Positions 1 to 64,000 of a stretch of DNA of 64,000 bases are shown one piece after another. The stretch is taken from positions 2,790,001 to 2,854,000 of the forward strand of contig CP073750.1 of the NCBI GenBank assembly GCA_024398135.1. Direction: 5' to 3'. The translations under genes were made by a program, and so were the position numbers. The notes beneath the pieces were generated by a model that was not told the DNA's origin, made no database searches, and worked only from the letters and a program-made list of their open reading frames with translations. How positions within the stretch are numbered: the stretch's first letter is position 1; the number at the start of each line of letters is the position of its first letter. This DNA is from a bacterium SCSIO 12643. GTDB taxonomy: Bacteria > Bacteroidota > Bacteroidia > Flavobacteriales_G > Salibacteraceae.

Positions 1-1221
1 ATACAGGTTTTTGAGTATGAGTCTATAGCATTCAAAGGTCGGCATCATAAAGAAGGGTTTTCTGAAGAGGTCTTCAACGCTTTTGAAAAATACTTTCAAG
101 CCAATGAGCGTACGCCTTTTTTTGAAATGATTCCTTATGGAGTACGTTTTAAACAGTATGTCGGAGCTATTCAAATAGGAAAACACACCATTGAGGTTTT
201 ACCCAAAGCAGGTAAAGAAGGCAATGAAAAAGTTTGGCAATCCGTTTTACTGGATATGCTAAAAGCCTGTCATCTATTAACTGCGAAAGAAACGGGTGTT
301 GCTTCTTTAAAACTTCGTGCCAACTCTATTTTAGATTTATATTTTGAACTGTATGTACAAGAACTAGAGTCTTTATTACATCAAGGGTTAATTAAAAAAT
401 ATAGACAAAAAAGCGGACAGCAAAAAGCGCTAAAAGGAGCTTTGATTTTTTCAAAGCAAATCTCTCAAAATATAGTGCATAAAGAACGGTTTTATACGCG
501 CCATACAGTATATGATAAGAACCACTTATTACATCAAATTTTAGCAGAAGCGCTGACCGTAGTTGCACGTTTGTCCAGTTCAGCTAGATTAAAAGACCGT
601 ATTGGACGTGTTCAACTAGATTTTCCTGAAGTTAGTAAATTGGATGTTTCCGCAAGTCATTTTGTCAAACTAAGAACAGATAGAAAAACAGCCCCCTACC
701 AGAAAGCCATAGGAATTGCTAAACTGATTATTTTGAATTATCGCCCAGATATATCTGCAGGTAAAAATGATTTATTGGCTTTAATGTTTGATATGAATGT
801 GCTTTGGGAGGAGTATGTATATCGTATTTTAAAAAAACATGCGCATACCGATTATGAGGTTTTATCGCAAAGGAGATATAAGTTTTGGGAACATAAAATA
901 GTTCAACCCGACTTGGTTCTTAGAGAAAGAAATACGGATAGAACTTATGTAATTGATACCAAATGGAAGGTGATTGACTCCAAACATCCTGCGGATGATG
1001 ATTTAAAACAGATGTATGTCTATAATCATTACAGCAAAAGTTTTAATAGTATGTTGCTATATCCACGTACCCATGAACAAGATGATGTACAGGGGAAGTT
1101 TAGGCTTTTACAAAATGGAAAAGAACATCACTGTAGTTTGGGTTTTGTGGATGTTATTGATGGAGATGGTTTAAATAAAAAAATGGCATCTGATATTATT
1201 AAGAAACTGGAAGTTGTATAA
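1..1221 (+). CDS. mcrC: McrC-family subunit of an McrBC-type restriction system (5' end missing)
   Basis: McrC is the nuclease partner of the GTPase McrB in methylation-dependent restriction. The reading frame is open from base 1, so the gene starts upstream of the window; the first ATG inside (127) lies in the conserved N-terminal part and is probably internal. Seen: an N-terminal region with a YVGAIQIG stretch and a following LPK, the family's usual 'leIlPK' motif; a central FDMNVLWEEYV motif; and a C-terminal PD-(D/E)XK-like nuclease core with QPDLVL followed by DTKWK, the expected Asp and Asp-x-Lys residues. The frame ends normally with TAA. McrB is expected immediately upstream, outside the window. 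The family call is firm; whether the system is complete cannot be seen. Confidence 0.88.
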   Translation: MQVFEYESIAFKGRHHKEGFSEEVFNAFEKYFQANERTPFFEMIPYGVRFKQYVGAIQIGKHTIEVLPKAGKEGNEKVWQSVLLDMLKACHLLTAKETGVASLKLRANSILDLYFELYVQELESLLHQGLIKKYRQKSGQQKALKGALIFSKQISQNIVHKERFYTRHTVYDKNHLLHQILAEALTVVARLSSSARLKDRIGRVQLDFPEVSKLDVSASHFVKLRTDRKTAPYQKAIGIAKLIILNYRPDISAGKNDLLALMFDMNVLWEEYVYRILKKHAHTDYEVLSQRRYKFWEHKIVQPDLVLRERNTDRTYVIDTKWKVIDSKHPADDDLKQMYVYNHYSKSFNSMLLYPRTHEQDDVQGKFRLLQNGKEHHCSLGFVDVIDGDGLNKKMASDIIKKLEVV

Positions 1222-1361
1222 GGAAGCTCTACTTAAATTATAAGGGAAGTAATAAGAAGGGAATAGGTTGCTGTAGAACTTCGGCTCAGTACAATTATTC
1301 CACCCTCAGAAAACCAGTAGTTTATACTCAGTATTCGTATTATATTTACGCTATCAAAAAA

Positions 1362-3122
1362 ATGGGTATGAAAATAAAACTACTTTTTGCAGCATTATTA
1401 ATTGCCCATTTGGGTTTTACCCAGGAACAGGTGTTACCCAATCAAATGACACCTGATGAAGTTCAAAATATTGAAAGCTATAATCAATCACGTCAGGTAA
1501 CTGGAATTACAACTCCACCAGGTTCATCGGTGCGTACGATGGCGGAGTGGGAAGAAATTCAATCTTTGGTGATCGCATGGGAAGGGTATCCGACCATTTT
1601 AAGTCAAATCACAGATATAGCTCAGGACGAATGTGAGGTCATAATAGTGTGTGACGATTCTAACAATGTAAAAACTGAGTTAACGAATAACGGTGTGCCT
1701 TTACACAATGTGAGTTATATCCAGCAAGCTACAAACTCTATTTGGATGCGCGACTATGGTGGAAATACGGTGTATAAGAATGAAGTAGATTCATTGTATT
1801 TGGTTGATTGGATTTATAATCGACCAAGACCTGCCGATGATAATGTACCAGATGCCGTGGCAGCTTTTAAAAATATCCCATTGTATCAAACGACTGCAGC
1901 GCCTTATTCTTTGGTACATACCGGAGGTAATTTTATGACGGATGGTTTTGGAACTGGATTTTCTTCTAAACTGGTATTAGATGAAAATGCTGCGGGGGGA
2001 TTATTTAATCCCGAAAATTTAACCGAAGCACAGATAGATCAACGCATGAATCTTTTTATGGGAATTGATAAGTACATTAAAATGGAGGTACTTCCTTACG
2101 ATGGAATTCATCATATAGATATGCATATGAAGTTGCTGGATGAAGAAACTCTGTTGGTGAGTGAATATCCCATGGGTGTGGCAGATGGTCCTCAAATTGA
2201 ATTGAACTTAGATGATGTGTTGAATAATTATCATTCAACTTTCGGCACACCCTATGAAGTGGTTAGAATACCAGTTCCGCCAAGTACATCTGGAGCCTAT
2301 CCGGATAATGGAGGATATTATCGAACGTATACCAATCAGGTATTTGTCAATAAAACAATCATCGTCCCGACTTATAGAACTGAGTATGATACAATAGCAT
2401 TAAGAATTCTAAGAGATGCGATGCCTGGGTATAAGGTGATAGGTATTGATTGTGATACCCATCCTAACAATATTATCCAGTTGAGTGGGGCCATTCATTG
2501 TATTACTCGAGCTGTAGGAGTTGCAGAGCCATTACTCATTTCTCATCAGCGGTTAAGAGATACGGATAATACCACAACTCCATATACTGTAAGCGCCTAT
2601 ATGAATCATATTTCCGGTATTGTCAGTGCAACATTGTATTGGACTACGGATACTACTTCAGGTTATACAGCTGTGTCTATGAGTAATGTTGGAAACGGGA
2701 ATTGGGAAGCACAAATTCCAGCACAACCTATAAACACTCAAGTGTATTATTATGTAAAAGGACAAGCGAATTCAGGGAAACAGCAAGTGCGACCAATTGT
2801 AGCTCCAGCAGGATACTGGAAGTTTAATGTTATCAGCCCAAATAGTATTGAAGAAGCGGATGTACAAGTGGGTATAGATGCCATATTTCCAAATCCATCC
2901 AGTACGATTGCTTGTATCTCGGTATCTGTAGATCATCCTACTCAAGCGAAAATGGAGGTGTTTAATATGGTAGGTCGGTCTGTTCAATTAGTTCACCAGG
3001 GAGTAGTGCCAATGGGAAAAAGTAAATATTTCATCAAGACCGAAGTTTTGCCTATAGGAGTATACATGGTAGTTTTAAAAGTTGCTGGTCAAACTCAGGT
3101 TCAGAAGTTGGTCGTGAAGTAA
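1362..3122 (+). CDS. Secreted peptidylarginine/agmatine deiminase-family protein with T9SS sorting domain
   Basis: The family hydrolyses guanidino groups (agmatine or peptidyl-arginine) using a Cys-His-Asp centre. A Sec signal peptide covers about residues 1-20; the first Met is followed by a second (MGMKIK), and the start at 1368 is equally possible. Catalytic residues are present: WMRDYG with Asp131, HHID with His251 and Asp253, and GAIHCIT with Cys380. The order and spacing resemble the Porphyromonas gingivalis peptidylarginine deiminase as I remember it. A linker domain follows (about 395-500), then a type A sorting domain (about 505-586, starting IFPNPSS and ending KLVVK). The protein is therefore probably exported through the type IX system and surface-attached or released. 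The substrate cannot be decided from sequence. Confidence 0.85.
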   Translation: MGMKIKLLFAALLIAHLGFTQEQVLPNQMTPDEVQNIESYNQSRQVTGITTPPGSSVRTMAEWEEIQSLVIAWEGYPTILSQITDIAQDECEVIIVCDDSNNVKTELTNNGVPLHNVSYIQQATNSIWMRDYGGNTVYKNEVDSLYLVDWIYNRPRPADDNVPDAVAAFKNIPLYQTTAAPYSLVHTGGNFMTDGFGTGFSSKLVLDENAAGGLFNPENLTEAQIDQRMNLFMGIDKYIKMEVLPYDGIHHIDMHMKLLDEETLLVSEYPMGVADGPQIELNLDDVLNNYHSTFGTPYEVVRIPVPPSTSGAYPDNGGYYRTYTNQVFVNKTIIVPTYRTEYDTIALRILRDAMPGYKVIGIDCDTHPNNIIQLSGAIHCITRAVGVAEPLLISHQRLRDTDNTTTPYTVSAYMNHISGIVSATLYWTTDTTSGYTAVSMSNVGNGNWEAQIPAQPINTQVYYYVKGQANSGKQQVRPIVAPAGYWKFNVISPNSIEEADVQVGIDAIFPNPSSTIACISVSVDHPTQAKMEVFNMVGRSVQLVHQGVVPMGKSKYFIKTEVLPIGVYMVVLKVAGQTQVQKLVVK

Positions 3123-3139
3123 TAGAAGTATTAGCGTCC

Positions 3140-3190
3140 ATTTATGAACTTACCTTGATTATTCATGAAGCGAAAAGATTCATTCATGAA
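3140..3190 (+). promoter_or_regulatory. Three 9-bp direct repeats at 21-bp period (LytTR-like operator)
   Basis: ATTTATGAA (3140-3148), ATTCATGAA (3161-3169) and ATTCATGAA (3182-3190) are separated by exactly 12 bp each. The 9+12 layout is that of LytTR-type response-regulator sites. The array lies 85 bp before the lipoprotein gene at 3275. The same layout recurs at 4155-4184. Confidence 0.6.
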
Positions 3191-3220
3191 ACTAAAGTTG
3201 TGATTTATGTGTTATTATCT

Positions 3221-3228
3221 TAAATTCG
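3221..3228 (+). promoter_or_regulatory. Candidate -7 box of the 3275 lipoprotein gene
   Basis: TAAATTCG matches the Bacteroidota -7 consensus TAnnTTTG at all but one position. It begins exactly 30 nt after the last direct repeat, as the TAGATTTG box does in the promoter at 4215. No good -33 TTG is present, which suits an activator-dependent promoter. Confidence 0.4.
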
Positions 3229-3274
3229 AGAGTGTTAGTTTTTTAATGATGACTCAATAAAACAACCGGTTATT

Positions 3275-3913
3275 ATGAAAAGAATACTATTCCCCTTAAT
3301 TTGTTTACTGATCTTAGCAAGCTGTAATAAAGATGAAATAAATAATGTTTTAATTCCTCCAAAAAAATACCCTAAAAGATATCCAAAAGAATACTTACCT
3401 ACTTATCCCGGGTCTTATTGGGTGTATGATAATGGAGATACCAATCGAACCGGAGTATCATATGTTGTAGCCGAAATATTTAGTGCGAATAGAAACTTTG
3501 GAACAGGTAAGGTAAGTTGCTATTCTATTGAAAAGGCTATGTATACAACTTATTTGGGAAAATATGTTAAAGATTATACATTATATGGACAAGATTCTAA
3601 GGGAACGTGTACTAATTATACGCTACTGAGTGAAGAGTTAGGAGCGTATATAACTGTATATGCGAATAAATATTATAGAACAGAACTCATAGTGAAGTCT
3701 AAGGATGTTCAAATTGAATTACCTAATGGAAAGGTATATGATAATGTCATTGTGATGAATAAAGTGAATCTTGGTGGGCCGGAATTAGATGTAGAGATTT
3801 ATTATGCAAAGGGAATAGGGTTGATTGGTCAAAAAACGATTGAAAACTATTTTACACAAGATACCATTCCGGTTTGGGATAAGTACTTGGTAGATTATCA
3901 TATTAATTATTAG
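3275..3913 (+). CDS. Predicted lipoprotein of unknown function
   Basis: A 212-residue protein with a lipoprotein signal peptide: a charged start, a hydrophobic stretch and the lipobox ILASC (Cys about residue 17), so it should be lipid-anchored. The mature part opens with a lysine/proline-rich segment and then a polar, tyrosine-rich region with alternating hydrophobic residues, suggesting a small beta-rich domain. I do not recognise a family. It stands alone between two T9SS cargo genes. Its upstream region carries three direct repeats and a weak -7 box that resemble the promoter of the next gene, so co-regulation of the two is likely. Confidence 0.75.
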   Translation: MKRILFPLICLLILASCNKDEINNVLIPPKKYPKRYPKEYLPTYPGSYWVYDNGDTNRTGVSYVVAEIFSANRNFGTGKVSCYSIEKAMYTTYLGKYVKDYTLYGQDSKGTCTNYTLLSEELGAYITVYANKYYRTELIVKSKDVQIELPNGKVYDNVIVMNKVNLGGPELDVEIYYAKGIGLIGQKTIENYFTQDTIPVWDKYLVDYHINY

Positions 3914-4089
3914 TTCCCGCCTTTTAATGAACTTCAAACTCTTTCTTATTGGAGAGGTTTTGAATCTAATCAATACAATTGTCTAACTGATATAGACTTA
4001 TATGGAGGTGCTTTCGAAACACTTCTGCTATGACTTAGCCCTTGGTTACTCCTTATACTATATAACCTAACAATTCTAATGGAATGTGA

Positions 4090-4133
4090 GGTGACTGAGG
4101 ATTTTGTTGGAAACAAAATGTCTCGAAGTCACC
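4090..4133 (+). repeat. 44-nt structured repeat, copy A
   Basis: The order is GGTGACT, GAG, GA, inner stem TTTTGTT / loop GGA / AACAAAA, TGT, CTC, GA, AGTCACC. The outer arms GGTGACT and AGTCACC are perfectly complementary, GAG can pair with CTC, and the inner stem pairs over 7 bp. Copies B (6171-6214) and C (6313-6356) have the same length and flanks but a different inner stem. The outer part recalls the widespread GAGC-TTGT-CGAAG class of REP-like sequences (recalled, not searched). Confidence 0.7.
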
Positions 4134-4154
4134 GTTTATAAACCCACCCTGAAC

Positions 4155-4184
4155 ATTTATGAAGTGAGATCGATCATTCATGAA
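4155..4184 (+). promoter_or_regulatory. Two 9-bp direct repeats at 21-bp period (LytTR-like operator)
   Basis: ATTTATGAA (4155-4163) and ATTCATGAA (4176-4184) with a 12-bp spacer repeat the arrangement seen at 3140-3190. They sit 64 bp before the T9SS gene at 4249. Confidence 0.6.
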
Positions 4185-4214
4185 TTACATATGGAGGGCA
4201 TTTGAATGACCGGG

Positions 4215-4222
4215 TAGATTTG
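4215..4222 (+). promoter_or_regulatory. Candidate -7 box (TAGATTTG)
   Basis: A perfect TAnnTTTG match, 26 nt before the start codon at 4249 and exactly 30 nt after the second direct repeat. No TTG lies 17-23 nt upstream, consistent with activator dependence. Confidence 0.5.
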
Positions 4223-4248
4223 GGGAATAACTTTATAAATTTTTAACT

Positions 4249-5670
4249 ATGAAAAGTTTACTTAAAAACTCTCAATTAGGTAGCCAGGTCTTGATAGGCG
4301 CCTTACTTTTTTCCTCCACAATACTAGCTCAGGTTGACCCAGATCCAGGTGGAGGATTTCCACCAGCCGACCCTTGTGATGGTAGCATTTGGTATGATCG
4401 CGTGTTAAATGAAAATGCACCTACCGCTAGAAGTGGTTTTACCGGAGTCAAATATGGATTCCAAAAAGTATTTTATGTGAATGGGGATCATACACATTCA
4501 GATTTTGGAAGACTAATGAATATTTATGGGGCTACCTATCAAAACTATGGAGCTTTAAATGGTAATTCCACAAAGGTTAGTAGGTATAGCTCTCCATCTG
4601 ATGTTATCATGGTAAATGGCTCGGTTTATTTTATATCTGAATCAGGTTATAGGTTACATTCATTAACCTGGGGACCATCCGGATGGGTAGAATCTGTGGT
4701 AAATAATTCGTCAAATGCTTCGCCAAATGCTACTACTACAGGTTTTGGAGGTTGTTTTGATGTGAATGATGCTAACGGTAGAATTTATTACAACCACACT
4801 TGGAGTGGTTCTACTGAGGTTTCAGCAATAGATGGACCATATGCATGGCAGGTGAGCGCTTTGGATGCATCGGGATCAAACTCCACCGGTGAAATCGTAA
4901 AAGGTGGTTGGGGAATTTATTATCGTGGAGATGATTTTAAATTAAAATTAAAAGCATGGGATTCTGGTTCTGGATGGTATACAGCATCTCTAGGTAATGG
5001 TCCTGAATTGGCCTATTGGTCTCCATTAACATATGCGAGTGGGCGTGTGTTTTATATTGATGTAAATGATAAAATAAGATACATTGATGAAAATACCGGA
5101 ACAACGCATGCTGTACTGAATGCATCTGCACCATCACCTTATACTACAGGACGTAGTGATATGGTAGCAAGCAATAATAAATTGGTATATGTTGGTACAG
5201 ATCATAGAATACATATGATGACTTATAATGCCGGAGTATGGACGCATAAATTATTACACCCTACAGCACAAGTTAGAGACGATACCAAGATGGACTTTAT
5301 TGATGGGAGAGGAATTGTATATGTAGGACGATACGATAGTAAAATTCATGAGTTGTTTACCTGTGAGGATGCAATAAGCTTTAAAAAGGCACCTGAAAGC
5401 ACGTTGCAAGAAGAAACAATAGAGTTGGTTTCCTTTACAATGTATCCAAACCCGGCAATGGACAATGTGAAAATTGCTATTGAGTCTGATGAGCCAGGTA
5501 CCATTTTGATTCAAAATATGACAGGGCAAACAATATATCAAACCAATTTTGGTGAAGGTAATTATACAGAGACTTTAGATATTAACGATTATGTAAAAGG
5601 AATTTACATTGTGAAATTAGTATCTCAATCAGGTGAGCAAATCGCCATAAAAAAACTAGTGAAAAACTAG
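4249..5670 (+). CDS. T9SS-exported protein with repeated propeller-like motifs
   Basis: A 473-residue secreted protein. A signal peptide ends near residue 27 (STILAQ), followed by a Pro/Asp/Gly-rich linker. The body (about 45-385) has recurring blades of the type VFYVNGD, VYFISE, IYYNH, VFYIDVND, LVYVGTD and IVYVGRYD, the pattern of a beta-propeller in which each blade reports 'is shown/present'. I cannot assign an activity. The C-terminal type A sorting domain (about 395-473) begins MYPNPAMDN and ends KKLVKN. The gene has its own promoter with LytTR-like repeats and is followed by a strong intrinsic terminator, so it appears monocistronic. Confidence 0.8.
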   Translation: MKSLLKNSQLGSQVLIGALLFSSTILAQVDPDPGGGFPPADPCDGSIWYDRVLNENAPTARSGFTGVKYGFQKVFYVNGDHTHSDFGRLMNIYGATYQNYGALNGNSTKVSRYSSPSDVIMVNGSVYFISESGYRLHSLTWGPSGWVESVVNNSSNASPNATTTGFGGCFDVNDANGRIYYNHTWSGSTEVSAIDGPYAWQVSALDASGSNSTGEIVKGGWGIYYRGDDFKLKLKAWDSGSGWYTASLGNGPELAYWSPLTYASGRVFYIDVNDKIRYIDENTGTTHAVLNASAPSPYTTGRSDMVASNNKLVYVGTDHRIHMMTYNAGVWTHKLLHPTAQVRDDTKMDFIDGRGIVYVGRYDSKIHELFTCEDAISFKKAPESTLQEETIELVSFTMYPNPAMDNVKIAIESDEPGTILIQNMTGQTIYQTNFGEGNYTETLDINDYVKGIYIVKLVSQSGEQIAIKKLVKN

Positions 5671-5690
5671 TGATTAGTCAGTGGTTTACT

Positions 5691-5722
5691 AAAACGCCAG
5701 CTATTTAGTTGGCGTTTTTTTT
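5691..5722 (+). terminator. Intrinsic terminator
   Basis: AAACGCCA pairs with TGGCGTTT around a short loop, followed by a run of eight T. It lies 20 nt after the 4249-5670 gene. Confidence 0.9.
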
Positions 5723-5867
5723 GCTCAATATTTGGAAAGATATAATCTGTTTAAAATCAGGAGTCAAATTAATAGATTTTAGAAGAGGAAGTATTATTTT
5801 GTATTTTATTAAATCAATCTTTCTTCAAACGTTGATTAATCCAATTTTTAAGACATGATTTTAACCC

Positions 5868-6155
5868 ATGAAAGGATATACTTACATACTCAAATGTATT
5901 GATAATAGTTATTACACAGGAAGCACAAAATTCCTAGCTAAGCGGATTCAACAACATCAGAATGGAAAAGGGGCAAAGCATACAAAAAAACGGTTACCTG
6001 TAGAGTTAGTTTATGTAGAGGTTTTTGATCGGATTGATCATGCTTTTTACCGCGAAAAACAAATTCAAGGTTGGAGCCGTAAAAAGAAAGAAGCGTTAAT
6101 TACTGGTAAATATAATCAGTTACCTGAATTATCTGAATCTTATAGATTTAAATAG
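5868..6155 (+). CDS. GIY-YIG nuclease superfamily protein (UPF0213/YhbQ type)
   Basis: A small 95-residue single-domain protein. The GIY-YIG core is seen: GYTYIL (residues 3-8) for 'GIY', YYTG (15-18) for 'YIG', Arg26 and His30 in the following helix, and Glu63 (FYREKQIQGW), the metal-binding residue. Members of this branch are DNA-structure-related nucleases of poorly defined role. Length and motif order are normal, so it is probably active. The stop codon is followed after 15 nt by a copy of the 44-nt structured repeat. Confidence 0.88.
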   Translation: MKGYTYILKCIDNSYYTGSTKFLAKRIQQHQNGKGAKHTKKRLPVELVYVEVFDRIDHAFYREKQIQGWSRKKKEALITGKYNQLPELSESYRFK

Positions 6156-6170
6156 AGGAGCTTTGGCATT

Positions 6171-6214
6171 CGGGCCTTCGAGACAATGAAGCATAGCTTC
6201 ATTCCTCAGGCGCC
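6171..6214 (-). repeat. 44-nt structured repeat, copy B
   Basis: Read on the minus strand: GGCGCCT, GAG, GA, inner stem ATGAAG / loop CTATG / CTTCAT, TGT, CTC, GA, AGGCCCG. Length and flanks are as in copies A and C, but the 6-bp inner stem has different, still complementary bases. It lies just after the GIY-YIG stop codon. Confidence 0.72.
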
Positions 6215-6312
6215 TCCGCCAATCTACTTCATAATGTTATATTATTCTTATTAGACTAGAAGCGACTTAGGTAGTGTATTTACGAAATGGTTTTGTTGAA
6301 AGTAAAACTAAA

Positions 6313-6356
6313 GGTGCCTGAGGATTCAGCTAAAGGCTGAACGTCTCGAAGGCCCG
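6313..6356 (+). repeat. 44-nt structured repeat, copy C
   Basis: GGTGCCT, GAG, GA, inner stem TTCAGC / loop TAAAG / GCTGAA, CGT, CTC, GA, AGGCCCG. It abuts the stop codon of the minus-strand DUF748 gene (6358). Relative to the gene it follows it has the same orientation as copy B; together B and C form an inverted pair about 100 bp apart. Confidence 0.72.
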
Positions 6357-6357
6357 A

Positions 6358-8571
6358 TTACTCTCCCTTCACCTGATACTCCATTTCAAAACGAGGTCTG
6401 TTTCTATTCACATCATCGTTGATTTCTTCTTTAAAAGTAAATCTCTCAGTAAGTCCTTTGGAGGCAATATAGGCTTGCATGTTTCGTATGCGTGCATCAA
6501 TCACTTTTTGATGCGTAGCTTTTAAATTATCTTCAGAAACATATAAATCCGCCAATTCATTAAAAGAAAGTTCACCCGGAACAGATTGTGTTTTCGTTTC
6601 CAGGAACGTGATCAACTCTGGTGTTTCATCCATATGTAATACCTTGGCAATATCTACGGCATCTAGTTCGACCTGTGCACTGTCGCTCCCATAATTTTGC
6701 TGGAGAAATAAACCTTTCTTAGCCAGATATTCTTTTACCAGTTTCTTTTCTTTTTCAATGTCCAGCGTTTGTTGTGCGACCACAGAAATCCCCGGTTTTT
6801 GTTCAAGTACATTTGCGATTAAATCCAGTTGTGCTGTTTGTTCCGGTCCGAGTTCATATTGAAGTAATTCGAATCGAATAAATTTGATATCATCCTCGCT
6901 AGCACCTACGGCATCTGCCAATAAGTTATAAGGAGAAGTAGCCGCTTTAATCAATACGTTTAACACGACTTTCCAAATCAGCTTACTATAACGAAATTCC
7001 GGATCATCAATATCACCTTCGGCAGGCACATCAATATGGATCAATCGTTTAGGATCTTCCAAAACCATCACTCCTAATTTCATTGGAACTTTATATTCCG
7101 GTTTGACACTTTTTACCTTATCACCAAACTCAGTCTTGTATAATTTCATTACCAAATGACTATTGAGGTGATTGCCCACAATTTTGTTTTTGGTTTGGAA
7201 AGAAAGCCTTCCACCTTCAATAGGATAAGCTGTAGAATTTAACGAGAACACAGAGAAATCTTTAATTGGGATTTTTCTTAAATCCATATTGAAAGTTCCG
7301 CCTTTATCAGGATTTCCTGGATCAGTGACCATAAACCCTTTAAACGTTCCTACGCCATTCATGATCGCATCCAGATTAAAAGTAACATCACGACCTTCAG
7401 TCAATGAATCTGCTTTAAGGTTGATTGCGGTAATAGCATAATCAAACGGTCCATTCGCAATGGATTTATCCGTGTAGTTGACCACACCGGAGTTCAATCT
7501 GAATTCTTCCAATAGGTAGGTTAAAGGTTCTTCCTCTACATTAGTTTCTACATTGATCTCAGCCGTACGTGTGGTATCCGGATCTTCTTTCATTAAGGTG
7601 CTCAGATTATCAAAATCTTCGGTGTATTGAATTGCATTGATTTCTGGTTGCGTTACTGTAAGTGAACCAAAATGGTACGTATTGGTTAATAGGTTCAATT
7701 CTTTAGCATCCATATACAAAGCACCCAATTTAAATGCTTCAACGCCTTCGTTATCCGCGATCATGAAATTGTTCAGATTCATGCTGCCTTTTACAACTGG
7801 TGTGGTTGGGGTATCCAAATCTCCCACAATATGGACCTGCCCGCTAAATACTCCTTCCAGTTTAGTGATGTTCATACTGGATTGGGTATAGATCAAAAAT
7901 GGGTTAAGATCTAAGTCCTGTACCCCCATATTACATTCATAACTGCTTTCTTCCAGGTCGTAGTCAATATCCATATTGAATCTACCACCTTTGGCAAGTG
8001 CAAATTCTAATCCAGCTTTAGTGTTCTTATCCCCAAAAGAAACCCCGGGAATTTTAACATTGATATCCTTTAAGTTATGGTATGCCCCCAAATCCCGGTC
8101 ATCATATGCCACTTCACTATGTAAAATCTGAATATCATTCAACGTGAATACTTTGATAAAAGATTCCTCTTCCTCAATAGTGGTATCTACTGCTGTAGTG
8201 TCTGAGGGAGGGATTAAATCATCAAAATTGAACCCCTCATGTTCCATCCAAACACTCACATTAAGTCCTTTGATATGAAGCGCTTCAGAAAGGAAAGTGC
8301 CCCCAAATAATTTGTATAATACCAAATCCATATACAGAGAGTCAAACTGAACAAATTCAGTAGAATCGTGTTGTTCCAGAATTTTAAAATCGGTGATTAC
8401 AAAATGTCCATTGAAAGCATTAAAATCTAATTCCGACATTTTTATTTGACGGCCAACGAGTTCGACACTATTGTCTTCAATATAGGTTTTCGCGTAGTCG
8501 GGGCCTGCCCATAAAATTATGGTTACAACCAGTAGCAGGATGCTGGTGATAATAAATAGAATTTTTTTCAT
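6358..8571 (-). CDS. DUF748 / AsmA-like envelope protein
   Basis: A 737-residue protein with one N-terminal membrane segment (about 4-22) and a long beta-rich periplasmic part, the architecture of AsmA/DUF748 proteins linked to envelope biogenesis or inter-membrane lipid transport. Characteristic DUF748 stretches are visible near the C-terminus: a basic, hydrophobic segment ending in GASEDD, then FELLQYELGPEQ and a region like OmpA-type 'sum of elements' (GISVVAQQ, LVKEYLAKKG). A short acidic linker (TTAVDTTIEEEES) occurs around residue 125. It is a single gene with a -7 box just upstream and converges on the GIY-YIG gene. Precise function is not known. Confidence 0.8.
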   Translation of the reverse strand: MKKILFIITSILLLVVTIILWAGPDYAKTYIEDNSVELVGRQIKMSELDFNAFNGHFVITDFKILEQHDSTEFVQFDSLYMDLVLYKLFGGTFLSEALHIKGLNVSVWMEHEGFNFDDLIPPSDTTAVDTTIEEEESFIKVFTLNDIQILHSEVAYDDRDLGAYHNLKDINVKIPGVSFGDKNTKAGLEFALAKGGRFNMDIDYDLEESSYECNMGVQDLDLNPFLIYTQSSMNITKLEGVFSGQVHIVGDLDTPTTPVVKGSMNLNNFMIADNEGVEAFKLGALYMDAKELNLLTNTYHFGSLTVTQPEINAIQYTEDFDNLSTLMKEDPDTTRTAEINVETNVEEEPLTYLLEEFRLNSGVVNYTDKSIANGPFDYAITAINLKADSLTEGRDVTFNLDAIMNGVGTFKGFMVTDPGNPDKGGTFNMDLRKIPIKDFSVFSLNSTAYPIEGGRLSFQTKNKIVGNHLNSHLVMKLYKTEFGDKVKSVKPEYKVPMKLGVMVLEDPKRLIHIDVPAEGDIDDPEFRYSKLIWKVVLNVLIKAATSPYNLLADAVGASEDDIKFIRFELLQYELGPEQTAQLDLIANVLEQKPGISVVAQQTLDIEKEKKLVKEYLAKKGLFLQQNYGSDSAQVELDAVDIAKVLHMDETPELITFLETKTQSVPGELSFNELADLYVSEDNLKATHQKVIDARIRNMQAYIASKGLTERFTFKEEINDDVNRNRPRFEMEYQVKGE

Positions 8572-8587
8572 ACGTTTTAGAGTGGTG

Positions 8588-8595
8588 CAAAAGTA
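8588..8595 (-). promoter_or_regulatory. Candidate -7 box of the DUF748 gene
   Basis: On the minus strand TACTTTTG matches TAnnTTTG exactly, 16 nt before the start codon at 8571, giving a 5' UTR of about 10 nt. No clear -33 TTG. Confidence 0.45.
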
Positions 8596-8643
8596 GGATT
8601 AAATGTGAAGTCTAAGTTTTATAAAATTTAGAATAATATCAAT

Positions 8644-9717
8644 TTAATGCCCATAATCCACATCATCCATTTTACCATGAAATACTTTGTATTGGATAAA
8701 GAAATAGATCGCCACTAAAACAATGGCGATGGCAAACCAGTAAACACCCACCGATAATCCATATTCATCTGCAGCTACATTGTAAATTGTCAAAGATGGA
8801 TTGATCGCATTGGTAGATGGTAAAACCTTTGGAAATATTGACATCGCTGTAGAAATAAATCCGCCTAATAAAAACAAAGAAGAGAAGATAAACCCGGTAC
8901 CATCTTTTTGAAATTTTTGGATTCTATACAGTCCTAAATGTCCAATCAAACAGATCAAAGGAAATAGTATTAGAAGTGGAGATTCTTTAAAATTATGAAA
9001 TGGATCTTCCTCAATCACATGCCACGAGAAAATGGAGATGAGGATGAGAATGGATAACCCAATATTCAGTTTGAAAATGACCGCTCTCAATTTTGTATTA
9101 ATACTAGAGTTTGTTTTGAAGATAATCCAGTTGGCTCCGTGAATCGTTAACGAAACAACTCCGATAATGCCTAATAAAAGCGTAAACCAATCAATGATTC
9201 CTAATTGTTCGGAGACCGGGTGAAATGAAGCGTCCCAAAGTGGTAGAAAGAAATAGTGCGCTTCTTGCGTAGATACTCCATTGACAACGTTTCCTAAATT
9301 GACCCCACGAACAATATTTCCTAAGGCTACGCCAAAAAATAAGGCTAAAAGAAAACTGGCAATGCCAAAGGCTTTGTCCCAAATAGCCTCCCAAATGGGA
9401 TGATGAATTTGATGTCTCAATTCCAATCCAATTGCCCGGAAAATGAGTAACCAAAGAATAATAATAAGCGGTAAATAGAATCCACTAAAAGAAGAAGCGT
9501 ATAAAGTTGGGAAAGCGAAAAACAAAACTCCTCCAGCAGCAATCAACCAAACTTCATTGGCATCCCAGAATGGGCCAATGGCTTGTGTGATCGCTTTTTT
9601 ATCCGCTTCCTTTTTCGCAAAAAATAAATGGATAATTCCAGCTCCGAAATCGTAGCCGTCTAATATGATATAGATTGCCAACATGAGCATCAATACGATA
9701 TACCAAAATAATTCCAT
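8644..9717 (-). CDS. cydB: Cytochrome bd-type quinol oxidase subunit II
   Basis: Partner of CydA in the bd-type terminal oxidase, which oxidises quinol and reduces O2 to water in the cytoplasmic membrane without proton pumping; typical of micro-oxic or stress respiration. Seen: the family motifs DGYDFGAG (about 21-28) and WDANEVWLIAAGG (about 51-63), eight or more hydrophobic segments across 357 residues, and normal length. It starts 2 nt after the cydA stop, so the two are co-transcribed and probably translationally coupled. No cydX-like small ORF is evident after it. Confidence 0.95.
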   Translation of the reverse strand: MELFWYIVLMLMLAIYIILDGYDFGAGIIHLFFAKKEADKKAITQAIGPFWDANEVWLIAAGGVLFFAFPTLYASSFSGFYLPLIIILWLLIFRAIGLELRHQIHHPIWEAIWDKAFGIASFLLALFFGVALGNIVRGVNLGNVVNGVSTQEAHYFFLPLWDASFHPVSEQLGIIDWFTLLLGIIGVVSLTIHGANWIIFKTNSSINTKLRAVIFKLNIGLSILILISIFSWHVIEEDPFHNFKESPLLILFPLICLIGHLGLYRIQKFQKDGTGFIFSSLFLLGGFISTAMSIFPKVLPSTNAINPSLTIYNVAADEYGLSVGVYWFAIAIVLVAIYFFIQYKVFHGKMDDVDYGH

Positions 9718-9719
9718 AA

Positions 9720-11051
9720 TCAGTTTTTTACAGGTTGAGGTCCATTGTGAATCGCCTTGCCGACAAGTAATAAGAAGAGTAGACCGAGGAGCATATATAA
9801 TCCGATAAAACCCAGAAGCGTAAATAATGTGTTTCCAGAGGAAACGGTAGGAGACGCGCCTTCAGCAGTTCGCAATAAATTGTAAACTAACCAGGGCTGA
9901 CGTCCCAGTTCAGCCGTATACCAGCCCGCAATATTGGCGATATAAGGAAACGGAACCGCAAACATAATCGCCCATAGGACCCATTTGTTTTCGGTAAGTT
10001 TTTTACGAATTAATAAAACCAGAGCGATAAACATCAAACCAATAAAAATGGTTCCCAATCCGACCATGATATGATAGGCGTAATAGAGCCCTGGAATATT
10101 AGTAGGATAGAGGCTTTCATCAAATTGATCAAGACCCAAAATTTGTTGATCCCAATTTTGGTAAGTTAAAAAGCTGAGGACATTAGGAACCGCAATTTTA
10201 TTGTCTAGTTTTTTCTCCTGGATATTAGGTTGGCCGATGAGCACAATTTCAGAACCACCTTCTTCGGTTTCAAAAATACCTTCCATGGCAGCAAAAGTGA
10301 CCGGTTGATATTTTACCAGATTTTTAGCAGCTAAATCACCGGAAGGGAATGCCATAAATACACTGGATATAAATCCCAGAATCACTCCTGTTTTTAAGAA
10401 AATCTGTCCATATTTTTCATGTTTGCTGGTCAATTGATAAAATGCACCAATCGCAGCGACTACAAAAGAAGATGTTACTAAAGATGCTGCTTGATTGTGT
10501 AGGTATGAAGGCCATAACCACGGATTTGAAAACAGCGCAGAGAAGTTTTTAAGCACAAACTTCCCATTTTCTAAAATCTCATATCCAACCGGATATTGCA
10601 TCCAGGAATGTGTGGCAATAATTAAGAAGCCACTAGCCCAGGAACCTAGAAATACCAGAAAACCTGTAAGGAAATGAAGTTTATGTCCGAGGAGTTTCTC
10701 ACCAAATAAAAAGAGACCTAAAAAAGAAGATTCCAGAAAGAATGAAAACATGCCTTCCATTGCTAAGGTCTGACCAATAATACCACCTGTAAGTTCAGAA
10801 AATTTGGCCCAATTGGTACCAAACTGAAATTCCATGGGGATTCCGGTGACCACCCCCATGGCAAAATTTAGTGCAAAAATCTTCATCCAAAATTTAGAAG
10901 CATTATTGTAAATGATGTTTTCAGTTTTTAGAAATTTCCATTTAAAATATACTATGATAAAGGATAGCCCCATGGTCAATTGGGGAAATAAGTAGTGGAA
11001 TGTGATCGTAAATGCGAACTGCATGCGATCATAAAATAACATATCTTCCAT
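9720..11051 (-). CDS. cydA: Cytochrome bd-type quinol oxidase subunit I
   Basis: Haem-bearing catalytic subunit. His19 (TITFHYLF) corresponds to the haem b595 ligand; LHNQAAS around residue 185 carries the second His; GRQPW (about 376-380) is invariant in the family. At 443 residues it is of the short Q-loop type rather than the longer E. coli form. The quinol-loop segment KYQPVTFAAMEGIFET keeps the Lys and Glu usually implicated in quinol oxidation. First gene of the cydAB operon, with a -7 box 25 nt upstream of the ATG. Confidence 0.95.
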   Translation of the reverse strand: MEDMLFYDRMQFAFTITFHYLFPQLTMGLSFIIVYFKWKFLKTENIIYNNASKFWMKIFALNFAMGVVTGIPMEFQFGTNWAKFSELTGGIIGQTLAMEGMFSFFLESSFLGLFLFGEKLLGHKLHFLTGFLVFLGSWASGFLIIATHSWMQYPVGYEILENGKFVLKNFSALFSNPWLWPSYLHNQAASLVTSSFVVAAIGAFYQLTSKHEKYGQIFLKTGVILGFISSVFMAFPSGDLAAKNLVKYQPVTFAAMEGIFETEEGGSEIVLIGQPNIQEKKLDNKIAVPNVLSFLTYQNWDQQILGLDQFDESLYPTNIPGLYYAYHIMVGLGTIFIGLMFIALVLLIRKKLTENKWVLWAIMFAVPFPYIANIAGWYTAELGRQPWLVYNLLRTAEGASPTVSSGNTLFTLLGFIGLYMLLGLLFLLLVGKAIHNGPQPVKN

Positions 11052-11075
11052 GATCGGAAATATTTAAGGATGACA

Positions 11076-11083
11076 CAAAATTA
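11076..11083 (-). promoter_or_regulatory. Candidate -7 box of cydAB
   Basis: Minus-strand TAATTTTG, an exact TAnnTTTG match, places transcription start about 18 nt before the cydA ATG. The sequence TTTCG lies 14 nt further upstream, a poor -33. Confidence 0.45.
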
Positions 11084-11194
11084 AGGGTTAAACAGATCGA
11101 AATGAGATCGGAAGTTTAATTCGAGTTATATTGCTATAGCTTAAAAAAATAGCTGGGAAATTAGAGTGCGGTTTGATGTTTGTTAGGTAGGGAA

Positions 11195-11497
11195 TCAATC
11201 TATTCTTAGATTCGAGTTTAGTTTTTTTGGTAATATTCGAATCACTTCAATGACACCATTTTCATTCACCAGATAATAAATAGTGAATTCCTGATAGGTG
11301 ATCAAACGATATGCTTCACGAATGGATTCAATGGAGTGTCCCAGAGTAAAATCAAGCTGAACTCTTTTAATCAGATGAATCAGATTCTGGTAATGATGAT
11401 CAGCCTCTTCCAATGAAGATTTCCGCTTCCAGAAAGTCCAAATCTTTTCAAGATCCTGGATCGCCATCGTACTCATTAAAAGAGGAGATTTATCCAT
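11195..11497 (-). CDS. RelE/ParE-family toxin
   Basis: A 100-residue protein with the ParE/RelE pattern: LLMSTMAIQDLEKIWTFW at the start (Ser, Ala and DLE-IW of the first helix), a conserved Arg in IREAYRLI, and the closing strands FTIYYLVN and IEVIRILPK. ParE-type members poison gyrase; RelE-type members cleave mRNA, and the sequence does not decide between them, though the DLEKIW...IEVIRIL layout is closest to ParE. The start overlaps the antitoxin by 8 nt, the usual antitoxin-first arrangement. Confidence 0.8.
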   Translation of the reverse strand: MDKSPLLMSTMAIQDLEKIWTFWKRKSSLEEADHHYQNLIHLIKRVQLDFTLGHSIESIREAYRLITYQEFTIYYLVNENGVIEVIRILPKKLNSNLRID

Positions 11498-11705
11498 TTG
11501 TTTTTTTATGTAAATCAGCTAGATGATTTCGAGGATTAAAATGCGCAATACGATCGCTACTTTCACCAATTCGTAGTGCGCGAATAAGTTCTTTTTCCTG
11601 ATCTCTTTCTTGCTCAATAAAGTCGAATAGCTCTAAAAGAACGCTGGAAGCTGATCTTTCAGTGCGCTTTTGGTTTTCTGAATGTTCTGAATCTTTTTTC
11701 GACAT
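11490..11705 (-). CDS. Antitoxin of the ParE-like pair
   Basis: A 71-residue, highly charged protein encoded immediately before and overlapping the toxin by 8 nt. The N-terminal third is polar and Ser/Glu-rich. The middle (VLLELFDFIEQERDQEKEL) is amphipathic helical, and the RALRIGESSDRIAHFNP region resembles a short toxin-binding tail. I infer antitoxin function mainly from position, size and overlap; a ribbon-helix-helix DNA-binding motif is not obvious. Confidence 0.65.
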   Translation of the reverse strand: MSKKDSEHSENQKRTERSASSVLLELFDFIEQERDQEKELIRALRIGESSDRIAHFNPRNHLADLHKKTNG

Positions 11706-11736
11706 ACAATGTGCTCAAAGATAAAAGAATTCAAGA

Positions 11737-12612
11737 CTATCCTTGATGGTATCTCTTTTGGAAATCGGAAGGATTTTCTCCGGTTTTGGATTTGAATACC
11801 CTTGAGAAATACGCATAGTCGCTAAACCCTAAATGATCGGCAATATCTGTCAATTGGTTTTCGGAATGAACAAGCATGCGTTTGGCTTCCAATAATACCC
11901 GTTCTATAATCAATTCTGAAGTTGTTTTTCCCAAGGTGGTTTTAGTGATACGATTGAGATGCTTTGGAGTCATATGCATCCATTCCGCATAAGTGCTGGC
12001 GAGTTTGTCGGTCAGGTAATGCTGTTCGATTAAATTCTCCAGTTGATGTGTCTTTAAGACATATGAACTGGATTGGGAAACATCTTGTAAACGGTTTCCC
12101 ACACACCATCGTGCAATATCTATATAGAGAATATCGATCAGACTTTTGATTTTTTGATGCTGCATTAAATTGTCCTGCTGAAATTCCTGAAGAATAGATT
12201 GAAACAAGATTTCAATTTTAGAGCTTTGATCTATGTTAAGTAGTAGATAAGGAGAGTTTTGAGAAGAATAGAAAAATGGAAAATCTACTACACTTTTACT
12301 GGAGTAATGCAGATCGTAATAGGATTTAGAATGAAAGAAGATATAACCTTCAATATCTTCCGAAAGATACCAGTTATGGGTTTGTCCGGGTTTTAAAAAA
12401 AATAAAGCGCCCTTTTCAATCAGGTAAGAATTAAAATCAATTTCATGTGTACCGCTCCCATGCGTAAACAAAACAGATAAGTAAAAATCATGTTTATGAG
12501 GCGTGGTAATGGAATGATGATTTTCAACCAAATGTTTAGAAAAGATATTGGCGTAAAAATGATCTTCCGAAGAATTTTGGAATTGTTTGATATTTAGGAT
12601 TGGGAGCCTCAA
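11737..12612 (-). CDS. AraC-family transcriptional regulator
   Basis: 291 residues: an N-terminal cupin sensor (about 20-110; PHKHDFYLSVLFTHGSG and a conserved LKPGQTHNW stretch) and a C-terminal double helix-turn-helix (about 195-290; LNRITKTTLGKTTSELI, then ITDIADHLGFSDYAYFSRVF-type second motif ending NPSDFQKRY). The effector is unknown. It is divergent from the DUF983-sulfatase cluster (92 bp between start codons), so that cluster is the most natural target, but it also lies next to the toxin-antitoxin pair. Confidence 0.9.
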   Translation of the reverse strand: MRLPILNIKQFQNSSEDHFYANIFSKHLVENHHSITTPHKHDFYLSVLFTHGSGTHEIDFNSYLIEKGALFFLKPGQTHNWYLSEDIEGYIFFHSKSYYDLHYSSKSVVDFPFFYSSQNSPYLLLNIDQSSKIEILFQSILQEFQQDNLMQHQKIKSLIDILYIDIARWCVGNRLQDVSQSSSYVLKTHQLENLIEQHYLTDKLASTYAEWMHMTPKHLNRITKTTLGKTTSELIIERVLLEAKRMLVHSENQLTDIADHLGFSDYAYFSRVFKSKTGENPSDFQKRYHQG

Positions 12613-12677
12613 CAGAAGTGTCTTAATTATACAAATATATGCGTAAAATATTCAATTTTAAAAACTTTGTTTGTCAG

Positions 12678-12685
12678 TACGTTTG
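12678..12685 (+). promoter_or_regulatory. Candidate -7 box of the DUF983-sulfatase cluster
   Basis: TACGTTTG matches TAnnTTTG exactly, 27 nt before the DUF983 ATG. No TTG lies at the right distance upstream. Confidence 0.5.
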
Positions 12686-12704
12686 CAGAGATTATTAAAG
12701 TTCT

Positions 12705-13058
12705 GTGAATATGATACGGAAAATATCAAAAGGTAAATGTCCGATTTGTGATACGGGAGATGTTTTTGAAAGTGATGGGAATATACTGTTGTTGAAATCC
12801 CCCAAAATGAATACAACGTGTGACCATTGCGGACATAAATATGAGACGGAGCCTGGTTTTTTCTTTGGTGCAATGTTCGTAAGCTATGCTTTGATCGTTG
12901 CGGAACTGATAGTGGTTTTTTTTCTGATTAACCCTTTTTCTCCCTCTACTGAAATGATTCTGGTGGCCATGTTTGTGGTCATTCTGGTCACCAGTTTTAC
13001 CAATTTCAAATATTCCCGTTTGATTTGGATGTATATGCTGACCGACAAAAAGAAGTAA
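12705..13058 (+). CDS. DUF983 membrane protein with zinc ribbon
   Basis: 117 residues (start may be the second Met at 12711). CPIC and CDHC pairs in the first 45 residues form a zinc-ribbon-like domain; two hydrophobic segments (about 55-78 and 85-103) follow. This is the usual DUF983 architecture; function unknown in the family. It ends 1 nt before the large T9SS gene and probably heads the operon that includes the sulfatase. Confidence 0.85.
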   Translation: MNMIRKISKGKCPICDTGDVFESDGNILLLKSPKMNTTCDHCGHKYETEPGFFFGAMFVSYALIVAELIVVFFLINPFSPSTEMILVAMFVVILVTSFTNFKYSRLIWMYMLTDKKK

Positions 13059-13059
13059 A

Positions 13060-16032
13060 ATGAGAAATAAAATGAAGTGGATTTTAGCTTTAATAATTTT
13101 GCCTATTTCTTTGTGTTCACAAGATGGACCAGGAGGAATTGATAAATCCAAATTATATCAATGGCTAGATGCAAATAAAGGTTTGGTGACGACAGCTATG
13201 GCTAGTACTGTCTCACAATGGGAGGATCAATCTGGTCAAAATAATGATGTTTTTCAGAATATAGTGTATCGGCAACCTCCTGCTCTGTTCAATGTAGCTA
13301 ATTCATATCCATTGGTTTTATTTGATGGTTTGAATGATTATCTATCTACAAATACATTATCAAGTAACGTTTATAGAGCTAATTACAATATTTTTCTTGT
13401 TTGGAAAGCGTCTGGAAGTCAATCTCTTAATGAATCGGTATTTTCAACTTCTTCAAATGTTAGTAGTTCTACAATGCAATTTTCTGCCTATACGAATTCA
13501 TCACCTTTTCATTATAGGTTTGGAAACATCTTTGCGGGTAACCTTTCGGCATATACTTCATTAAGGATTACAAATATAATTCGAACCCCTACTGATTTGT
13601 CTATTGGGTTTAACGGATTCATCTTCACAAACACAAACTCTATTGCAAATACAGATGCAAGATATTTTGATTTATTGAGATATGGGGCTAATAGAGCATT
13701 AGACAGATTCTTGAGTTGTCAAATTTCTGAGTCAATTATTGCTTTGACAACGCTAACAACAATTGAACGAATTTTAGTAAGCAACTATCTTGCAGCTAAA
13801 TATGATATAGTATTATCTGCAAACGATTTCTACGTTCAAGATAATATGAGTGCAGGAGATTTTGATCATAATGTTGCCGGAATTGGTAAAGCTATAGATG
13901 GTTCAGATCATACGGACTCGAAGGGGACGGGGATAATAGAGATTAGTAACCCTTCTGATTTACAGAATGATGAATTTTTGTTTTGGGGTGAAGGTATTAA
14001 AAATTCAAATTATACTTTTTCAGGAACTACTGATTACACCGAAAGGTTAAGTAGTATATGGCGAGTGAGTAAAAGAAATGATGTAGGATCGGTTACTCTT
14101 TCTGTTGATGCAGCAGATTTGGATTTATCTGGCAAACAAAGTTGCGCAACTTTATTTGTGATTGTAAGTAGCTCTTCTTCTTTTTCTTCTAAAACAAGAT
14201 ACCCTATGACTTTGAATTCTGGCACCTACACTGCAACTGGTGTTTCCTTCAATGACGATGATTATTTTACGTTCGAATATTTTGATCAAATTGTTGTAGA
14301 TAACTCACAGTTCTATAATGGGGCTGGAAATTCAAATGTTCCAAATACAACAGATGCTTGTTACAAATTTTTGGTTAAAAACTCAGCTACCGGAGCTCTA
14401 CCACTTACGGAAAATGCTATTGTCAAAGAAATTGAAGTAGAATCTGGCGGGGTATTAACTATAAATTCAGATATCTATGTTTCATTGGCTGGAGATATTG
14501 TAAATAATGGAACCATTAACATTGAAGAAAACACTTCTTTAATTCAAACCAGTTCAGGAGCAGATAACAACTCAGGTTCTGGAATCTATAATGTTAAACG
14601 TGCGGGGAATAATTCATCATATATTTATAACATATGGGCTTCACCTATTCAATCAGCTACTCTAACATCTGTATTCAATAGTGCCAATCCGTGCGATATT
14701 TGGACATTTGATAAAGATAATCAAGCATGGAAGTATGATTTTGCTGCAGGGTATTCTACAACTTGTAATGGAAATAGTGTAACATTTTCTGCAACAGATG
14801 TAATCACAGGTGGCGATGGTATCATGGATATCGGGGGGGGGTATTTCGTACCTGGAGATCCTACCGCTTTAAAAACTTACAACGGAGATATTAATAATGG
14901 AGATATTCAAAAAGCCATTACTACCACTTCATTAGGTAACCCTGGAGGAACTGGCTGGGCAGGTGATGATTGGAATCTAATAGGAAACCCATATCCAAGT
15001 GGGTTAAATGCTACTGCCTTTTGGAACGAAAATGCAGTTAATAATTCAAGAATAAGTGATGGATTATACTTCTGGGATGAAGCAGATACTACAGGAGGGT
15101 ATAATCAATATTCAGATTATGCATCATGGAATTTATTAGGAGGGGTTAACTCCGGAAATTCTAGTAAAATCCCTAATGGTCATATTGCAAGTGGTCAGGG
15201 TTTTTGGGTAGTTGCTAATTTAACCACAAATGTAGTTTTTAATAACGGTATGCGGTCTGGTAATAATAATCAGTTTTTTAAAAATAATAATGATGTTAAT
15301 GAAAATAGTTTGGCTTGGATTAATTTAACCTCTCCATCGGGTTATCAGAATAATATATTGTTAGGGTATAATTCAAAAACTACCGATTCCATTGATTTGG
15401 GTTATGATGCACATAAGTTAATAGGAAATTCACATGTTGAATTATCATCACTAATTAATAATGAGAAATTTTCTATTCAAGCATTTGCCCCACTTGAAAT
15501 TGGCAAAGTAAAAGAGATACCGATAAATATTGTAACAAGTGAAACCGGCACTCATTCTATTGGAATGTATAAATCTGAAAATATAGCCGATGATATAGGA
15601 ATTTATTTATGGGATACTGAAACAAATATTAAGCATGATTTGAAATTAGAGAATTATCTAGTAAATCTAGACCAAAACCAAAATTATTTAACCCGATTCA
15701 ATATACTTTTTGAGAAAATGATAGATGAAAATAAAGATAATAATTCATCAAAAGATGTATTAGGAATAAAAAATGCTTCCCATAAAGAATTGCATAATGG
15801 GGGGTATGCTATTATAAATAATAATGGGGATGTTCTTGTTAAGAATAATGATGGAATAAACGCGGATTTAAAGTTGTTTGATGTGACAGGAAGAATGGTT
15901 TGGTTTAAATCCGGAACAAGTGATATTCAGCACCTTCTAATAGGTGGGGAGAACGTGAAGCCAGGGATATACTTATTGTTGATTAGTGAATATGATCATT
16001 CAGGATTATATCAATTTGTTATAAAGTTATAG
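13060..16032 (+). CDS. Large T9SS-exported surface protein, concanavalin/LamG-like head
   Basis: 990 residues. Signal peptide to about residue 20. Residues about 25-240 start with a short polar segment and run through WEDQSGQNNDVFQ and LFDGLNDYLS, the pattern of the lectin-like heads found on Bacteroidota surface proteins. A DUF8202-like stretch (about 260-410, including GIGKAIDGSDH and FLFWGEG) and a second half rich in Asn/Gly repeats follow, ending in a type A sorting domain (about 915-990; RMVWFKSG, PGIYLLLI). Residues 592-594 are three consecutive Gly coded by GGG GGG GGG, a nine-G tract. Adjacent sulfatase and outer-membrane protein suggest sulfated-polysaccharide binding; that is inference. 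Confidence 0.82.
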   Translation: MRNKMKWILALIILPISLCSQDGPGGIDKSKLYQWLDANKGLVTTAMASTVSQWEDQSGQNNDVFQNIVYRQPPALFNVANSYPLVLFDGLNDYLSTNTLSSNVYRANYNIFLVWKASGSQSLNESVFSTSSNVSSSTMQFSAYTNSSPFHYRFGNIFAGNLSAYTSLRITNIIRTPTDLSIGFNGFIFTNTNSIANTDARYFDLLRYGANRALDRFLSCQISESIIALTTLTTIERILVSNYLAAKYDIVLSANDFYVQDNMSAGDFDHNVAGIGKAIDGSDHTDSKGTGIIEISNPSDLQNDEFLFWGEGIKNSNYTFSGTTDYTERLSSIWRVSKRNDVGSVTLSVDAADLDLSGKQSCATLFVIVSSSSSFSSKTRYPMTLNSGTYTATGVSFNDDDYFTFEYFDQIVVDNSQFYNGAGNSNVPNTTDACYKFLVKNSATGALPLTENAIVKEIEVESGGVLTINSDIYVSLAGDIVNNGTINIEENTSLIQTSSGADNNSGSGIYNVKRAGNNSSYIYNIWASPIQSATLTSVFNSANPCDIWTFDKDNQAWKYDFAAGYSTTCNGNSVTFSATDVITGGDGIMDIGGGYFVPGDPTALKTYNGDINNGDIQKAITTTSLGNPGGTGWAGDDWNLIGNPYPSGLNATAFWNENAVNNSRISDGLYFWDEADTTGGYNQYSDYASWNLLGGVNSGNSSKIPNGHIASGQGFWVVANLTTNVVFNNGMRSGNNNQFFKNNNDVNENSLAWINLTSPSGYQNNILLGYNSKTTDSIDLGYDAHKLIGNSHVELSSLINNEKFSIQAFAPLEIGKVKEIPINIVTSETGTHSIGMYKSENIADDIGIYLWDTETNIKHDLKLENYLVNLDQNQNYLTRFNILFEKMIDENKDNNSSKDVLGIKNASHKELHNGGYAIINNNGDVLVKNNDGINADLKLFDVTGRMVWFKSGTSDIQHLLIGGENVKPGIYLLLISEYDHSGLYQFVIKL
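14833..14841 (+). repeat. Homopolymeric G9 tract in coding sequence
   Basis: Nine consecutive G encode Gly592-594 of the large surface protein, using only the codon GGG. Neighbouring glycines mostly use GGA or GGT. Such tracts slip during replication and can switch a frame on and off. Confidence 0.9.
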
Positions 16033-16042
16033 TGAGTTTTAA

Positions 16043-17785
16043 ATGAAGAAAATTATGAATAAAGTGGTTATATTAACTTTATTTTTGATAACTGGAGTGT
16101 CGTTTTTAAGGGCTCAATCTGGATCGAAAAATAAACCTAATTTTATTGTAATTGTTGCTGATGATATGGGCTTTTCCGATTTAGGTGCTTTTGGAGGTGA
16201 GATGCTAACTCCAAACCTAGATAAGCTCTCGGCAGAAGGTGTACGCTTTACCAACTTTTATGTTGCTCCTACATGTTCTCCTACAAGGTCAATGTTGCTT
16301 ACTGGTATTGATAATCATTTAGTTGGTTTAGGAAATATGTATGAATATCCAGCTCCAAATCAATTAAATATGCCTGGTTACGAGGGTATTTTAAATAGGT
16401 CAGTGCCAACACTTCCTGAAATTTTGAAAGATAATGGTTATCATACTTATATGGCAGGTAAGTGGCATTTAGGAAAAGGTAAAGAGAATATTCCGTATTC
16501 TAGAGGGTTTGAAAGATCATTTAGTATGCTTTCAGGTTCGGGTAGTTATTTTTCTTTAGACGGGCCAGACGAGGAAACAACACCAAATCATTATGTTGAA
16601 GATTCCGTCTATTTGTCAGAACTACCTAAAAAGTATTACGCAACAAAAACTTTTACTGACAAAATAATAGAATATATAGATATAAATAAGGGAGATGGAA
16701 AGCCATTTTTTGCCTATTTAGCACATCAAGCACCACATGATCCTCTAATGGTGCCAAATGATTTTTTAAGAAAATATCAAGGTGTGTTTGATGAAGGATG
16801 GGATGTGTTAAGAGATAAACGGTTGGAAAGAATGGTGAAAATGGGAGTGATATCAGAAAAGACTGTACTAGGAGAAAGGTTATGGTATATTCCGGGTTTT
16901 GATAAGTTGAAGCCATTGAATCAGATTATTGTAGCAAGGAAGATGGAGGTGTATGCAGCAGTACTTGATTATATGGATATGGAGATTGGCAGGTTAATGA
17001 CGTATTTAAAGGAAAACAATCTGAAGGAGAATACATACGTGATCTTTTTCTCAGATAATGGACCAGATATAAACGATAAGTCAGCAACCTATAAAAAATA
17101 TCCAGGTACAGCATCAGCGAATTGGATGGCGAAAACCTATACACATGGGTATCAGAATTGGGGAAGGGAAGGGTCTTTTACAGCCTATGGTGCTCCTTGG
17201 GCTCAGGTTTCTTCAACACCTTTTTATGGATTTAAATATACCACATATGAAGGTGGAATTCGTTCTCCACTAATTGTATCTGGTCCATTAGTGAAAGATG
17301 GAGGGTTATTGAATAAAAAGGGAGTACTGCATGTGAAAGATATTTTACCAACAATTATTGATTTAGCGGGTATAGATTATAATAGGAACATAAATACCCA
17401 TCAAGTTCAAGGTTTGTCATGGTATGGTATGCTTAGAGGTGATGTTGATTCCCCTAGAAATGAGACAGATTATATTGGTACAGAATTATGGAATTGTAAA
17501 TCTATTCGTAAGGCAGACTGGAAAATTGTTTGGGTGCCTAAGCCAATTGGTACGGGAGAATGGCAATTATTTAATGTTGTTAATGATCCAGGCGAAAGTA
17601 ATGATCTTGCGGAAGCATATCCTGAAAAACTGAGAGAATTAAAGAATGACTGGGAAACTTATAAGAAAGATAATAACGTAATTCTACCTAACAGAACAAT
17701 TTATGACGGTATGGTAGAAAAATTACCTCCTAGACCCATGGTTTATGATCCCGATTTTGGAAGAGGAAGTGAAAAGGTTAAATAA
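16043..17785 (+). CDS. Arylsulfatase (S1 family, periplasmic or secreted)
   Basis: 580 residues with a signal peptide (about 1-24). Type I sulfatases hydrolyse sulfate esters using a formylglycine made from Cys or Ser in C/S-x-P-x-R. Here TCSPTRSMLLTG has Cys78 in the CSPTR motif, so an anaerobic or aerobic maturase must act on it. Metal-site residues are seen in IVADDMGFSDLG (Asp pair) and in FFSDNGPD (Asp-Asn). GKWHLG carries the conserved Lys-x-x-His. Length and motifs are normal for the arylsulfatase A/AtsA type. Clustered with a lectin-like T9SS protein and an outer-membrane protein; the substrate is probably sulfated glycan or aryl sulfate. Confidence 0.92.
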   Translation: MKKIMNKVVILTLFLITGVSFLRAQSGSKNKPNFIVIVADDMGFSDLGAFGGEMLTPNLDKLSAEGVRFTNFYVAPTCSPTRSMLLTGIDNHLVGLGNMYEYPAPNQLNMPGYEGILNRSVPTLPEILKDNGYHTYMAGKWHLGKGKENIPYSRGFERSFSMLSGSGSYFSLDGPDEETTPNHYVEDSVYLSELPKKYYATKTFTDKIIEYIDINKGDGKPFFAYLAHQAPHDPLMVPNDFLRKYQGVFDEGWDVLRDKRLERMVKMGVISEKTVLGERLWYIPGFDKLKPLNQIIVARKMEVYAAVLDYMDMEIGRLMTYLKENNLKENTYVIFFSDNGPDINDKSATYKKYPGTASANWMAKTYTHGYQNWGREGSFTAYGAPWAQVSSTPFYGFKYTTYEGGIRSPLIVSGPLVKDGGLLNKKGVLHVKDILPTIIDLAGIDYNRNINTHQVQGLSWYGMLRGDVDSPRNETDYIGTELWNCKSIRKADWKIVWVPKPIGTGEWQLFNVVNDPGESNDLAEAYPEKLRELKNDWETYKKDNNVILPNRTIYDGMVEKLPPRPMVYDPDFGRGSEKVK

Positions 17786-17786
17786 T

Positions 17787-18785
17787 ATGGATAAGATAAT
17801 AATTACGTTCTGTATGCTTCAATTATCAATGTTCAACGTATTTGGACAATTTGATGGAGCGAGAGTGTATTGGGCTTTGCCGAAAAACACAAATATAATA
17901 GGTGTTCATCGTATTGATGCAAAGGCGAATACGATATTAAACAATCTTAATTTCGTGTATAAAAGTAGTGTGATTGATAATAGTCAAAACATACTTACGT
18001 ATACGAGAAGTCAACCAATATTTAAGAGAACTTTTTACGCGACATTAGTTATACCAACGGCTAGCTTAAATACCAATATTGTTGTACCCAATAAAATTGG
18101 AGGAAATTCAACTACAAAATCCATTTTTAAACATGGGTTAGGTGATATCAGACTGATAGGCACGATTAATATAGTTGGTGCTAAGGGTTTAATGATAAAA
18201 GATTATATAAGACATGAACCCAAATCATTGCTGTATTTTCAATTAAATTTAAGTGTTCCAACTGGACAATATGATGGGAATAGTGCAGTAAATATTGGAA
18301 GTAATCAGATCAAATTAAAGTTAGGTTTACCATTTGTACAGAGAATAGGTAAATGGGTTGATGGAAACAAAATGACTCTTGAATTATTTCCATCTTATCA
18401 GTTTGTATCAGATAATAAAAGCTTTTTAGGGAATGAAATAAAACAAGATGGAATATTTATTTTAGAGGGTCATTTAACAAGAGATATTACAAAAAAGGGG
18501 TTCTTGTCTTTGGATTATTCGTATTTAAATGGTGCTGACTTGAGTCTGATTGCATCAAATACTAACGAAACCATTTATGAACAAGGAAGTATTGTGAGTA
18601 GTATTATTGGGATGACTCTAGGGCTCAAAATAAATGATAATATAAATCTATTTTTAAGTCATAGTGAAACAATTTTATTTGATGAGCAGTCTCTTTCGAT
18701 AGATGGTTATTTAACTAAATTGACTGTTGCTTGGAGTTTTCATGATTTTCAAGAGAGATTTAAAAACTATATAGAGGGTAATTGA
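17787..18785 (+). CDS. Outer-membrane beta-barrel protein, transporter-like (Phenol_MetA_deg type)
   Basis: 332 residues from the ATG at 17787, chosen because it starts 1 nt after the sulfatase stop and is followed by a signal peptide (about 1-20, ending FGQ); an upstream in-frame Met would overlap the sulfatase. Amphipathic strands alternate through the body (LRDI-type GDIRLIGTI, LYFQLNLSVPTGQYDG, SIIGMTLGLKI), with a Gly-rich SVPTGQYDG signature typical of the 'putative MetA-pathway of phenol degradation' barrels. Probably an uptake channel for products of the neighbouring sulfatase. The family is only loosely defined. Confidence 0.68.
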   Translation: MDKIIITFCMLQLSMFNVFGQFDGARVYWALPKNTNIIGVHRIDAKANTILNNLNFVYKSSVIDNSQNILTYTRSQPIFKRTFYATLVIPTASLNTNIVVPNKIGGNSTTKSIFKHGLGDIRLIGTINIVGAKGLMIKDYIRHEPKSLLYFQLNLSVPTGQYDGNSAVNIGSNQIKLKLGLPFVQRIGKWVDGNKMTLELFPSYQFVSDNKSFLGNEIKQDGIFILEGHLTRDITKKGFLSLDYSYLNGADLSLIASNTNETIYEQGSIVSSIIGMTLGLKINDNINLFLSHSETILFDEQSLSIDGYLTKLTVAWSFHDFQERFKNYIEGN

Positions 18786-18823
18786 TGCTTTCAATTTGGC
18801 GAGGTTTTTGATATTTTTCAAGG

Positions 18824-19774
18824 ATGAAAAAATCATTACTGCTCGTATTTTTTTCCATGTTTCTCAGTGTGTTAAATGCGGAGGAAATCTATTCACCCGA
18901 TATCAATGGTTTATACGAAGCTCCACTCATTATTACTTGTAGCGCAATCACAGGAGAAGATAAAAAAGTCTCCTTTACAGTTCGTGATGTACTCAAAAAC
19001 ACATCAGGGAAAGACATTGTGCCCAATTCAGCTATTAAATTTCACAGACCCAGATATGGACCATTGGGAGGATATGTTCAGTATCCCATTGAAGGAGAGT
19101 TTGTGGTATATCTACGATTATATAATGGAGAATGGGCTTGTTATGGTGGCTCTCAACAAGTGCATAAATTAAAAGATGGAAAGATTCCGTTCGTACTTAA
19201 TGGGAAAGAATTTCTATATACGGCAGATGAATTTAAACATATGCGGAGTGAATTTACCAAGACTTTTCGGAAAGAGGGGTATAGAGGTTATGGTGCATTA
19301 ATGACTAAAGAACGATATTGGCAATCACCCTATGTGAATGCAGCAGTTTTTCACTTATATCAAAGTCGATATGCAGATGGTTTGTATTATGCACATCAGG
19401 GAATCCCTCAACCACCAGATGTAGAAGAACCCAAAGAATCTCAGGAGGCTGAAGATAATATGATCTATACTGTTGTGGAAGAATATCCTAAGTTTCCAGG
19501 AGGAGAGAAAGAGCTTTATGAGTATTTGAGACGTAGTGTTGATGCGATGCTATTGGACCATCAGCAAGATATTACTGGGAAGATTTATGTTCAGTTTGTT
19601 ATCGAGAAAGATGGTTCAGTTAGCCAGACAGAAGTAATTCGAGGAATCAATAAAGAGATCGATCAAGAGGCATTAAGAATAATTCAGAATATGCCTAATT
19701 GGACTCCAGGAAAGTATCGTGGGAAAGTGGTAAGAATGTATTACGCTTTACCTATTCGAATTGAAACATACTAA
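18824..19774 (+). CDS. Secreted protein with TonB C-terminal domain
   Basis: 316 residues: signal peptide (1-19, ending LNA), a middle domain of unknown family (about 20-210) and a TonB C-terminal domain (about 215-316; YPKFPGGEKELYEYL, DGSVSQTEVIRG, PNWTPGKYRGK). TonB normally has an N-terminal membrane anchor and a proline-rich spacer; here the N-terminus looks like a cleaved signal peptide and the spacer is short (QPPDVEEPKES). It may be a non-canonical energy transducer or a periplasmic binding protein. It has a 38-nt gap after the sulfatase cluster. Confidence 0.75.
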   Translation: MKKSLLLVFFSMFLSVLNAEEIYSPDINGLYEAPLIITCSAITGEDKKVSFTVRDVLKNTSGKDIVPNSAIKFHRPRYGPLGGYVQYPIEGEFVVYLRLYNGEWACYGGSQQVHKLKDGKIPFVLNGKEFLYTADEFKHMRSEFTKTFRKEGYRGYGALMTKERYWQSPYVNAAVFHLYQSRYADGLYYAHQGIPQPPDVEEPKESQEAEDNMIYTVVEEYPKFPGGEKELYEYLRRSVDAMLLDHQQDITGKIYVQFVIEKDGSVSQTEVIRGINKEIDQEALRIIQNMPNWTPGKYRGKVVRMYYALPIRIETY

Positions 19775-19811
19775 ACTCACCTGTCTTGATTTAAAAACGT
19801 ATAAACTATAA

Positions 19812-20540
19812 ATGTCAAAGCTAAAATTAACCATACCAAAACCGTGTCATGAAGATTGGAGTCAGATGACACCTGTTGAACAAGGGCGAGCCTGTGAAAT
19901 ATGCCAGAAGAACGTATTGGATTTTACCCGAAAATCAGATGCGGAGATCCACAACACTTTTAAATCAAAACCTCAAAACGTATGTGCCAGATTCAAACCT
20001 GAACAGCTTGATAGATGGGTGGAGGTTAAAAGAATTCCGCAAAATTCCATTTGGAAATCAATCGCTGCGGCAGGGGTATTTGCTTTTTTAGGACATCAGG
20101 AAGTAAAAGGAAATTCCCCTCAAATACCGATTTCGACTTATCAAGAACCTACTAGGTCTGTAAGAAATCAAACTGAAATTCCAAATACCGATTCGATACC
20201 ACAAGAAGGAATCGTGATTTCAGGAACGATTACTGATTCAACTACACATGAATCGCTTCCGTTTGCGAATGTCTACATTGCAGATGGAAAGTGGGGGACT
20301 CAAACCGGTTTTGAAGGGGAGTTCAGCTTTACTGTACCGGATAGTTTATTGGGACAAAAGTTAATTTTAAAAGTAAGTTTTCTGGGATACCCGCAAGAAA
20401 ATATGGAGATCATGATTCAGGAAAACATGAAACCTTTGAAAATTAATATGACAGCGGATTCTAATTTTATTGGAGAAGTGGTTATCGTAAAACCTACATT
20501 ATGGCAGCGTGTAAAGGGAGTGTTTAGAAAGAAACATTAA
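19812..20540 (+). CDS. Carboxypeptidase-regulatory-like domain protein with N-terminal Cys-rich domain
   Basis: 242 residues. The N-terminal 65 residues form a small domain with Cys residues at CHEDW, CEICQ and VCARF, a Bacteroidota-specific arrangement. A membrane segment follows (about 80-92, IAAAGVFAFLG), then a CarboxypepD_reg-like beta-sandwich (about 135-215; ISGTITDSTT, LPFANVYIADG, TGFEGEFSFTV) and a basic tail (RVKGVFRKKH). Such domains are found on TonB-linked outer-membrane proteins, so it probably works with the TonB-C protein just upstream, inner-membrane anchored with the sandwich outside. Function inferred only. Confidence 0.72.
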   Translation: MSKLKLTIPKPCHEDWSQMTPVEQGRACEICQKNVLDFTRKSDAEIHNTFKSKPQNVCARFKPEQLDRWVEVKRIPQNSIWKSIAAAGVFAFLGHQEVKGNSPQIPISTYQEPTRSVRNQTEIPNTDSIPQEGIVISGTITDSTTHESLPFANVYIADGKWGTQTGFEGEFSFTVPDSLLGQKLILKVSFLGYPQENMEIMIQENMKPLKINMTADSNFIGEVVIVKPTLWQRVKGVFRKKH

Positions 20541-20636
20541 TCCAAAAATGAGCTGTAAAACAACAGGTTAAAAAAATCTGTTTTAAATGTGGTCAATTGT
20601 GATAAAATCCTACTTTGGTGCGTCAAAATTTTTGAG

Positions 20637-21710
20637 ATGCATAAAAACATTATTATTACCGGAACCGGAAGTTATATTCCATCAGTAGTAAAACCGAATC
20701 AACAGTTTTGCAACAATACGTTTTATACCGCTGAAGGCCAGTTGATCAAAGAACCCGTAGAACGTACCATATCAAAATTTAATAAGATTACAGATATTGA
20801 AGAAAGACGCTACGCTTCGGAAGATATGACCTGTAGCACACTCGGAACTTATGCAGCTGAAAAAGCTATTGAAGATGCAGGTGTGGATCGGGAAGATTTA
20901 GATTATGTGATCGTAGCTCACAATTTTGGGGACGTGGTAAAACATACAATCCAATCAGATATTGTGCCTTCTTTGGCGTCAAGAGTGAAACATCATTTGA
21001 GGATTAAAAATCCAAATTGTGTGGCTTATGATGTTTTGTATGGGTGTCCTGGGTGGATAGAAGCCACTATTCAGGCACAGGCATTTATAAAAGCCGGAAT
21101 GGCTAAAAAGTGTTTGGTAGTAGGAGCGGAGGCTTTGTCAAGAGTGTTGGATCCATTTGATCGTGATTCTATGATTTTTGCTGATGGAGCAGGAGCAGCA
21201 ATCGTTGAACTGAAGGAAGAGGCGCAACCTCGGGGAATTTTAGCACACGCTTCACAATCGTTTACATACGATGAAATGGAGTATTTGTATTTGGGTAAAT
21301 CAAATTACCCGGGATCGGATGATCGAATCCGTTATATTAAAATGCAAGGTCGTAAAATTTATGAATTTGCGTTGTCTAAGGTTCCGACTGCAATGAAGCA
21401 ATGTATTGATCTGGCTGAGGTAGGGATTTCAAAAATCAAAAAAGTGTTGATTCATCAAGCCAATCATAAAATGGATGAAGCAATTATTCAAAGGTTTTAT
21501 AAACTGGCAGGAAGTATAAATATTCCAAAGGATATCATGCCTATGACCATAGATAAATTGGGAAATAGCAGTGTGGCTACGATTCCAACATTATTGGATT
21601 TGATTCTAAAAGACAATATGGAAGGGCATAAAATCAGCAAGGGAGATCATTTGTTATTTGCGTCTGTGGGTGCGGGAATGAACATTAATGCATTTGTATA
21701 TCAGTGGTAG
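20637..21710 (+). CDS. 3-oxoacyl-ACP synthase III family protein
   Basis: 357 residues from the ATG at 20637; an earlier in-frame start at 20589 would add a 16-residue extension unlike the family. Thiolase-fold condensing enzyme of the FabH/KASIII type. Catalytic Cys137 lies in DVLYGCPGW, His in LIHQANHKM and Asn in GNSSVATI, giving the Cys-His-Asn triad; a GAGMN glycine loop closes the C-terminus. FabH starts fatty-acid synthesis by condensing acetyl-CoA with malonyl-ACP, but this is a divergent, longer subgroup that may act on other acyl chains. It stands alone between two signal-peptide genes. Confidence 0.87.
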   Translation: MHKNIIITGTGSYIPSVVKPNQQFCNNTFYTAEGQLIKEPVERTISKFNKITDIEERRYASEDMTCSTLGTYAAEKAIEDAGVDREDLDYVIVAHNFGDVVKHTIQSDIVPSLASRVKHHLRIKNPNCVAYDVLYGCPGWIEATIQAQAFIKAGMAKKCLVVGAEALSRVLDPFDRDSMIFADGAGAAIVELKEEAQPRGILAHASQSFTYDEMEYLYLGKSNYPGSDDRIRYIKMQGRKIYEFALSKVPTAMKQCIDLAEVGISKIKKVLIHQANHKMDEAIIQRFYKLAGSINIPKDIMPMTIDKLGNSSVATIPTLLDLILKDNMEGHKISKGDHLLFASVGAGMNINAFVYQW

Positions 21711-21773
21711 TTGAATAAATCCAAACTCAATGTGAGTTTGGTATTTGATTTGCTTAGACAGTGTTTTTGCACC

Positions 21774-22433
21774 ATGAAAAAAATCTGTCTCATCATATTA
21801 AGTATGATTTTTGGGAATGTGGGTTTGCAGGCACAGTTTTACGAACCTGAACCTCCCAAAGATTCTGTCCCATTAATCAAACCGAACTGGGATTATGAGG
21901 AACCTTTTAGTGTTCCTCAACTCAGTCTTTATGGTACGTTTGGCTATCATTATTATAACAATTTCGACCAGCAATATTTTGTTGGATTAGGAGCTGAATA
22001 TGGACTCTCCGATCATTGGAGTGTGAATTATCGAATTCAAGCAGGACCCAATTATGTACATATGCCTTTGAGTTTACCTACCGGACTATTGATTTGGTTG
22101 TGGACGCAGGGGAATGATGGAACAGCCGATTTAGGGCAATTGACCAAATTTCTAATGTTTATCCCCGAAGGTGCGACATACTCATTTGAATTATTTAATG
22201 GGATGATGGTGAAACCATATGTGAATCCATTAGGTCTGACCTATGTGGGATTTAATTCTGGTTATGTGACTACCAATGCGAATCTGTATGTAATGCTAAG
22301 TTCAGGTGCACAAGTACAACTAAGTGCTATGGATAACTGGGCGCTCAGTGCCTATGGAGAATACCGAATATCCTGGGGTGGATTGAGAAGAGGAGTCCAA
22401 TCCGGAATTCGTGTGAGTTACAATATTAATTAG
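21774..22433 (+). CDS. Secreted protein, probable outer-membrane beta-barrel
   Basis: 219 residues from the ATG at 21774; the frame also opens from a TTG at 21711, but the ATG is followed directly by a signal peptide (KKICLIILSMIF, ending QAQ). The remainder shows alternating hydrophobic/polar strands such as LSLYGTFGYHYYNN, WSVNYRIQAGPNYV and YGEYRISWGG, which suggests a small outer-membrane barrel of 8 or so strands. No family recognised. Not obviously in an operon with neighbours. Confidence 0.6.
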   Translation: MKKICLIILSMIFGNVGLQAQFYEPEPPKDSVPLIKPNWDYEEPFSVPQLSLYGTFGYHYYNNFDQQYFVGLGAEYGLSDHWSVNYRIQAGPNYVHMPLSLPTGLLIWLWTQGNDGTADLGQLTKFLMFIPEGATYSFELFNGMMVKPYVNPLGLTYVGFNSGYVTTNANLYVMLSSGAQVQLSAMDNWALSAYGEYRISWGGLRRGVQSGIRVSYNIN

Positions 22434-22559
22434 TTAAAGCACTTGGAACCCTGATCTTACAACCCTTTATCCGTGATCCTAACCATTCAAAAAAAAGAGT
22501 GCGAATCGCATGATAAAACCGCTATTTTAGGCTTCAATATGTATTAAATAACAAGTAAA

Positions 22560-24965
22560 ATGAAGAACTTTTTATACCTGGTTTTATGTGTATTTGGCCT
22601 ACAACTTCAAGCACAGGATAATTTAACCTATCAGCAACCACCAGCTGAAATCATGGAATTGGTGGATGTACAAATGGCCCCTTGGGTGTATATGGATCAC
22701 CAGCAAGAGTATATGGTGATGCTTTCGCGAAACATGTATAAATCGATTGAAGAATTATCACAAGAAGAACTACGTCTGGCTGGTTTACGTATCGATCCGA
22801 AATTGAATATTGGGAGCCGTGTGACCTATTTTAACAATATTCAGATTAAGCAAGTTAAAAATGGAAGTATTAAAAATGTTACGGGACTACCGGAAAAACC
22901 CAGACTAACGAATTTCAGCTGGTCACCTGATCAAACCAGGATGGCTTTTACGAATACGACAGAGAAGGGAGTGGAGCTTTGGGTAGCAGATATTGCAAAA
23001 GGTGCAGCAAGCAGATTAACAGAACCGAATTTGAATGCGAATTTGGGAAAACCATTTCAGTGGAATAAAGATGGACAAAGTTTATTGGTTAAAGTAGTTT
23101 CATCTAAACGTCAACCCTTAATTGATACGAAAAACGTTGTACCTACCGGACCAACCATATCCGTAAATGATGGTAAAAAAGCACAAAACCGTACGTATCA
23201 GGATTTATTGAAGAATCCTAACGATGAATTCAATTTTGAGCAATTGGCTACATCAGAAATCTATAAAGTGACTCTATTAGGAGAAAACAAATTATGGATG
23301 GAAAGTGGTATGTACAATCAAATCAGTATTTCTCCCGATGGGAAGTATATCATGATGACCAAAATCGATAAACCATTTTCATATTTGGTACCTTATAGAA
23401 GATTCCCGTTCACCCAAACAGTGTATGATCAAAATGGACAATCTGTACAAGAAGTTTTAAAAGTGCCATTGATCGAAGATTTACCGAAAGGGTTTATGGC
23501 GTGTAGAACTGGTAAACGCTATATCTCATGGAGAAATGATAAGCCTGCGAGTTTGTATTATGCACAAGCCTTAGATGGTGGTGATCCGGAGACCAAAGTA
23601 GAATATAGAGATGAGGTTTTTGAATTAGATGCACCATTTAATGGAACGCCAAAGAGTTTATTGAAAACAAAAAATCGTTTTTATACCATTGACTGGGGTA
23701 CAGATCATTTTGCGATTGCACATGATTACTGGTGGAATACCAGAAATACAAAATCTTACATTTTTGATCCGGGAAATGCCTCAAAAGCACCAATTGTGCT
23801 TTACGATAGAAACTATCAGGATAGATACAGTGACCCGGGTGAATTCGTAACCGAAAGAAACGAATGGGGAAAAGAAGTCATTGCGCTGGACGGAAAAAAC
23901 ATCTATTTATTGGGAGACGGATTTAGTAAAGAAGGTCAATTTCCTTTTCTGGATCAAATGAATATTGATACGCGTAAGACGACCCGATTATACACTTCAA
24001 AAATTGAAGGTAAACTGGAAGAATTGAGAGATTATACCCCTAAAAACAAAAAGCTTTTGGTCAGAATTGAATCTCCAAGTGAATATCCAAATTATTATTT
24101 CAGAGATGTGAAAAAGCGAAAATTAACGCAGTTGACACATTTCGAGAATCCGTTTAAGAGTATTGAGAATGTTCATAAAGAAGTAATTACATATAAAAGA
24201 GAAGATGGGCTGGAGTTGTCCGGAACATTGTATTTGCCGGTAGGTTATGATATGGAAAAGAAAGAGAAAATGCCGATGATTTTATGGGCCTACCCTACTG
24301 AGTACAAAGATAAATCCAGTGCAGGTCAAAATACTTCAAATCCAAATGCCTTTACCTATCCTTATTATGGATCTCCTATTTACTGGGTGACCAGAGGTTA
24401 TGTGGTGCTGGATGATGCATCATTCCCAATTGTGGGAGAGGGAGATGAAGAACCAAATGATTCATTTAGAACGCAATTGGTAGCCAATGCAAAAGCAGCT
24501 ATAGATGCGGTTGATGCTTTAGGTTATATTGATAGAAAAAAAGTGGCCGTTGGAGGACATAGTTATGGTGCATTTATGGTGGCCAACCTGTTAACGCATA
24601 GTGATCTATTTGCTGCTGGAATTGCTAGAAGTGGGGCTTATAACAGAACACTTACACCATTTGGTTTCCAAAGCGAAGAACGAAATTATTGGGAAGCACC
24701 GGAGGTATATTATACCATGTCTCCATTTATGCATGCGGAAAAGATGAAACATCCTTTACTTTTGATTCATGGAGAAGCGGATAACAATTCAGGAACATAT
24801 CCAATGCAAAGTGAGCGTTATTTTAATGCGCTTAAAGGGCTTGGAGCCACTGTACGATTGGTTATGTTGCCAAAAGAAAGTCATGGTTACAGAGCCAAAG
24901 AAAGTGTGTTACATGTTCTATGGGAACAAGATCAATGGTTAGAAAAATATTTGAAAAACCAATAA
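22560..24965 (+). CDS. S9-family serine peptidase (prolyl oligopeptidase superfamily)
   Basis: 801 residues: signal peptide (about 1-19), a beta-propeller (about 70-540; WSPDQTRMAF, WNKDGQSL, SPDGKYIMM repeats) and a C-terminal alpha/beta-hydrolase domain. The catalytic triad is visible: Ser668 in GGHSYGAF, Asp741 in HGEADNNSG and His775 in KESHGYR. The LWAYPTEYKDK and YYGSPIYWVTRGY stretches match the glutamyl-endopeptidase/DPP-like branch as I remember it. Probably periplasmic, cutting small peptides. Single gene, followed by an intrinsic terminator. Confidence 0.9.
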   Translation: MKNFLYLVLCVFGLQLQAQDNLTYQQPPAEIMELVDVQMAPWVYMDHQQEYMVMLSRNMYKSIEELSQEELRLAGLRIDPKLNIGSRVTYFNNIQIKQVKNGSIKNVTGLPEKPRLTNFSWSPDQTRMAFTNTTEKGVELWVADIAKGAASRLTEPNLNANLGKPFQWNKDGQSLLVKVVSSKRQPLIDTKNVVPTGPTISVNDGKKAQNRTYQDLLKNPNDEFNFEQLATSEIYKVTLLGENKLWMESGMYNQISISPDGKYIMMTKIDKPFSYLVPYRRFPFTQTVYDQNGQSVQEVLKVPLIEDLPKGFMACRTGKRYISWRNDKPASLYYAQALDGGDPETKVEYRDEVFELDAPFNGTPKSLLKTKNRFYTIDWGTDHFAIAHDYWWNTRNTKSYIFDPGNASKAPIVLYDRNYQDRYSDPGEFVTERNEWGKEVIALDGKNIYLLGDGFSKEGQFPFLDQMNIDTRKTTRLYTSKIEGKLEELRDYTPKNKKLLVRIESPSEYPNYYFRDVKKRKLTQLTHFENPFKSIENVHKEVITYKREDGLELSGTLYLPVGYDMEKKEKMPMILWAYPTEYKDKSSAGQNTSNPNAFTYPYYGSPIYWVTRGYVVLDDASFPIVGEGDEEPNDSFRTQLVANAKAAIDAVDALGYIDRKKVAVGGHSYGAFMVANLLTHSDLFAAGIARSGAYNRTLTPFGFQSEERNYWEAPEVYYTMSPFMHAEKMKHPLLLIHGEADNNSGTYPMQSERYFNALKGLGATVRLVMLPKESHGYRAKESVLHVLWEQDQWLEKYLKNQ

Positions 24966-25000
24966 GGAATTCCTAAACAAAAAATCTATTAAGATTTTGT

Positions 25001-25027
25001 AGCCCATCCAAACGGATGGGCTTTTTT
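25001..25027 (+). terminator. Intrinsic terminator of the S9 peptidase gene
   Basis: AGCCCATCC / AAAC / GGATGGGCT forms a 9-bp stem followed by six T. Confidence 0.9.
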
Positions 25028-25068
25028 GTTGTCCATTATTGCGAAATAAAAATCTGACAAAAAATGAA

Positions 25069-25097
25069 TTGCATTCTGAGGAGAGTCACTTTCTTTG
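25069..25097 (+). promoter_or_regulatory. Candidate promoter of the 25113 gene
   Basis: TTG (25069-25071), an 18-nt spacer and TTTCTTTG (25090-25097), one base off TAnnTTTG. The ATG follows 15 nt later, so the transcript leader would be very short. Confidence 0.5.
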
Positions 25098-25112
25098 CAG
25101 CAAAGAATCAGT

Positions 25113-25520
25113 ATGAAGAAAGATATCCAAATCCCGGAGGTGAAGAATGTATACGTTGCAGCAGTGAATGAAGTCAACGAATATGATGAGCAGGTATGGA
25201 ATGTTTACATTATCAATGATCAAAATGAGATGATTGAAGGGGTAATGGTGACTTCAAAAGGATATCTGGTTCAGCCGGGGAAACAGAATACAAATACATC
25301 TGTGTTAAGACATGTGATTGGGAATATTCCAGCAAAAACAGCTGCGAAAATTGAACCGATTACTCCCGAAGTTTTTCATTTAAACAATGAGTACTGGGTG
25401 ACCTTTTTTAGTGGCAATCAGTTAATGGAAAAGAAGTATGTCTTCGGTGCTTATACCATTACTGAAGAGTTGATGGAGTATGTACCAGTGTTGGAGAAAA
25501 AAGCGGTCGTGATTTGGTAG
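25113..25520 (+). CDS. Conserved Bacteroidota protein of unknown function
   Basis: 135 residues from the ATG at 25113 (the preceding in-frame Met would put the promoter inside the gene). Cytoplasmic, no signal peptide. The order EVKNVYVAAVNE, WNVYIINDQ, VMVTSKGY, TSVLRHVIGNIP and KIEPITPEVFHLNNEYWV matches a small conserved family widespread in Bacteroidota that I recall but that has no named function. Beta-rich fold predicted from the alternating pattern. Confidence 0.75.
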   Translation: MKKDIQIPEVKNVYVAAVNEVNEYDEQVWNVYIINDQNEMIEGVMVTSKGYLVQPGKQNTNTSVLRHVIGNIPAKTAAKIEPITPEVFHLNNEYWVTFFSGNQLMEKKYVFGAYTITEELMEYVPVLEKKAVVIW

Positions 25521-25564
25521 TGTAGAGTATTGATTTTTAAGAGATTTGTAGTGTGATATGTTTT

Positions 25565-25581
25565 TTGGCACGGTACATGCA
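25565..25581 (+). promoter_or_regulatory. Sigma-54-like promoter (-24/-12)
   Basis: TGGCACG (25566-25572), N4, ATGCA (25577-25581) matches the RpoN consensus TGGCACG-N4-TTGCW at all but one position, with GG and GC exactly 10 nt apart. Expected start is near 25592, 16 nt before the lipoprotein ATG. Confidence 0.45.
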
Positions 25582-25607
25582 AAAGTGGATGTACCAAAAC
25601 ATAAATT

Positions 25608-25988
25608 ATGAAAGCAAGACTACTATTACAGAAATCCCCCCTCGCCATCTTTTTATTTTTACTCGTATTTGCAAGTTCATGTACACGTGAGTGTGACGGA
25701 ACCAATCCTGAAATTACAATTAGTAACCAGTGGGATCATCCTATATTTATGGAGGTGATCAGAAATGGTTATGTGACGCATAATGCAACTTTGGGAGAAG
25801 GAGAACAAATTACTGTGATGGTTAATTCTGAGCGAATTGAGATCAGGACCAGAGAATATGGCGTGATTTTTCCAGATAGAAGTTCAACAACATTTAATGC
25901 AAGAGATTGTTGGGAATATCGTGTTACTGCGGTCCCAGCAGATGATGACGATGAGCATATTTTAGAATTAAGTCAATCGTTTAGGTAG
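25608..25988 (+). CDS. Predicted lipoprotein of unknown function
   Basis: 126 residues; lipobox ASSC at about residue 24, Cys the lipidation site. The mature part has Cys-x-x-x-Cys at the start (TRECDG), several short beta-strands and a RDCWEYRV motif containing another Cys that could form a disulfide. No family recognised. It is preceded by a sigma-54-like sequence and followed by a strong bidirectional terminator, so it looks monocistronic. Confidence 0.75.
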   Translation: MKARLLLQKSPLAIFLFLLVFASSCTRECDGTNPEITISNQWDHPIFMEVIRNGYVTHNATLGEGEQITVMVNSERIEIRTREYGVIFPDRSSTTFNARDCWEYRVTAVPADDDDEHILELSQSFR

Positions 25989-26012
25989 AGAATATCTCGG
26001 TTTACCATAAAC

Positions 26013-26046
26013 AAAAAGGGTTAGATGATATCATCTAACCCTTTTC
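26013..26046. terminator. Bidirectional terminator between convergent genes
   Basis: A long near-perfect inverted repeat, AAAAGGGTTAGATGA pairing with TCATCTAACCCTTTT, flanked by A and T runs, lies between the lipoprotein gene (plus) and the 26066 gene (minus). Confidence 0.9.
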
Positions 26047-26065
26047 TTTTGGAAAATGTATAGGG

Positions 26066-26614
26066 CTATTTCAAGATACATTTAATGTCATTCTGCACTT
26101 TAAGTGCTTTCTTTTCTTTTAATTCTTTTTGGATCACTTTATCCGCAATATTCATTCTCACATGTGTAATCACAGATTCAGAAAGCATTTCCAATTGTTC
26201 TTTAGTAATCGCATAGTTACATCTATACGTACTCAATATAACAGGTTTTGTCGATGCGGTAGATACATTTGTTACCGGAGTGCTTTGTTCTTTGGCGTAT
26301 ACGGTAACCATATTTCCGTTCGCCAGTTTGAACATTAATGAATCCCCCTGATTAATTGAAGTGTTGAATTCACCTTGCATGGTAACCAACATGCCCATAT
26401 AAAAAGAATCTCCTTCACGGTTCCAGCCCACGTACCAGGTAGAATATCCCATTCCTGCAACAAGTGTAGAAGTGTTTCCTTTTTTGACTTTACCCGAGAA
26501 TGGATCGGTTTCTTCAAAATCGAATTTGCATTTTTTTTGTGCTTGTACTTCAGAATTTCCAAAGAATAAAATCAATGCCAATCCTGCGATCATGTAATGG
26601 TGTAAATTTTTCAT
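26066..26614 (-). CDS. Secreted protein of unknown function
   Basis: 182 residues from the ATG at 26614; a longer frame exists upstream but the ATG is directly followed by a signal peptide (about 1-25, ending VQAQ). The mature protein starts KKCKFDFEETDPFSGK, then strands such as GYSTWYVGWNREGD and MFKLANGNMVTVYAKE, with ILSTYRCNYAITKEQ containing one Cys. It resembles small Bacteroidota periplasmic proteins but I do not recognise a family. Converges on the lipoprotein gene. Confidence 0.68.
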   Translation of the reverse strand: MKNLHHYMIAGLALILFFGNSEVQAQKKCKFDFEETDPFSGKVKKGNTSTLVAGMGYSTWYVGWNREGDSFYMGMLVTMQGEFNTSINQGDSLMFKLANGNMVTVYAKEQSTPVTNVSTASTKPVILSTYRCNYAITKEQLEMLSESVITHVRMNIADKVIQKELKEKKALKVQNDIKCILK

Positions 26615-26773
26615 GTGTAATGTAATAGTTTGAGATATTAATTTAATTGTATCCGTATTCGGTTTATACTTTAAAATTATGGAGTGTGGACGTGAAAAAA
26701 CGATCTGAGGTTGTACCAAAACCCTTTATTTAACAAGGTTTTTGTTGAAATGGTTGATTTATAGAAAACTAGA

Positions 26774-26799
26774 TTGAAATTAAAATAACACTATATTTG
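26774..26799 (+). promoter_or_regulatory. Candidate promoter of the AraC gene at 26816
   Basis: TTG (26774-26776) and TATATTTG (26792-26799, exact TAnnTTTG) with a 15-nt spacer, two short of the usual 17-23. The ATG follows 16 nt later. Confidence 0.4.
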
Positions 26800-26815
26800 A
26801 GAGCGTTTTAGATCA

Positions 26816-27676
26816 ATGAGCTCTGTTCCTATATATAAAATTAGTGAGGAAAATTATTCCGATTATATTGAAGTGGTTGAACTTCAGGAACGAAATAGTT
26901 ATGATGCGACACAACCCCATAAGCATGACTATGTAGAATTGTTTTTGTTTACCAAAGGAGGTGGAGTTCATGATATAGATTTTAAAACACATGAGATCAG
27001 CAGTAATTCAGTCCACTTTGTATTCCCGAATCAAATTCATAAAGTATCCCGGGAGTTGGATACTTATGGACATGTGATTTTAGTTTCTAAAGAATATTTT
27101 ACCCATTTGGATTATGATCTGTATGTGCAATTCTTTCATGCGTTTTATTTACAACCCACCTTAGAGTTGGATGTAGATAGTTTTACTAAAGTTCAGAGCT
27201 TGATTGGACAGATCAAAGAGGAATTGGTAGAGCAAACGCCCTATTTCGAAGCGGTGGTTAAAGATTATGTTCATATTTTATTGAAGTTGTTTTTACGCCA
27301 TCGAAGTGTTTCCGGAGAAGGAGAGTTGATCGCACATCCTGATTTTAAAACGTATATGAATTTATTGATGTTGGTGGAAGAACATTATAAAGAACATCAA
27401 CCCGTTTCATATTACAGTGAAGCTTTACAGATTTCCAGCAGGAAATTAAATGCGATTTGTAAAACATACCATTCACATCCATGTTTGACAGTGATCAATG
27501 ATCGCATCATTTTGGAAGCCAGGAAGATTTTACTCTATTCCAATATGTCGGTCAAAGATGTAATGTACGCGCTTAACTTTAAAGATCCGGCTTATTTCAA
27601 CAGGTTTTTTAAAGCCAAAACAGGCTATACACCATCAGGTTACAAAGCACTTGATGCAAAAAAGTACCACAAATAG
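26816..27676 (+). CDS. AraC-family transcriptional regulator
   Basis: 286 residues. Cupin sensor in the N-terminal half (about 35-110; PHKHDYVELFLFTKGGG with the His pair, FVFPNQIHKV) and AraC double helix-turn-helix at the C-terminus (about 190-280; SRKLNAICKTYH, VKDVMYALNFKDPAYFNRFF, TPSGYKAL). Upstream of a T9SS protein gene (27738) by 61 bp in the same direction. Its own promoter box lies directly before it. Effector and targets unknown. It is similar in layout to the AraC genes at 11737 and 42718. Confidence 0.9.
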   Translation: MSSVPIYKISEENYSDYIEVVELQERNSYDATQPHKHDYVELFLFTKGGGVHDIDFKTHEISSNSVHFVFPNQIHKVSRELDTYGHVILVSKEYFTHLDYDLYVQFFHAFYLQPTLELDVDSFTKVQSLIGQIKEELVEQTPYFEAVVKDYVHILLKLFLRHRSVSGEGELIAHPDFKTYMNLLMLVEEHYKEHQPVSYYSEALQISSRKLNAICKTYHSHPCLTVINDRIILEARKILLYSNMSVKDVMYALNFKDPAYFNRFFKAKTGYTPSGYKALDAKKYHK

Positions 27677-27737
27677 ACCAATTTATCCATTGATTGAGGT
27701 CTGATATTCGGTGATTTTTGTGTCAAAATAAGTAGCC

Positions 27738-28973
27738 ATGAAAAATATTATCCTCATTATAAGTCTTGTATTTGTAGTAATTCAAGTTGAAGCACAGTCC
27801 TGGGTAGAAGTAAATTCCGGAACACAATTGAAATTAAACTCTATCTCATTTGGGTCAGATATGGTGGGATATATTGGCGCTAATGACAGCACTTTGCTAA
27901 AAACTACGGATGGTGGGCAAACATGGAATATCCAACCTACGAATGGAATTCACTTTACACAGAACTTACCCCATATTATTCAGGTAAATTTTATTGATGA
28001 ACTAAATGGGTACATGATGGTAGGACGTGCGCATTATGATGGGCAAATGTTTAAGACAACAGATGGAGGTGCAAACTGGACAGCGGTTACGATTGCTATG
28101 TGTGCTCCAATTTTCAATTTCAATTTTGACGCGGATAATGCCCTGGTAATTGGCTCCTCTTGTTTTGGAGGAAAAACAATTGATAGAAAAGTGAATGGAG
28201 TATGGCAAAACAATTCTACTTATTTATCCTGGGCTAATGATTATCTTAGAACAGCTTCATTTTACAATCATCAATTTGGAATGGTGGCTGGAGATAGTGG
28301 TCAGGTACATAGAACATTCGATGGAGGAATGAACTGGGATACTGTTCAGACCCTCTCAAAAGAGATTATTTGGGATTTGCAATTCGTCAATGATTCTACC
28401 ATTTATGGTGTGGTAGATTCTTTATCTAATTCATTTATGATCAGTACGGATTCCGGTAAGACCTGGTTGCCACATGACCAATCCCTAACGTTCTTTTATC
28501 CGCAATTAAAAGCACTTACACCAACTCCGAATGAGGGTGTGATTGCCGGAGGTAGAGCAGCCTGGGGTGTTCAGGGTGTTTTGTTATGGGGAAGAGAACA
28601 AGGTGCTTTTTGGAATGCAGAAGCGGTGGCTCAACCTATACATGATGTAACCATGTCAAACGATTCGACTGCATTTGCAGTTGGAGATAGTGGATTAATA
28701 GTCGTTCACCAAAGCTTAATTTTAGGGGTGAAACAGGTGAAAACTTCAACCAAATTTAAATTGTATCCGAATCCAACTTCGGAGTATTTTACAATTGAAA
28801 ATGCGGATCAAACTGTTTCTGAAGTATGGATCTATGATATGTCAGGGCGATGGGTCAAAATCATTCGTTCAGGATATGATCAAATCAATATTTCTAATTT
28901 GGAAAAGGGGGCGTATCATGTGGTTGTATTTTCTGATGACAATCGAGAAGTACATCAACTGATCGTGCAATAA
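27738..28973 (+). CDS. T9SS-exported protein with BNR/YCF48-like repeats
   Basis: 411 residues. Signal peptide (about 1-20). The body shows the recurring pattern of photosystem assembly factor-like/sortilin repeats: TTDGGQTW, TTDGGANWTAV, TFDGGMNWDTV, STDSGKTWLP (roughly residues 50-250), a six- or seven-bladed propeller. A C-terminal type A sorting domain (about 335-411; LYPNPTSEYF, MSGRWVKI, GAYHVVVF) marks type IX export. Substrate or partner unknown; an extracellular stability or binding role is typical. Converges closely (8 nt) with ttcA. Confidence 0.85.
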   Translation: MKNIILIISLVFVVIQVEAQSWVEVNSGTQLKLNSISFGSDMVGYIGANDSTLLKTTDGGQTWNIQPTNGIHFTQNLPHIIQVNFIDELNGYMMVGRAHYDGQMFKTTDGGANWTAVTIAMCAPIFNFNFDADNALVIGSSCFGGKTIDRKVNGVWQNNSTYLSWANDYLRTASFYNHQFGMVAGDSGQVHRTFDGGMNWDTVQTLSKEIIWDLQFVNDSTIYGVVDSLSNSFMISTDSGKTWLPHDQSLTFFYPQLKALTPTPNEGVIAGGRAAWGVQGVLLWGREQGAFWNAEAVAQPIHDVTMSNDSTAFAVGDSGLIVVHQSLILGVKQVKTSTKFKLYPNPTSEYFTIENADQTVSEVWIYDMSGRWVKIIRSGYDQINISNLEKGAYHVVVFSDDNREVHQLIVQ

Positions 28974-28981
28974 CGACTTAT

Positions 28982-29782
28982 TCACACCAATTTTTCCGGG
29001 GCGTTTTTCAAAGCAAAAAAATCAAATAGATCTGTATCTAAAAGATGTGAGGGTTTGATGTTTTGCAGTGCGTTAAATATTGAAGAAGAGCGTCCCGGAA
29101 ATTCGGTATCCCATTCATGAATCATCTTTTTAACTTTTTTACGCATCATGTTTTCCTGTGAACCACATAGATTACATGGGATAATTGGGAATTGTTTTCC
29201 ATGAGCATACACTTCAATTTCCGACTCTTTGCAAAATGCTAATGGACGAATAACAATATGTCTCTGATCATCGGTAACGTATTTTGCGGGCATGGCTTCT
29301 AATCTGGATCCATTGAATAAATTCATAAAAAAGGTTTCTATAATATCGTCCCTATGGTGACCTAAAGCAATTTTAGTTGCTCCAATTTCATCCGCCAGGG
29401 TATATAAATTCCCCCTTCTTAATCTGGAACATAAACTACACATGGTTTTACCAGCTTCAATTTTTGCGGTAACAATGCTATAGGTATCCTTTTCAATAAT
29501 TCTAAAATCTACGCCCAGTTTTGATAAATAATCAGGCAAAATATGAGCAGGGAAATCTGGTTGTTTTTGATCTAAATTAACCGCGACAATATCAAAGTGA
29601 ATATCAGATTCTTTTTGATAATGTAACAAAATGTCCAGAAGTGTATAACTATCTTTTCCACCCGACAGACATACCATCACTTTGTCATTTTCCTCAATTA
29701 AGGAATACGTTTGCCAGGCTTTCCATACATCACGTCTTAGGTGCTTTTGGGCACGATTGAATTCAGCTCGATCTATTGTCAT
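28982..29782 (-). CDS. ttcA: tRNA 2-thiocytidine biosynthesis protein TtcA
   Basis: TtcA thiolates cytidine-32 in some tRNAs using a [4Fe-4S] cluster and ATP. 266 residues from the ATG at 29782 (an upstream in-frame Met adds 10 residues without homology). PP-loop motif SGGKDS at residues 40-45; Fe-S cysteines in CSLC (about 113-116) and CNLC (about 205-208). The [15 protein letters not shown] motif fits the family. The promoter box lies almost on the start codon, so the transcript may be leaderless. Confidence 0.93.
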
Positions 29783-29786
29783 GCGA

Positions 29787-29813
29787 CAAATGTAACAGAT
29801 CAAATATTCCAAA
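29787..29813 (-). promoter_or_regulatory. Candidate promoter of ttcA (possibly leaderless)
   Basis: Minus-strand TTTG (29810-29813), 15-nt spacer and TACATTTG (29787-29794, exact TAnnTTTG). The predicted start is within a few bases of the ATG at 29782. Confidence 0.4.
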
Positions 29814-29920
29814 ATAGATTTTTTTCTAACGACTAGGGGAAATAAATTTACAAATTGTTATCTCTAAAACAGATTATGGTATTTAAATTGTATACCGAAC
29901 CGAAACCAAAAAACATAATT

Positions 29921-30655
29921 ATGAAATTTTTACAATCTATTAGCTTCGTTATTATTCTAAGCTTTTTATTCCTGGCCTCTTGCTCCAAGGATAATGTTTG
30001 TATTTCCGGAGAAGGAGATGTGACCACGCAAGTATTAACCATACCCAATTTTACTGCCATTAGTCTGGAAGAGTCTGCCACAGTAATTGTACAGCAGGGC
30101 ATCATTCAGGAAGTTAGAGTTGTTGGGCATCCTAATATAGTCGCAAAATTAAAAGGTGATGTGTCCGGAGGACTTTGGGCGATCGAGTTTGAAGATGGGT
30201 GTTACGATGATTATCAGTTGACTATTTATATTACGGTTCCGTATTTACATAAAGCGATATTAAGTGGTTCCGGAGACATTAGCATTTACGACTTTGATAA
30301 TGTGTCTTACCTGGATTTGGAATTACCGGGTTCCGGAAATATTGAAGTGCGTGGTTTTGATGATGCTTCCAGATTAAATGCGACCATCAGTGGGAGTGGG
30401 AATATCAGTGGATTCGGATATTGGAGAAAACTGAAAGATTTGAATGTGATTTTAAGCGGCTCCGGAAATTTTGTAGGATTCCCTTTGATTACTGAAGATT
30501 GTAACGTGTTGCTTTCCGGCTCCGGAAATATTCAGGTTCAGGCAACATCCAGGTTAGATGCGAAAATTAGCGGTTCTGGAAATGTATATTACAAAGGATA
30601 TCCGACTATTAATTCTTCAATTACAGGTTCAGGAAAAATCATTAATTGGAACTAG
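29921..30655 (+). CDS. GIN-domain lipoprotein (DUF2807)
   Basis: 244 residues from the ATG at 29921 (the earlier frame start lies before the promoter region). Lipobox LASC at about residue 18. The mature part is a right-handed beta-helix-like GIN domain with seven GSG turns: SGSGDI, PGSGNI, SGSGNI, SGSGNF, SGSGNI, SGSGNV and TGSGKI at about every 20 residues, preceded by VTTQVLTIPNFTAI and GDVSGGLWAIEF. The domain is widespread as a 'putative auto-transporter adhesin head' in Bacteroidota; role unproven. Stands alone. Confidence 0.85.
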   Translation: MKFLQSISFVIILSFLFLASCSKDNVCISGEGDVTTQVLTIPNFTAISLEESATVIVQQGIIQEVRVVGHPNIVAKLKGDVSGGLWAIEFEDGCYDDYQLTIYITVPYLHKAILSGSGDISIYDFDNVSYLDLELPGSGNIEVRGFDDASRLNATISGSGNISGFGYWRKLKDLNVILSGSGNFVGFPLITEDCNVLLSGSGNIQVQATSRLDAKISGSGNVYYKGYPTINSSITGSGKIINWN

Positions 30656-30757
30656 GAATAATTGCTTTGAATGAAATAACCTGATGATATTTTGTTCATA
30701 TTTATAGCAACTTTTAGATAAAAGAAACCAATAAACCATTCTACTATTGCATCGCTT

Positions 30758-32869
30758 ATGACAGGAGATGTGATAGACATACATCGGCCTTTAAAAGAGT
30801 ATTTTGGATATGATCAGTTTCGTGGTCAGCAAGCTGAGATTATTCAAAATGTTCTGGAAGGCAAAGATACTTTGGTGATAATGCCCACCGGAGGTGGGAA
30901 ATCCATTTGTTTCCAGATTCCAGCATTGGTATTCAAAGGCGTCACCATAGTGATTTCTCCATTGATCGCATTAATGAAAGATCAGGTAGATGGATTGAAA
31001 GCCAATGGAATTGCTGCCAATTACTTTAACAGCAGTCAGGAAACTCAGGTTCAGGATACGATTTTAGATCAGGTATTTAAAGGAGAACTCAAATTATTAT
31101 ACGTGGCTCCGGAGAGTTTGTCTTATTTAACCAATGCCTTATCCGAAAAGTATGTTTCTTGTATTGCGATTGACGAGGCTCATTGTATTTCTTCCTGGGG
31201 ACACGATTTTAGACCTTCGTATCAACAATTAGGTTTTTTAAAACGAAGTCTGCCCAATACACCTATCATTGCGTTAACCGCAACCGCTGACAAAGCGACC
31301 CGAGAGGATATTGTAAATCAATTGGCTATTCCACATGCCAAACAATTCATTTCATCATTTGACCGGGAAAACATCAGTCTGGAAGTACGTCCCGGGTTAG
31401 ATCGAATTCAGCAAATCATGCGATTTATCCGTAATAATCCGGATGAGTCGGGAATCATTTATTGTTTGAGTCGAAAGGCTACAGAGCAGGTGGCAGATCG
31501 TTTAAAGCAGGTTGGAATTCATGCAGCTTCGTATCATGCCGGATTAAGTTTTGAAGAGCGTTCATCCATTCAGGAAGGGTTTGTATATGATCGAATCAAG
31601 ATAGTTTGTGCCACCATTGCATTTGGAATGGGAATCGATAAATCCAATGTACGTTGGGTGATCCATTACAACATGCCTAAAAATATTGAAGGATATTATC
31701 AGGAAATTGGCCGGGCCGGGCGAGATGGGCTGGAATCCAGAGCTATCATGTTTCATAGCTATGCAGATGTCATTCAGTTGCGTAAGTTTATTGATGGAAC
31801 TTCTAACGAACAGGTACAACTGGCTAAAATGGAGCGAATGAAACAATTTGCTGAGGCTACATCTTGTCGTAGAAAAATCTTGTTGAGTTATTTTGGAGAA
31901 GTTCGCGCAGAAAATTGTGGTAATTGCGATATCTGTAATAATCCGCCCCAATTTATTGATGGGACGATATCTACGCAAAAAGTGCTTTCGACCATTGCCA
32001 GAGTCGATCAAAAAGAAGCTATTGGAACGATCATCGATATTTTAAGGGGAGCCAGAAATAGTCATATTGTGGATAAAGAATTGGATCAGGTAAAGACCTA
32101 TGGAATAGGTCGGGATATTTCCTGGGCGCATTGGCAGCAATACATTATTCAAATGATGAATCAGGGACTGGCTGAACTGGCATTTCATAAGAACAATGCG
32201 TTAAAGTTGACGGAACTTTCCAGAGAAGTCTTGTTTTCGGGAAGAAAAGTAGAACTTACTTTACCGGTAGATAAATCCGCTCCAATTCAGAAACCCAAAG
32301 CAACACCCACGCCATCTAAGAGCGCTGGGAAGTCTGGATTGTTTGAATATTTACGTGGAGTTAGGTCTAAAATTGCAAAAGAGCAAGGAATCCCGGCTTA
32401 CCTTGTGTTTAGCGATGCTTCCCTAAAAGAAATGGAAAAATACGTACCACGTACCGAATCTCAGTTTTTAGAGATTAGTGGTGTGGGAACCCGTAAAATG
32501 GAAGTGTACGGTGACACCTTTATTCAGGAGATTATCAATTACATGAATCAAAATGTATCTGGTAAAAAAGATACAGCCATTAAAACATATGAATTGTATC
32601 AAAAAGGTTTGAGTATTGAGGGAATTTGCGAACAGCGGAACCTTAAACCACCTACAGTATTTTCACATTTGTCCAAATTGTATTTAGAAGGAAAAGATAT
32701 CGATTTGCATCAGTTCGTTACTCCTGAAGAAATTCTACAGGTAAGAGTTGCACAGTTGGAATTGGATGACCCCAAAGCTTTGAAAACGTATTATACCCAT
32801 TTAAAGGAAGAGCTATCTTATTCCAAAATCCGGGTTGCATTGACTATTTTAGAGAAAACCTCAAAGTAA
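30758..32869 (+). CDS. recQ: ATP-dependent DNA helicase RecQ
   Basis: RecQ unwinds DNA 3' to 5' in recombination and repair. 703 residues: helicase domains with Walker A TGGGKS (about 44-49), DEAH in AIDEAHCISSWG and motif VI (QEIGRAGRDG); a zinc-binding C-terminal RQC region with Cys residues in SCRRK and CGNCDIC; an HRDC domain (about 525-600; FEYLRGVRSKIAKEQGIPAY); and a C-terminal helix-turn-helix-like tail (IKTYELYQKGLSIEGICEQR). Full-length for the family. Preceded by a separate lipoprotein and followed after 96 bp by a secreted protein, so it is probably monocistronic. Confidence 0.96.
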   Translation: MTGDVIDIHRPLKEYFGYDQFRGQQAEIIQNVLEGKDTLVIMPTGGGKSICFQIPALVFKGVTIVISPLIALMKDQVDGLKANGIAANYFNSSQETQVQDTILDQVFKGELKLLYVAPESLSYLTNALSEKYVSCIAIDEAHCISSWGHDFRPSYQQLGFLKRSLPNTPIIALTATADKATREDIVNQLAIPHAKQFISSFDRENISLEVRPGLDRIQQIMRFIRNNPDESGIIYCLSRKATEQVADRLKQVGIHAASYHAGLSFEERSSIQEGFVYDRIKIVCATIAFGMGIDKSNVRWVIHYNMPKNIEGYYQEIGRAGRDGLESRAIMFHSYADVIQLRKFIDGTSNEQVQLAKMERMKQFAEATSCRRKILLSYFGEVRAENCGNCDICNNPPQFIDGTISTQKVLSTIARVDQKEAIGTIIDILRGARNSHIVDKELDQVKTYGIGRDISWAHWQQYIIQMMNQGLAELAFHKNNALKLTELSREVLFSGRKVELTLPVDKSAPIQKPKATPTPSKSAGKSGLFEYLRGVRSKIAKEQGIPAYLVFSDASLKEMEKYVPRTESQFLEISGVGTRKMEVYGDTFIQEIINYMNQNVSGKKDTAIKTYELYQKGLSIEGICEQRNLKPPTVFSHLSKLYLEGKDIDLHQFVTPEEILQVRVAQLELDDPKALKTYYTHLKEELSYSKIRVALTILEKTSK

Positions 32870-32965
32870 CCAGGTATTAAATTTCACGGTTTTCCGTGAA
32901 GAATTAAACTTTTGACTCCCAGTAGTTTTGATTTTAAACAAAACGCATACTTAAAACTGGGAACC

Positions 32966-34489
32966 ATGAAGACAAAACAAATTTTACGCATAGGCATATT
33001 GATGCTGATAAGCATTATAGGTGCCATTTATTCCGCGCAAGCACAAACGGCTACTACAGAATTGAAGATAAGTGATCAGGCAATTTATTCTATTAAAGTA
33101 GTGAAGGATGATGAAGGCTATACCATAACTGCTGATACATTAAATGGCAAGAGTGAAAGGTCAATATCAGTTACAAATTTTACCAGTGCAGTTCTGGAGC
33201 AATTTATATGGAGTATTCATAAAGAAAAAATTGGAATTGAAACACTTCAAATTCAGGAGTCAGATAAAGCATTGATAAGTTTAAAGTTTATAGAATTAAC
33301 TGCGGCTTTATTCAATATTCCTCAAAAGGGACAGAAAATCGCAAACATAAGTTTGAATAAAATGGTAAGGGTAAAAGGTACAAAATCTAGAGAGTTTTTT
33401 TATGTTAAAGACGCTCAAATAGTGTTTGAAGATGGTTTTATTAAGTCCATTATAGTTTATGTAAATATTGATGATACTAATTATATATTTTCTAATCAAT
33501 ATGGTATAGGCGTAACCACTAGAAGAAATATAACCAGTTTAAATGATATTTATTTATATAATGAAAATCATACGAGAAATAATTACTCAATCAATTTGGG
33601 GGAGGTGATTGAATACAATAGAATAAATGATATAGCAACAAATGATTTTAGTCCTAAAAACCAGAAAATATTTCTAACACCATATGAAACAGAGAGTTCA
33701 GATGATAAGAAGTTGGAGTTAAGAAAAACCTCATCACCAGAAATATTTACCTATAACATATTTTCTGATGTGGTTGGATTAAATCAAAATAATCCTAATG
33801 GGTTGATTCAGATGGAATTTAGTAAAAGAATTAATATATGGACTCAAAGGTGTAAGTTGCTTAGATTAGGAGGTATAGGAGGGTTTACTCATATAATGCC
33901 AACATTTGATTTTACCAAGATTGAACAAAATAATAGAGAAATGCCATTGATATCTTATCCTGTTAATGATACAACTGTAACGTATTACGCAAATCCGCTA
34001 CAAATTTTAAGATATAGCACTGGAAATGTTAAGACGGAATTAAACGTATTGGATTTTGAAGGTGCGGCAATGGACATTCATATAAATGGATTTGCCGGAA
34101 TTGCATTAACTCAGGTGAATGACACAATATTGAAAGAAGGAGTAAAGAAAGAAGTGGATGAATCCATTAATTCTTTTCTGACCGGAGGAAATTTGAAGTT
34201 TATTTTCAATCCAGAAAATAAATGGAGTTATACCATGATTGGAACACTAACTTATATAAAAAACTTAAATGATCAGTTTGATTATTATACTTTGAAAAAT
34301 AGTGAGCTAAATAAAGTGAATAATTTACTGTTAGGTGCAGAACTTTTGATCACCTGGAATACCAATGAGGACAATAAATTGTTTGGTCGATTCAGATACA
34401 ATTGGGAAAGTAATAATGTGTACAATAACTACTCTCAGTTTCAAATTGGATACTCCATTAAATTTAAAGCATCAAAGCCCAATGAGTAA
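32966..34489 (+). CDS. Secreted protein of unknown function
   Basis: 507 residues from the ATG at 32966, where the signal peptide starts (about 1-27, ending AQAQ); the frame is open further upstream but without signal-peptide character. Beta-strand-rich throughout; a repeated-domain structure is not evident. An outer-membrane barrel half is plausible because the last third (for example LFGRFRYNWESNN, QFQIGYSIKFKAS) looks like membrane strands ending in an aromatic residue. The body is A/T-rich (many AAT, AAA, ATA codons), unlike recQ next door, suggesting recent acquisition or rapid evolution. No family recognised. Confidence 0.65.
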   Translation: MKTKQILRIGILMLISIIGAIYSAQAQTATTELKISDQAIYSIKVVKDDEGYTITADTLNGKSERSISVTNFTSAVLEQFIWSIHKEKIGIETLQIQESDKALISLKFIELTAALFNIPQKGQKIANISLNKMVRVKGTKSREFFYVKDAQIVFEDGFIKSIIVYVNIDDTNYIFSNQYGIGVTTRRNITSLNDIYLYNENHTRNNYSINLGEVIEYNRINDIATNDFSPKNQKIFLTPYETESSDDKKLELRKTSSPEIFTYNIFSDVVGLNQNNPNGLIQMEFSKRINIWTQRCKLLRLGGIGGFTHIMPTFDFTKIEQNNREMPLISYPVNDTTVTYYANPLQILRYSTGNVKTELNVLDFEGAAMDIHINGFAGIALTQVNDTILKEGVKKEVDESINSFLTGGNLKFIFNPENKWSYTMIGTLTYIKNLNDQFDYYTLKNSELNKVNNLLLGAELLITWNTNEDNKLFGRFRYNWESNNVYNNYSQFQIGYSIKFKASKPNE

Positions 34490-34535
34490 GGGTTAATCCA
34501 TCAAAAAAGTGTAATTTCCATTTTCGTAAACCTTT

Positions 34536-35117
34536 ATGAAAATGGAAATTAATTCTGATTGTTTTGAAACGTTTCCCATATTGCGTACTCCTAGATTGGA
34601 GTTGCGTGAAATCCTATTGGAAGATGCACAAGCTATTTATGAAATGCGTGCCAATGGGCGTGTCAATCAGTTTATCCCCAGGCCGCAAATGACCGAATAT
34701 AAAGCCGCTAAAGAATTAGTGGAGAAAACACGAGCTGCTTATCAAAACAAACAAGTCATTGGATGGGCAGGAGTATTGCGAGATCAAAAGAAAATTATCG
34801 GCACCTGTGGGTTTAATTCTATCGATCGGTATAACCTGAGAGCGGAGATTGGAGGGGAGATGGACGTGAAATACTGGGGAAAGCATATTGCACAGGAAGC
34901 GGTTGAAGCTATTTTGAATTACGGATTAAACACCATGAATTTACAGACCATTGAGGCTAAAGTCTCCCCGGATAATCGAGGGGCGATATACGTCATGGAG
35001 CAATTGGGTTTTGTAAAAGAAGCACATTTCAAAAATCGGGTTTATTTTAATGATAGATTTGATGATATGGCGGTGTATACCCTACATAAAGGTGCTGAAA
35101 AATTTACCAGAATCTGA
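34536..35117 (+). CDS. GNAT-family N-acetyltransferase (RimJ/RimL type)
   Basis: 193 residues (start at 34536 or the second Met at 34542). RimJ/RimL-like layout: TPRLELREI (about 18-26), WAGVLRDQKKIIGTCGF, the acetyl-CoA-binding MDVKYWGKHIAQEAVEAIL (Gly-rich and following helix) and an AKVSPDNRGAIYVMEQLGF motif. Such enzymes acetylate ribosomal proteins or small molecules; the substrate is unknown. The stop codon TGA overlaps the ATG of the next gene, indicating translational coupling. Confidence 0.88.
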   Translation: MKMEINSDCFETFPILRTPRLELREILLEDAQAIYEMRANGRVNQFIPRPQMTEYKAAKELVEKTRAAYQNKQVIGWAGVLRDQKKIIGTCGFNSIDRYNLRAEIGGEMDVKYWGKHIAQEAVEAILNYGLNTMNLQTIEAKVSPDNRGAIYVMEQLGFVKEAHFKNRVYFNDRFDDMAVYTLHKGAEKFTRI

Positions 35118-35533
35118 TGGAACAGGAAAGAGATCCATTAGACGATGTAATCGACAACTTTAAAGCGCGATTAAAACGGGCATTTCCCAGGCCGGTAATA
35201 GAGCGCCTGGCGCTCATTGTCATTGGATGGGTCTGTTTTATGTATGGCGCCAGTCAATATGGAAATGGAGGTTGTGATGGTGGGACTTGTACTGTAATGT
35301 TTGCAGTTCACGGACTCCCATATGTATTATCCTGGCTTTTGTTTTGGATTGCGTTTTCGGTGTATTCCAAAAACAAAATAGGTGCATATGTCATTGGAGG
35401 AATCTCTATTGTAATTAATGGAATTCTTTTAAGTGCCATAGAATCCATGGATGTATCAGAATTATATTATCCCGGGTTTATTTTGTTAGGGTTTCAATTT
35501 GGGGCTATCATTTATAAGCGCTATTTCAATTAA
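35117..35533 (+). CDS. Small integral membrane protein
   Basis: 138 residues with four hydrophobic segments (about 30-45, 62-80, 90-107, 115-133) after a charged N-terminus (MEQERDPLDDVIDN). Two cysteines lie in GCDGGTC in the first loop. No family recognised. It starts on the last base of the acetyltransferase stop (TGATG) and ends overlapping the stop of the convergent YHS gene by 4 nt. Confidence 0.7.
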   Translation: MEQERDPLDDVIDNFKARLKRAFPRPVIERLALIVIGWVCFMYGASQYGNGGCDGGTCTVMFAVHGLPYVLSWLLFWIAFSVYSKNKIGAYVIGGISIVINGILLSAIESMDVSELYYPGFILLGFQFGAIIYKRYFN

Positions 35534-36009
35534 TCTTCCCAGTTTTTGTGGCAGGTATTCATGTTAGTTTCCGGATCTTTCATCCATTCTTTTCTCACAT
35601 CATCAGCCGCGAATAGGATGAGTTGTCCATCGATAATTTCAAAAACACTTGGATCTGTATCAGCTGTAAATCCTTTACTTCCAGCGAAGGCACAATATCC
35701 TCCAAATAGTGGGGCGTATTTCTCAGGACTGGCTTCAAATTGAGAACGATTGTGCTCTGTAGCAAATTGCCATACAGCACCATGCCATTCTAAGGTGATA
35801 TCTGATCTTCCTTCTACGGCTTTGTTTTCAGTGTGGTAACTCACCGGATCATAACCATGGATGGCAATGTCTGAAAAAACACCGTGATTGATTTCATTAT
35901 GGTCTACAAAGTTTAAAGGAGTAATACGTTCCAAACGGGTGTATCCGAAGATAAAGACAAACAGGAAAAGTATGGTGATGCTAATAATTTTTAAAATTTT
36001 CATAATCAA
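35530..36009 (-). CDS. YHS domain-containing protein
   Basis: 159 residues (start at 36009 or the second Met at 36003). One N-terminal hydrophobic segment (about 4-20, signal or anchor), then a YHS domain (about 45-150; HGYDPVSYH, GGYCAFAGSKG with the conserved Cys, DPSVFEIIDGQLILFA, CHKNWED at the C-terminus). YHS domains bind metal or haem-like ligands in oxidoreductase and heavy-metal contexts; the exact role here is unknown. Its stop shares four bases with the convergent gene's stop. Confidence 0.85.
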   Translation of the reverse strand: MIMKILKIISITILFLFVFIFGYTRLERITPLNFVDHNEINHGVFSDIAIHGYDPVSYHTENKAVEGRSDITLEWHGAVWQFATEHNRSQFEASPEKYAPLFGGYCAFAGSKGFTADTDPSVFEIIDGQLILFAADDVRKEWMKDPETNMNTCHKNWED

Positions 36010-36095
36010 TTTTTTGCACGCTTAAAATTAAGAATTTATTTAAAATGGAATTCGCATTTCAATATGTTAATATTGTAGGGTATTAACGTGAAATC

Positions 36096-36704
36096 ATGAA
36101 CCGAATAGCAAACGCCTTAATGTTAGAAGAAGGAAGAGTTTTACTTCAACAATATTTTCAGGAAATAGGAATTTTAAGTAGTCAGGAAATAGAAGAAGTT
36201 GTAGCACTAACCCGATATGGAAGCTTGTCCAAAGGTGACTATTTTATTAGCGAAGATAGAACTTGTCACAGTCTGGTTTTTGTGATTCGGGGGATGTTAC
36301 GTTCCTATTTTACAAAAGACGATGGAGAAGAGGTGACTTATTGCTTTACATTTCCTCAAAACTTGATGACCGCTTATAGTTCATTTATTACCGGAGAACC
36401 TACAGCAGAGAATATTCAAGCACTAACCGAAACACATTTATTGGTGATTCGAAAAGAGGATTTAGTCAAACTTACAGCGTCTGGTTCAAATTGGATTCGG
36501 TTACAAAAGTTTTTTGCCGAACAACAATACATTGCATTAGAACAACGCATTTTTGCATATCAGAAAGAAAAAGCGAAAAAACGTTATCGCGATTTGATCA
36601 AAAAACAACCTAAATTATTACAAGAAGTATCGCTTCAACATTTGGCTTCATATTTAAATATTACCCCAAGACATTTAAGCCGAATTCGAAAAGAAATAGA
36701 TTAA
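36096..36704 (+). CDS. Crp/Fnr-family transcriptional regulator
   Basis: 202 residues: N-terminal cyclic-nucleotide-binding-like domain (about 25-125; TRYGSLSKGDYFISED, VIRGMLRSYF, FITGEPTAENIQAL) and a C-terminal helix-turn-helix (about 155-200; VSLQHLASYLNITPRHLSRIRKEI). The Fnr-type N-terminal Cys cluster is absent. The neighbouring NAD(P)H oxidoreductase gene (36778) is the likely target, sharing direction with a 73-bp gap. Similar to the regulator at 53097. Confidence 0.85.
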   Translation: MNRIANALMLEEGRVLLQQYFQEIGILSSQEIEEVVALTRYGSLSKGDYFISEDRTCHSLVFVIRGMLRSYFTKDDGEEVTYCFTFPQNLMTAYSSFITGEPTAENIQALTETHLLVIRKEDLVKLTASGSNWIRLQKFFAEQQYIALEQRIFAYQKEKAKKRYRDLIKKQPKLLQEVSLQHLASYLNITPRHLSRIRKEID

Positions 36705-36747
36705 TTTGAAATGGACATATGTCCTGTTTATTGGCTGATGAGCGCTC

Positions 36748-36755
36748 TAATTTTG
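36748..36755 (+). promoter_or_regulatory. Candidate -7 box of the oxidoreductase gene
   Basis: TAATTTTG, exact TAnnTTTG, 22 nt before the ATG at 36778; a TTG lies 14 nt upstream, shorter than usual. Confidence 0.4.
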
Positions 36756-36777
36756 TGTGAAATCATAAATATTAGAG

Positions 36778-37356
36778 ATGAAAAATATATTGATCATCAA
36801 TGGACATCCCCATAAAGAAAGTTTGAATTTTGGCTTGGCTGAAGCCTATAAAAAGGGAGCATTGGCTTCTGGCTATCAGTTAGAAGAAATCGTTATCGCA
36901 GATTTAAATTTTAATCCCAACTTGCAGTATGGCTATCAAAAGAGAATGGAATTGGAGCCGGATTTATTAGATGCCTGGGAAAAGATAAAACGGGCAGATC
37001 ATATGGTCTGGGTGCACCCGGTATGGTGGGGAGGATTACCGGCTATAACCAAGGGATTTATTGATCGACTGTTTTTACCCGGGTTTACTTTTAAACCCAG
37101 AGAGAATTCCGTTTGGTGGGATAAATTATTAACTGGAAAGACAGCTAGAATCATTGCGACCATGGATCAACCGGGATGGTATTACCGATGGATAAATCAC
37201 CAACCCAGTGTATATCAATTAAAAAAAGGAACCTTAGAATTTTGCGGAGTGAAACCTGTAAAAGTGTGTTATATCGGAATTGTTAAAACCGCGACCGAAA
37301 AACAAAGAGCGAAATGGTTAACGCAAGTCAAACAGTTGGGAATGAAAGGAAAATAA
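36778..37356 (+). CDS. NAD(P)H-dependent quinone oxidoreductase (flavodoxin-like)
   Basis: 192 residues of the NQO1/KefF/MdaB flavodoxin-fold type: ILIINGHPHKESLN (FMN phosphate-binding start), then WVHPVWWGGLPAITKGF, the family's most conserved segment, and a FTFKP loop. These enzymes reduce quinones by two electrons, protecting against redox cycling. It follows a Crp/Fnr regulator in the same direction, so it is probably that regulator's target. Normal length; no signal peptide. Confidence 0.88.
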   Translation: MKNILIINGHPHKESLNFGLAEAYKKGALASGYQLEEIVIADLNFNPNLQYGYQKRMELEPDLLDAWEKIKRADHMVWVHPVWWGGLPAITKGFIDRLFLPGFTFKPRENSVWWDKLLTGKTARIIATMDQPGWYYRWINHQPSVYQLKKGTLEFCGVKPVKVCYIGIVKTATEKQRAKWLTQVKQLGMKGK

Positions 37357-37407
37357 AAGTCCTAAATAAAACGCAACTTTAAGAAATTGTTTTCTTTTTT
37401 AGAAAAA

Positions 37408-37440
37408 TTGAAAATAATTTGAAAACTAAATATAGTTTTG
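37408..37440 (+). promoter_or_regulatory. Candidate promoter of the yitT leader
   Basis: TTG (37408-37410), 22-nt spacer and TAGTTTTG (37433-37440, exact TAnnTTTG). Expected start near 37446, within a few bases of the micro-ORF1 ATG (37451), so this mRNA would be leaderless. Confidence 0.5.
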
Positions 37441-37450
37441 CGCCAGAATT

Positions 37451-37513
37451 ATGAAACGGATGTCTCAATATAATCATATGTGTAAGTCGAATTGGAAACA
37501 ATATCGAGGGTAG
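37451..37513 (+). CDS. Micro-ORF1 (20 aa), possible leader peptide
   Basis: ATG to TAG, 20 residues, with the pattern KRM-SQYNHMCK near its middle. It starts almost on the predicted transcription start and stops 22 nt before terminator 1. Micro-ORF2 shares the pattern KR(M/L)..QY..N.MCK. Translation is not proven; the region could instead be a small non-coding RNA. Confidence 0.35.
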   Translation: MKRMSQYNHMCKSNWKQYRG

Positions 37514-37535
37514 AGACGTATAGATAAAAATATGA

Positions 37536-37571
37536 AAAAGCGTTCTTCTACCAGGTTGAACGCTTTTTTTT
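37536..37571 (+). terminator. Intrinsic terminator 1 of the leader
   Basis: A 10-bp stem AAAAGCGTTC / GAACGCTTTT with a 12-nt loop, followed by T-rich sequence. Same stem and loop sizes as terminator 2. Confidence 0.9.
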
Positions 37572-37587
37572 GGTCAAATAAATAGGA

Positions 37588-37707
37588 ATGGAAGTCATGA
37601 CAAAACGGTTAAATAAACAGTATAAACAGGTGAATAATATGTGTAAACATCAGAGGAATATGATGTGGATGCATTTGTCATGTGGGTCCGAATATCAAAG
37701 AGAATGA
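37588..37707 (+). CDS. Micro-ORF2 (39 aa), possible leader peptide
   Basis: ATG to TGA, 39 residues (a second ATG at 37597). AGGAATGG before the start gives a weak Shine-Dalgarno-like sequence. It contains the KR-L...QY...NNMCK pattern found in micro-ORF1, and stops 26 nt before terminator 2. No promoter lies between terminator 1 and this ORF, so it depends on read-through. Confidence 0.35.
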   Translation: MEVMTKRLNKQYKQVNNMCKHQRNMMWMHLSCGSEYQRE

Positions 37708-37733
37708 ATCAATAAACGAAATATAAATTGAGG

Positions 37734-37771
37734 AATCCCTTTGGTTAAGTATAATCAAAGGGATTTTTTTT
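37734..37771 (+). terminator. Intrinsic terminator 2 abutting yitT
   Basis: A 10-bp stem AATCCCTTTG / CAAAGGGATT with a 12-nt loop and a run of eight T. The T run ends 13 nt before the yitT ATG, leaving no room for a further promoter unless it overlaps the hairpin. Confidence 0.9.
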
Positions 37772-37784
37772 GAACTAGAGTAAA

Positions 37785-38639
37785 ATGAAAAACATAATTG
37801 CGCTATATAATAATCCATATAACCTTTTGCTTTTGCTTAAGAGTTATGGTTTGGTGTTTTTAGGATCATTGGTATTGGCCATTGGTTACGTGGTTTTTAT
37901 TGTACCCCATCATATTGTTCCCGGTGGGATTTTTGGTTTAAGTATCGTCATCAATCATTTGGGTGGTTTATCAGTAGGTACCATTGCATTGTTGATTAAT
38001 ATCCCCTTGTTATTGTGGGGAGCAAAGGTTTTGGGAAAGGAAACCGGAATAAAAACGGCCTTTTCCATGGTGATGGTGAGCGTTTTGATCGATGGTATAT
38101 CGGTTTTAACAGGAGGACGAATCTATGTAAATGATGTTTTGGTATCATCTATATTTGGTGGGATTCTGATTGGATTGGCCGTGTTTATTGTCATGGGAGC
38201 AGGCGCCACCACCGGAGGAAATGATATTTTGGTAAGAATTATTTCCAGATGGGTGAAACTACCATATAGTTCTCTGATTTTGATTGTAGATGGTGTTGTG
38301 GTTTTATTGGGAACCTATGTGTTTGAAGATTTTACAATGGCTGCATATTGTATCATCGCTATTGTCTCTATTAGTAAAACCATTGATCACTTTTTGAAAA
38401 AGAGTAATCAGAATCAAACAGTTTTGGTTTTCTCAAAAAAGAATAATTCTATTAAGAAAGAATTGGAGTCTCATGAAAGTATGAATAAAAGAATCTTGAA
38501 GTTGATTCACCATGATAGTAATGAAAAAATGATTCTGGTAACGAATGCCAATAAGCCAATTCATACGATTGAAGAGTTGATTTATAAAGTAGACTCTGAT
38601 GCTTATATCTCGGTACTGGATTCCAATTATCGCGTATAA
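37785..38639 (+). CDS. YitT-family membrane protein
   Basis: 284 residues: five or six membrane segments (about 15-190; LLKSYGLVFLGSLVLAIGY, HHIVPGGIFGLSIV, GAGATTGGNDILVRI) and a C-terminal cytoplasmic DUF2179 domain (about 205-280). The VPGGIFG and TTGGNDI glycine motifs are the YitT signatures. Function of the family is unclear, perhaps transport. It lies directly behind a two-hairpin leader, so expression may be attenuated. Followed by its own terminator. Confidence 0.9.
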   Translation: MKNIIALYNNPYNLLLLLKSYGLVFLGSLVLAIGYVVFIVPHHIVPGGIFGLSIVINHLGGLSVGTIALLINIPLLLWGAKVLGKETGIKTAFSMVMVSVLIDGISVLTGGRIYVNDVLVSSIFGGILIGLAVFIVMGAGATTGGNDILVRIISRWVKLPYSSLILIVDGVVVLLGTYVFEDFTMAAYCIIAIVSISKTIDHFLKKSNQNQTVLVFSKKNNSIKKELESHESMNKRILKLIHHDSNEKMILVTNANKPIHTIEELIYKVDSDAYISVLDSNYRV

Positions 38640-38645
38640 AGAGAT

Positions 38646-38678
38646 AAAGCCTCATCAACAAATTTGGTGAGGCTTTTT
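38646..38678 (+). terminator. Intrinsic terminator of yitT
   Basis: AAAGCCTCA / loop / TGAGGCTTT followed by T, directly after the yitT stop codon. Confidence 0.88.
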
Positions 38679-38744
38679 CATGGTTTGTCCATTTATTACC
38701 ATTTTATCCCTTTTTCTAACCTTTCTGGGGCTGTATGGGCACGG

Positions 38745-38752
38745 TAGTTTTG
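38745..38752 (+). promoter_or_regulatory. Candidate -7 box of the pirin-MATE-pirin operon
   Basis: TAGTTTTG, exact TAnnTTTG, 19 nt before the ATG at 38772. A weak TTCTGG lies near the -33 position. Confidence 0.45.
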
Positions 38753-38771
38753 TCCTATCAATACAAGTCCA

Positions 38772-39626
38772 ATGAAAAGAACAATAAAATCAATATCCGG
38801 ACCATCCACCATTGATGGTGTAGTACCGGGAGTGCGCGGACAGAGTGCATTTCCAAATAGAGAATTAAAATCTATGAACCCATTTGTGATGTTAGATCAT
38901 ATTGGGGAACAACATGTGGGAGCTGATTATTTTGTAGATGGTTCAGATTCTGCACATCCGCATCGCGGTTTCGAAACCGTAACATTTCTTTTTGAGGGAA
39001 TTATGGATCATAAAGATTCGTTAGGAAATCAAGTAAGATTACGCTCAGGAGATGTGCAAAGAATGAATGCAGGAAGTGGAATTCAGCATGGTGGAGATTT
39101 CAGAAGTGATCCACATTCTCAGTTATTTCACGAAGTACAATTGTGGGTAAATCTTCCAGCAAAAGAAAAAATGTCAATTCCGGGAATCTTCAATGCGAAG
39201 GTTCATGATATTCCGGTTTATGATCTGGAACATGGAAAAATCAGAGTAATAGGAGGCGCATTTGAAGGTCTGGAAGGTCCAATTCGTACCATTCAGCCAA
39301 CACGATTGTTACATGCCATTTCAAAGCAAAATCAAAAAATGACTATTTCGGAAATTGCTTCGGATCATAATATGTTGATCTATGTTTTAAAAGGAAATAT
39401 TCGAATCGAAGACCAGGAAATTTCACAGCATCAAGCCATATCACTAAATAATGAAGGAGACCATCTGGACCTGGAATTATTAGACAAATCTCAGGTGTTA
39501 ATCGTGTCCGGGAAACCCATAGATGAACCGGTGGTTATGGGTGGTCCGTTTGTGATGAATACCGCACAGGAAATTGATCAGGCATTTGAAGATTTTCAGG
39601 CAGGAAAATTTGGAGCGGTTAAATAA
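38772..39626 (+). CDS. Pirin-family protein
   Basis: 284 residues, two cupin barrels. Metal-site residues of the N-terminal cupin are in HPHRGFETVT (two His) and GSGIQHGG (His), with EVQLWVNLP closing the barrel; the C-terminal half is degenerate, as usual. Pirins are metal-dependent (Fe) proteins, some with quercetinase activity, often linked to redox stress. First gene of a tight operon: next gene starts 9 nt later. Confidence 0.88.
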   Translation: MKRTIKSISGPSTIDGVVPGVRGQSAFPNRELKSMNPFVMLDHIGEQHVGADYFVDGSDSAHPHRGFETVTFLFEGIMDHKDSLGNQVRLRSGDVQRMNAGSGIQHGGDFRSDPHSQLFHEVQLWVNLPAKEKMSIPGIFNAKVHDIPVYDLEHGKIRVIGGAFEGLEGPIRTIQPTRLLHAISKQNQKMTISEIASDHNMLIYVLKGNIRIEDQEISQHQAISLNNEGDHLDLELLDKSQVLIVSGKPIDEPVVMGGPFVMNTAQEIDQAFEDFQAGKFGAVK

Positions 39627-39635
39627 AAGGAAATT

Positions 39636-40964
39636 ATGAGTGCAACTTCAAATTTTGGAACTGAACGAATCAGTAAATTATTGTTACAGCAAGCTATTCC
39701 CGCAGGAATAGGAATTTTGGTGTTATCAATTTATAGCCTGGTCGATACCATTTTTATTGGGAGATATATCGGAGGGATTGGTATTGCAGCAATTACAATT
39801 GTTTCACCTATTACATTTTTAGTCTCGTCCATTGGTTTGGGGATAGGAATGGGCGGAGGCTCACTAATTTCTTTGAATCTGGGAGAAGGAAATGTAAATC
39901 GGGCAAAACAAATTCTTGGAAATCAGAGTTTATTAGTGCTCTTGTTGAGTGCAGTAATTATGGGCCTTGGGTTTCTGTTTTATGATGGAATCTTACAAAT
40001 GTTTGGTGCCCGGGGAGCATCTTTATTAGCGTCTCAGGAGTATTTCTTTTTTACACTTTGGGGACTCCCATTTTTTATGGGACAGATGATGCTCAACAAT
40101 GTTTTACGTGCAGAAGGGAATGCGCAAGCGGCCATGATTGTTTTGGGTTTACCGTCAATTATTAATATTCTCCTGGACGCTGTTTTTATCATCGTTTTAG
40201 ATATGGGATTAAATGGAGTAGCTTTGGCTACCGCGTTATCACAAGCTATTGGAGTGATAATAGGTGTGATTTTTCTACTGCGTAAAAGTCAGATAATTCC
40301 TTCACTTTCTGATTTTAAATGGAGCACCAAATTGGTGAAATCAATTGCGGGATTAGGATCTGTTCAGTTTTTGAGTCAGGCGACCATGAGCATTGTAGTT
40401 GTATTTGCCAATAACCTATTGATGAAATACGGTGGAGACCTGGCTATTTCTGCATATGGATTGGTGATCAGAATTACCATGTTTGCGTTTTTTCCGGTGA
40501 TGGGAATCGTACAGGGTTTCATGCCCATCGCGGGATTTAACTATGGCGCTGGGAAGCAAAACCGGGTAAAAGAAGCGATTCATAAATCATTTTTGAGTTC
40601 TACAATCATTGCATTTTCAATCATGATTTTGGCCATGTTGGGTGCTGAAAGTATTGTAGGTGTTTTTACAGACGAATCTGATCTGATACTAATGGCTTCT
40701 GTGGTGATGTATTGGGTTTTCTCAGCATATCCGTTATTGGGAATTCAGCAAGTCAGTACAGCATATTTTCAGGCTATAGGAAAGGCACGACCTGCACTTT
40801 GGTTGACATTGGTAAAGCAAATCATATTGATTCCAACTTTATTTATTCTGCCATTGTTTTTTCAGTTAGATGGCATCTGGTACGGCTTTCCGATTTCTGA
40901 AGTGAGTACGACTCTTATTGCGTACTCTTCTTTTAGAAGAGAATTAAAATTAAATCAAGCATAA
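39636..40964 (+). CDS. MATE-family efflux transporter
   Basis: 442 residues with twelve hydrophobic segments. MATE features: SIYSLVDTIFIGRYIG near the N-terminus, GLGIGMGGGSLISLNLGEG in the second helix pair, and MPIAGFNYGAGKQNRVKEAI mid-protein. MATE pumps exchange cations (Na+ or H+) for cationic drugs or metabolites at the inner membrane. It lies between two pirin genes (gaps of 9 and 10 nt), an unusual order. Confidence 0.92.
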   Translation: MSATSNFGTERISKLLLQQAIPAGIGILVLSIYSLVDTIFIGRYIGGIGIAAITIVSPITFLVSSIGLGIGMGGGSLISLNLGEGNVNRAKQILGNQSLLVLLLSAVIMGLGFLFYDGILQMFGARGASLLASQEYFFFTLWGLPFFMGQMMLNNVLRAEGNAQAAMIVLGLPSIINILLDAVFIIVLDMGLNGVALATALSQAIGVIIGVIFLLRKSQIIPSLSDFKWSTKLVKSIAGLGSVQFLSQATMSIVVVFANNLLMKYGGDLAISAYGLVIRITMFAFFPVMGIVQGFMPIAGFNYGAGKQNRVKEAIHKSFLSSTIIAFSIMILAMLGAESIVGVFTDESDLILMASVVMYWVFSAYPLLGIQQVSTAYFQAIGKARPALWLTLVKQIILIPTLFILPLFFQLDGIWYGFPISEVSTTLIAYSSFRRELKLNQA

Positions 40965-40974
40965 TTAGATCAAA

Positions 40975-41802
40975 ATGGAAAAGAGAGGATTATTAAAATT
41001 TCAAGAACCTAGAAATGGGATACAATATATTGTGAACACTGACATCAGAACAGAATTAAAACCATTGGTGTTTTTTGATGCGGGTAAATTTACCAGATCA
41101 GATGATGGTTTTACCATTGGGTATCATCCACATTCCGGGATCGGAATTATTACCTATTTTCATGGAACAGATTTACACCATAAGGACAGTGCAGATCATC
41201 CTGGAGTTATTCATGATGGTGGCATGCAATGGATTCGTGCCGGAAAAGGAGTGTGGCATGAAGAAGGTTATCATCGAAAACATAATGCGCAAACTACCGG
41301 AGAATGGACGGGGTCAATTCACCAACTTTGGATTCAGTTACCTCCAGAGCTAGAAGAGAGTGAGGTAGTGTACGAGAATTTACCATCGGACGAAATTGCT
41401 GTTCATGATCATGTGAAAGTACTTGCAGGAACTTATCAGGGGGTGAAGGGAAAAATTGACTTACCGATAGAAATGACCTATTTGGATGTCTCTCTTAAAG
41501 CCGGAGAGACCTGGAAATTTGAAACACCAAAAGGTCAAACTACAGGATTCGTTTTTACACGTGACGGGGCCATAAAATTGAATGAAGAATTAATTGAGAA
41601 TAATAAAATGGCCATCCTGGAACATAAAGAAGGAGTGTTACAGGTAGAAGCACACAATGAAAACTCAAATTTTATAGTGGTTTTAGCTAAGCCGGAATCA
41701 TATCCATCGGTAACACATGGAGGTCAGATTCATACCAATGAAGAATCACTTTTAAGAAGTCTGGAACACATCAAAAAAATAGGGGGAGACCTTAAATCAT
41801 AG
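40975..41802 (+). CDS. Second pirin-family protein
   Basis: 275 residues, again bicupin. HPHSGIGIITYFHG and GKGVWHEEGYHRKH carry the likely metal His residues, DLHHKDSADHPG is the family's 'hkDs.g' motif, and FVFTRDGAIKL marks the C-terminal cupin. Only distantly similar to the first pirin (38772), so these are not a recent tandem duplication. Last gene of the operon; YceI downstream has a promoter of its own. Confidence 0.85.
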   Translation: MEKRGLLKFQEPRNGIQYIVNTDIRTELKPLVFFDAGKFTRSDDGFTIGYHPHSGIGIITYFHGTDLHHKDSADHPGVIHDGGMQWIRAGKGVWHEEGYHRKHNAQTTGEWTGSIHQLWIQLPPELEESEVVYENLPSDEIAVHDHVKVLAGTYQGVKGKIDLPIEMTYLDVSLKAGETWKFETPKGQTTGFVFTRDGAIKLNEELIENNKMAILEHKEGVLQVEAHNENSNFIVVLAKPESYPSVTHGGQIHTNEESLLRSLEHIKKIGGDLKS

Positions 41803-41861
41803 AAACTTAAAATTTCACAAAAAAGTAACAAAAATATCATCGAATGACCATTTTTTACCTT

Positions 41862-41890
41862 TTTGAAAATGGACGATTCGATTACGTTTG
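41862..41890 (+). promoter_or_regulatory. Candidate promoter of the YceI gene
   Basis: TTTG (41862-41865), 17-nt spacer and TACGTTTG (41883-41890), an exact match to TTG-N17-23-TAnnTTTG. Start expected near 41897, about 19 nt before the ATG. Confidence 0.65.
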
Positions 41891-41915
41891 TCGGATTAAA
41901 TTAATTAATATAAAC

Positions 41916-42572
41916 ATGAAAAGAATAATATTATCTGCTTTTGTATTAGGGGCAGTTTTAACATCTTGTTCTGATGGCGGAACAAAAGTAGAAAGTAAAG
42001 AAGCAGAGGTAGTTGAAGTAAAAGCAACTGAAACCACTCAAACTTATTCTGTGGTAGCAGAAGGAAGTTACGTAGACTGGAAAGCTGCACATTTAGGTGG
42101 AGTGCAACCTCGTTTTGGAAAAATCATGATTGGTAAAGCTGAAGTTTCAACAAATGATAACAAGTTGGCTAATGCGATGATTGAAATGGACATGGCTTCA
42201 TTTACGGTAGAGAATTTTGAAGATGAAGAGTCTAAAATGAAATTGACTGGTCACTTACAAAGTGATGATTTCTTCAAGATTGAAGCATTTCCTACATCTA
42301 CTTTTGAATTAACCGGAGTGGAAGCTCAAACAGGAGAGTACAATTCTAAATTAACAGGTAACTTAACGATTTTAGGTGTAGCTAAGAGTATTTCTTTTCT
42401 TGCAAACGTTAACGTTTCTGACGAAGCAGTAGCTGTAAAATCAGAAAACTTTGCGATTGACAGAACAGAGTGGGGATTAACTTACAACGTAGAAGGAACT
42501 GAAGGTGTACCAGCTGATTATTTGATCGCAAATGACATCAACTTTACGGTAGATGTTAAGATTACAAAATAA
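41916..42572 (+). CDS. YceI-family lipoprotein
   Basis: 218 residues from the ATG at 41916, whose lipobox LTSC (about residue 17) follows directly; an earlier start would include the promoter. After a Glu/Lys/Thr-rich linker (about 25-45) comes a YceI beta-barrel (about 50-215; SYVDWKAAHLGG, SDDFFKIEAFPTSTFEL, LTGNLTILGVAKSI, DRTEWGLTYN). YceI proteins bind isoprenoid lipids and are linked to stress or polyisoprenoid storage. Ends in a strong terminator. Confidence 0.88.
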   Translation: MKRIILSAFVLGAVLTSCSDGGTKVESKEAEVVEVKATETTQTYSVVAEGSYVDWKAAHLGGVQPRFGKIMIGKAEVSTNDNKLANAMIEMDMASFTVENFEDEESKMKLTGHLQSDDFFKIEAFPTSTFELTGVEAQTGEYNSKLTGNLTILGVAKSISFLANVNVSDEAVAVKSENFAIDRTEWGLTYNVEGTEGVPADYLIANDINFTVDVKITK

Positions 42573-42622
42573 TCGATTTCAATTTATAAAAGTTGGGGCT
42601 TAGGATTTAAACCCAATTTTAG

Positions 42623-42655
42623 AAAAGGGGACTATGACGATGGATCCCCTTTTTT
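42623..42655 (+). terminator. Intrinsic terminator of the YceI gene
   Basis: AAAAGGGGA / loop / TCCCCTTTT with a trailing T run. Confidence 0.88.
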
Positions 42656-42717
42656 GTTTTAACTCGTCAACAAGAATAACCGATATAAGTAGATTGAAAA
42701 TATTACATTAGTACATC

Positions 42718-43593
42718 ATGTCAAGAAAAGATCAGGTTACATTTTACGAAGCCAATAAACTGGGAAAGGGGTTGCCTTTTGCCATTGTGAGTCATGCCGA
42801 ATTAATCAGTTCGAATGATTTGTTTACCCCATCATTGAGAGATTTTCACGTGATCTTTTGGTTTAAAAAGGGTACCGGAAAATATTACATTGATTTTGAA
42901 GAATACGAGATCAAGCCCAATACCATTCTTTTGACATCCAAAGACAATCTACATTATTTCGAGCATTTCAAAGATTTTTGCGAACTGCAATCCATTGCGT
43001 TTCAACCCAATTTTGTGTACCGAAATAATAAAGATTTAAGGCATCTGTTCAATTTTGATGCAGCTTGTCATTTCACCGGACGTCAAACACTTTCTCCAAA
43101 CGAAAGTGACACCCAATTTTTAGAAAATATCAGTAATCAGATGTTTGAGATTTTTGGGAATTGGGATGGTGTAGCAAGAGAAGAAGGGTTTTATCATGCG
43201 CTGTCATTGTTTCTAATTAGATGCGAACAGATTCAGCAAGAAACCAAAGGAGGCGATACCCGAAACATGGTGTATTCTGAGATGTTATTAAAATTCAACG
43301 AATTGTTATCTCATAATTTTAAAACGGAGACGAAAGTCGAGTTTTATGTAGAGCAGTTGGGCACAACGGTAAAAACATTATCCCGATTGGTCAAAGAACA
43401 ATACAATGTATCCACAAAGGCGGTGATTGATGAAAGAAGAACATTGGAAATTAAACGGATGTTACGTGGTACGAATAAACCCGTAAAAGAAATCGCCTAC
43501 GAATTGGGTTTTGATGAACCCACCAATATGATCAAGTATTTTAAGAAACATGTGGGGATGACTCCGAATGGATTCCGAAAATCGTTTGTCTAA
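42718..43593 (+). CDS. AraC-family transcriptional regulator
   Basis: 291 residues. N-terminal cupin-like sensor (about 25-110; DFHVIFWFKKGTGKYYI, KPNTILLTSKDNLHYF) and AraC DNA-binding double HTH (about 190-290; VEQLGTTVKTLSRLVKEQY, VKEIAYELGFDEPTNMIKYF, TPNGFRKSF). It immediately precedes a flavin reductase gene (86 bp gap, same strand), the likely target. Similar in layout to the regulators at 11737 and 26816. Confidence 0.9.
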   Translation: MSRKDQVTFYEANKLGKGLPFAIVSHAELISSNDLFTPSLRDFHVIFWFKKGTGKYYIDFEEYEIKPNTILLTSKDNLHYFEHFKDFCELQSIAFQPNFVYRNNKDLRHLFNFDAACHFTGRQTLSPNESDTQFLENISNQMFEIFGNWDGVAREEGFYHALSLFLIRCEQIQQETKGGDTRNMVYSEMLLKFNELLSHNFKTETKVEFYVEQLGTTVKTLSRLVKEQYNVSTKAVIDERRTLEIKRMLRGTNKPVKEIAYELGFDEPTNMIKYFKKHVGMTPNGFRKSFV

Positions 43594-43644
43594 AAGTTAC
43601 CATTAATGTCAATAATTTACCTTTTCGAAAGAGAGGGGATGAAA

Positions 43645-43652
43645 TACCTTTG
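43645..43652 (+). promoter_or_regulatory. Candidate -7 box of the flavin reductase gene
   Basis: TACCTTTG, exact TAnnTTTG, 28 nt before the ATG at 43680. An upstream TTTTCG stands where -33 TTG would be. Confidence 0.45.
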
Positions 43653-43679
43653 AACTCTAAGATTAAATAAGACCAAATC

Positions 43680-44210
43680 ATGAAAAAAATTATAGCATTT
43701 GCAGGAAGTAATAGTTCGAAATCCATTAATCAACAATTAATCAAATCAATCTCCGGAATGGTAGAAGGCGCAGAGGTGGAAGTGATCAGTTTAAGAGATT
43801 ATCCGGCACCCATGTTTGGTGTGGATTTAGAAGAAGCTGAAGGGTACCCTGATACCATGAAACAATTGTTTGAATTGATGGGAACCGCTGATGGATTTAT
43901 TGTATCAACTCCGGAGCACAATGGGTTTATGCCAGCAGTAATGAAGAATACACACGATTGGTTATCTCGAATGGGACGTAAAGTGTATAATGGAAAACCA
44001 GTGGTATTTTTAAGTACTTCTCCCGGAGGAAGAGGTGGCGCATCAGCATTAGGACAAATGTTGAACATTATGCCACATCAGGGCGCGCAGGTTATTGGTG
44101 GACATTCTGTAGCTAGTTTTTTCGATAAGTTTAAGGAAGGAACTTTAATTGAAGGATCGGATAAACAAGCCATCGAAAAATTAGTAAAAGAACTGGTAGC
44201 ATCCCTATAA
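43680..44210 (+). CDS. NADPH-dependent FMN reductase
   Basis: 176 residues of the flavodoxin-like FMN-reductase fold: AFAGSNSSKSINQQLIKSI (phosphate-binding start), FIVSTPEHNGFMPAVMKNTHDWL and STSPGGRGGASALGQ, the latter typical of the NADPH-dependent azoreductase/ChrR group. Reduces FMN or quinones with NADPH, useful in oxidative stress. Preceded by an AraC regulator; followed by a strong terminator. Confidence 0.88.
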   Translation: MKKIIAFAGSNSSKSINQQLIKSISGMVEGAEVEVISLRDYPAPMFGVDLEEAEGYPDTMKQLFELMGTADGFIVSTPEHNGFMPAVMKNTHDWLSRMGRKVYNGKPVVFLSTSPGGRGGASALGQMLNIMPHQGAQVIGGHSVASFFDKFKEGTLIEGSDKQAIEKLVKELVASL

Positions 44211-44230
44211 GCGCTAAAAGAATATTATTT

Positions 44231-44261
44231 AAAAACCGATAATTTGATTATCGGTTTTTTT
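44231..44261 (+). terminator. Intrinsic terminator of the FMN reductase gene
   Basis: AAAACCGATAAT / TTG / ATTATCGGTTTT followed by T. Confidence 0.9.
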
Positions 44262-44318
44262 ATGCACTTTAGTTTTATGCCATCCTTTAAGTATATTTAA
44301 TCGTCTAAGAAGGTAATT

Positions 44319-46280
44319 ATGAAATATATAATTCACTTTCTGTTTATCCTGATGTTTGTGGGTGCACAAGCGCAAACCCATAGATGTAATCCGCATGAAG
44401 AACTTTTGAATTCAGTAGATTCACGAGAAAGAAGTGCCAGAATGATTTCCAATGATTCCTCATTTGATGTCAATTTTTACCATTTAGACCTGGAAATTGC
44501 TATGGATTCCAGTTTTATTGAGGGACGAGTAGATTATAAACTGATTGCCACAAAGAATGGCGTGTCTTCCATAAAATTGGATTTGGATCAAACTTTTGCT
44601 GTGGATCAGGTTGGAGGAGTCGCCAATTTGTTTACGTTTACCAATAATGTGTTGGAGATTCAATGTAATCAGACATTTAATCAGGGGGATACCATGGAAT
44701 TGTGGGTGGAATATCATGGAGTGCCTGCTTTAGCAGGAGGAATTAAAGGTTTGAGATATGAAATGCATGACGGGAATGAGCCGATTATTGCTTCGCTATC
44801 CACTCCCTATTTGGCGCATACCTGGTGGCCATGTAAAGATGGTACGGAAGACAAAGCAGATTCTGTTTATGTAGATATTACGATTAAGGATACGACAGTA
44901 AATACTATACCAGTAATTGCAGTTTCCAATGGGATGTTGTCTCATGTTTCCACAGCAAATGGAAAGAAAACGTTTCACTGGCAGCATCGATCTCCTATCG
45001 TACCATATTATGTCATGGTAGCGATTTCTAATTACCGAAAAATTCAGGATACATATTCGGGAGTAGGATATGCAATGCCTTTGGAATATTATGTTTTTGA
45101 TTCTCATATGACGGATGCCCAATTAGGTACCAGTCAAATGAAGGATGTGATGGATTATTTCTCCACCATTTTTGGACCATATCCATTTAAAGATGAAAAA
45201 TACGGGATGACTCAATTGGGATTTTATGGTGGAATAGAAAATCAAACAAATTCCATTGTGAATAATATGGGGCAGCAGTCGTTTGATGATTTATTGGTGC
45301 ATGAACTGGCACATCAATGGTTTGCAGATTACATCACCTGTCAAACCTGGAGTGACGGTTGGTTAAATGAAGGATTTGCGTCCTATTCGGAAGCGCTGTA
45401 TCAGGAACATGATAAGGGTTTTCAAAGTTATCAGATTTACATGTTGCAATTTGCGGATAAGTCGGGTGGGACCATATACAATTACAATGCTGACGACCCT
45501 TTTGCAGTGTTTAATACCTTGATTTACTACAAAGGCGCTTATGTTTTACATATGCTCCGAGGCGTAATGGGAGATGATGATTTTTTTGCAGCAATTTACG
45601 ATTATGCCACAAGTTCGAATTTTGCTTTCGGACATACAACTACACAGGATTTTCAAGCGGTTTGTGAAAATGTTTCGGGTCAGAGTTTGGATTACTTTTT
45701 TGAGCAATGGATTTATGATGAATTCTATCCGGAATACGATTATAATTTCAAAAATGATCCAAATGGTGTATTTAAACTATCGGTTCTTCAAACGCAGGAT
45801 TTGAAAGGAAGAAGAGAAATCTTTAAGATGCCTATGGAAATCAAACTTATATTTTCAGATGGATCGGATAGTACGGTTAAAGTGATGAATAACCACAAAC
45901 TGGAAGAGTATGAGTTTACAAATATGAAACCGGTGCTGATGATTTTTATGGATCCCAATAACTGGATTTTAAAGGAAACACGATTAAATCAGAATCTGGT
46001 CGTAGGTGTTCCAGAATTAGAGACTACTGATTTACAAGTTTATCCGAATCCCGGAAATGGACATTTTAAGGTGCATTTAAATGGCGATTTTCAGCAGCAA
46101 AATCTGGAATTCAAAGTGTATGATGTGTCTGGAAAATTACTCTTTAAGATTGATGAGATGAGAAATGCAGATGTAATGATTCATTTGGACTTAAGTCATC
46201 TGAATTCTGGGGTTTATATTTTGAGTTTAGAAAGTTCAAAGGGCATACAGCGGAAGGTGATTACTATCTCAGATTTATAG
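44319..46280 (+). CDS. Secreted M1-family metallo-aminopeptidase with T9SS sorting domain
   Basis: 653 residues: signal peptide (1-19), an M1 beta-sandwich N-domain (about 50-230), and a thermolysin-like catalytic domain with HELAH (His328, Glu329, His332), the third zinc ligand Glu351 in NEGFASY and GGIEN as the exopeptidase motif. A type A sorting domain (about 575-653; VYPNPGNGHFKV, SGVYILSLE) follows. Probably a cell-surface aminopeptidase using peptides from the environment. Converges with the 46289 gene by 8 nt. Confidence 0.93.
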   Translation: MKYIIHFLFILMFVGAQAQTHRCNPHEELLNSVDSRERSARMISNDSSFDVNFYHLDLEIAMDSSFIEGRVDYKLIATKNGVSSIKLDLDQTFAVDQVGGVANLFTFTNNVLEIQCNQTFNQGDTMELWVEYHGVPALAGGIKGLRYEMHDGNEPIIASLSTPYLAHTWWPCKDGTEDKADSVYVDITIKDTTVNTIPVIAVSNGMLSHVSTANGKKTFHWQHRSPIVPYYVMVAISNYRKIQDTYSGVGYAMPLEYYVFDSHMTDAQLGTSQMKDVMDYFSTIFGPYPFKDEKYGMTQLGFYGGIENQTNSIVNNMGQQSFDDLLVHELAHQWFADYITCQTWSDGWLNEGFASYSEALYQEHDKGFQSYQIYMLQFADKSGGTIYNYNADDPFAVFNTLIYYKGAYVLHMLRGVMGDDDFFAAIYDYATSSNFAFGHTTTQDFQAVCENVSGQSLDYFFEQWIYDEFYPEYDYNFKNDPNGVFKLSVLQTQDLKGRREIFKMPMEIKLIFSDGSDSTVKVMNNHKLEEYEFTNMKPVLMIFMDPNNWILKETRLNQNLVVGVPELETTDLQVYPNPGNGHFKVHLNGDFQQQNLEFKVYDVSGKLLFKIDEMRNADVMIHLDLSHLNSGVYILSLESSKGIQRKVITISDL

Positions 46281-46288
46281 GAATTGGG

Positions 46289-47059
46289 TTAGTTTTTAAA
46301 CCCTGTAGTGAACAAATTTCGGGCTCCATTAATCCCGCACTTTTGATACTTGTTATAAGCTTGAGCAGCTCTTTCATCAATTTGATTTCCGGTTTCGTTA
46401 TTGATCCATCCATCTAAAGCAGCTTTCAAGGTGTATGCTTCGGGCGCCATAAGGTGCGTGGTCCATAAAATAGGGCGAGCTTGTGCTTGTTTAATTTCAG
46501 GAGAGAAAAAAGCTCTGCTATAACATGCCAGGATAATCACATCTTTCTTTTTAGAAGTCACTTCATTGTAAGTGACGTTTATATCAAAATCCATGAGTCC
46601 ATCATGCCCCACGTAGGTGATGAGGTCAGCACCACCACCAAATGATAAGTTGGTTCCATTTTCTTGTATGGTAATTGGATTTTGTGCATTGGAGGCTTTC
46701 AGGAAGTTTTCAATGCAGAGTTTGATTTGTTCCCCATCATAGGCATCCGCCAATAGGTAGACATCCTGTGTGGCATGTTTAAAAAGCAATCGATCTAAAA
46801 TGTAAGGATTGGAAGACGCTACCTTGCGGATAAGCTTCCAATCCTGAGTCTTTAAATGAAAGAAAGATTTTACTCCGTAACCAGCCCCCCAGTATAAATT
46901 CAATCGTGGGTCTTTGCCATTTCCAATTTTAGCAGGTACCGGAACAATTCCCTGATGCTCATTGTCACATAAAGCCACAAAAACATGAACAGTTCTGGTC
47001 TGTGCATAGCTATTGAAAACAAAAAATAAAGCAGCGGTTATGGAGATTAACTTTATCAT
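46289..47059 (-). CDS. Secreted caspase-like (clan CD) protein, probable cysteine peptidase fold
   Basis: 256 residues; signal peptide to residue 20 (NSYAQ). The body has the alternating strand pattern of a caspase/gingipain-like fold: VHVFVALCDN, DVYLLADAYDG, DLITYVGHDG with His152, DVIILACYS with Cys179 (27 residues later), and then a helix-rich C-terminus. His followed by Cys after two strands is the clan CD dyad pattern. Substrate and regulation unknown; no prodomain or T9SS tail is visible. It is the last gene of a three-gene group with overlapping stop/start codons and may need the upstream small protein. Confidence 0.6.
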   Translation of the reverse strand: MIKLISITAALFFVFNSYAQTRTVHVFVALCDNEHQGIVPVPAKIGNGKDPRLNLYWGAGYGVKSFFHLKTQDWKLIRKVASSNPYILDRLLFKHATQDVYLLADAYDGEQIKLCIENFLKASNAQNPITIQENGTNLSFGGGADLITYVGHDGLMDFDINVTYNEVTSKKKDVIILACYSRAFFSPEIKQAQARPILWTTHLMAPEAYTLKAALDGWINNETGNQIDERAAQAYNKYQKCGINGARNLFTTGFKN

Positions 47060-47357
47060 TTAGTTTCGAGACATTTTATGATTATCCTGTTATTACAAGG
47101 ATCTTTTACCAGTACATATCCAATTTTAACCTGAATCGGTGGTTCTATTTTAGTTCACTATTAACTTCAAGATCCAATTGAGGTATTTCATCGGTTAAGT
47201 AGATTTTATCATCTATTTTGATTTGTCATCCCCAACAACATCTACATTTATTTATATCTCGACCAATTATAGTCGCATTAGTGTCACATTTATCACCCTC
47301 ACTTAGTGAGTATAAAACACTAGAGAGTATTATTTGAAGAGCAAGAATTACTTTCAT
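47056..47357 (-). pseudogene. Broken small Cys-rich secreted protein gene
   Basis: Reading minus from the ATG at 47357: a signal-peptide-like start, EGDKCDTNATIIGRDINKC and CRCCWG, then an in-frame TGA (47226-47228), after which the same frame continues QIKIDDKIYLTDE to a TAG. A second frame continues from TKIEPPIQVKIGYVLVKDP to the TGA at 47056-47058. Together this reads as one protein of about 100 residues hit by a nonsense change (Trp TGG to TGA) and a frameshift. The ATG overlaps the stop of the gene upstream, and the terminal TGA overlaps the ATG of the caspase-like gene, so it was a real member of this operon. The DxxxCxCC motif recalls a small Bacteroidota secreted family (memory). Confidence 0.6.
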
Positions 47358-47812
47358 AAGGGACTTTCAATGTTACTGTTATTGGTGCGGTGCATTTTCC
47401 AGAATAAAAGAACCAACGCTAATATTTGAAATATAGTGTTTAAAGTCTGATTTAAAGCGAAATGCTCTAGTGCTAGAATGCGTTCTGTTTCTGACTCAAC
47501 GATAAGTAAACCATAAAGTTTTCCGGTCGCTAAATTTGCCGCATACAATAGAAGAAATAAAAAAAGTAGATAATACACCGTCCTTATATTTGGAGTATTG
47601 TTCCCTAAAAATTTGCGATATAAAATCGTTAGTATTCCAAGAGACATGATACCCATTAAGCTAATAACCCCGATTAAAATATTTTCATTTTCAATTTTTG
47701 AGATCATCATATTTGCACATAATAAAAGCTTTGTCGATACTTGTAGTATCAGTTTGAAGATGAAATAAATAAAGATACCGGATAATGCGGTGCGTATATT
47801 CTTGCTTTCCAT
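47354..47812 (-). CDS. Four-helix integral membrane protein
   Basis: 152 residues with hydrophobic segments at about 8-28, 45-68, 80-100 and 122-142, a Lys-rich start and no recognised family. The stop (TGA) overlaps the ATG of the broken Cys-rich gene, which suggests it was co-transcribed and coupled with that gene and the caspase-like one. Function unknown. Confidence 0.65.
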   Translation of the reverse strand: MESKNIRTALSGIFIYFIFKLILQVSTKLLLCANMMISKIENENILIGVISLMGIMSLGILTILYRKFLGNNTPNIRTVYYLLFLFLLLYAANLATGKLYGLLIVESETERILALEHFALNQTLNTIFQILALVLLFWKMHRTNNSNIESPL

Positions 47813-47867
47813 TAGAGATAGTAGTTAAGGATCACTAATGTACAAATAATATTATGTGCCTTTAAGG

Positions 47868-48998
47868 TTACGCCTCAATCAATCTTAAAATAGTTTTATG
47901 AAAATCAGATTCATCTATCCCCATAACCTTATGGAGGTTTTCAAAGAAAAGTTCTCCATTATCACCAGAGTAAACTAAAGTCATCACATCATCAAACCCT
48001 TTTTTACGCATGACTTCTTCGCATAAAAATGCGCTCATGACATAATAGGAGTAGTGACGATTTACAGCAGATTTTCTGCCTTTTTTAAATTCCTCTAAAA
48101 AGTCGATATCCGGATTTTGTTTGAGTGCATCACGGAATTGTTTTTTAAGATCATCCATAGAATCATAGCTTAAACCATATCCGCCATAATAAGTGGAAAC
48201 TCCTTGCATGAACGGCCAGTACATATCGTCAGGATTGGGAAGATTATAGTAAATGTAATCTGCTACATATCCGAATGAGTAATTTTCGTTTGCGGTACCT
48301 GTAACATAAACCTGTGCATTTTGATCCATAAAACCCAAATCGTGACATAAGAAGTTGCATTGTCTGGCACTGTAAAGAAATCCATGAGATTTTAATAATT
48401 CATCAAGACTCTCGAAACAGTAGTAGTCCAAATGAGATTTAGGAGTTCCGGTAAGTTTAGTCAATTCATCTTTAAACTCAGTGAATTCTTGTGCTTTGGA
48501 ATCATTGATGGCTCCACTGTAATGATACGTTACGTCATTGAATTTTCTGGTTTTAAAGTTTCTGGTGTTTTCATCAAAGAGGCAATAGAATTGATAATGA
48601 TCTTCAACAGGTACTGCTAAAATCTCAGTAACCTGATACACAAATGGAACATCATCTTTTATTCCGGTAAATGAAATGGTTACTTTATAATTTCCATTTC
48701 CCATGTCATAAGATTTTAAAACACTGGGTTGGTGAAATGTCCAGCTGGAGTTCTTTCCGATTCTGGAAAATTTAGCAAAAAAGAATCCATGACGTTCCAG
48801 ATGATTTGAATCTACATATGTATCTGAAAAGGAATCATTTTGAGCTTCGGTTAAGAATGCATTTAAAGAGTTTTCCAGTTGAATGGCAGTAAGGCTATCT
48901 TCTGATAGTTCAATGTTGAGGTTACGATTAATTGTGATTTGTCCAAGTGAGATGTTAGTAATGATCAGGCCTAGAAATAAAATAAGTTTTGTGTGCAT
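47868..48998 (-). CDS. Secreted degenerate peptidase-like (MA-fold) protein
   Basis: 376 residues, signal peptide (1-18). The C-terminal half has the layout of a gluzincin: a helix where HExxH normally stands but reading YVADYIYYN, then MQGVSTYYGGYGL in the position of the usual 'EGlA.Y.GG' segment (around residue 260), a DDVMTLVYSGDNG stretch and a helical end. No His-Glu-x-x-His is present, so it is probably not an active zinc peptidase. It may be a binding or regulatory protein. An upstream minus-strand TACTTTTA may serve as a -7 box. The assignment rests on pattern only. Confidence 0.5.
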   Translation of the reverse strand: MHTKLILFLGLIITNISLGQITINRNLNIELSEDSLTAIQLENSLNAFLTEAQNDSFSDTYVDSNHLERHGFFFAKFSRIGKNSSWTFHQPSVLKSYDMGNGNYKVTISFTGIKDDVPFVYQVTEILAVPVEDHYQFYCLFDENTRNFKTRKFNDVTYHYSGAINDSKAQEFTEFKDELTKLTGTPKSHLDYYCFESLDELLKSHGFLYSARQCNFLCHDLGFMDQNAQVYVTGTANENYSFGYVADYIYYNLPNPDDMYWPFMQGVSTYYGGYGLSYDSMDDLKKQFRDALKQNPDIDFLEEFKKGRKSAVNRHYSYYVMSAFLCEEVMRKKGFDDVMTLVYSGDNGELFFENLHKVMGIDESDFHKTILRLIEA

Positions 48999-49126
48999 TG
49001 TGATATATTTTTCGAGTTTACCGCCTAAAAGTAGCTGCTATTTAAACTCAAAAAATAAAATTAACAGGTCGTTAACCTAAAAACGAATGAGACGTCCGTT
49101 AGTGGATATTTTTATGGATAAACGGA

Positions 49127-49756
49127 TCAGTCATCTAGCTGAAAACGCAGAACAGTTTTTAATTTCTCTACCGGAACTTTTCTAAAGTCGGATAGATAAA
49201 TTTCTCTATGTTTTTTCTATTTTCGAATCACGTTATTCTGCGCTGCAAACTCTTCCATGATTTTAAAACTTGCTGGTTCATCATCATAACTTCCCATATG
49301 CATCATTTGAATACAGTGGCCATCCGTGATTTTCTCTAAACGAACCTGATCCAATAGTCTATGTGGTTTCTTTTGTTTGACAGATTCCAGGATTTGATCA
49401 AAGTATGTCTGATCTATGAAATCCGGTTGTCTGATCATTAAGTCAAAAACCAGATCATCCTTGTTGATTTTGCCATTGAAGTTTTGTTTGGCTTCATCCG
49501 TAATATCCCAAATACCTTCTAGTGGATAAACCGTCCAGTCCATATAGTTTTTAGGTTTTGAAACTTCTTTTTTGAGGTTCATTTTTAATCCGTATGAGAT
49601 ACTGTAGAGGACCTGAATGCACTCTGCAAAGAAGTCTCCATTGGGATTACCTGCTCCGCTAATAACGACAAACTGATATTCCGGGATTTTTACAATTTCA
49701 GGTTTGGTTTTAGGCAAGTAAACAGATTTTTCTTTTTTTCTCCATTCGTGCTTCAT
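49127..49756 (-). pseudogene. GyrI-like small-molecule-binding protein, interrupted by TAG
   Basis: The intact frame from the ATG at 49756 gives 179 residues (EIVKIPEYQFVVISGAGNP, WTVYPLEGIWDI, IQMMHMGSYDDEPASF) before a TAG at 49217-49219. Immediately after it, in the same frame, come KKHREIYLSDFRKVPVEK and LKTVLRFQLDD, ending in TGA at 49127-49129. This continuation is the C-terminal strand region that GyrI-like proteins normally carry (HxEIYLSD...KLKTVLR), so the stop has cut off about 29 residues. Full length would be about 208 residues, normal for the family. Such proteins bind hydrophobic or DNA-gyrase-targeting molecules and act like AraC/MerR effector domains. Confidence 0.82.
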
Positions 49757-49831
49757 GATGAAATGTTATTGGCTAAATGAAATAAATAAGTAATTAAATA
49801 TTTAATTGTGGAATTTTTGTTTCTCTTTGAG

Positions 49832-50281
49832 CTATTGTTTGTAATAAAATGTTCCTGAAGTTAATTCCAGTGTATCGGAATTAAAATAGGATGCCAGAGT
49901 CATCTCAAAAGAACCTTCCACATGTTCATCTGAATTAGCGGTAATTGTCACTTGCCCGGCAACGTTATTGCTCCAGGTGGTGGTGCCATCATTATAAGAT
50001 ATGGTAATTATATTATCTGAGGCATTAAAAGTTCCGGTCGTATCCTCAGGCATAAAAATCTGAATGCTTGTGGGATTTGAGGTAGCATTTAATTGTCGCG
50101 TGCCGCCAGACACTGCCCAACTTAAAATAGCTCCTGACCAGGCTTGTCCATCTATATGTGTGTTGATTTCATTGGCTTTAGGTGTTGTGGGTGGTGGAGA
50201 AGGCGCACTTGGAGTATCTTTTTTGCACGATGCAAAGAAGAGCATTACAGCACCAACAATAGTAAAAACGATAGGCTTCAT
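49832..50281 (-). CDS. Predicted lipoprotein (DUF6252-like)
   Basis: 149 residues, lipobox ASC at about residue 18 (KKD follows), a proline/serine-rich linker (PSPPPTTP) and then a beta-rich domain (about 45-149) with strands such as WSNNVAGQVTITANS and GSFEMTLASY. It looks like the Bacteroidota domain annotated DUF6252 in related genomes; I rely on memory for this. Isolated between two unrelated genes; no obvious promoter match. Confidence 0.65.
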   Translation of the reverse strand: MKPIVFTIVGAVMLFFASCKKDTPSAPSPPPTTPKANEINTHIDGQAWSGAILSWAVSGGTRQLNATSNPTSIQIFMPEDTTGTFNASDNIITISYNDGTTTWSNNVAGQVTITANSDEHVEGSFEMTLASYFNSDTLELTSGTFYYKQ

Positions 50282-50334
50282 AATAATTGGATTGGGTGAT
50301 AAAGATAGTGTTTTATCACCTGGTAGGTTCGGAA

Positions 50335-51234
50335 TTATCCAATTTTAACTGAGGTCATACTCAAACTTCCTGCAAGCATTTTATCATTAAATAATTGCAC
50401 AGATTCGTTTTTATTCTGAAGCCCCAGCGAATAAATCAAAGGCAGATAATGATCTGGGGTAGGAATGGCCAATTGCCAGGCTTTTCCGGCTTTGTGGTAA
50501 TTAATCAAGGATTGATGGTCTCCATCAATCATAAACTGATTAACCTGAGCACGTACTTCTCTGGCCCAGTCAAATCCGTAATTATCTACATGTGCATTTC
50601 TAAAATCAACCATTCTCAGGTTATGAACGATATTTCCACTTCCGATGATTAGGACACCTTTGTCTCTTAAAGAGCGTAGTTGTTGCGCCAATTCATAGTG
50701 ATATGAAGCAGGTTGTGTTCGATCGATACTCATTTGAATTACCGGAATGTTGGCATCCGGATATAGATGTTTGATCACCGTCCATGCCCCATGATCTAAT
50801 CCCCATTCATGATCCAGATCTACATGGGTAGATGTAATAAGTTTTTGTGTATCCGAAGCCAATTCAGGAGATCCTTTAGCCGGATATTTAACTTGATACA
50901 ATTCATCAGGAAAACCACCGAAATCATAAATGGTACGTGGCATTTCCATAGCGGTCAATTTTGTGCCTCTGATGTACCAGTGCGCTGAGATGCATAAAAT
51001 GGCATTTGGTGTGGGAAGTGTTTTTGAGATGTTTTGAAAACCCTGAACAAATTCATTTTCCTCAATCGCATTCATAGGACTTCCGTGACCTAAAAACAAA
51101 ACCGGCATTTGGGGAGTTGCCGCAAAATTTTGAGATAGTTTTTCTAGTTCGCTGAGCTTGTTCATGCCAAATAATGTTGATGATGCAGATATACCTGCTA
51201 TTTTTAGAAATGATCTTCGTTTCACTGGAATCAA
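50335..51234 (-). CDS. ygiD: 4,5-DOPA extradiol dioxygenase-family protein
   Basis: 299 residues with a twin-arginine-type signal (KRRSFLKIAG near the N-terminus), unusual for this mostly cytoplasmic family. Seen: LFLGHGSPMNA (first His ligand), SAHWY (second), DHGAWTVIKHLYP and IGSGNIVHNL, all signatures of the class III extradiol dioxygenase/YgiD family. The zinc/iron site is intact. Related enzymes cleave catechols such as DOPA. If exported through Tat it would act in the periplasm. Confidence 0.85.
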   Translation of the reverse strand: MIPVKRRSFLKIAGISASSTLFGMNKLSELEKLSQNFAATPQMPVLFLGHGSPMNAIEENEFVQGFQNISKTLPTPNAILCISAHWYIRGTKLTAMEMPRTIYDFGGFPDELYQVKYPAKGSPELASDTQKLITSTHVDLDHEWGLDHGAWTVIKHLYPDANIPVIQMSIDRTQPASYHYELAQQLRSLRDKGVLIIGSGNIVHNLRMVDFRNAHVDNYGFDWAREVRAQVNQFMIDGDHQSLINYHKAGKAWQLAIPTPDHYLPLIYSLGLQNKNESVQLFNDKMLAGSLSMTSVKIG

Positions 51235-51300
51235 ATTAACGATACAAAAGTGAATGATTTCAGAACCATCTGCATTAATGTAGATTAAGAAATGAAGTGC

Positions 51301-51339
51301 AAAAGAAAAAGCTAACCTACAGATGTAAGTTAGCTTTTC
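51301..51339 (-). terminator. Intrinsic terminator of the 51362 gene
   Basis: Minus strand: AAAAGCTAAC / loop / GTTAGCTTTT followed by T-rich sequence, 23 nt after the stop. Confidence 0.85.
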
Positions 51340-51361
51340 ACAATTCTTTATAGGAATAGAT

Positions 51362-51979
51362 TTATTCTATAACATTCAGATTTTGAATGATCTTAAAGTT
51401 GCGATATTCTCCCAATTTAGTGTCAAAGAATTCCTGTGTTGTGAAAGTGATAAACACTTTTTTATCCGTTAGTGTTTTATAGATGTTAGATAGTTCAACA
51501 TTGGATTCAATGAATGTAAACCAGTAAAACTTTGAAATCTTACCCTTTTCATCTTTTACAGAAAAAATCACAAATGAATCATCAGAGATTTGGGTGATTT
51601 GGCCTGTGACTACATTTTCAGAAGTTTCTTCTTCCGAATCACTAATTTCTCCTGTTTTGCCCATTAGTTTTAATAGCGCATCCGGGCAGGTCGTAGCCAT
51701 TTTAAGTCCAATAATACGTCCGAGTTCTTCACCCTGAGTCTCTATCTTATCAAAGTTAATCTTGTAATCTTTTTTCAATTGTTTTTGGTAAGGAGAAGCC
51801 GCTTCTAAAAGACAAAGTCCTAGTTTCATTTTATACTGTTCGATACTTAGTGTATCAGGTAGTTTGTCAAAACATTCACAGGTCGTTTCTGCGATTTTAT
51901 CCATGTAGTTTTGCGCAAATGAAAAGTTTGAAATTGTTAGGAGTAGCGTAAATAAAAGTGCGTGTTTAATTTTCATCAA
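51362..51979 (-). CDS. Secreted protein of unknown function
   Basis: 205 residues (start at 51979 or the second Met at 51976); signal peptide about 1-22 (NFSFAQ). The first mature segment has Cys residues at ETTCECFDK and CLLEAASPY and a TTCPDALL region, a conserved Bacteroidota helical domain (memory), followed by an acidic spacer (SDSEEETSE) and a beta-strand domain (VVTGQITQISDDSFVIFSV, EFFDTKLGEYRNFKIIQ). Monocistronic with a good terminator. Confidence 0.68.
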   Translation of the reverse strand: MMKIKHALLFTLLLTISNFSFAQNYMDKIAETTCECFDKLPDTLSIEQYKMKLGLCLLEAASPYQKQLKKDYKINFDKIETQGEELGRIIGLKMATTCPDALLKLMGKTGEISDSEEETSENVVTGQITQISDDSFVIFSVKDEKGKISKFYWFTFIESNVELSNIYKTLTDKKVFITFTTQEFFDTKLGEYRNFKIIQNLNVIE

Positions 51980-52121
51980 TCTGAATTTAAAATATTAGAA
52001 TTATAGTAGAATCTGTTTAAGCTAGGGATATTGGAATTATCATTTTATTCACTCACTGCATAAACGATCATCATCAGATGACGAAAGTACATTTTTATTG
52101 TTCTTAGAGGTTATCGGATCA

Positions 52122-53033
52122 TTACGGATTCATAAAATTTTCAATTTCATGAATAGATTGAGATGTAGCTTCTTCCTGAACAAAGTGTCCACATTCAAAT
52201 AATACGACTCGTGCTTTTGGTAATCGATGGGTCCATTTTTTCAAATACTCGGGAGTGATGAATGAATCTTGCATGCCCCATATGATGAGCCACGGTTTAT
52301 CTTCCAAAACATGTAACTGTTCCCATTGCTGCTGGTACCAATCAGAAGCACCTATTAATGACTGTCCGATTCGTAGGAGTGACCATCGGGATGATTTATT
52401 GGGAAAAGGGGAGATGTATTGTTGGTGTACTTCTTTAGACAAATTCCCTTGATCATAGAATCCTTTTTTGAGGAGGACCTTTGGAGAGAAATTCAATCGG
52501 AGGTAAAGAAACTTGCCCAATCCGGATTGAAGAATGTTATTGACCTTTTGAGCAGCAGGGTTTGTTTGGGTTTCCCATAACCAGGTATTCAATAGCACAA
52601 CTCTTTTAATCCGATCGTTATTTTGAATTGCAGCTGATAGACCAATGGGACCACCAAAATCATGTACGACCAGAGTCATGTTTTTAAGGTTTAGTTTATG
52701 GATAAATTCATCAAGGTTTTTTGAATGAGCCTGAGGTGTACTTTCAAAATTTTCTGGTTTTTCTGATAGACCAAAACCAATATGGTCCGGAGCGATACAT
52801 CGATATTTTGTAGAAAGTGAGGTAATAAAATCTCGATATAAAAATGACCAGGTTGGAGTGCCATGAATAAAAAGAATCACCTCTCCGGAACCTTGATCCA
52901 CGTAATGCATTTTTCCGGTTTCCAGTTGGATGAAATGATGTTCAAAAGGGTATAAGGTAGTGTCTAACCAGTCTTGTGATTTGATAGATGAATTCATGAT
53001 GAAAAGTATGGAGATGATAAACAAATGTTTCAT
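52122..53033 (-). CDS. Alpha/beta hydrolase with signal peptide, dehalogenase/epoxide-hydrolase-like
   Basis: 303 residues from the ATG at 53033, where a signal peptide (1-20, SSIKS) begins; an earlier in-frame ATG at 53075 would add 14 residues. The fold is intact: oxyanion FIHGTPTWSFLYRD, nucleophile elbow VVHDFGGPIGL (Asp), acid GMQDSFI and His in ECGHFVQEE. The Asp nucleophile groups it with haloalkane dehalogenases and epoxide hydrolases, but the usual Trp after the nucleophile is Phe (HDFGG), so halide binding is doubtful. Follows a Crp-type regulator. Confidence 0.8.
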   Translation of the reverse strand: MKHLFIISILFIMNSSIKSQDWLDTTLYPFEHHFIQLETGKMHYVDQGSGEVILFIHGTPTWSFLYRDFITSLSTKYRCIAPDHIGFGLSEKPENFESTPQAHSKNLDEFIHKLNLKNMTLVVHDFGGPIGLSAAIQNNDRIKRVVLLNTWLWETQTNPAAQKVNNILQSGLGKFLYLRLNFSPKVLLKKGFYDQGNLSKEVHQQYISPFPNKSSRWSLLRIGQSLIGASDWYQQQWEQLHVLEDKPWLIIWGMQDSFITPEYLKKWTHRLPKARVVLFECGHFVQEEATSQSIHEIENFMNP

Positions 53034-53096
53034 GGAATGATTTTGAAACAAATGTCCTTGAATACGATTCACCAAATCTTGGTTTATATCAAGATT

Positions 53097-53660
53097 TTAG
53101 ATTTTAATTGTCTTAAGCAGTTTGCTAAAATTACTCGGGTCGATTCTTAAATAAGAAGCTAAATCTTTTTGAGAAATCATTTGTAACAGATGAGGACTTC
53201 TGGAAGTAAAAACTTTAAAGCGACTTTCAATATCCAAAGCCATGAGTTCGTAGTAGCGATTCAATGTATCAATCAATAATATTTCGGTGGCTTTTCTAAA
53301 TAGGGTTTCTATCGGTCTATGCTTTTGCATCAGCTCCTGATGTTTTTCAAATGAAATACGGATGAATTTACTTTCTGTAATTGTGGTTAAAAAATACCTG
53401 GATGGACTCTGATTTAGAAATGATTCTGGAATTCCTGTGAATGATGGGGGATAGGTAAATGCGATAATATGTTCTTTATCTCCATTGATATAATATGATT
53501 TTTGAATCCCTTCCAGTACAAAATACATGTAGCGTTCGGTATCACCTTCCCAGGTCATGATGGTGCGTTTGGGAACACTGTATGGGGTCCAGTGCGAAAT
53601 ATATTCGTCCAAGATAGCATCATCTACCGAATGGACTTGAGAAAGGAATTCTTTAAGCAT
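53097..53660 (-). CDS. Crp/Fnr-family transcriptional regulator
   Basis: 187 residues: cNMP-binding-like domain (about 20-110; PKRTIMTWEGDTERYMYFVLEG, FTYPPSFTGIPESFL) and a C-terminal HTH (about 150-187; LLQMISQKDLASYLRIDPSNFSKLLKTI). Similar in layout to the regulator at 36096. It is directly upstream of the alpha/beta hydrolase (63-bp gap to its chosen start) and is the probable regulator of that gene. No Fe-S cysteines. Confidence 0.85.
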   Translation of the reverse strand: MLKEFLSQVHSVDDAILDEYISHWTPYSVPKRTIMTWEGDTERYMYFVLEGIQKSYYINGDKEHIIAFTYPPSFTGIPESFLNQSPSRYFLTTITESKFIRISFEKHQELMQKHRPIETLFRKATEILLIDTLNRYYELMALDIESRFKVFTSRSPHLLQMISQKDLASYLRIDPSNFSKLLKTIKI

Positions 53661-53661
53661 A

Positions 53662-54381
53662 TTACGAATTTGAGTCTTTTAATTCCATTTCAATCGTTTG
53701 CAGTACAACTGAGATTTGTTGTGCGTATTCCGGATCGTTTTCAGAAACCTTAAAAAACTCCGTTTCTAATATTAGAAGTAAATCCTGCTTCGAAAGAAGT
53801 TGGTCTATGATATCGTTACGTTGAACACCATTTATTTTAAGCCCTTTTTGGAATAGCTGGAATCCATTAGAGTAAAAGAATTGGACAAAGTTTTTAAGCG
53901 CATTTTGTTTTTGAGAAAGATCCCAAACATGGATTAAATCTTCCAGATCGAAAAAGAAGGAATAGTATTCAAAACTGTTATAATCTACATAGGATTCATT
54001 TTTATTGATAAATACGAGCCAATCGGCATAAATAAAATCTTTAATGGCATTTACTTCAGCTGCATCCCAGGTTTCCCATTCTGCATATTTAAGCTTACTG
54101 ATAAGATAAAATATCCCCATTACCACAGAATCTCCTTTTTGATGATGTAATTCCAGAATTCTTGGCAGATAGTGTTTGTAATGGTTTAAATCTCCCCAGG
54201 TATACATAGCGCTTCCGTGATAGGAACTAAAATCATCTTCTTCTAATTCACGAAGCTTTTTAGAAGCCAATTTTTTGACATCTTCTGGATCAATACAACC
54301 ACAATCACAATAATGCATATTGTCAGGGGTGTACTTTGAAAATGTACGGTACAAGTTTTCTATAGCTTCCTGAGCGGTCAT
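53662..54381 (-). CDS. Conserved hypothetical protein
   Basis: 239 residues, cytoplasmic and helix-rich; no signal peptide. A Cys-rich short motif (MHYCDCGCIDPEDVKKLASKK) lies near residues 23-40 and may bind metal; aromatic-rich segments (YHGSAMYTWGDLNHYKHYLP; FEYYSFFFDLEDLIHVWDL) follow. Not recognised. It lies 1 nt before the Crp regulator gene, so the two are likely co-transcribed, and 3 nt after the DUF3667 gene. Confidence 0.6.
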   Translation of the reverse strand: MTAQEAIENLYRTFSKYTPDNMHYCDCGCIDPEDVKKLASKKLRELEEDDFSSYHGSAMYTWGDLNHYKHYLPRILELHHQKGDSVVMGIFYLISKLKYAEWETWDAAEVNAIKDFIYADWLVFINKNESYVDYNSFEYYSFFFDLEDLIHVWDLSQKQNALKNFVQFFYSNGFQLFQKGLKINGVQRNDIIDQLLSKQDLLLILETEFFKVSENDPEYAQQISVVLQTIEMELKDSNS

Positions 54382-54384
54382 AAT

Positions 54385-55149
54385 TTACATGGCGTTTAAT
54401 CCGGCTATTGTGAGCATTCCAAAAATAAACAGAAGCGCCAGGATAAATATGGCAGTCAAAATATATATGGATGCCACCCTAAGAATATTGCCTATAACTC
54501 CTCGATTCTGGAAGAATTGAATATATACCCAAAAGCAATAGAATACAGAACCCAATAGGGTAATGAATTGCATGACATAGTTTTCAGGGTTCAGGATAAG
54601 ATAGAAGAAATGGAGTAATAAGAATATGATGGTTTGCTGTCCTGTGATATACAAGTTGAGGACAATATGTTCAAAATAATTATAGCCGTCTTTTTTGAAG
54701 ACGAGATATGATGCGAATGAAAAAAATATTAAAGTAAACAGTGTAGAGTAAGCATAATGATTTTCAAACCAAATCAAAGTATCGTGAAAAATGGCTGTAG
54801 TTTGATCATTTGATTCTGATGCACCTGCCATTCCGGAGATGAAATCTGCCAAAACCGTTTTTACTTCAGTCAAATAGGAGGCGATTACGTATATGGTTGA
54901 GGTCACCAGAACAAATGCCAAAGGTTTAAAATGACGGACTCTTTTCCCTTCTAAAAACTCTCGAATAGAATGACCCGGACGTGTAAAAAGCTCTTTTACA
55001 GTATAGAGTAATCCATTATTTATTTGTAGAATACTCGAAGAGAATTCACTTGAGATATATTTAAAATTTATTCTTTGAACCTGAGCGTTTTGTCCACAAT
55101 GATGACAAAATTCACCCTCAATACTTTGGTTACAGTTTTTACAAACCAT
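54385..55149 (-). CDS. DUF3667 membrane protein with zinc ribbon
   Basis: 254 residues. The N-terminus has Cys3, Cys6, Cys15 and Cys18, a zinc-ribbon; the TRPGHSIREFLEGKRVRHFKPL stretch (about 55-78, shown here in part) is the DUF3667 signature; four membrane segments follow. The domain is widespread in Bacteroidota and of unknown function. It stands in a minus-strand run with the hypothetical at 53662 (3-nt gap). Confidence 0.85.
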   Translation of the reverse strand: MVCKNCNQSIEGEFCHHCGQNAQVQRINFKYISSEFSSSILQINNGLLYTVKELFTRPGHSIREFLEGKRVRHFKPLAFVLVTSTIYVIASYLTEVKTVLADFISGMAGASESNDQTTAIFHDTLIWFENHYAYSTLFTLIFFSFASYLVFKKDGYNYFEHIVLNLYITGQQTIIFLLLHFFYLILNPENYVMQFITLLGSVFYCFWVYIQFFQNRGVIGNILRVASIYILTAIFILALLFIFGMLTIAGLNAM

Positions 55150-55166
55150 TAAAACAGGATTTGGTT

Positions 55167-55706
55167 TTATCGGATTCTCTTATAATGACTTTGAACGATT
55201 TGTCCCAGGCAGACCGTTGATTTAACACATTCAAAATTTAAGCGAGATGAGATATCAGCAAAAAGAGAACTACCTCCACCTAAAAGAACCGGGATTGTGG
55301 AAATGATCATTTCATCAATCAGGTCTTCCCGTAGAAAACTTTGAATGACTTTGCCGCCATCAATGTATAAACGATGATAACCTTGATCATGAATTTGTTT
55401 GAGGACCTCGGTTAATGAACCTTGTACCAGAAAAACTTTGTCTGCATATTTTTCCGGGATTTCTCTTAGGGTTTTACTGAGAACGAAAACAGGTTTTTGA
55501 TAAGGCCATTCAATATCAAATCCACAAACGGTTTCGAAAGTGGTTCGCCCCATAACCAGAGCATCAATTTGAGAGGTGAACTCTATATAACCCATATCTT
55601 CCTGATTGGGATTTGGAATGCTGTCTAACCAATCAATATCACCATTTTGATCTGCAATATAACCGTCTAAACTGGTAGCGATAAATACACTGTTTTTTGT
55701 TTCCAT
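55167..55706 (-). CDS. Dihydrofolate reductase family protein (RibD C-terminal-like)
   Basis: 179 residues of the RibD-C/YwjB type: ATSLDGYIADQNGDIDWL (about 10-27), ALVMGRTTFETV, PVFVLSKT, LYIDGGKVIQSFL and LIDEMIISTIPVLLGGG. These match the reductase family, not the canonical folA enzyme, so it probably reduces other pteridine-like or aldehyde substrates with NADPH. The gene is 18 nt upstream of the DUF3667 gene. Confidence 0.88.
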   Translation of the reverse strand: METKNSVFIATSLDGYIADQNGDIDWLDSIPNPNQEDMGYIEFTSQIDALVMGRTTFETVCGFDIEWPYQKPVFVLSKTLREIPEKYADKVFLVQGSLTEVLKQIHDQGYHRLYIDGGKVIQSFLREDLIDEMIISTIPVLLGGGSSLFADISSRLNFECVKSTVCLGQIVQSHYKRIR

Positions 55707-55745
55707 GGAATTTTGTTTGAGTAGACTAATGTACGGTTTTATGTG

Positions 55746-56438
55746 CTACGATAGGATTTCTTTGAGCATAGATTCTCCTTTGGAAAAGTCGTCACACGTC
55801 CATTCCCATTTTTCTTTGAGAAATAATATGTCATTTATGATTTCTGGGGTGGATTCGCATTTTCCGGTTTTAAAGTCACCCGCTAAATTCTGATGTTGAT
55901 AAGTGAAGATGAGTTTTCCTTCTTCAATTCTTCCGGAAAGTGTACCGAACAAAATTTCTCCGCCTCCATAAGTCGCCCAGATGATGTTTTGTTTCTGATG
56001 GTAATGAAATATAGTTTTTGAACTGACTTCTCCGTTTTCGGTATTTGAAACAGACTTGAATTTCTTACCGTTATAGTTAATTTCAGCGCCAGTGGTAAAA
56101 GGAGCTTCGATTCGATCTCCGACAGTAGAAGGGGTAGAAATTACCAGAAACTCTAAATCGGAATCGTGAATGTTTTTAACCTGATGTGTGATTTGGGGTA
56201 GAATCCGAATTCCTTCTCGTTCGTGGACGTCAATGGTTTGATCTTCAAATTCAAAAGTAGCGATCCCATCAATAACGTAGAAAAACTGCTCTGCAAAATG
56301 ATGGTAATGTTTAACTTCCTCGGTATGTGGAGGCATGCGTTCTTCAATGATACTAAGGTGGTCACTTTTGACCAGATGCCATCCGCTGCATTTTTCGCCC
56401 CAGGTATAGTGGTTATTTTTAGTTTTAGAAGTTTTCAT
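55746..56438 (-). CDS. Cupin fused to a C-terminal YjgA/'n-acetylglutamate synthase-like' domain
   Basis: 230 residues with two regions. Residues about 1-110: single cupin (HYHHFAEQFFYVIDG, HEREGIRILPQITHQV) with the usual His/Glu metal set. Residues about 115-230: a beta-rich domain beginning INYNGKKFKSVSNTENGEVS and ending KWEWTCDDFSKGES, which I recall from separate small proteins often labelled 'n-acetylglutamate synthase' although that function is doubtful. A cupin-plus-domain fusion is unusual. Its start lies 51 nt from the palindrome at 56489. Confidence 0.72.
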   Translation of the reverse strand: MKTSKTKNNHYTWGEKCSGWHLVKSDHLSIIEERMPPHTEEVKHYHHFAEQFFYVIDGIATFEFEDQTIDVHEREGIRILPQITHQVKNIHDSDLEFLVISTPSTVGDRIEAPFTTGAEINYNGKKFKSVSNTENGEVSSKTIFHYHQKQNIIWATYGGGEILFGTLSGRIEEGKLIFTYQHQNLAGDFKTGKCESTPEIINDILFLKEKWEWTCDDFSKGESMLKEILS

Positions 56439-56488
56439 TTATAAAATGAACATGGTTTTATCGGTTATAGAATAGGGTCAAATTTAAA

Positions 56489-56522
56489 ATAAATAAAGCA
56501 CCAGTACTGGTACTTTATTTAT
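56489..56522. terminator. Long palindrome, probable bidirectional terminator
   Basis: ATAAATAAAG and CTTTATTTAT flank a CACCAGTACTGGTA core; almost the whole 34 bp is an inverted repeat (one mismatch pair). It lies 14 nt after the SDR stop (minus) and 51 nt before the cupin gene. The A/T-rich arms suit a terminator, but the perfect CCAGTACTGG core could also be an operator. Confidence 0.6.
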
Positions 56523-56536
56523 AAGCGTAAAGCGAA

Positions 56537-57466
56537 TTACGCTGCGGGGATAAAAGAATAAATCGCTTGTGCCGCATTGTCTTGATAAGACTCAATTTTT
56601 AGATCGCTAAAAATGTCACTCTGATCCACCACTGGTCCCGTTAGGACGTTTTCTTTACTGGCGTAGAAAGTGCCACTTTTTAATGCTTCATTTTCTATTC
56701 CATCGACAAATCTTTTAGCCCCTTTGCTTAAACTATGAGATAAGCCTAACAAAGGCATGAAAATAGGCATCCCCACATATTTAAACATAAAGCGTTGTAA
56801 GAATGGGAGGTCATCAAATCCTTGTGTACCACGTGTACCTCCCGGACTCATACTGATGAATCTGATGTTTTTGTTTTTTCTCGCCATAGATGACATCCAC
56901 ATGGTACCTCCATATTTAACTACACCATACACTTGCATCGGATCGAATGAACTTCCAAATGCAGTTCCGTCAAACACCGACTTAAATTCCTGTACTGAAG
57001 AAGTTTTTAAATCCGGGCGTTTCATTCCCATTTTTTTGATGCCACGAGCCGCTTCAGTACTGGCAAAAAGCGCTACTTTTTTAAGTTTATCTGCTTTAAG
57101 TAATTCATCTAAAAGAACCACATGACCTAGTAGGTTTACCGCAGTAATATTGGTAACGCCATCTTTAGTGATTTTTTCAGGAGTTCTGCCACCTGTGCCT
57201 CCGGCATTCATAATTAAAGCATCAACCGGTTGGTTTAGTTTTTTAACCGCTGCGCGAACTGACTCCGGTTTGGAAACATCCATGATCAAAATCTCAAAAA
57301 TGGATCGGTTGGTGATTTGTTCCAGTTCCCTTTTGGCGGCTTCCGCTTTGGTTGGATTACGACAAGCGAGAACTATTCTTTCTGTTGATTTTTTTAATGC
57401 TAATTGTTTAGCTGTTTCTTTACCAATACCAGCATTGGCACCGGTAATCATTATTGACTTATTCAT
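56537..57466 (-). CDS. Short-chain dehydrogenase/reductase
   Basis: 309 residues, Rossmann fold: cofactor motif TGANAGIG (8-15), MNAGG for the NNAG element, and YGVVK (the YxxxK catalytic pair) with the Ser (FASTEAARG) ahead of it. The C-terminus after about residue 205 lacks the common SDR lid and is longer than classical members, resembling the protochlorophyllide-reductase-like group. Probably NAD(P)H-dependent, substrate unknown. It is followed 11 nt later by a DUF4345 gene upstream in transcription, likely the same operon. Confidence 0.88.
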   Translation of the reverse strand: MNKSIMITGANAGIGKETAKQLALKKSTERIVLACRNPTKAEAAKRELEQITNRSIFEILIMDVSKPESVRAAVKKLNQPVDALIMNAGGTGGRTPEKITKDGVTNITAVNLLGHVVLLDELLKADKLKKVALFASTEAARGIKKMGMKRPDLKTSSVQEFKSVFDGTAFGSSFDPMQVYGVVKYGGTMWMSSMARKNKNIRFISMSPGGTRGTQGFDDLPFLQRFMFKYVGMPIFMPLLGLSHSLSKGAKRFVDGIENEALKSGTFYASKENVLTGPVVDQSDIFSDLKIESYQDNAAQAIYSFIPAA

Positions 57467-57477
57467 GATTTAATGGT

Positions 57478-57882
57478 TTATTGATTACTAACTTTATTTT
57501 GTTGTGTGATGAATAGGATGGCTCCGGTAATTCCCAGGACGAATTCCAGAATGGTTGCTTTGATCAATCCGTCTACAGGATCTCCATCGCTGAAAATGCT
57601 GATGGCTCTACCGATCCCTAGTGTCAAAAATGTAAGGGTAGACATGAGCGCAGCGGTATAAGAAAGCTTTTTTGAGAAAGCGCCAGTTAACGAAATCAGT
57701 GCGATTCCAAGTAATAGGGCACTCATGGCTCGGATATCATTTAATACGCTAATATTTCCGGAAATATCAATTCCGGCACTGGCTTTCATTTCAACAGGCA
57801 TCAACAATGTTGCACCACCAATAAATGTGAGCAACAATCCTGAAATAACTAAATAGATTTTTAATGTTTTTGAATTCTTCAT
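57478..57882 (-). CDS. DUF4345 membrane protein
   Basis: 134 residues with four hydrophobic segments (about 9-28, 45-65, 74-92, 105-125), ISLTGAFSKK and TLGIGRAIS in the loops: the DUF4345 pattern (memory). First gene of a unit with the SDR (11-nt gap). Function unknown; perhaps paired with the SDR in lipid or quinone metabolism. Confidence 0.78.
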   Translation of the reverse strand: MKNSKTLKIYLVISGLLLTFIGGATLLMPVEMKASAGIDISGNISVLNDIRAMSALLLGIALISLTGAFSKKLSYTAALMSTLTFLTLGIGRAISIFSDGDPVDGLIKATILEFVLGITGAILFITQQNKVSNQ

Positions 57883-57962
57883 GACTTTGATTTTTTGTTC
57901 GATACAAAAGTCGATGAAGATTAAGGGTTAGATTTCTCGTTTCAGTTCAAAGACTGCTCATT

Positions 57963-58799
57963 TTAGCTCAAACGATAATCCGAAGGGGATTTCCCGTATT
58001 CTGCAGTGAAATTTCGATTAAAAGTAGCCAGAGAATCAAAACCAACATCGTAAGCGATATCCGAGATTCTAAGGTTTTCAGATTTTAACAACTCTGCGGC
58101 TTTTTCTACTTTCTTCCGATTGATGTATTTCTTTGGGCTTTCATTAAAAACTTCCTTAAACTTTCGTTTAAAGGAGGAGATACTTAAATGACTAAGCGCA
58201 GATAATTCTTCTAACGATAGATTGGCATAGAGGTTATGTTGAATGACTGTTTTAAATGCCGTATCAGTCGGTTTAAAAAGTGCTGCCAGAAAATCCATTT
58301 GAGAAGGCGCCTGTTGAGACTTGGTCATTAACAGGATAAATTCTCTGAGTTTGGTCTTAATAATATTTTCATCCGCCAGTTCAGGGTTGTCCAGAAGAAT
58401 GTCAATACTTTGTCTATAATTTTCTAACAGCCGATCAACCTGCACCTGTTTTAAATTATAATCCACGGTATAATTCGAACTGGAAAGATCAAATTCAAAC
58501 AGGTCTTTCACTAAAGAAGGATATAAGAAAATACCCACAGACTCAATTCCATCTTTACAGAGTTCATCATTATCAGAAGGCTCAAAGAAGTAATTCAGAC
58601 ATTTAGCCAGCATGGCCGTATCCCGGTTGAGTTTTAGATAATCTTCGGGAGCACGTACATTGACTTCACCTTTATTTACGAACATAAAGCAAGCTTCTTC
58701 TTCAACGTAATGCTTCAAGGTACGATTGAAGAAAGGCATAGACAGTCGAATAAAAACGATTCGATCTTTATACGTAATGACTTGCTCTTTGAATTCCAT
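57963..58799 (-). CDS. AraC-family transcriptional regulator
   Basis: 278 residues. N-terminal sensor domain (about 15-140; weak cupin, FVNKGEVNVRAPEDYLKL) and a canonical AraC double HTH at the end (about 185-278; LEELSALSHLSISSFKRKFK, ISDIAYDVGFDSLATFNRNF, SPSDYRLS). It is a paralogue of the regulator at 59889 (both have a 'FKT-I-NLY' helix before the HTH, and the same length). Its neighbours are the DUF4345-SDR pair downstream. Confidence 0.9.
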   Translation of the reverse strand: MEFKEQVITYKDRIVFIRLSMPFFNRTLKHYVEEEACFMFVNKGEVNVRAPEDYLKLNRDTAMLAKCLNYFFEPSDNDELCKDGIESVGIFLYPSLVKDLFEFDLSSSNYTVDYNLKQVQVDRLLENYRQSIDILLDNPELADENIIKTKLREFILLMTKSQQAPSQMDFLAALFKPTDTAFKTVIQHNLYANLSLEELSALSHLSISSFKRKFKEVFNESPKKYINRKKVEKAAELLKSENLRISDIAYDVGFDSLATFNRNFTAEYGKSPSDYRLS

Positions 58800-58828
58800 G
58801 ATGATTGATTGGCAATGCGCTAAAATAC

Positions 58829-58845
58829 ATCACAATTTTTGTGAT
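58829..58845. promoter_or_regulatory. Small inverted repeat between the VOC and AraC genes
   Basis: ATCACAA / TTT / TTGTGAT, 7-bp arms and 3-nt loop, 30 nt upstream of the AraC ATG at 58799 and 5 nt after the VOC stop. Either a weak terminator or an operator. Confidence 0.4.
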
Positions 58846-58849
58846 TGTG

Positions 58850-59257
58850 CTACATTCTACGAATACAATTTGAGCGATTGATATAATTTGAAATTTCAAT
58901 TAAGTTACCGTCAGGGTCACGAATGTAAATGGATTTAATTGGTCCGGCAGCCCCTGTTCTATTTAAGATTCCTCCGATTGTTGGTATTTGTTTACGGTCT
59001 AATTCTTTTTTGATTTCTTCAATCGGATTTGTTGAAATCAAGCATAAATCAGAAGAACCGCATATGGGATGCATCGCTTTTGGTTCGAGTTCATTTCCTT
59101 TTTGATGGAGATTGATTTTTTGTGAACCAAAGAGAAGGGCTTTTCGCCCTTCTCCAAATGTGATTTCTTTCATGCCCAGTACTTGTGTATAAAACTGACA
59201 TGTTTTATTTACATCATGAACGGTTAGTACAATATGGTCTATACTATTAATTCGCAT
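58850..59257 (-). CDS. VOC-family (glyoxalase-like) protein
   Basis: 135 residues, one vicinal-oxygen-chelate module pair: SIDHIVLTVHDVNKTCQFY (metal His8), GRKALLFGSQKINLHQKG, and a C-terminal IRDPDGNLIEISNYI (metal Glu). Typical of bleomycin-resistance/glyoxalase-type proteins; substrate unknown. The start overlaps the PEBP stop by one base (TAATG), so it is translationally coupled to that gene. Confidence 0.88.
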   Translation of the reverse strand: MRINSIDHIVLTVHDVNKTCQFYTQVLGMKEITFGEGRKALLFGSQKINLHQKGNELEPKAMHPICGSSDLCLISTNPIEEIKKELDRKQIPTIGGILNRTGAAGPIKSIYIRDPDGNLIEISNYINRSNCIRRM

Positions 59258-59799
59258 TAACGTTGAAAATATGAAATGATAGATGCTTTAGCAATTGCTG
59301 TAGAGTTCAGATAATAGCCTACCAATGCAGGGCTCGCATTGGCATCTAAGTCCAGATGATCAGTGTTTAAAGCGTATACGGTGATGATATATCTATGCGC
59401 TTGATCTCCTTCGGGTGGACATGGACCACCGTATCCAACTGTACCAAAATCGGTAATGCTTTGTATACAACCATCAGGTAATAGTCCATTGAGTGTATTG
59501 CTAGCACCTCTTTTGAATTGGTGAATATCAGCTGGGATATTAAATACAACCCAGTGCCACCATCCACTTCCTGTTGGGGCATCAGGATCATAAATTGTAA
59601 TAGCAAAACTTTTAGTCCCTTTTGGAGCATTTTTCCAGGATAACTGGGGTGAAATATTTTCACCTGTACAGCCAAAGCCATTAAAAACTTGTTCGTTGGT
59701 CATTTGACCACCAAGATCCTTACTTTTTAAAGTAAAAGTTTGCGCATGAATGTAGGTTGCGGAAAATCCGACCATCAATAAAATCATTAAATTTTTCAT
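59257..59799 (-). CDS. YbhB/YbcL-family PEBP-like protein, secreted
   Basis: 180 residues; signal peptide (1-19, ending HAQ). PEBP motifs: SPQLSWKNAPKGTKSFAIT, YDPDAPTGSGWWHWVVFNIP and GPCPPEGDQAHRYIITVYAL, where the conserved Asp-Pro-Asp-Ala-Pro and the ligand-pocket His/Gly stretch are intact. Function in bacteria unclear; may bind small anionic ligands. It leads the VOC gene. Confidence 0.9.
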   Translation of the reverse strand: MKNLMILLMVGFSATYIHAQTFTLKSKDLGGQMTNEQVFNGFGCTGENISPQLSWKNAPKGTKSFAITIYDPDAPTGSGWWHWVVFNIPADIHQFKRGASNTLNGLLPDGCIQSITDFGTVGYGGPCPPEGDQAHRYIITVYALNTDHLDLDANASPALVGYYLNSTAIAKASIISYFQR

Positions 59800-59824
59800 A
59801 GTAAATCGTGTTTGAATTCGGAGG

Positions 59825-59832
59825 CAAATTTA
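59825..59832 (-). promoter_or_regulatory. Candidate -7 box of the PEBP-VOC operon
   Basis: Minus-strand TAAATTTG, exact TAnnTTTG, 25 nt before the ATG at 59799. Confidence 0.4.
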
Positions 59833-59888
59833 TACCTGCCAGATCATGATGAAGGGTTATAAAGTATTCCTAAAAGTCCATATTGAAC

Positions 59889-60716
59889 TTATATGCCAGG
59901 AGTTTTATTAAAATGAGCTTTATATGCTTTAATGAAATTAGATAGTGTCTTGTAGCCTGCCTGCTGAAAAACTTCCTTTGGGCGCTCTCCATTTTTCAAT
60001 AAATATTCTGCCATTTCCATTCTTTTCTGAATGAAATATTTTCGAGGAGACATTTGATAATATGACTTGAAATGTCTTTTGAAAGTGGATAAACTCATGT
60101 TACAGAGAAAAGCAAGTTCTTCCAGGTCTAGGTGAGAATATAAATTATTTTCAATAGTAGTTTTAAATACAAATTCCCTGTCGTGTTGCTGGTTCTGAAG
60201 TAACATTCCCATTTTAAGAGGTTCGTACTTTAATAAATAGAGCATGATCTCAGTAAACTTAGCTTTTAACATTTCCGGACTTAAAGTTTCCCGATTCGCT
60301 AACAAAAGTTGCAGTGAAGATCTAAAATAATGGCTATAGTCATCATAGGTAAAAGTGAGTACTTCTTGTGTATTTGAAGAAGCTAGTTTTTGGATTAAAT
60401 GTTGATGCGTGAACTTAAATTCATTAAGAATACTGTGGCTGAAAAAAAGGAGAATACTTTTATAAAGTCTCGAAGGTGCAGACTTTTTTTCAGTCATTAA
60501 GCAATTTGGAGTGGTAATCAAAGCAAATTCATTTCCCGAGAGATAGTTAGGGTTTTGAGCATTATAAATCTCTTTTTGTCCACTAATTAGGAAACTAAAT
60601 ACATTTTGAGTAAAGTTGATTTTACTTTTTATAGTATCCATGTCCGCTTCATAGAATACCAATGATATTTCTGAATCGGTAGCGTTTGGTAGAACGATGC
60701 TTTTTCGATTTGTCAT
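59889..60716 (-). CDS. AraC-family transcriptional regulator
   Basis: 275 residues. N-terminal sensor domain (about 20-130; weak cupin pattern SFLISGQKEIYNAQN) and AraC HTH (about 185-275; LEELAFLCNMSLSTFKRHFK, ERPKEVFQQAGYKTLSNFIKAY, HFNKTPGI at the very end). Close relative of the regulator at 57963. The second HTH ends almost at the stop codon, with no tail. It lies between the PEBP-VOC operon and the small-stress-gene run. Confidence 0.88.
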   Translation of the reverse strand: MTNRKSIVLPNATDSEISLVFYEADMDTIKSKINFTQNVFSFLISGQKEIYNAQNPNYLSGNEFALITTPNCLMTEKKSAPSRLYKSILLFFSHSILNEFKFTHQHLIQKLASSNTQEVLTFTYDDYSHYFRSSLQLLLANRETLSPEMLKAKFTEIMLYLLKYEPLKMGMLLQNQQHDREFVFKTTIENNLYSHLDLEELAFLCNMSLSTFKRHFKSYYQMSPRKYFIQKRMEMAEYLLKNGERPKEVFQQAGYKTLSNFIKAYKAHFNKTPGI

Positions 60717-60754
60717 AAATTAGATTTGACTTACCAATGAGACGATATAATACT

Positions 60755-61078
60755 TTATTTCGGCTCTAAACTCATCACGTAATCATAGCTCTCGTTCAGG
60801 TATTCTGCTAACAAGTCTAAGTTTTCAAGCATTTGATCCGGAATCAGAACATAGCCTTGCATCACAGAGTTGTAGGACTTAAAAATATCGGAATTGAATT
60901 CTTCAATGTATTTCTTCTGTACCTCTTTCGAAAATCGAATCCCTAATTCTCCTGCTTTGTTGAGAATGGAAAACATATATCCATTAGCAGCAGTATGCGG
61001 AACTGTTTTGCCTTTGCGTTCGAATCTTGGGCATTTGGTAACGAGTTCATCATAGATTTTGAGTTTCTCTTCCCACAT
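60755..61078 (-). CDS. Conserved hypothetical protein
   Basis: 107 residues with the pattern KCPRFERKGKTVPHTAANGYMFSILNKAG (quoted in part here) and GIRFSKEVQKKYIEEF, ending VMSLEPK. I recognise the sequence as a small conserved family, similar in layout to TfoX-N-terminal-like proteins, but cannot name its role. It follows the SRPBCC gene with a 2-nt gap, hence probably co-transcribed. Confidence 0.7.
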   Translation of the reverse strand: MWEEKLKIYDELVTKCPRFERKGKTVPHTAANGYMFSILNKAGELGIRFSKEVQKKYIEEFNSDIFKSYNSVMQGYVLIPDQMLENLDLLAEYLNESYDYVMSLEPK

Positions 61079-61080
61079 AA

Positions 61081-61521
61081 CTATTGCTTTTCAACGAATT
61101 CCTTAAACTGGCGCATCCATTTTTCGCCTTGTTTACGATACATACTCGGAAATAAAATAGCGATGAGTTTAGGCATAAACCAATTGATACGGGTGTATTC
61201 GAATTCATATTCGTACCGTGTATTTTGGTCATCGATTTCAACGAAAGTACATTTCATGGTATTGTCCATATGGATGTGATGGTAATGCGCTTCAAATGTA
61301 TCAGGTAGTCGATTGGCCGTAATCGTTTCGGTCAATTCCAGTTTTCGATTTCCTTGTTGGTAATACATTTTTGAAATGGCTCCATCTTGTCCCTCATTTC
61401 CGCTCTCAAATTCTTTTTTGACAAAACCATCTTGATATTTACCCAAATAAGCCGGATCAGAAAAATACTTGACTACTTCAGCTCTGGGTTTAGCGATTTC
61501 TACAGCCCCATTAAATTTCAT
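61081..61521 (-). CDS. SRPBCC-family (START/polyketide cyclase-like) protein
   Basis: 146 residues. Helix-grip fold: opening strand VEIAKPRAEVVKYFSDPAYLGKY, then strands with YEYEFEYTRI and a long C-terminal helix KQGEKWMRQFKEFVEK. Small hydrophobic-ligand-binding proteins; ligand unknown. First gene of a pair with the 60755 gene. Confidence 0.8.
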   Translation of the reverse strand: MKFNGAVEIAKPRAEVVKYFSDPAYLGKYQDGFVKKEFESGNEGQDGAISKMYYQQGNRKLELTETITANRLPDTFEAHYHHIHMDNTMKCTFVEIDDQNTRYEYEFEYTRINWFMPKLIAILFPSMYRKQGEKWMRQFKEFVEKQ

Positions 61522-61687
61522 AAGAATTCATTTAGAGGCTAAAGATATATTTTTCTTCTTTTAGCACATCAGTTCCAAATTTGGATTTAAATACCTTTTG
61601 TTACTGTCTTATCCTGAAATCAACAGATGGCGTAAGATTAAACTTATTAGAATATTGGGTGATCGAAAACGATATTAAATGCTAGAA

Positions 61688-62065
61688 TTAATTATTTATC
61701 TGAACTCCGGCTCCTCCAATTACTTTCCATTGGTTTTGAACCAATTTCCAGTTTCTGAAATATTTGAATTGGCCCGCGATAGGTTGACCCAGGTATTGAC
61801 CTTTTAATTCAACATATACGGAAACTAAAGCACAGTCTTCGACTAAACTCACTTCATGTTCGGAGGCTTGTAATTCCTGAATTTTTAAATTACCCGATTT
61901 CAAATTAGCTAAATCCATTTCTTTAGTCACCGTTTGACCTGTGGGAATAATAAATAACAGATCATCATGTAACAAATGTTCTAACTTTTCGAGATCGCTA
62001 TTTCGCATAGCGTCAAGAAGTATTTCTTCTTGTTTGAGGATGAGTTCTTTGCTGATAGTGTCCAT
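61688..62065 (-). CDS. NTF2-like/DUF4440 protein
   Basis: 125 residues, cone-shaped NTF2 fold: LDAMRNSDLEKLEHLLHDDLLFIIPTG (helix and first strand), LVSVYVELKGQYLGQPIAGQFKYFRNWKL, WKVIGGAGVQ. Members bind or act on small polar substrates; no catalytic residues stand out. The gene is 20 nt downstream of the second NTF2-like gene (62086), probably one unit. Confidence 0.82.
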   Translation of the reverse strand: MDTISKELILKQEEILLDAMRNSDLEKLEHLLHDDLLFIIPTGQTVTKEMDLANLKSGNLKIQELQASEHEVSLVEDCALVSVYVELKGQYLGQPIAGQFKYFRNWKLVQNQWKVIGGAGVQINN

Positions 62066-62085
62066 TTGAAATTATTTTAGGATGA

Positions 62086-62445
62086 TTATTCTGATGGAAT
62101 TGGTAAATTATTTAATCTCAAAAACGAAAGTTTATCCCAATAGCCACGCTGGAAAATGATTTTACTGTCATGTATTTGGAAGAATCCACAACCCCTTAGT
62201 CCGTTCGGATCTTTCCATTCTAAAATGGTCCAGTCTCCATCTTCGAAGATATTTTCAGGAATACATACCATATCCGCAGCCGAGAATTCCTGTTGAAACA
62301 TATCTCGAATGGCCATACGTCCGGAAACAGGATCGTTAGCGACTTGATGATTGATTGCATTCTCGCTATATAATTCAGAAATGGCTTCCGCATCTCCAGC
62401 ATTAAATAAATCAATCCATTTTTCAAGTACTTTCCTGGGAGTCAT
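62086..62445 (-). CDS. SnoaL-like/NTF2-family protein
   Basis: 119 residues of the SnoaL/nuclear-transport-factor-2 fold: LEKWIDLFNAGDAEAISELYSENAINHQV and ILEWKDPNGLRGCGFFQIHD. The pattern of a mid-length ester cyclase or steroid-isomerase-like member is clear; the substrate is unknown. Upstream neighbour of the DUF4440 gene. Confidence 0.82.
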   Translation of the reverse strand: MTPRKVLEKWIDLFNAGDAEAISELYSENAINHQVANDPVSGRMAIRDMFQQEFSAADMVCIPENIFEDGDWTILEWKDPNGLRGCGFFQIHDSKIIFQRGYWDKLSFLRLNNLPIPSE

Positions 62446-62481
62446 ACGTGTTAAACTTTTCGTGTGATAATTCTGTTGCTT

Positions 62482-62946
62482 TTATTCTCTTGAATAGTTT
62501 TTTAACTCTTTCTTGATCGCTTTGTTTCTTTTTAAGCTGCTAAACTTATAACAGTAGTCCAGAAAAAGTATTGAGGTTTGTTTGTTTATCTGGTCAGTAG
62601 TTGCACTTTCTGTATCGGCAAGAGCAGCCGTGGTCATCGCGGCCAGGTATACTGCAGTTCTATCCGTGTCTTTACCTGCGTATTTTAAGAAATCTTCACC
62701 CAGTTCAAATGTAATCTCTGTCCCTTCCATCCATCGAAGAATAAATTGGATAGCTAATAACCTGTTTCTTTGCTGATATTCCGGTGCATGCGATAAAATG
62801 AATTGCGCACATTCCAAAGCCACAGATTCATTTTCTTTAAAGTCTTCTTTGGTTTCCATCGAAATGGTTGGAAGTTCTTTGAAATCCTGAGCGTTAATAG
62901 TTAGAGTTACCAAGGAAAATAGGAGTGAAAAGATTATTTTATTCAT
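62482..62946 (-). CDS. Secreted protein of unknown function
   Basis: 154 residues; signal peptide (1-19, INAQ). The mature protein is helix-rich and conserved in Bacteroidota (memory): SHAPEYQQRNRLLAIQFILRW, YAGKDTDRTAVYLAAMTTA, FLDYCYKFSS. No function assigned. Separate from the NTF2 genes by 36 bp, same strand. Confidence 0.65.
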   Translation of the reverse strand: MNKIIFSLLFSLVTLTINAQDFKELPTISMETKEDFKENESVALECAQFILSHAPEYQQRNRLLAIQFILRWMEGTEITFELGEDFLKYAGKDTDRTAVYLAAMTTAALADTESATTDQINKQTSILFLDYCYKFSSLKRNKAIKKELKNYSRE

Positions 62947-63085
62947 GTCGTGTATTTAATACGTTATTAATTGGTTATACTCCAAAAATAGGGATTTATT
63001 TAATGTGAAATATGATCGCAAAAATGGAGCACTCAAACCAATATGATCCCAATGGCTAAGATTGATTTGAGTGCTTTGAATATTA

Positions 63086-63478
63086 TTATCCCCTAATGAT
63101 ATTCAGAGCAAAAGCAGCTGCAGCAGCAGTAAATACCGAATAGTCGAAAGCACCTTTAATTCCTGTAGAGAATGTCATAGCGATAGCGAATAAAAGTAAT
63201 AACAAACCACTCAGTTTTGCGAAGAGTTCTGTTTTATATCCGATAAGTAATCCAATTGCTAAAAAGACTTCAGCTACGGTTGCTAATATGGCGATAATAG
63301 GTATAATCGAGTTAGGGAACCAGGGGTTGATAACTTCGGTATATGCTACAAAAGAATCCCAGTTGCCCCAGACTGAAATTTCTGATTTCCATAATCCAAG
63401 TCTATCTGCTACAGCAGATAAGAAACTAAAAGCGATAGATATTCTCAGAAACAGTTTTATAATAAGCTGTGTTGACAT
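63086..63478 (-). CDS. DoxX-family membrane protein
   Basis: 130 residues with four membrane segments (about 8-25, 58-80, 85-103, 108-126) and the DoxX pattern: LRISIAFSFLSAVADRLG, VAEVFLAIGLLIGYK and an Ala-rich end. DoxX proteins are linked to thiosulfate:quinone oxidoreduction or to detoxification operons. It starts 5 nt after the AhpD-like gene's stop, so the two form a unit. Confidence 0.85.
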   Translation of the reverse strand: MSTQLIIKLFLRISIAFSFLSAVADRLGLWKSEISVWGNWDSFVAYTEVINPWFPNSIIPIIAILATVAEVFLAIGLLIGYKTELFAKLSGLLLLLFAIAMTFSTGIKGAFDYSVFTAAAAAFALNIIRG

Positions 63479-63483
63479 TTATT

Positions 63484-63921
63484 CTAAACAAAAGGTTTAA
63501 GCGTACTAATCGCAATTCTATTCCAGGCATTAATGGTGGTAATGGCCATAATGATTTGAGAAAAATAATGGGCGTCAAACTTCTCGATGGCTTTGTTATA
63601 AGTGTTGGTTGTGAGGCCGTTTAAATGAATGAGTGTTACTTCTTCGGTCATTTGTAAAATGATTTTTTCAGTATCACTAAATAGATCGAGTTCTTTCCAG
63701 GCATTGAGTAAAAAGATGCGTTCTGATTTTTCTCCATTTTTAAGTGCTTCTTTGGTATGCATATCAATACAAAAAGCACATCCATTAATTTGTGATGCTC
63801 TGATTTTAATAAGGTTTAAATGATTTGGTGTGAGTTGACTTTGCTGTAAAAAAGCTTCTAAAGCAAACATTCCTTTATAGGCTTCCGGTTCGGTTTGATC
63901 AATTTGAATTCTGTTTTCCAT
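63484..63921 (-). CDS. Carboxymuconolactone decarboxylase / AhpD-like protein
   Basis: 145 residues of the AhpD-like fold. Residues CAFCIDMH carry Cys48, Cys51 and His55, the redox Cys-x-x-Cys of alkylhydroperoxidase-D-type proteins, so a peroxidase or reductase role is more likely than lactone decarboxylation. Leads the DoxX gene. A -7 box and an inverted repeat lie upstream. Confidence 0.88.
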   Translation of the reverse strand: MENRIQIDQTEPEAYKGMFALEAFLQQSQLTPNHLNLIKIRASQINGCAFCIDMHTKEALKNGEKSERIFLLNAWKELDLFSDTEKIILQMTEEVTLIHLNGLTTNTYNKAIEKFDAHYFSQIIMAITTINAWNRIAISTLKPFV

Positions 63922-63943
63922 TTGTAATAGTTTTGATTTTGGA

Positions 63944-63951
63944 CAAAGCTA
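63944..63951 (-). promoter_or_regulatory. Candidate -7 box of the AhpD-like/DoxX operon
   Basis: Minus-strand TAGCTTTG, exact TAnnTTTG, 23 nt before the ATG at 63921. Confidence 0.45.
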
Positions 63952-63970
63952 TTGGCTGGAATATCAGGAA

Positions 63971-63990
63971 TTCTTAAACTGGTTTAAGAA
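63971..63990. promoter_or_regulatory. Inverted repeat over the -33 region (putative operator)
   Basis: TTCTTAAAC and GTTTAAGAA, 9-bp arms and a 2-nt centre, start 20 nt from the -7 box, so the site covers the -33 region of the AhpD-like operon. Short loop and lack of a T run argue for a DNA-binding site rather than a terminator. A repressor or activator near the window edge may bind it. Confidence 0.45.
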
Positions 63991-64000
63991 CGGTTTTTGC

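Follow-up and report, generated by a model that had tools for sequence, protein, structure and literature searches.

The leader described here lies in a window of 64,000 nucleotides (the whole stretch of DNA that was analysed) taken from the 4.12-Mb single-contig genome of the bacterium SCSIO 12643, a member of the Salibacteraceae. In this window, 428 nt of leader lie between a gene of the Flavodoxin_2 family (36778–37356) and yitT, which encodes a membrane protein of the YitT family. The comparison set consisted of three species of one genus, the window genome (G000) and two congeners (G001 and G002) whose YitT proteins are 69 and 70% identical to that of the window. By eye, the sequence directly behind yitT looks unlike among the three species. 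The structure model of YitT had a mean pLDDT of 43.5, too poor for a fold search, and comparison with solved structures gave a single match at chance level (E 0.47). Searches of the openly licensed literature turned up no description of YitT-family function and no paper on a yitT leader, and the available portions of PMC10434189, PMC10533825, and PMC6516651 give no function for YitT. A second yitT in the same genome (G000:C1:4080393-4081193, L025) is 29% identical and has no leader terminators. Downstream of yitT, two pirin genes are located on the same strand either side of a MATE-family gene (window 38772–41802), and upstream a 138-codon ORF (35117–35533) matches no Pfam family at E 0.001. 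Inspection by eye of the stretch from the end of the Flavodoxin_2-family gene up to the leader promoter (37357–37432) showed no obvious terminator, so transcripts of that gene might also enter the leader. The elements of the leader, with the gene itself, are the following.

37433–37440, + strand: -7 promoter element TAGTTTTG, of the TANNTTTG type, the sole + strand TANNTTTG in the 400 nt before yitT
37451–37513, + strand: short leader ORF uORF1, 20 codons, MKRMSQYNHMCKSNWKQYRG; start, length, and stop identical in the three species
37487–37507, + strand: hairpin within the last part of uORF1, GNRA loop GAAA (G001: GAGA), from the three-species consensus fold
37509–37519, + strand: antiterminator 1, 5' arm, enclosing the uORF1 stop codon (37511–37513)
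37536–37571, + strand: terminator T1, stem 37536–37545/37558–37567, 10 bp, 12-nt loop, T run
37540–37552, + strand: antiterminator 1, 3' arm (37540–37544 and 37547–37552), overlapping the 5' stem and loop of T1
37597–37707, + strand: short leader ORF uORF2, 36 codons (congeners: 38 and 37)
37694–37703, + strand: antiterminator 2, outer 5' arm (37694–37700 and 37702–37703), the last uORF2 codons before the stop
37708–37732, + strand: antiterminator 2, inner helix (37708–37713 with 37727–37732), innermost pair variable
37734–37771, + strand: terminator T2, 14 pairs (37734–37747/37752–37765), 4-nt loop, T run, ending 13 nt before yitT
37736–37745, + strand: antiterminator 2, outer 3' arm (37736–37737 and 37739–37745), overlapping the 5' stem of T2
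37785–38639, + strand: yitT, 284-aa YitT-family membrane protein (PF02588, E 2.1e-49)

The TAGTTTTG copy fits the Bacteroidota -7 element TANNTTTG, and both congeners carry TAATTTTG as the -7 element. At -352, -353, and -352 from the yitT start in the three species, the element bears out the promoter that the initial annotation had placed at 37408–37440. The refined F. johnsoniae -7 consensus, TAHHTTTG (PMC6847099), disfavours the G in the copy of the window; the congener copies fit. Transcription is predicted to start at about 37445, the start site in F. johnsoniae being 4–5 nt from the -7 element (PMC6847099). A sigma-70 scan listed 13 sites against 11.7 expected and is uninformative by itself; among them is a TTGAGG-TATAAT site (37728–37755) overlapping T2, a case for which the initial annotation had allowed, but its TATAAT is not preserved in the congeners. 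The further claim that no promoter separates the two units agrees with the lack of any TANNTTTG match in unit 2 (+ strand, 400 nt before yitT). A search of relatives for the same order of elements before yitT had been proposed as a check, and both congeners have it, with order and spacing to yitT preserved within 1 nt across the three species. The 20-codon ORF followed by a hairpin with a 10-bp stem, 12-nt loop, and T run is as first described. Other details needed correction: the second ORF is present with an aligned, shared start at 37597 rather than at 37588 (39 codons), and the second hairpin, a real one with its T run at the distance from yitT given before, has 14 pairs and a 4-nt loop rather than 10 bp and 12 nt. 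The term "duplicated" suits the layout of the leader but not its sequence, and ATGTGTAA, common to both units in the window, is absent at both congener loci (G002 by eye).

Both terminators are found between a short ORF and yitT in all three species. The T1 stem lies at -246, -246, and -245 relative to the yitT start with energies of -13.2, -15.7, and -16.5 kcal/mol, and the T2 stem lies at -50 in every species with energies of -16.3, -17.8, and -17.3 kcal/mol. Neither was listed by a simple terminator scan with a loop limit of 8, T1 having a 12-nt loop. A compensatory change is present in the T1 stem and in the T2 stem, and another T2 pair is changed on both sides in one species and broken in another. 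Because spacing is kept to 1 nt in three species and both terminator stems hold compensatory changes, in contrast to the dissimilar sequence directly behind yitT, the leader is conserved beyond chance.

The two short ORFs have conserved starts, frames, and stops in all three species and are conserved in different ways. Bacteroidota initiate translation without Shine-Dalgarno sequences. An A is found at -3 and at -6 of uORF1 in each species, and such bases favour initiation in F. johnsoniae (PMC6847099). The RNA of unit 1 is strongly conserved, also 3' of the uORF1 stop codon, and the block at about 37485–37521 is nearly invariant in nucleotides, third codon positions included. In uORF2 no out-of-frame columns occur between species and the reading frame stays open. 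Between pairs of species, however, uORF2 differs at 23, 20, and 13 second codon positions against 15, 18, and 11 third positions, and the greater number of differences at the second position suggests that selection does not act on the peptide sequence. The distance from T1 to T2 is constant at 195–196 nt despite the differences in uORF2 length. Translation of the uORFs is probable, with the A residues of uORF1 and the open frame as indirect pointers.

Each terminator has a conserved, predicted alternative fold, the two being mutually exclusive. Antiterminator 1 has standard pairs in 32 of 33 pair cells and antiterminator 2 in 44 of 45 (hand alignment). The uORF1 stop codon lies inside the 5' arm of antiterminator 1, and that of uORF2 (37705–37707) directly behind the outer 5' arm of antiterminator 2, between this arm and the inner helix, so that in both units the footprint of a ribosome finishing the ORF could reach an arm. 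When the transcript was folded up to the terminator loop with the ribosome held upstream, the antiterminators were the minimum-energy fold in 3/3 species. In ribosome-free folding, antiterminator 2 formed in all three species and antiterminator 1 in two; unit 1 of G002, in which a change in the T1 loop weakens antiterminator 1, took a different fold. Placing an unpaired ribosome footprint over the stop codon abolishes the antiterminator, a loss that follows from the imposed constraint. The antiterminators (-7.5 to -12.8 kcal/mol) are less stable than the terminators (-13.2 to -17.8 kcal/mol), and they would therefore need to win by forming first.

The statistics for these folds are modest and come from three species. 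When the columns of MAFFT alignments were shuffled, 8 of 1000 shuffles equalled the consensus fold of unit 1 and 5 of 1000 that of unit 2 (1 of 1000 with the hand alignment of unit 2), in regions picked after the folds had been viewed and with shuffles that do not preserve dinucleotides. Single sequences are weak, in that 7 to 256 of 1000 shuffles fold equally well. Covariation with both sides changed is found at no pair of antiterminator 1 and at one pair of antiterminator 2 among the three species, the closing pair of the inner helix, where two species have U-A and the remaining one G-C. A simple duplex between the uORF region and the terminator arm was not significant (31, 30, 104, 158, 154, and 85 of 500 dinucleotide shuffles); this test is blind to the inner helix of antiterminator 2, which whole-transcript folding then revealed. 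A candidate anti-antiterminator of unit 1 (about 37460–37466 with 37513–37519) was rejected, 3 of its 7 pairs being broken in G001.

The composition of the leader peptides is unusual and is kept among the species. The pool consisted of 165 codons after the starts, from two uORFs in each of three species and hence not independent, and was compared with 51 genes of the window. Met shows the largest excess (10.9% against 2.4%), and His (7.3 against 2.3%), Cys (3.6 against 0.8%), Trp (3.6 against 1.4%), and Asn (12.1 against 5.9%) are also enriched; Val is reduced to 0.6% from 6.2% and Asp is absent. The peptides are rich in Met, His, Cys, Trp, Asn, Gln, Lys, and Arg and nearly without Val, Ile, Leu, Thr, Ala, Gly, and Asp. 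Under a dinucleotide model without stops, none of 150 simulations matched the low count of Val, Ile, Leu, Thr, Ala, Gly, and Asp (18 observed, 63 expected), the high count of His, Asn, Gln, Lys, Arg, and Trp (87 against 54), or that of Met, His, Cys, and Trp (42 against 24). Met alone gave no strong excess in the individual uORF2s (56, 23, and 49 of 400). The enrichment of an amino acid declines with its frequency in genes (Spearman -0.66, p 0.0015). Codons ending in T outnumber those ending in C by 61 to 3 (15.9 with C expected), and codons ending in G stand at 35 to 41 ending in A, with G in excess (20.6 expected). Codons that end in T rather than C, or in G rather than A, are read by wobble. 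A brake made of rare codons was rejected: the six uORFs do not stand out from gene windows by a low mean codon frequency, which was as low or lower in 483, 799, 431, 1273, 1362, and 585 of 3000 such windows. Neither uORF has a single-codon run that would serve as control codons for the product of a regulated pathway, a feature that defines the subclass of amino-acid operons and not drug-sensing attenuators.

Leaders of similar organization were sought in 464 kb of the same genome (20 stretches of 20 kb and the window, about 11% of the genome). Of 14 candidates with a uORF, a terminator, and a gene, 3 are the yitT leader itself (one a sub-frame), and in the other 11 the fraction of Val, Ile, Leu, Thr, Ala, Gly, and Asp is 0.23–0.52, compared with 0.05 and 0.16 in the yitT leader. 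One of the candidates, at L080:12300-12477 on the minus strand, is a 45-codon Cys-rich ORF (Kazal-like by eye) directly before a terminator. The available portions of PMC4833913 and PMC12190993 hold nothing bearing on leader composition. A composition that is kept while the sequence drifts offers a simple criterion with which generalist leader peptides may be sought elsewhere.

Within the searches of the family, the class, and yitT-family loci, the leader was found only in this genus. When 35 genomes of the family were scanned with a covariance model of unit 1, 10 of them yielded 18 places in all at an E limit of 0.1. Three of these places are the yitT leaders, with E at or below 1e-29, and 15 are weak (E 0.003 to 0.083). 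Read by eye, 11 of the 15 weak places (all except L034, L037, L039, and L046) are ordinary gene-end terminators. A 23-base core with up to 3 mismatches was present in 7 of 395 class genomes including G000, as was a reversed control pattern (7 of 395). Within the genus, a 21-base core pattern was found at yitT in 3/3 species and at one 3-mismatch place in G002. The unit 1 core ATATCGAGGGT also occurs before the yitT paralogue of G001 (L024, about 1217), where there is no terminator, and is probably there by chance. A further 22 yitT-family loci, including two paralogues from the genus itself, were compared; none has two terminators in the 400 nt upstream, and 3 of the 22 (L006, L010, and L011) have one. 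Four further yitT loci (26–33% identity) are by eye without a comparable leader. Among 247 class genomes, of which G000 is the sole genus member, the best YitT outside the genus is 33% identical (cut-off E 1e-25), and two 8-residue patterns run against a named genome collection returned 2 loci, both of them the congeners.

Overall, these features point to a leader composed of two ribosome-mediated transcription attenuators in series, a reading to which a probability of about three in four is given from the comparison of sequences and folds. The initial annotation had proposed a two-step attenuator in which translation or a ligand decides read-through into yitT; the translation branch gains support from the conserved, mutually exclusive antiterminator at the stop of each uORF, and the ligand branch gains none, the window having 0 Rfam matches at gathering score (4227 families). 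In the proposed scheme, RNA polymerase would start near 37445 and a ribosome would load on uORF1. A ribosome arriving promptly at the uORF1 stop would cover the 5' arm of antiterminator 1, T1 would fold, and transcription would end. A ribosome lagging in the body of uORF1 would leave the arm free, and antiterminator 1 would then capture the 5' arm of T1 and the polymerase would continue. The identical choice would be repeated at uORF2, antiterminator 2, and T2. The gene would be transcribed only after both had been passed, which would amount to an AND gate with low leakage, the two gates being expected to multiply. We infer the direction of the response (prompt shuts, lagging opens), the AND logic, and the signal.

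With no single control-codon run and with scarce residues in its place, the likeliest signal would be a general slowing of elongation, caused by shortage of several charged tRNAs or by a ribosome-targeting drug; this is a plausible signal, if somewhat short of an even chance. The mixed peptides suggest that a lag almost anywhere would count, and hence that the leader may gauge elongation speed. A more specific form of this proposal, held more tentatively still, is that the peptides are selected for composition and not sequence, that the two serial attenuators are gated by stop codons, and that YitT synthesis is restricted to times when elongation is slowed over many codons. The make-up of the peptides in this proposal is one of scarce residues, many N/S side chains, and many codons ending in T or G. 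If true, such a gauge would give YitT a physiological context, and the signal to which the leader responds would offer a first clue to the role of the protein.

Other readings keep the serial attenuators and change the signal. The supply of one amino acid might be sensed, likeliest methionine as the residue in largest excess, with the other residues as filler; this is unlikely, as the enrichment extends to His, Cys, Trp, Asn, and Gln, the depletion affects seven common residues, only one Met follows the start in uORF1 of G001, and no codon forms a run. Similarly doubtful is induction by a ribosome-targeting drug in the manner of bmrCD, which would link YitT to drug tolerance. YitT is, to our knowledge, not a known resistance protein. 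The MATE gene further downstream (39636–40964) would suit a drug response but is separated from yitT by a terminator and a pirin gene. Leader-peptide attenuation before a membrane protein is known for the exporter BmrCD (PMC4191407), and a YitT-family gene was non-synonymously changed in three macrolide-selected mutants of Mycoplasma pneumoniae (PMC10240068). The latter change is a lead and nothing more, and the available text of that paper names no role for YitT.

Readings that dispense with attenuation fare less well. The two units might yield small RNAs or small mRNAs that end at the hairpins and have products acting elsewhere, with yitT under an unseen promoter of its own. Under any model, termination at T1 would release an RNA of about 125 nt and termination at T2 one of about 325 nt, and the conservation of unit 1 as RNA beyond its stop codon would fit. 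Yet unit 2 lacks a TANNTTTG promoter, the uORF2 peptide sequence is not conserved, and the conserved antiterminators would be purposeless in a plain small RNA, which makes this quite improbable. Lower again, and very improbable, is a ligand- or protein-binding RNA of riboswitch type in unit 1 that sets read-through with the ORFs incidental. The nearly invariant block is what speaks for it, but the GNRA hairpin, together with the antiterminator arm, accounts for that block, nothing like it is present in unit 2, all three species preserve the start, length, and stop codon of uORF1, and the Rfam families gave no match.

Two ribosome-mediated attenuators in series, if this reading is right, would be a compact and testable pair in Bacteroidota, a phylum in which leader-peptide attenuation has been noted in the openly licensed literature and not dissected. 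Like the trp and his attenuators, the yitT leader has a uORF, a terminator, and a competing antiterminator, and a lagging ribosome favours read-through in those systems (trp: PMC4191407). Unlike them, it has two in series and no control-codon run, and its gene has no known biosynthetic role. The bmrB leader of Bacillus subtilis similarly places a leader peptide, a terminator, and an antiterminator before a membrane protein, BmrCD (PMC4191407). It differs in having a known drug response and one terminator, located inside the bmrB coding region, whereas the yitT terminators are 3' of the uORFs (PMC4191407). Slow codons in bmrB raise read-through, and codon optimisation did not abolish the drug response (PMC4191407). 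The likeness to tet(M) of Tn916 is a lead only. The tet(M) leader peptide is rich in scarce amino acids, and its response to translation speed may run in the opposite direction to that of the yitT leader. The tet(M) attenuator (orf12) is relieved by tetracycline or other translation inhibitors (PMC9154091). In Flavobacterium psychrophilum, "strong clues" have led to the proposal that amino-acid operons are controlled by leader-peptide attenuation (PMC9723704), and sORFs in long 5' UTRs have been reported in Bacteroides thetaiotaomicron (PMC7366714); the available portions of both accounts name no yitT leader. Tandem terminators, one with a clear potential antiterminator, occur in the rimP leader of some Gammaproteobacteria, which is described by its terminators with no uORF pair named in the available text (PMC2965389). 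In layout only, the yitT leader is a tandem attenuator, with a separate attenuator for each of its two short ORFs. In this it resembles the mgtCBR leader of Salmonella, which its authors call a singular example and in which two short ORFs, mgtM and mgtP, are each tied to stem-loops controlling downstream transcription (PMC3641672). The mgtCBR ORFs differ in what they respond to, ATP in one case and proline-charged tRNA in the other, and proline codons abound in mgtP, unlike the yitT uORFs with no single-codon run (PMC3641672). The class of mechanism is known, and what is new is the gene, the phylum, the stop-codon-gated layout used twice, and leader peptides in which composition is kept.
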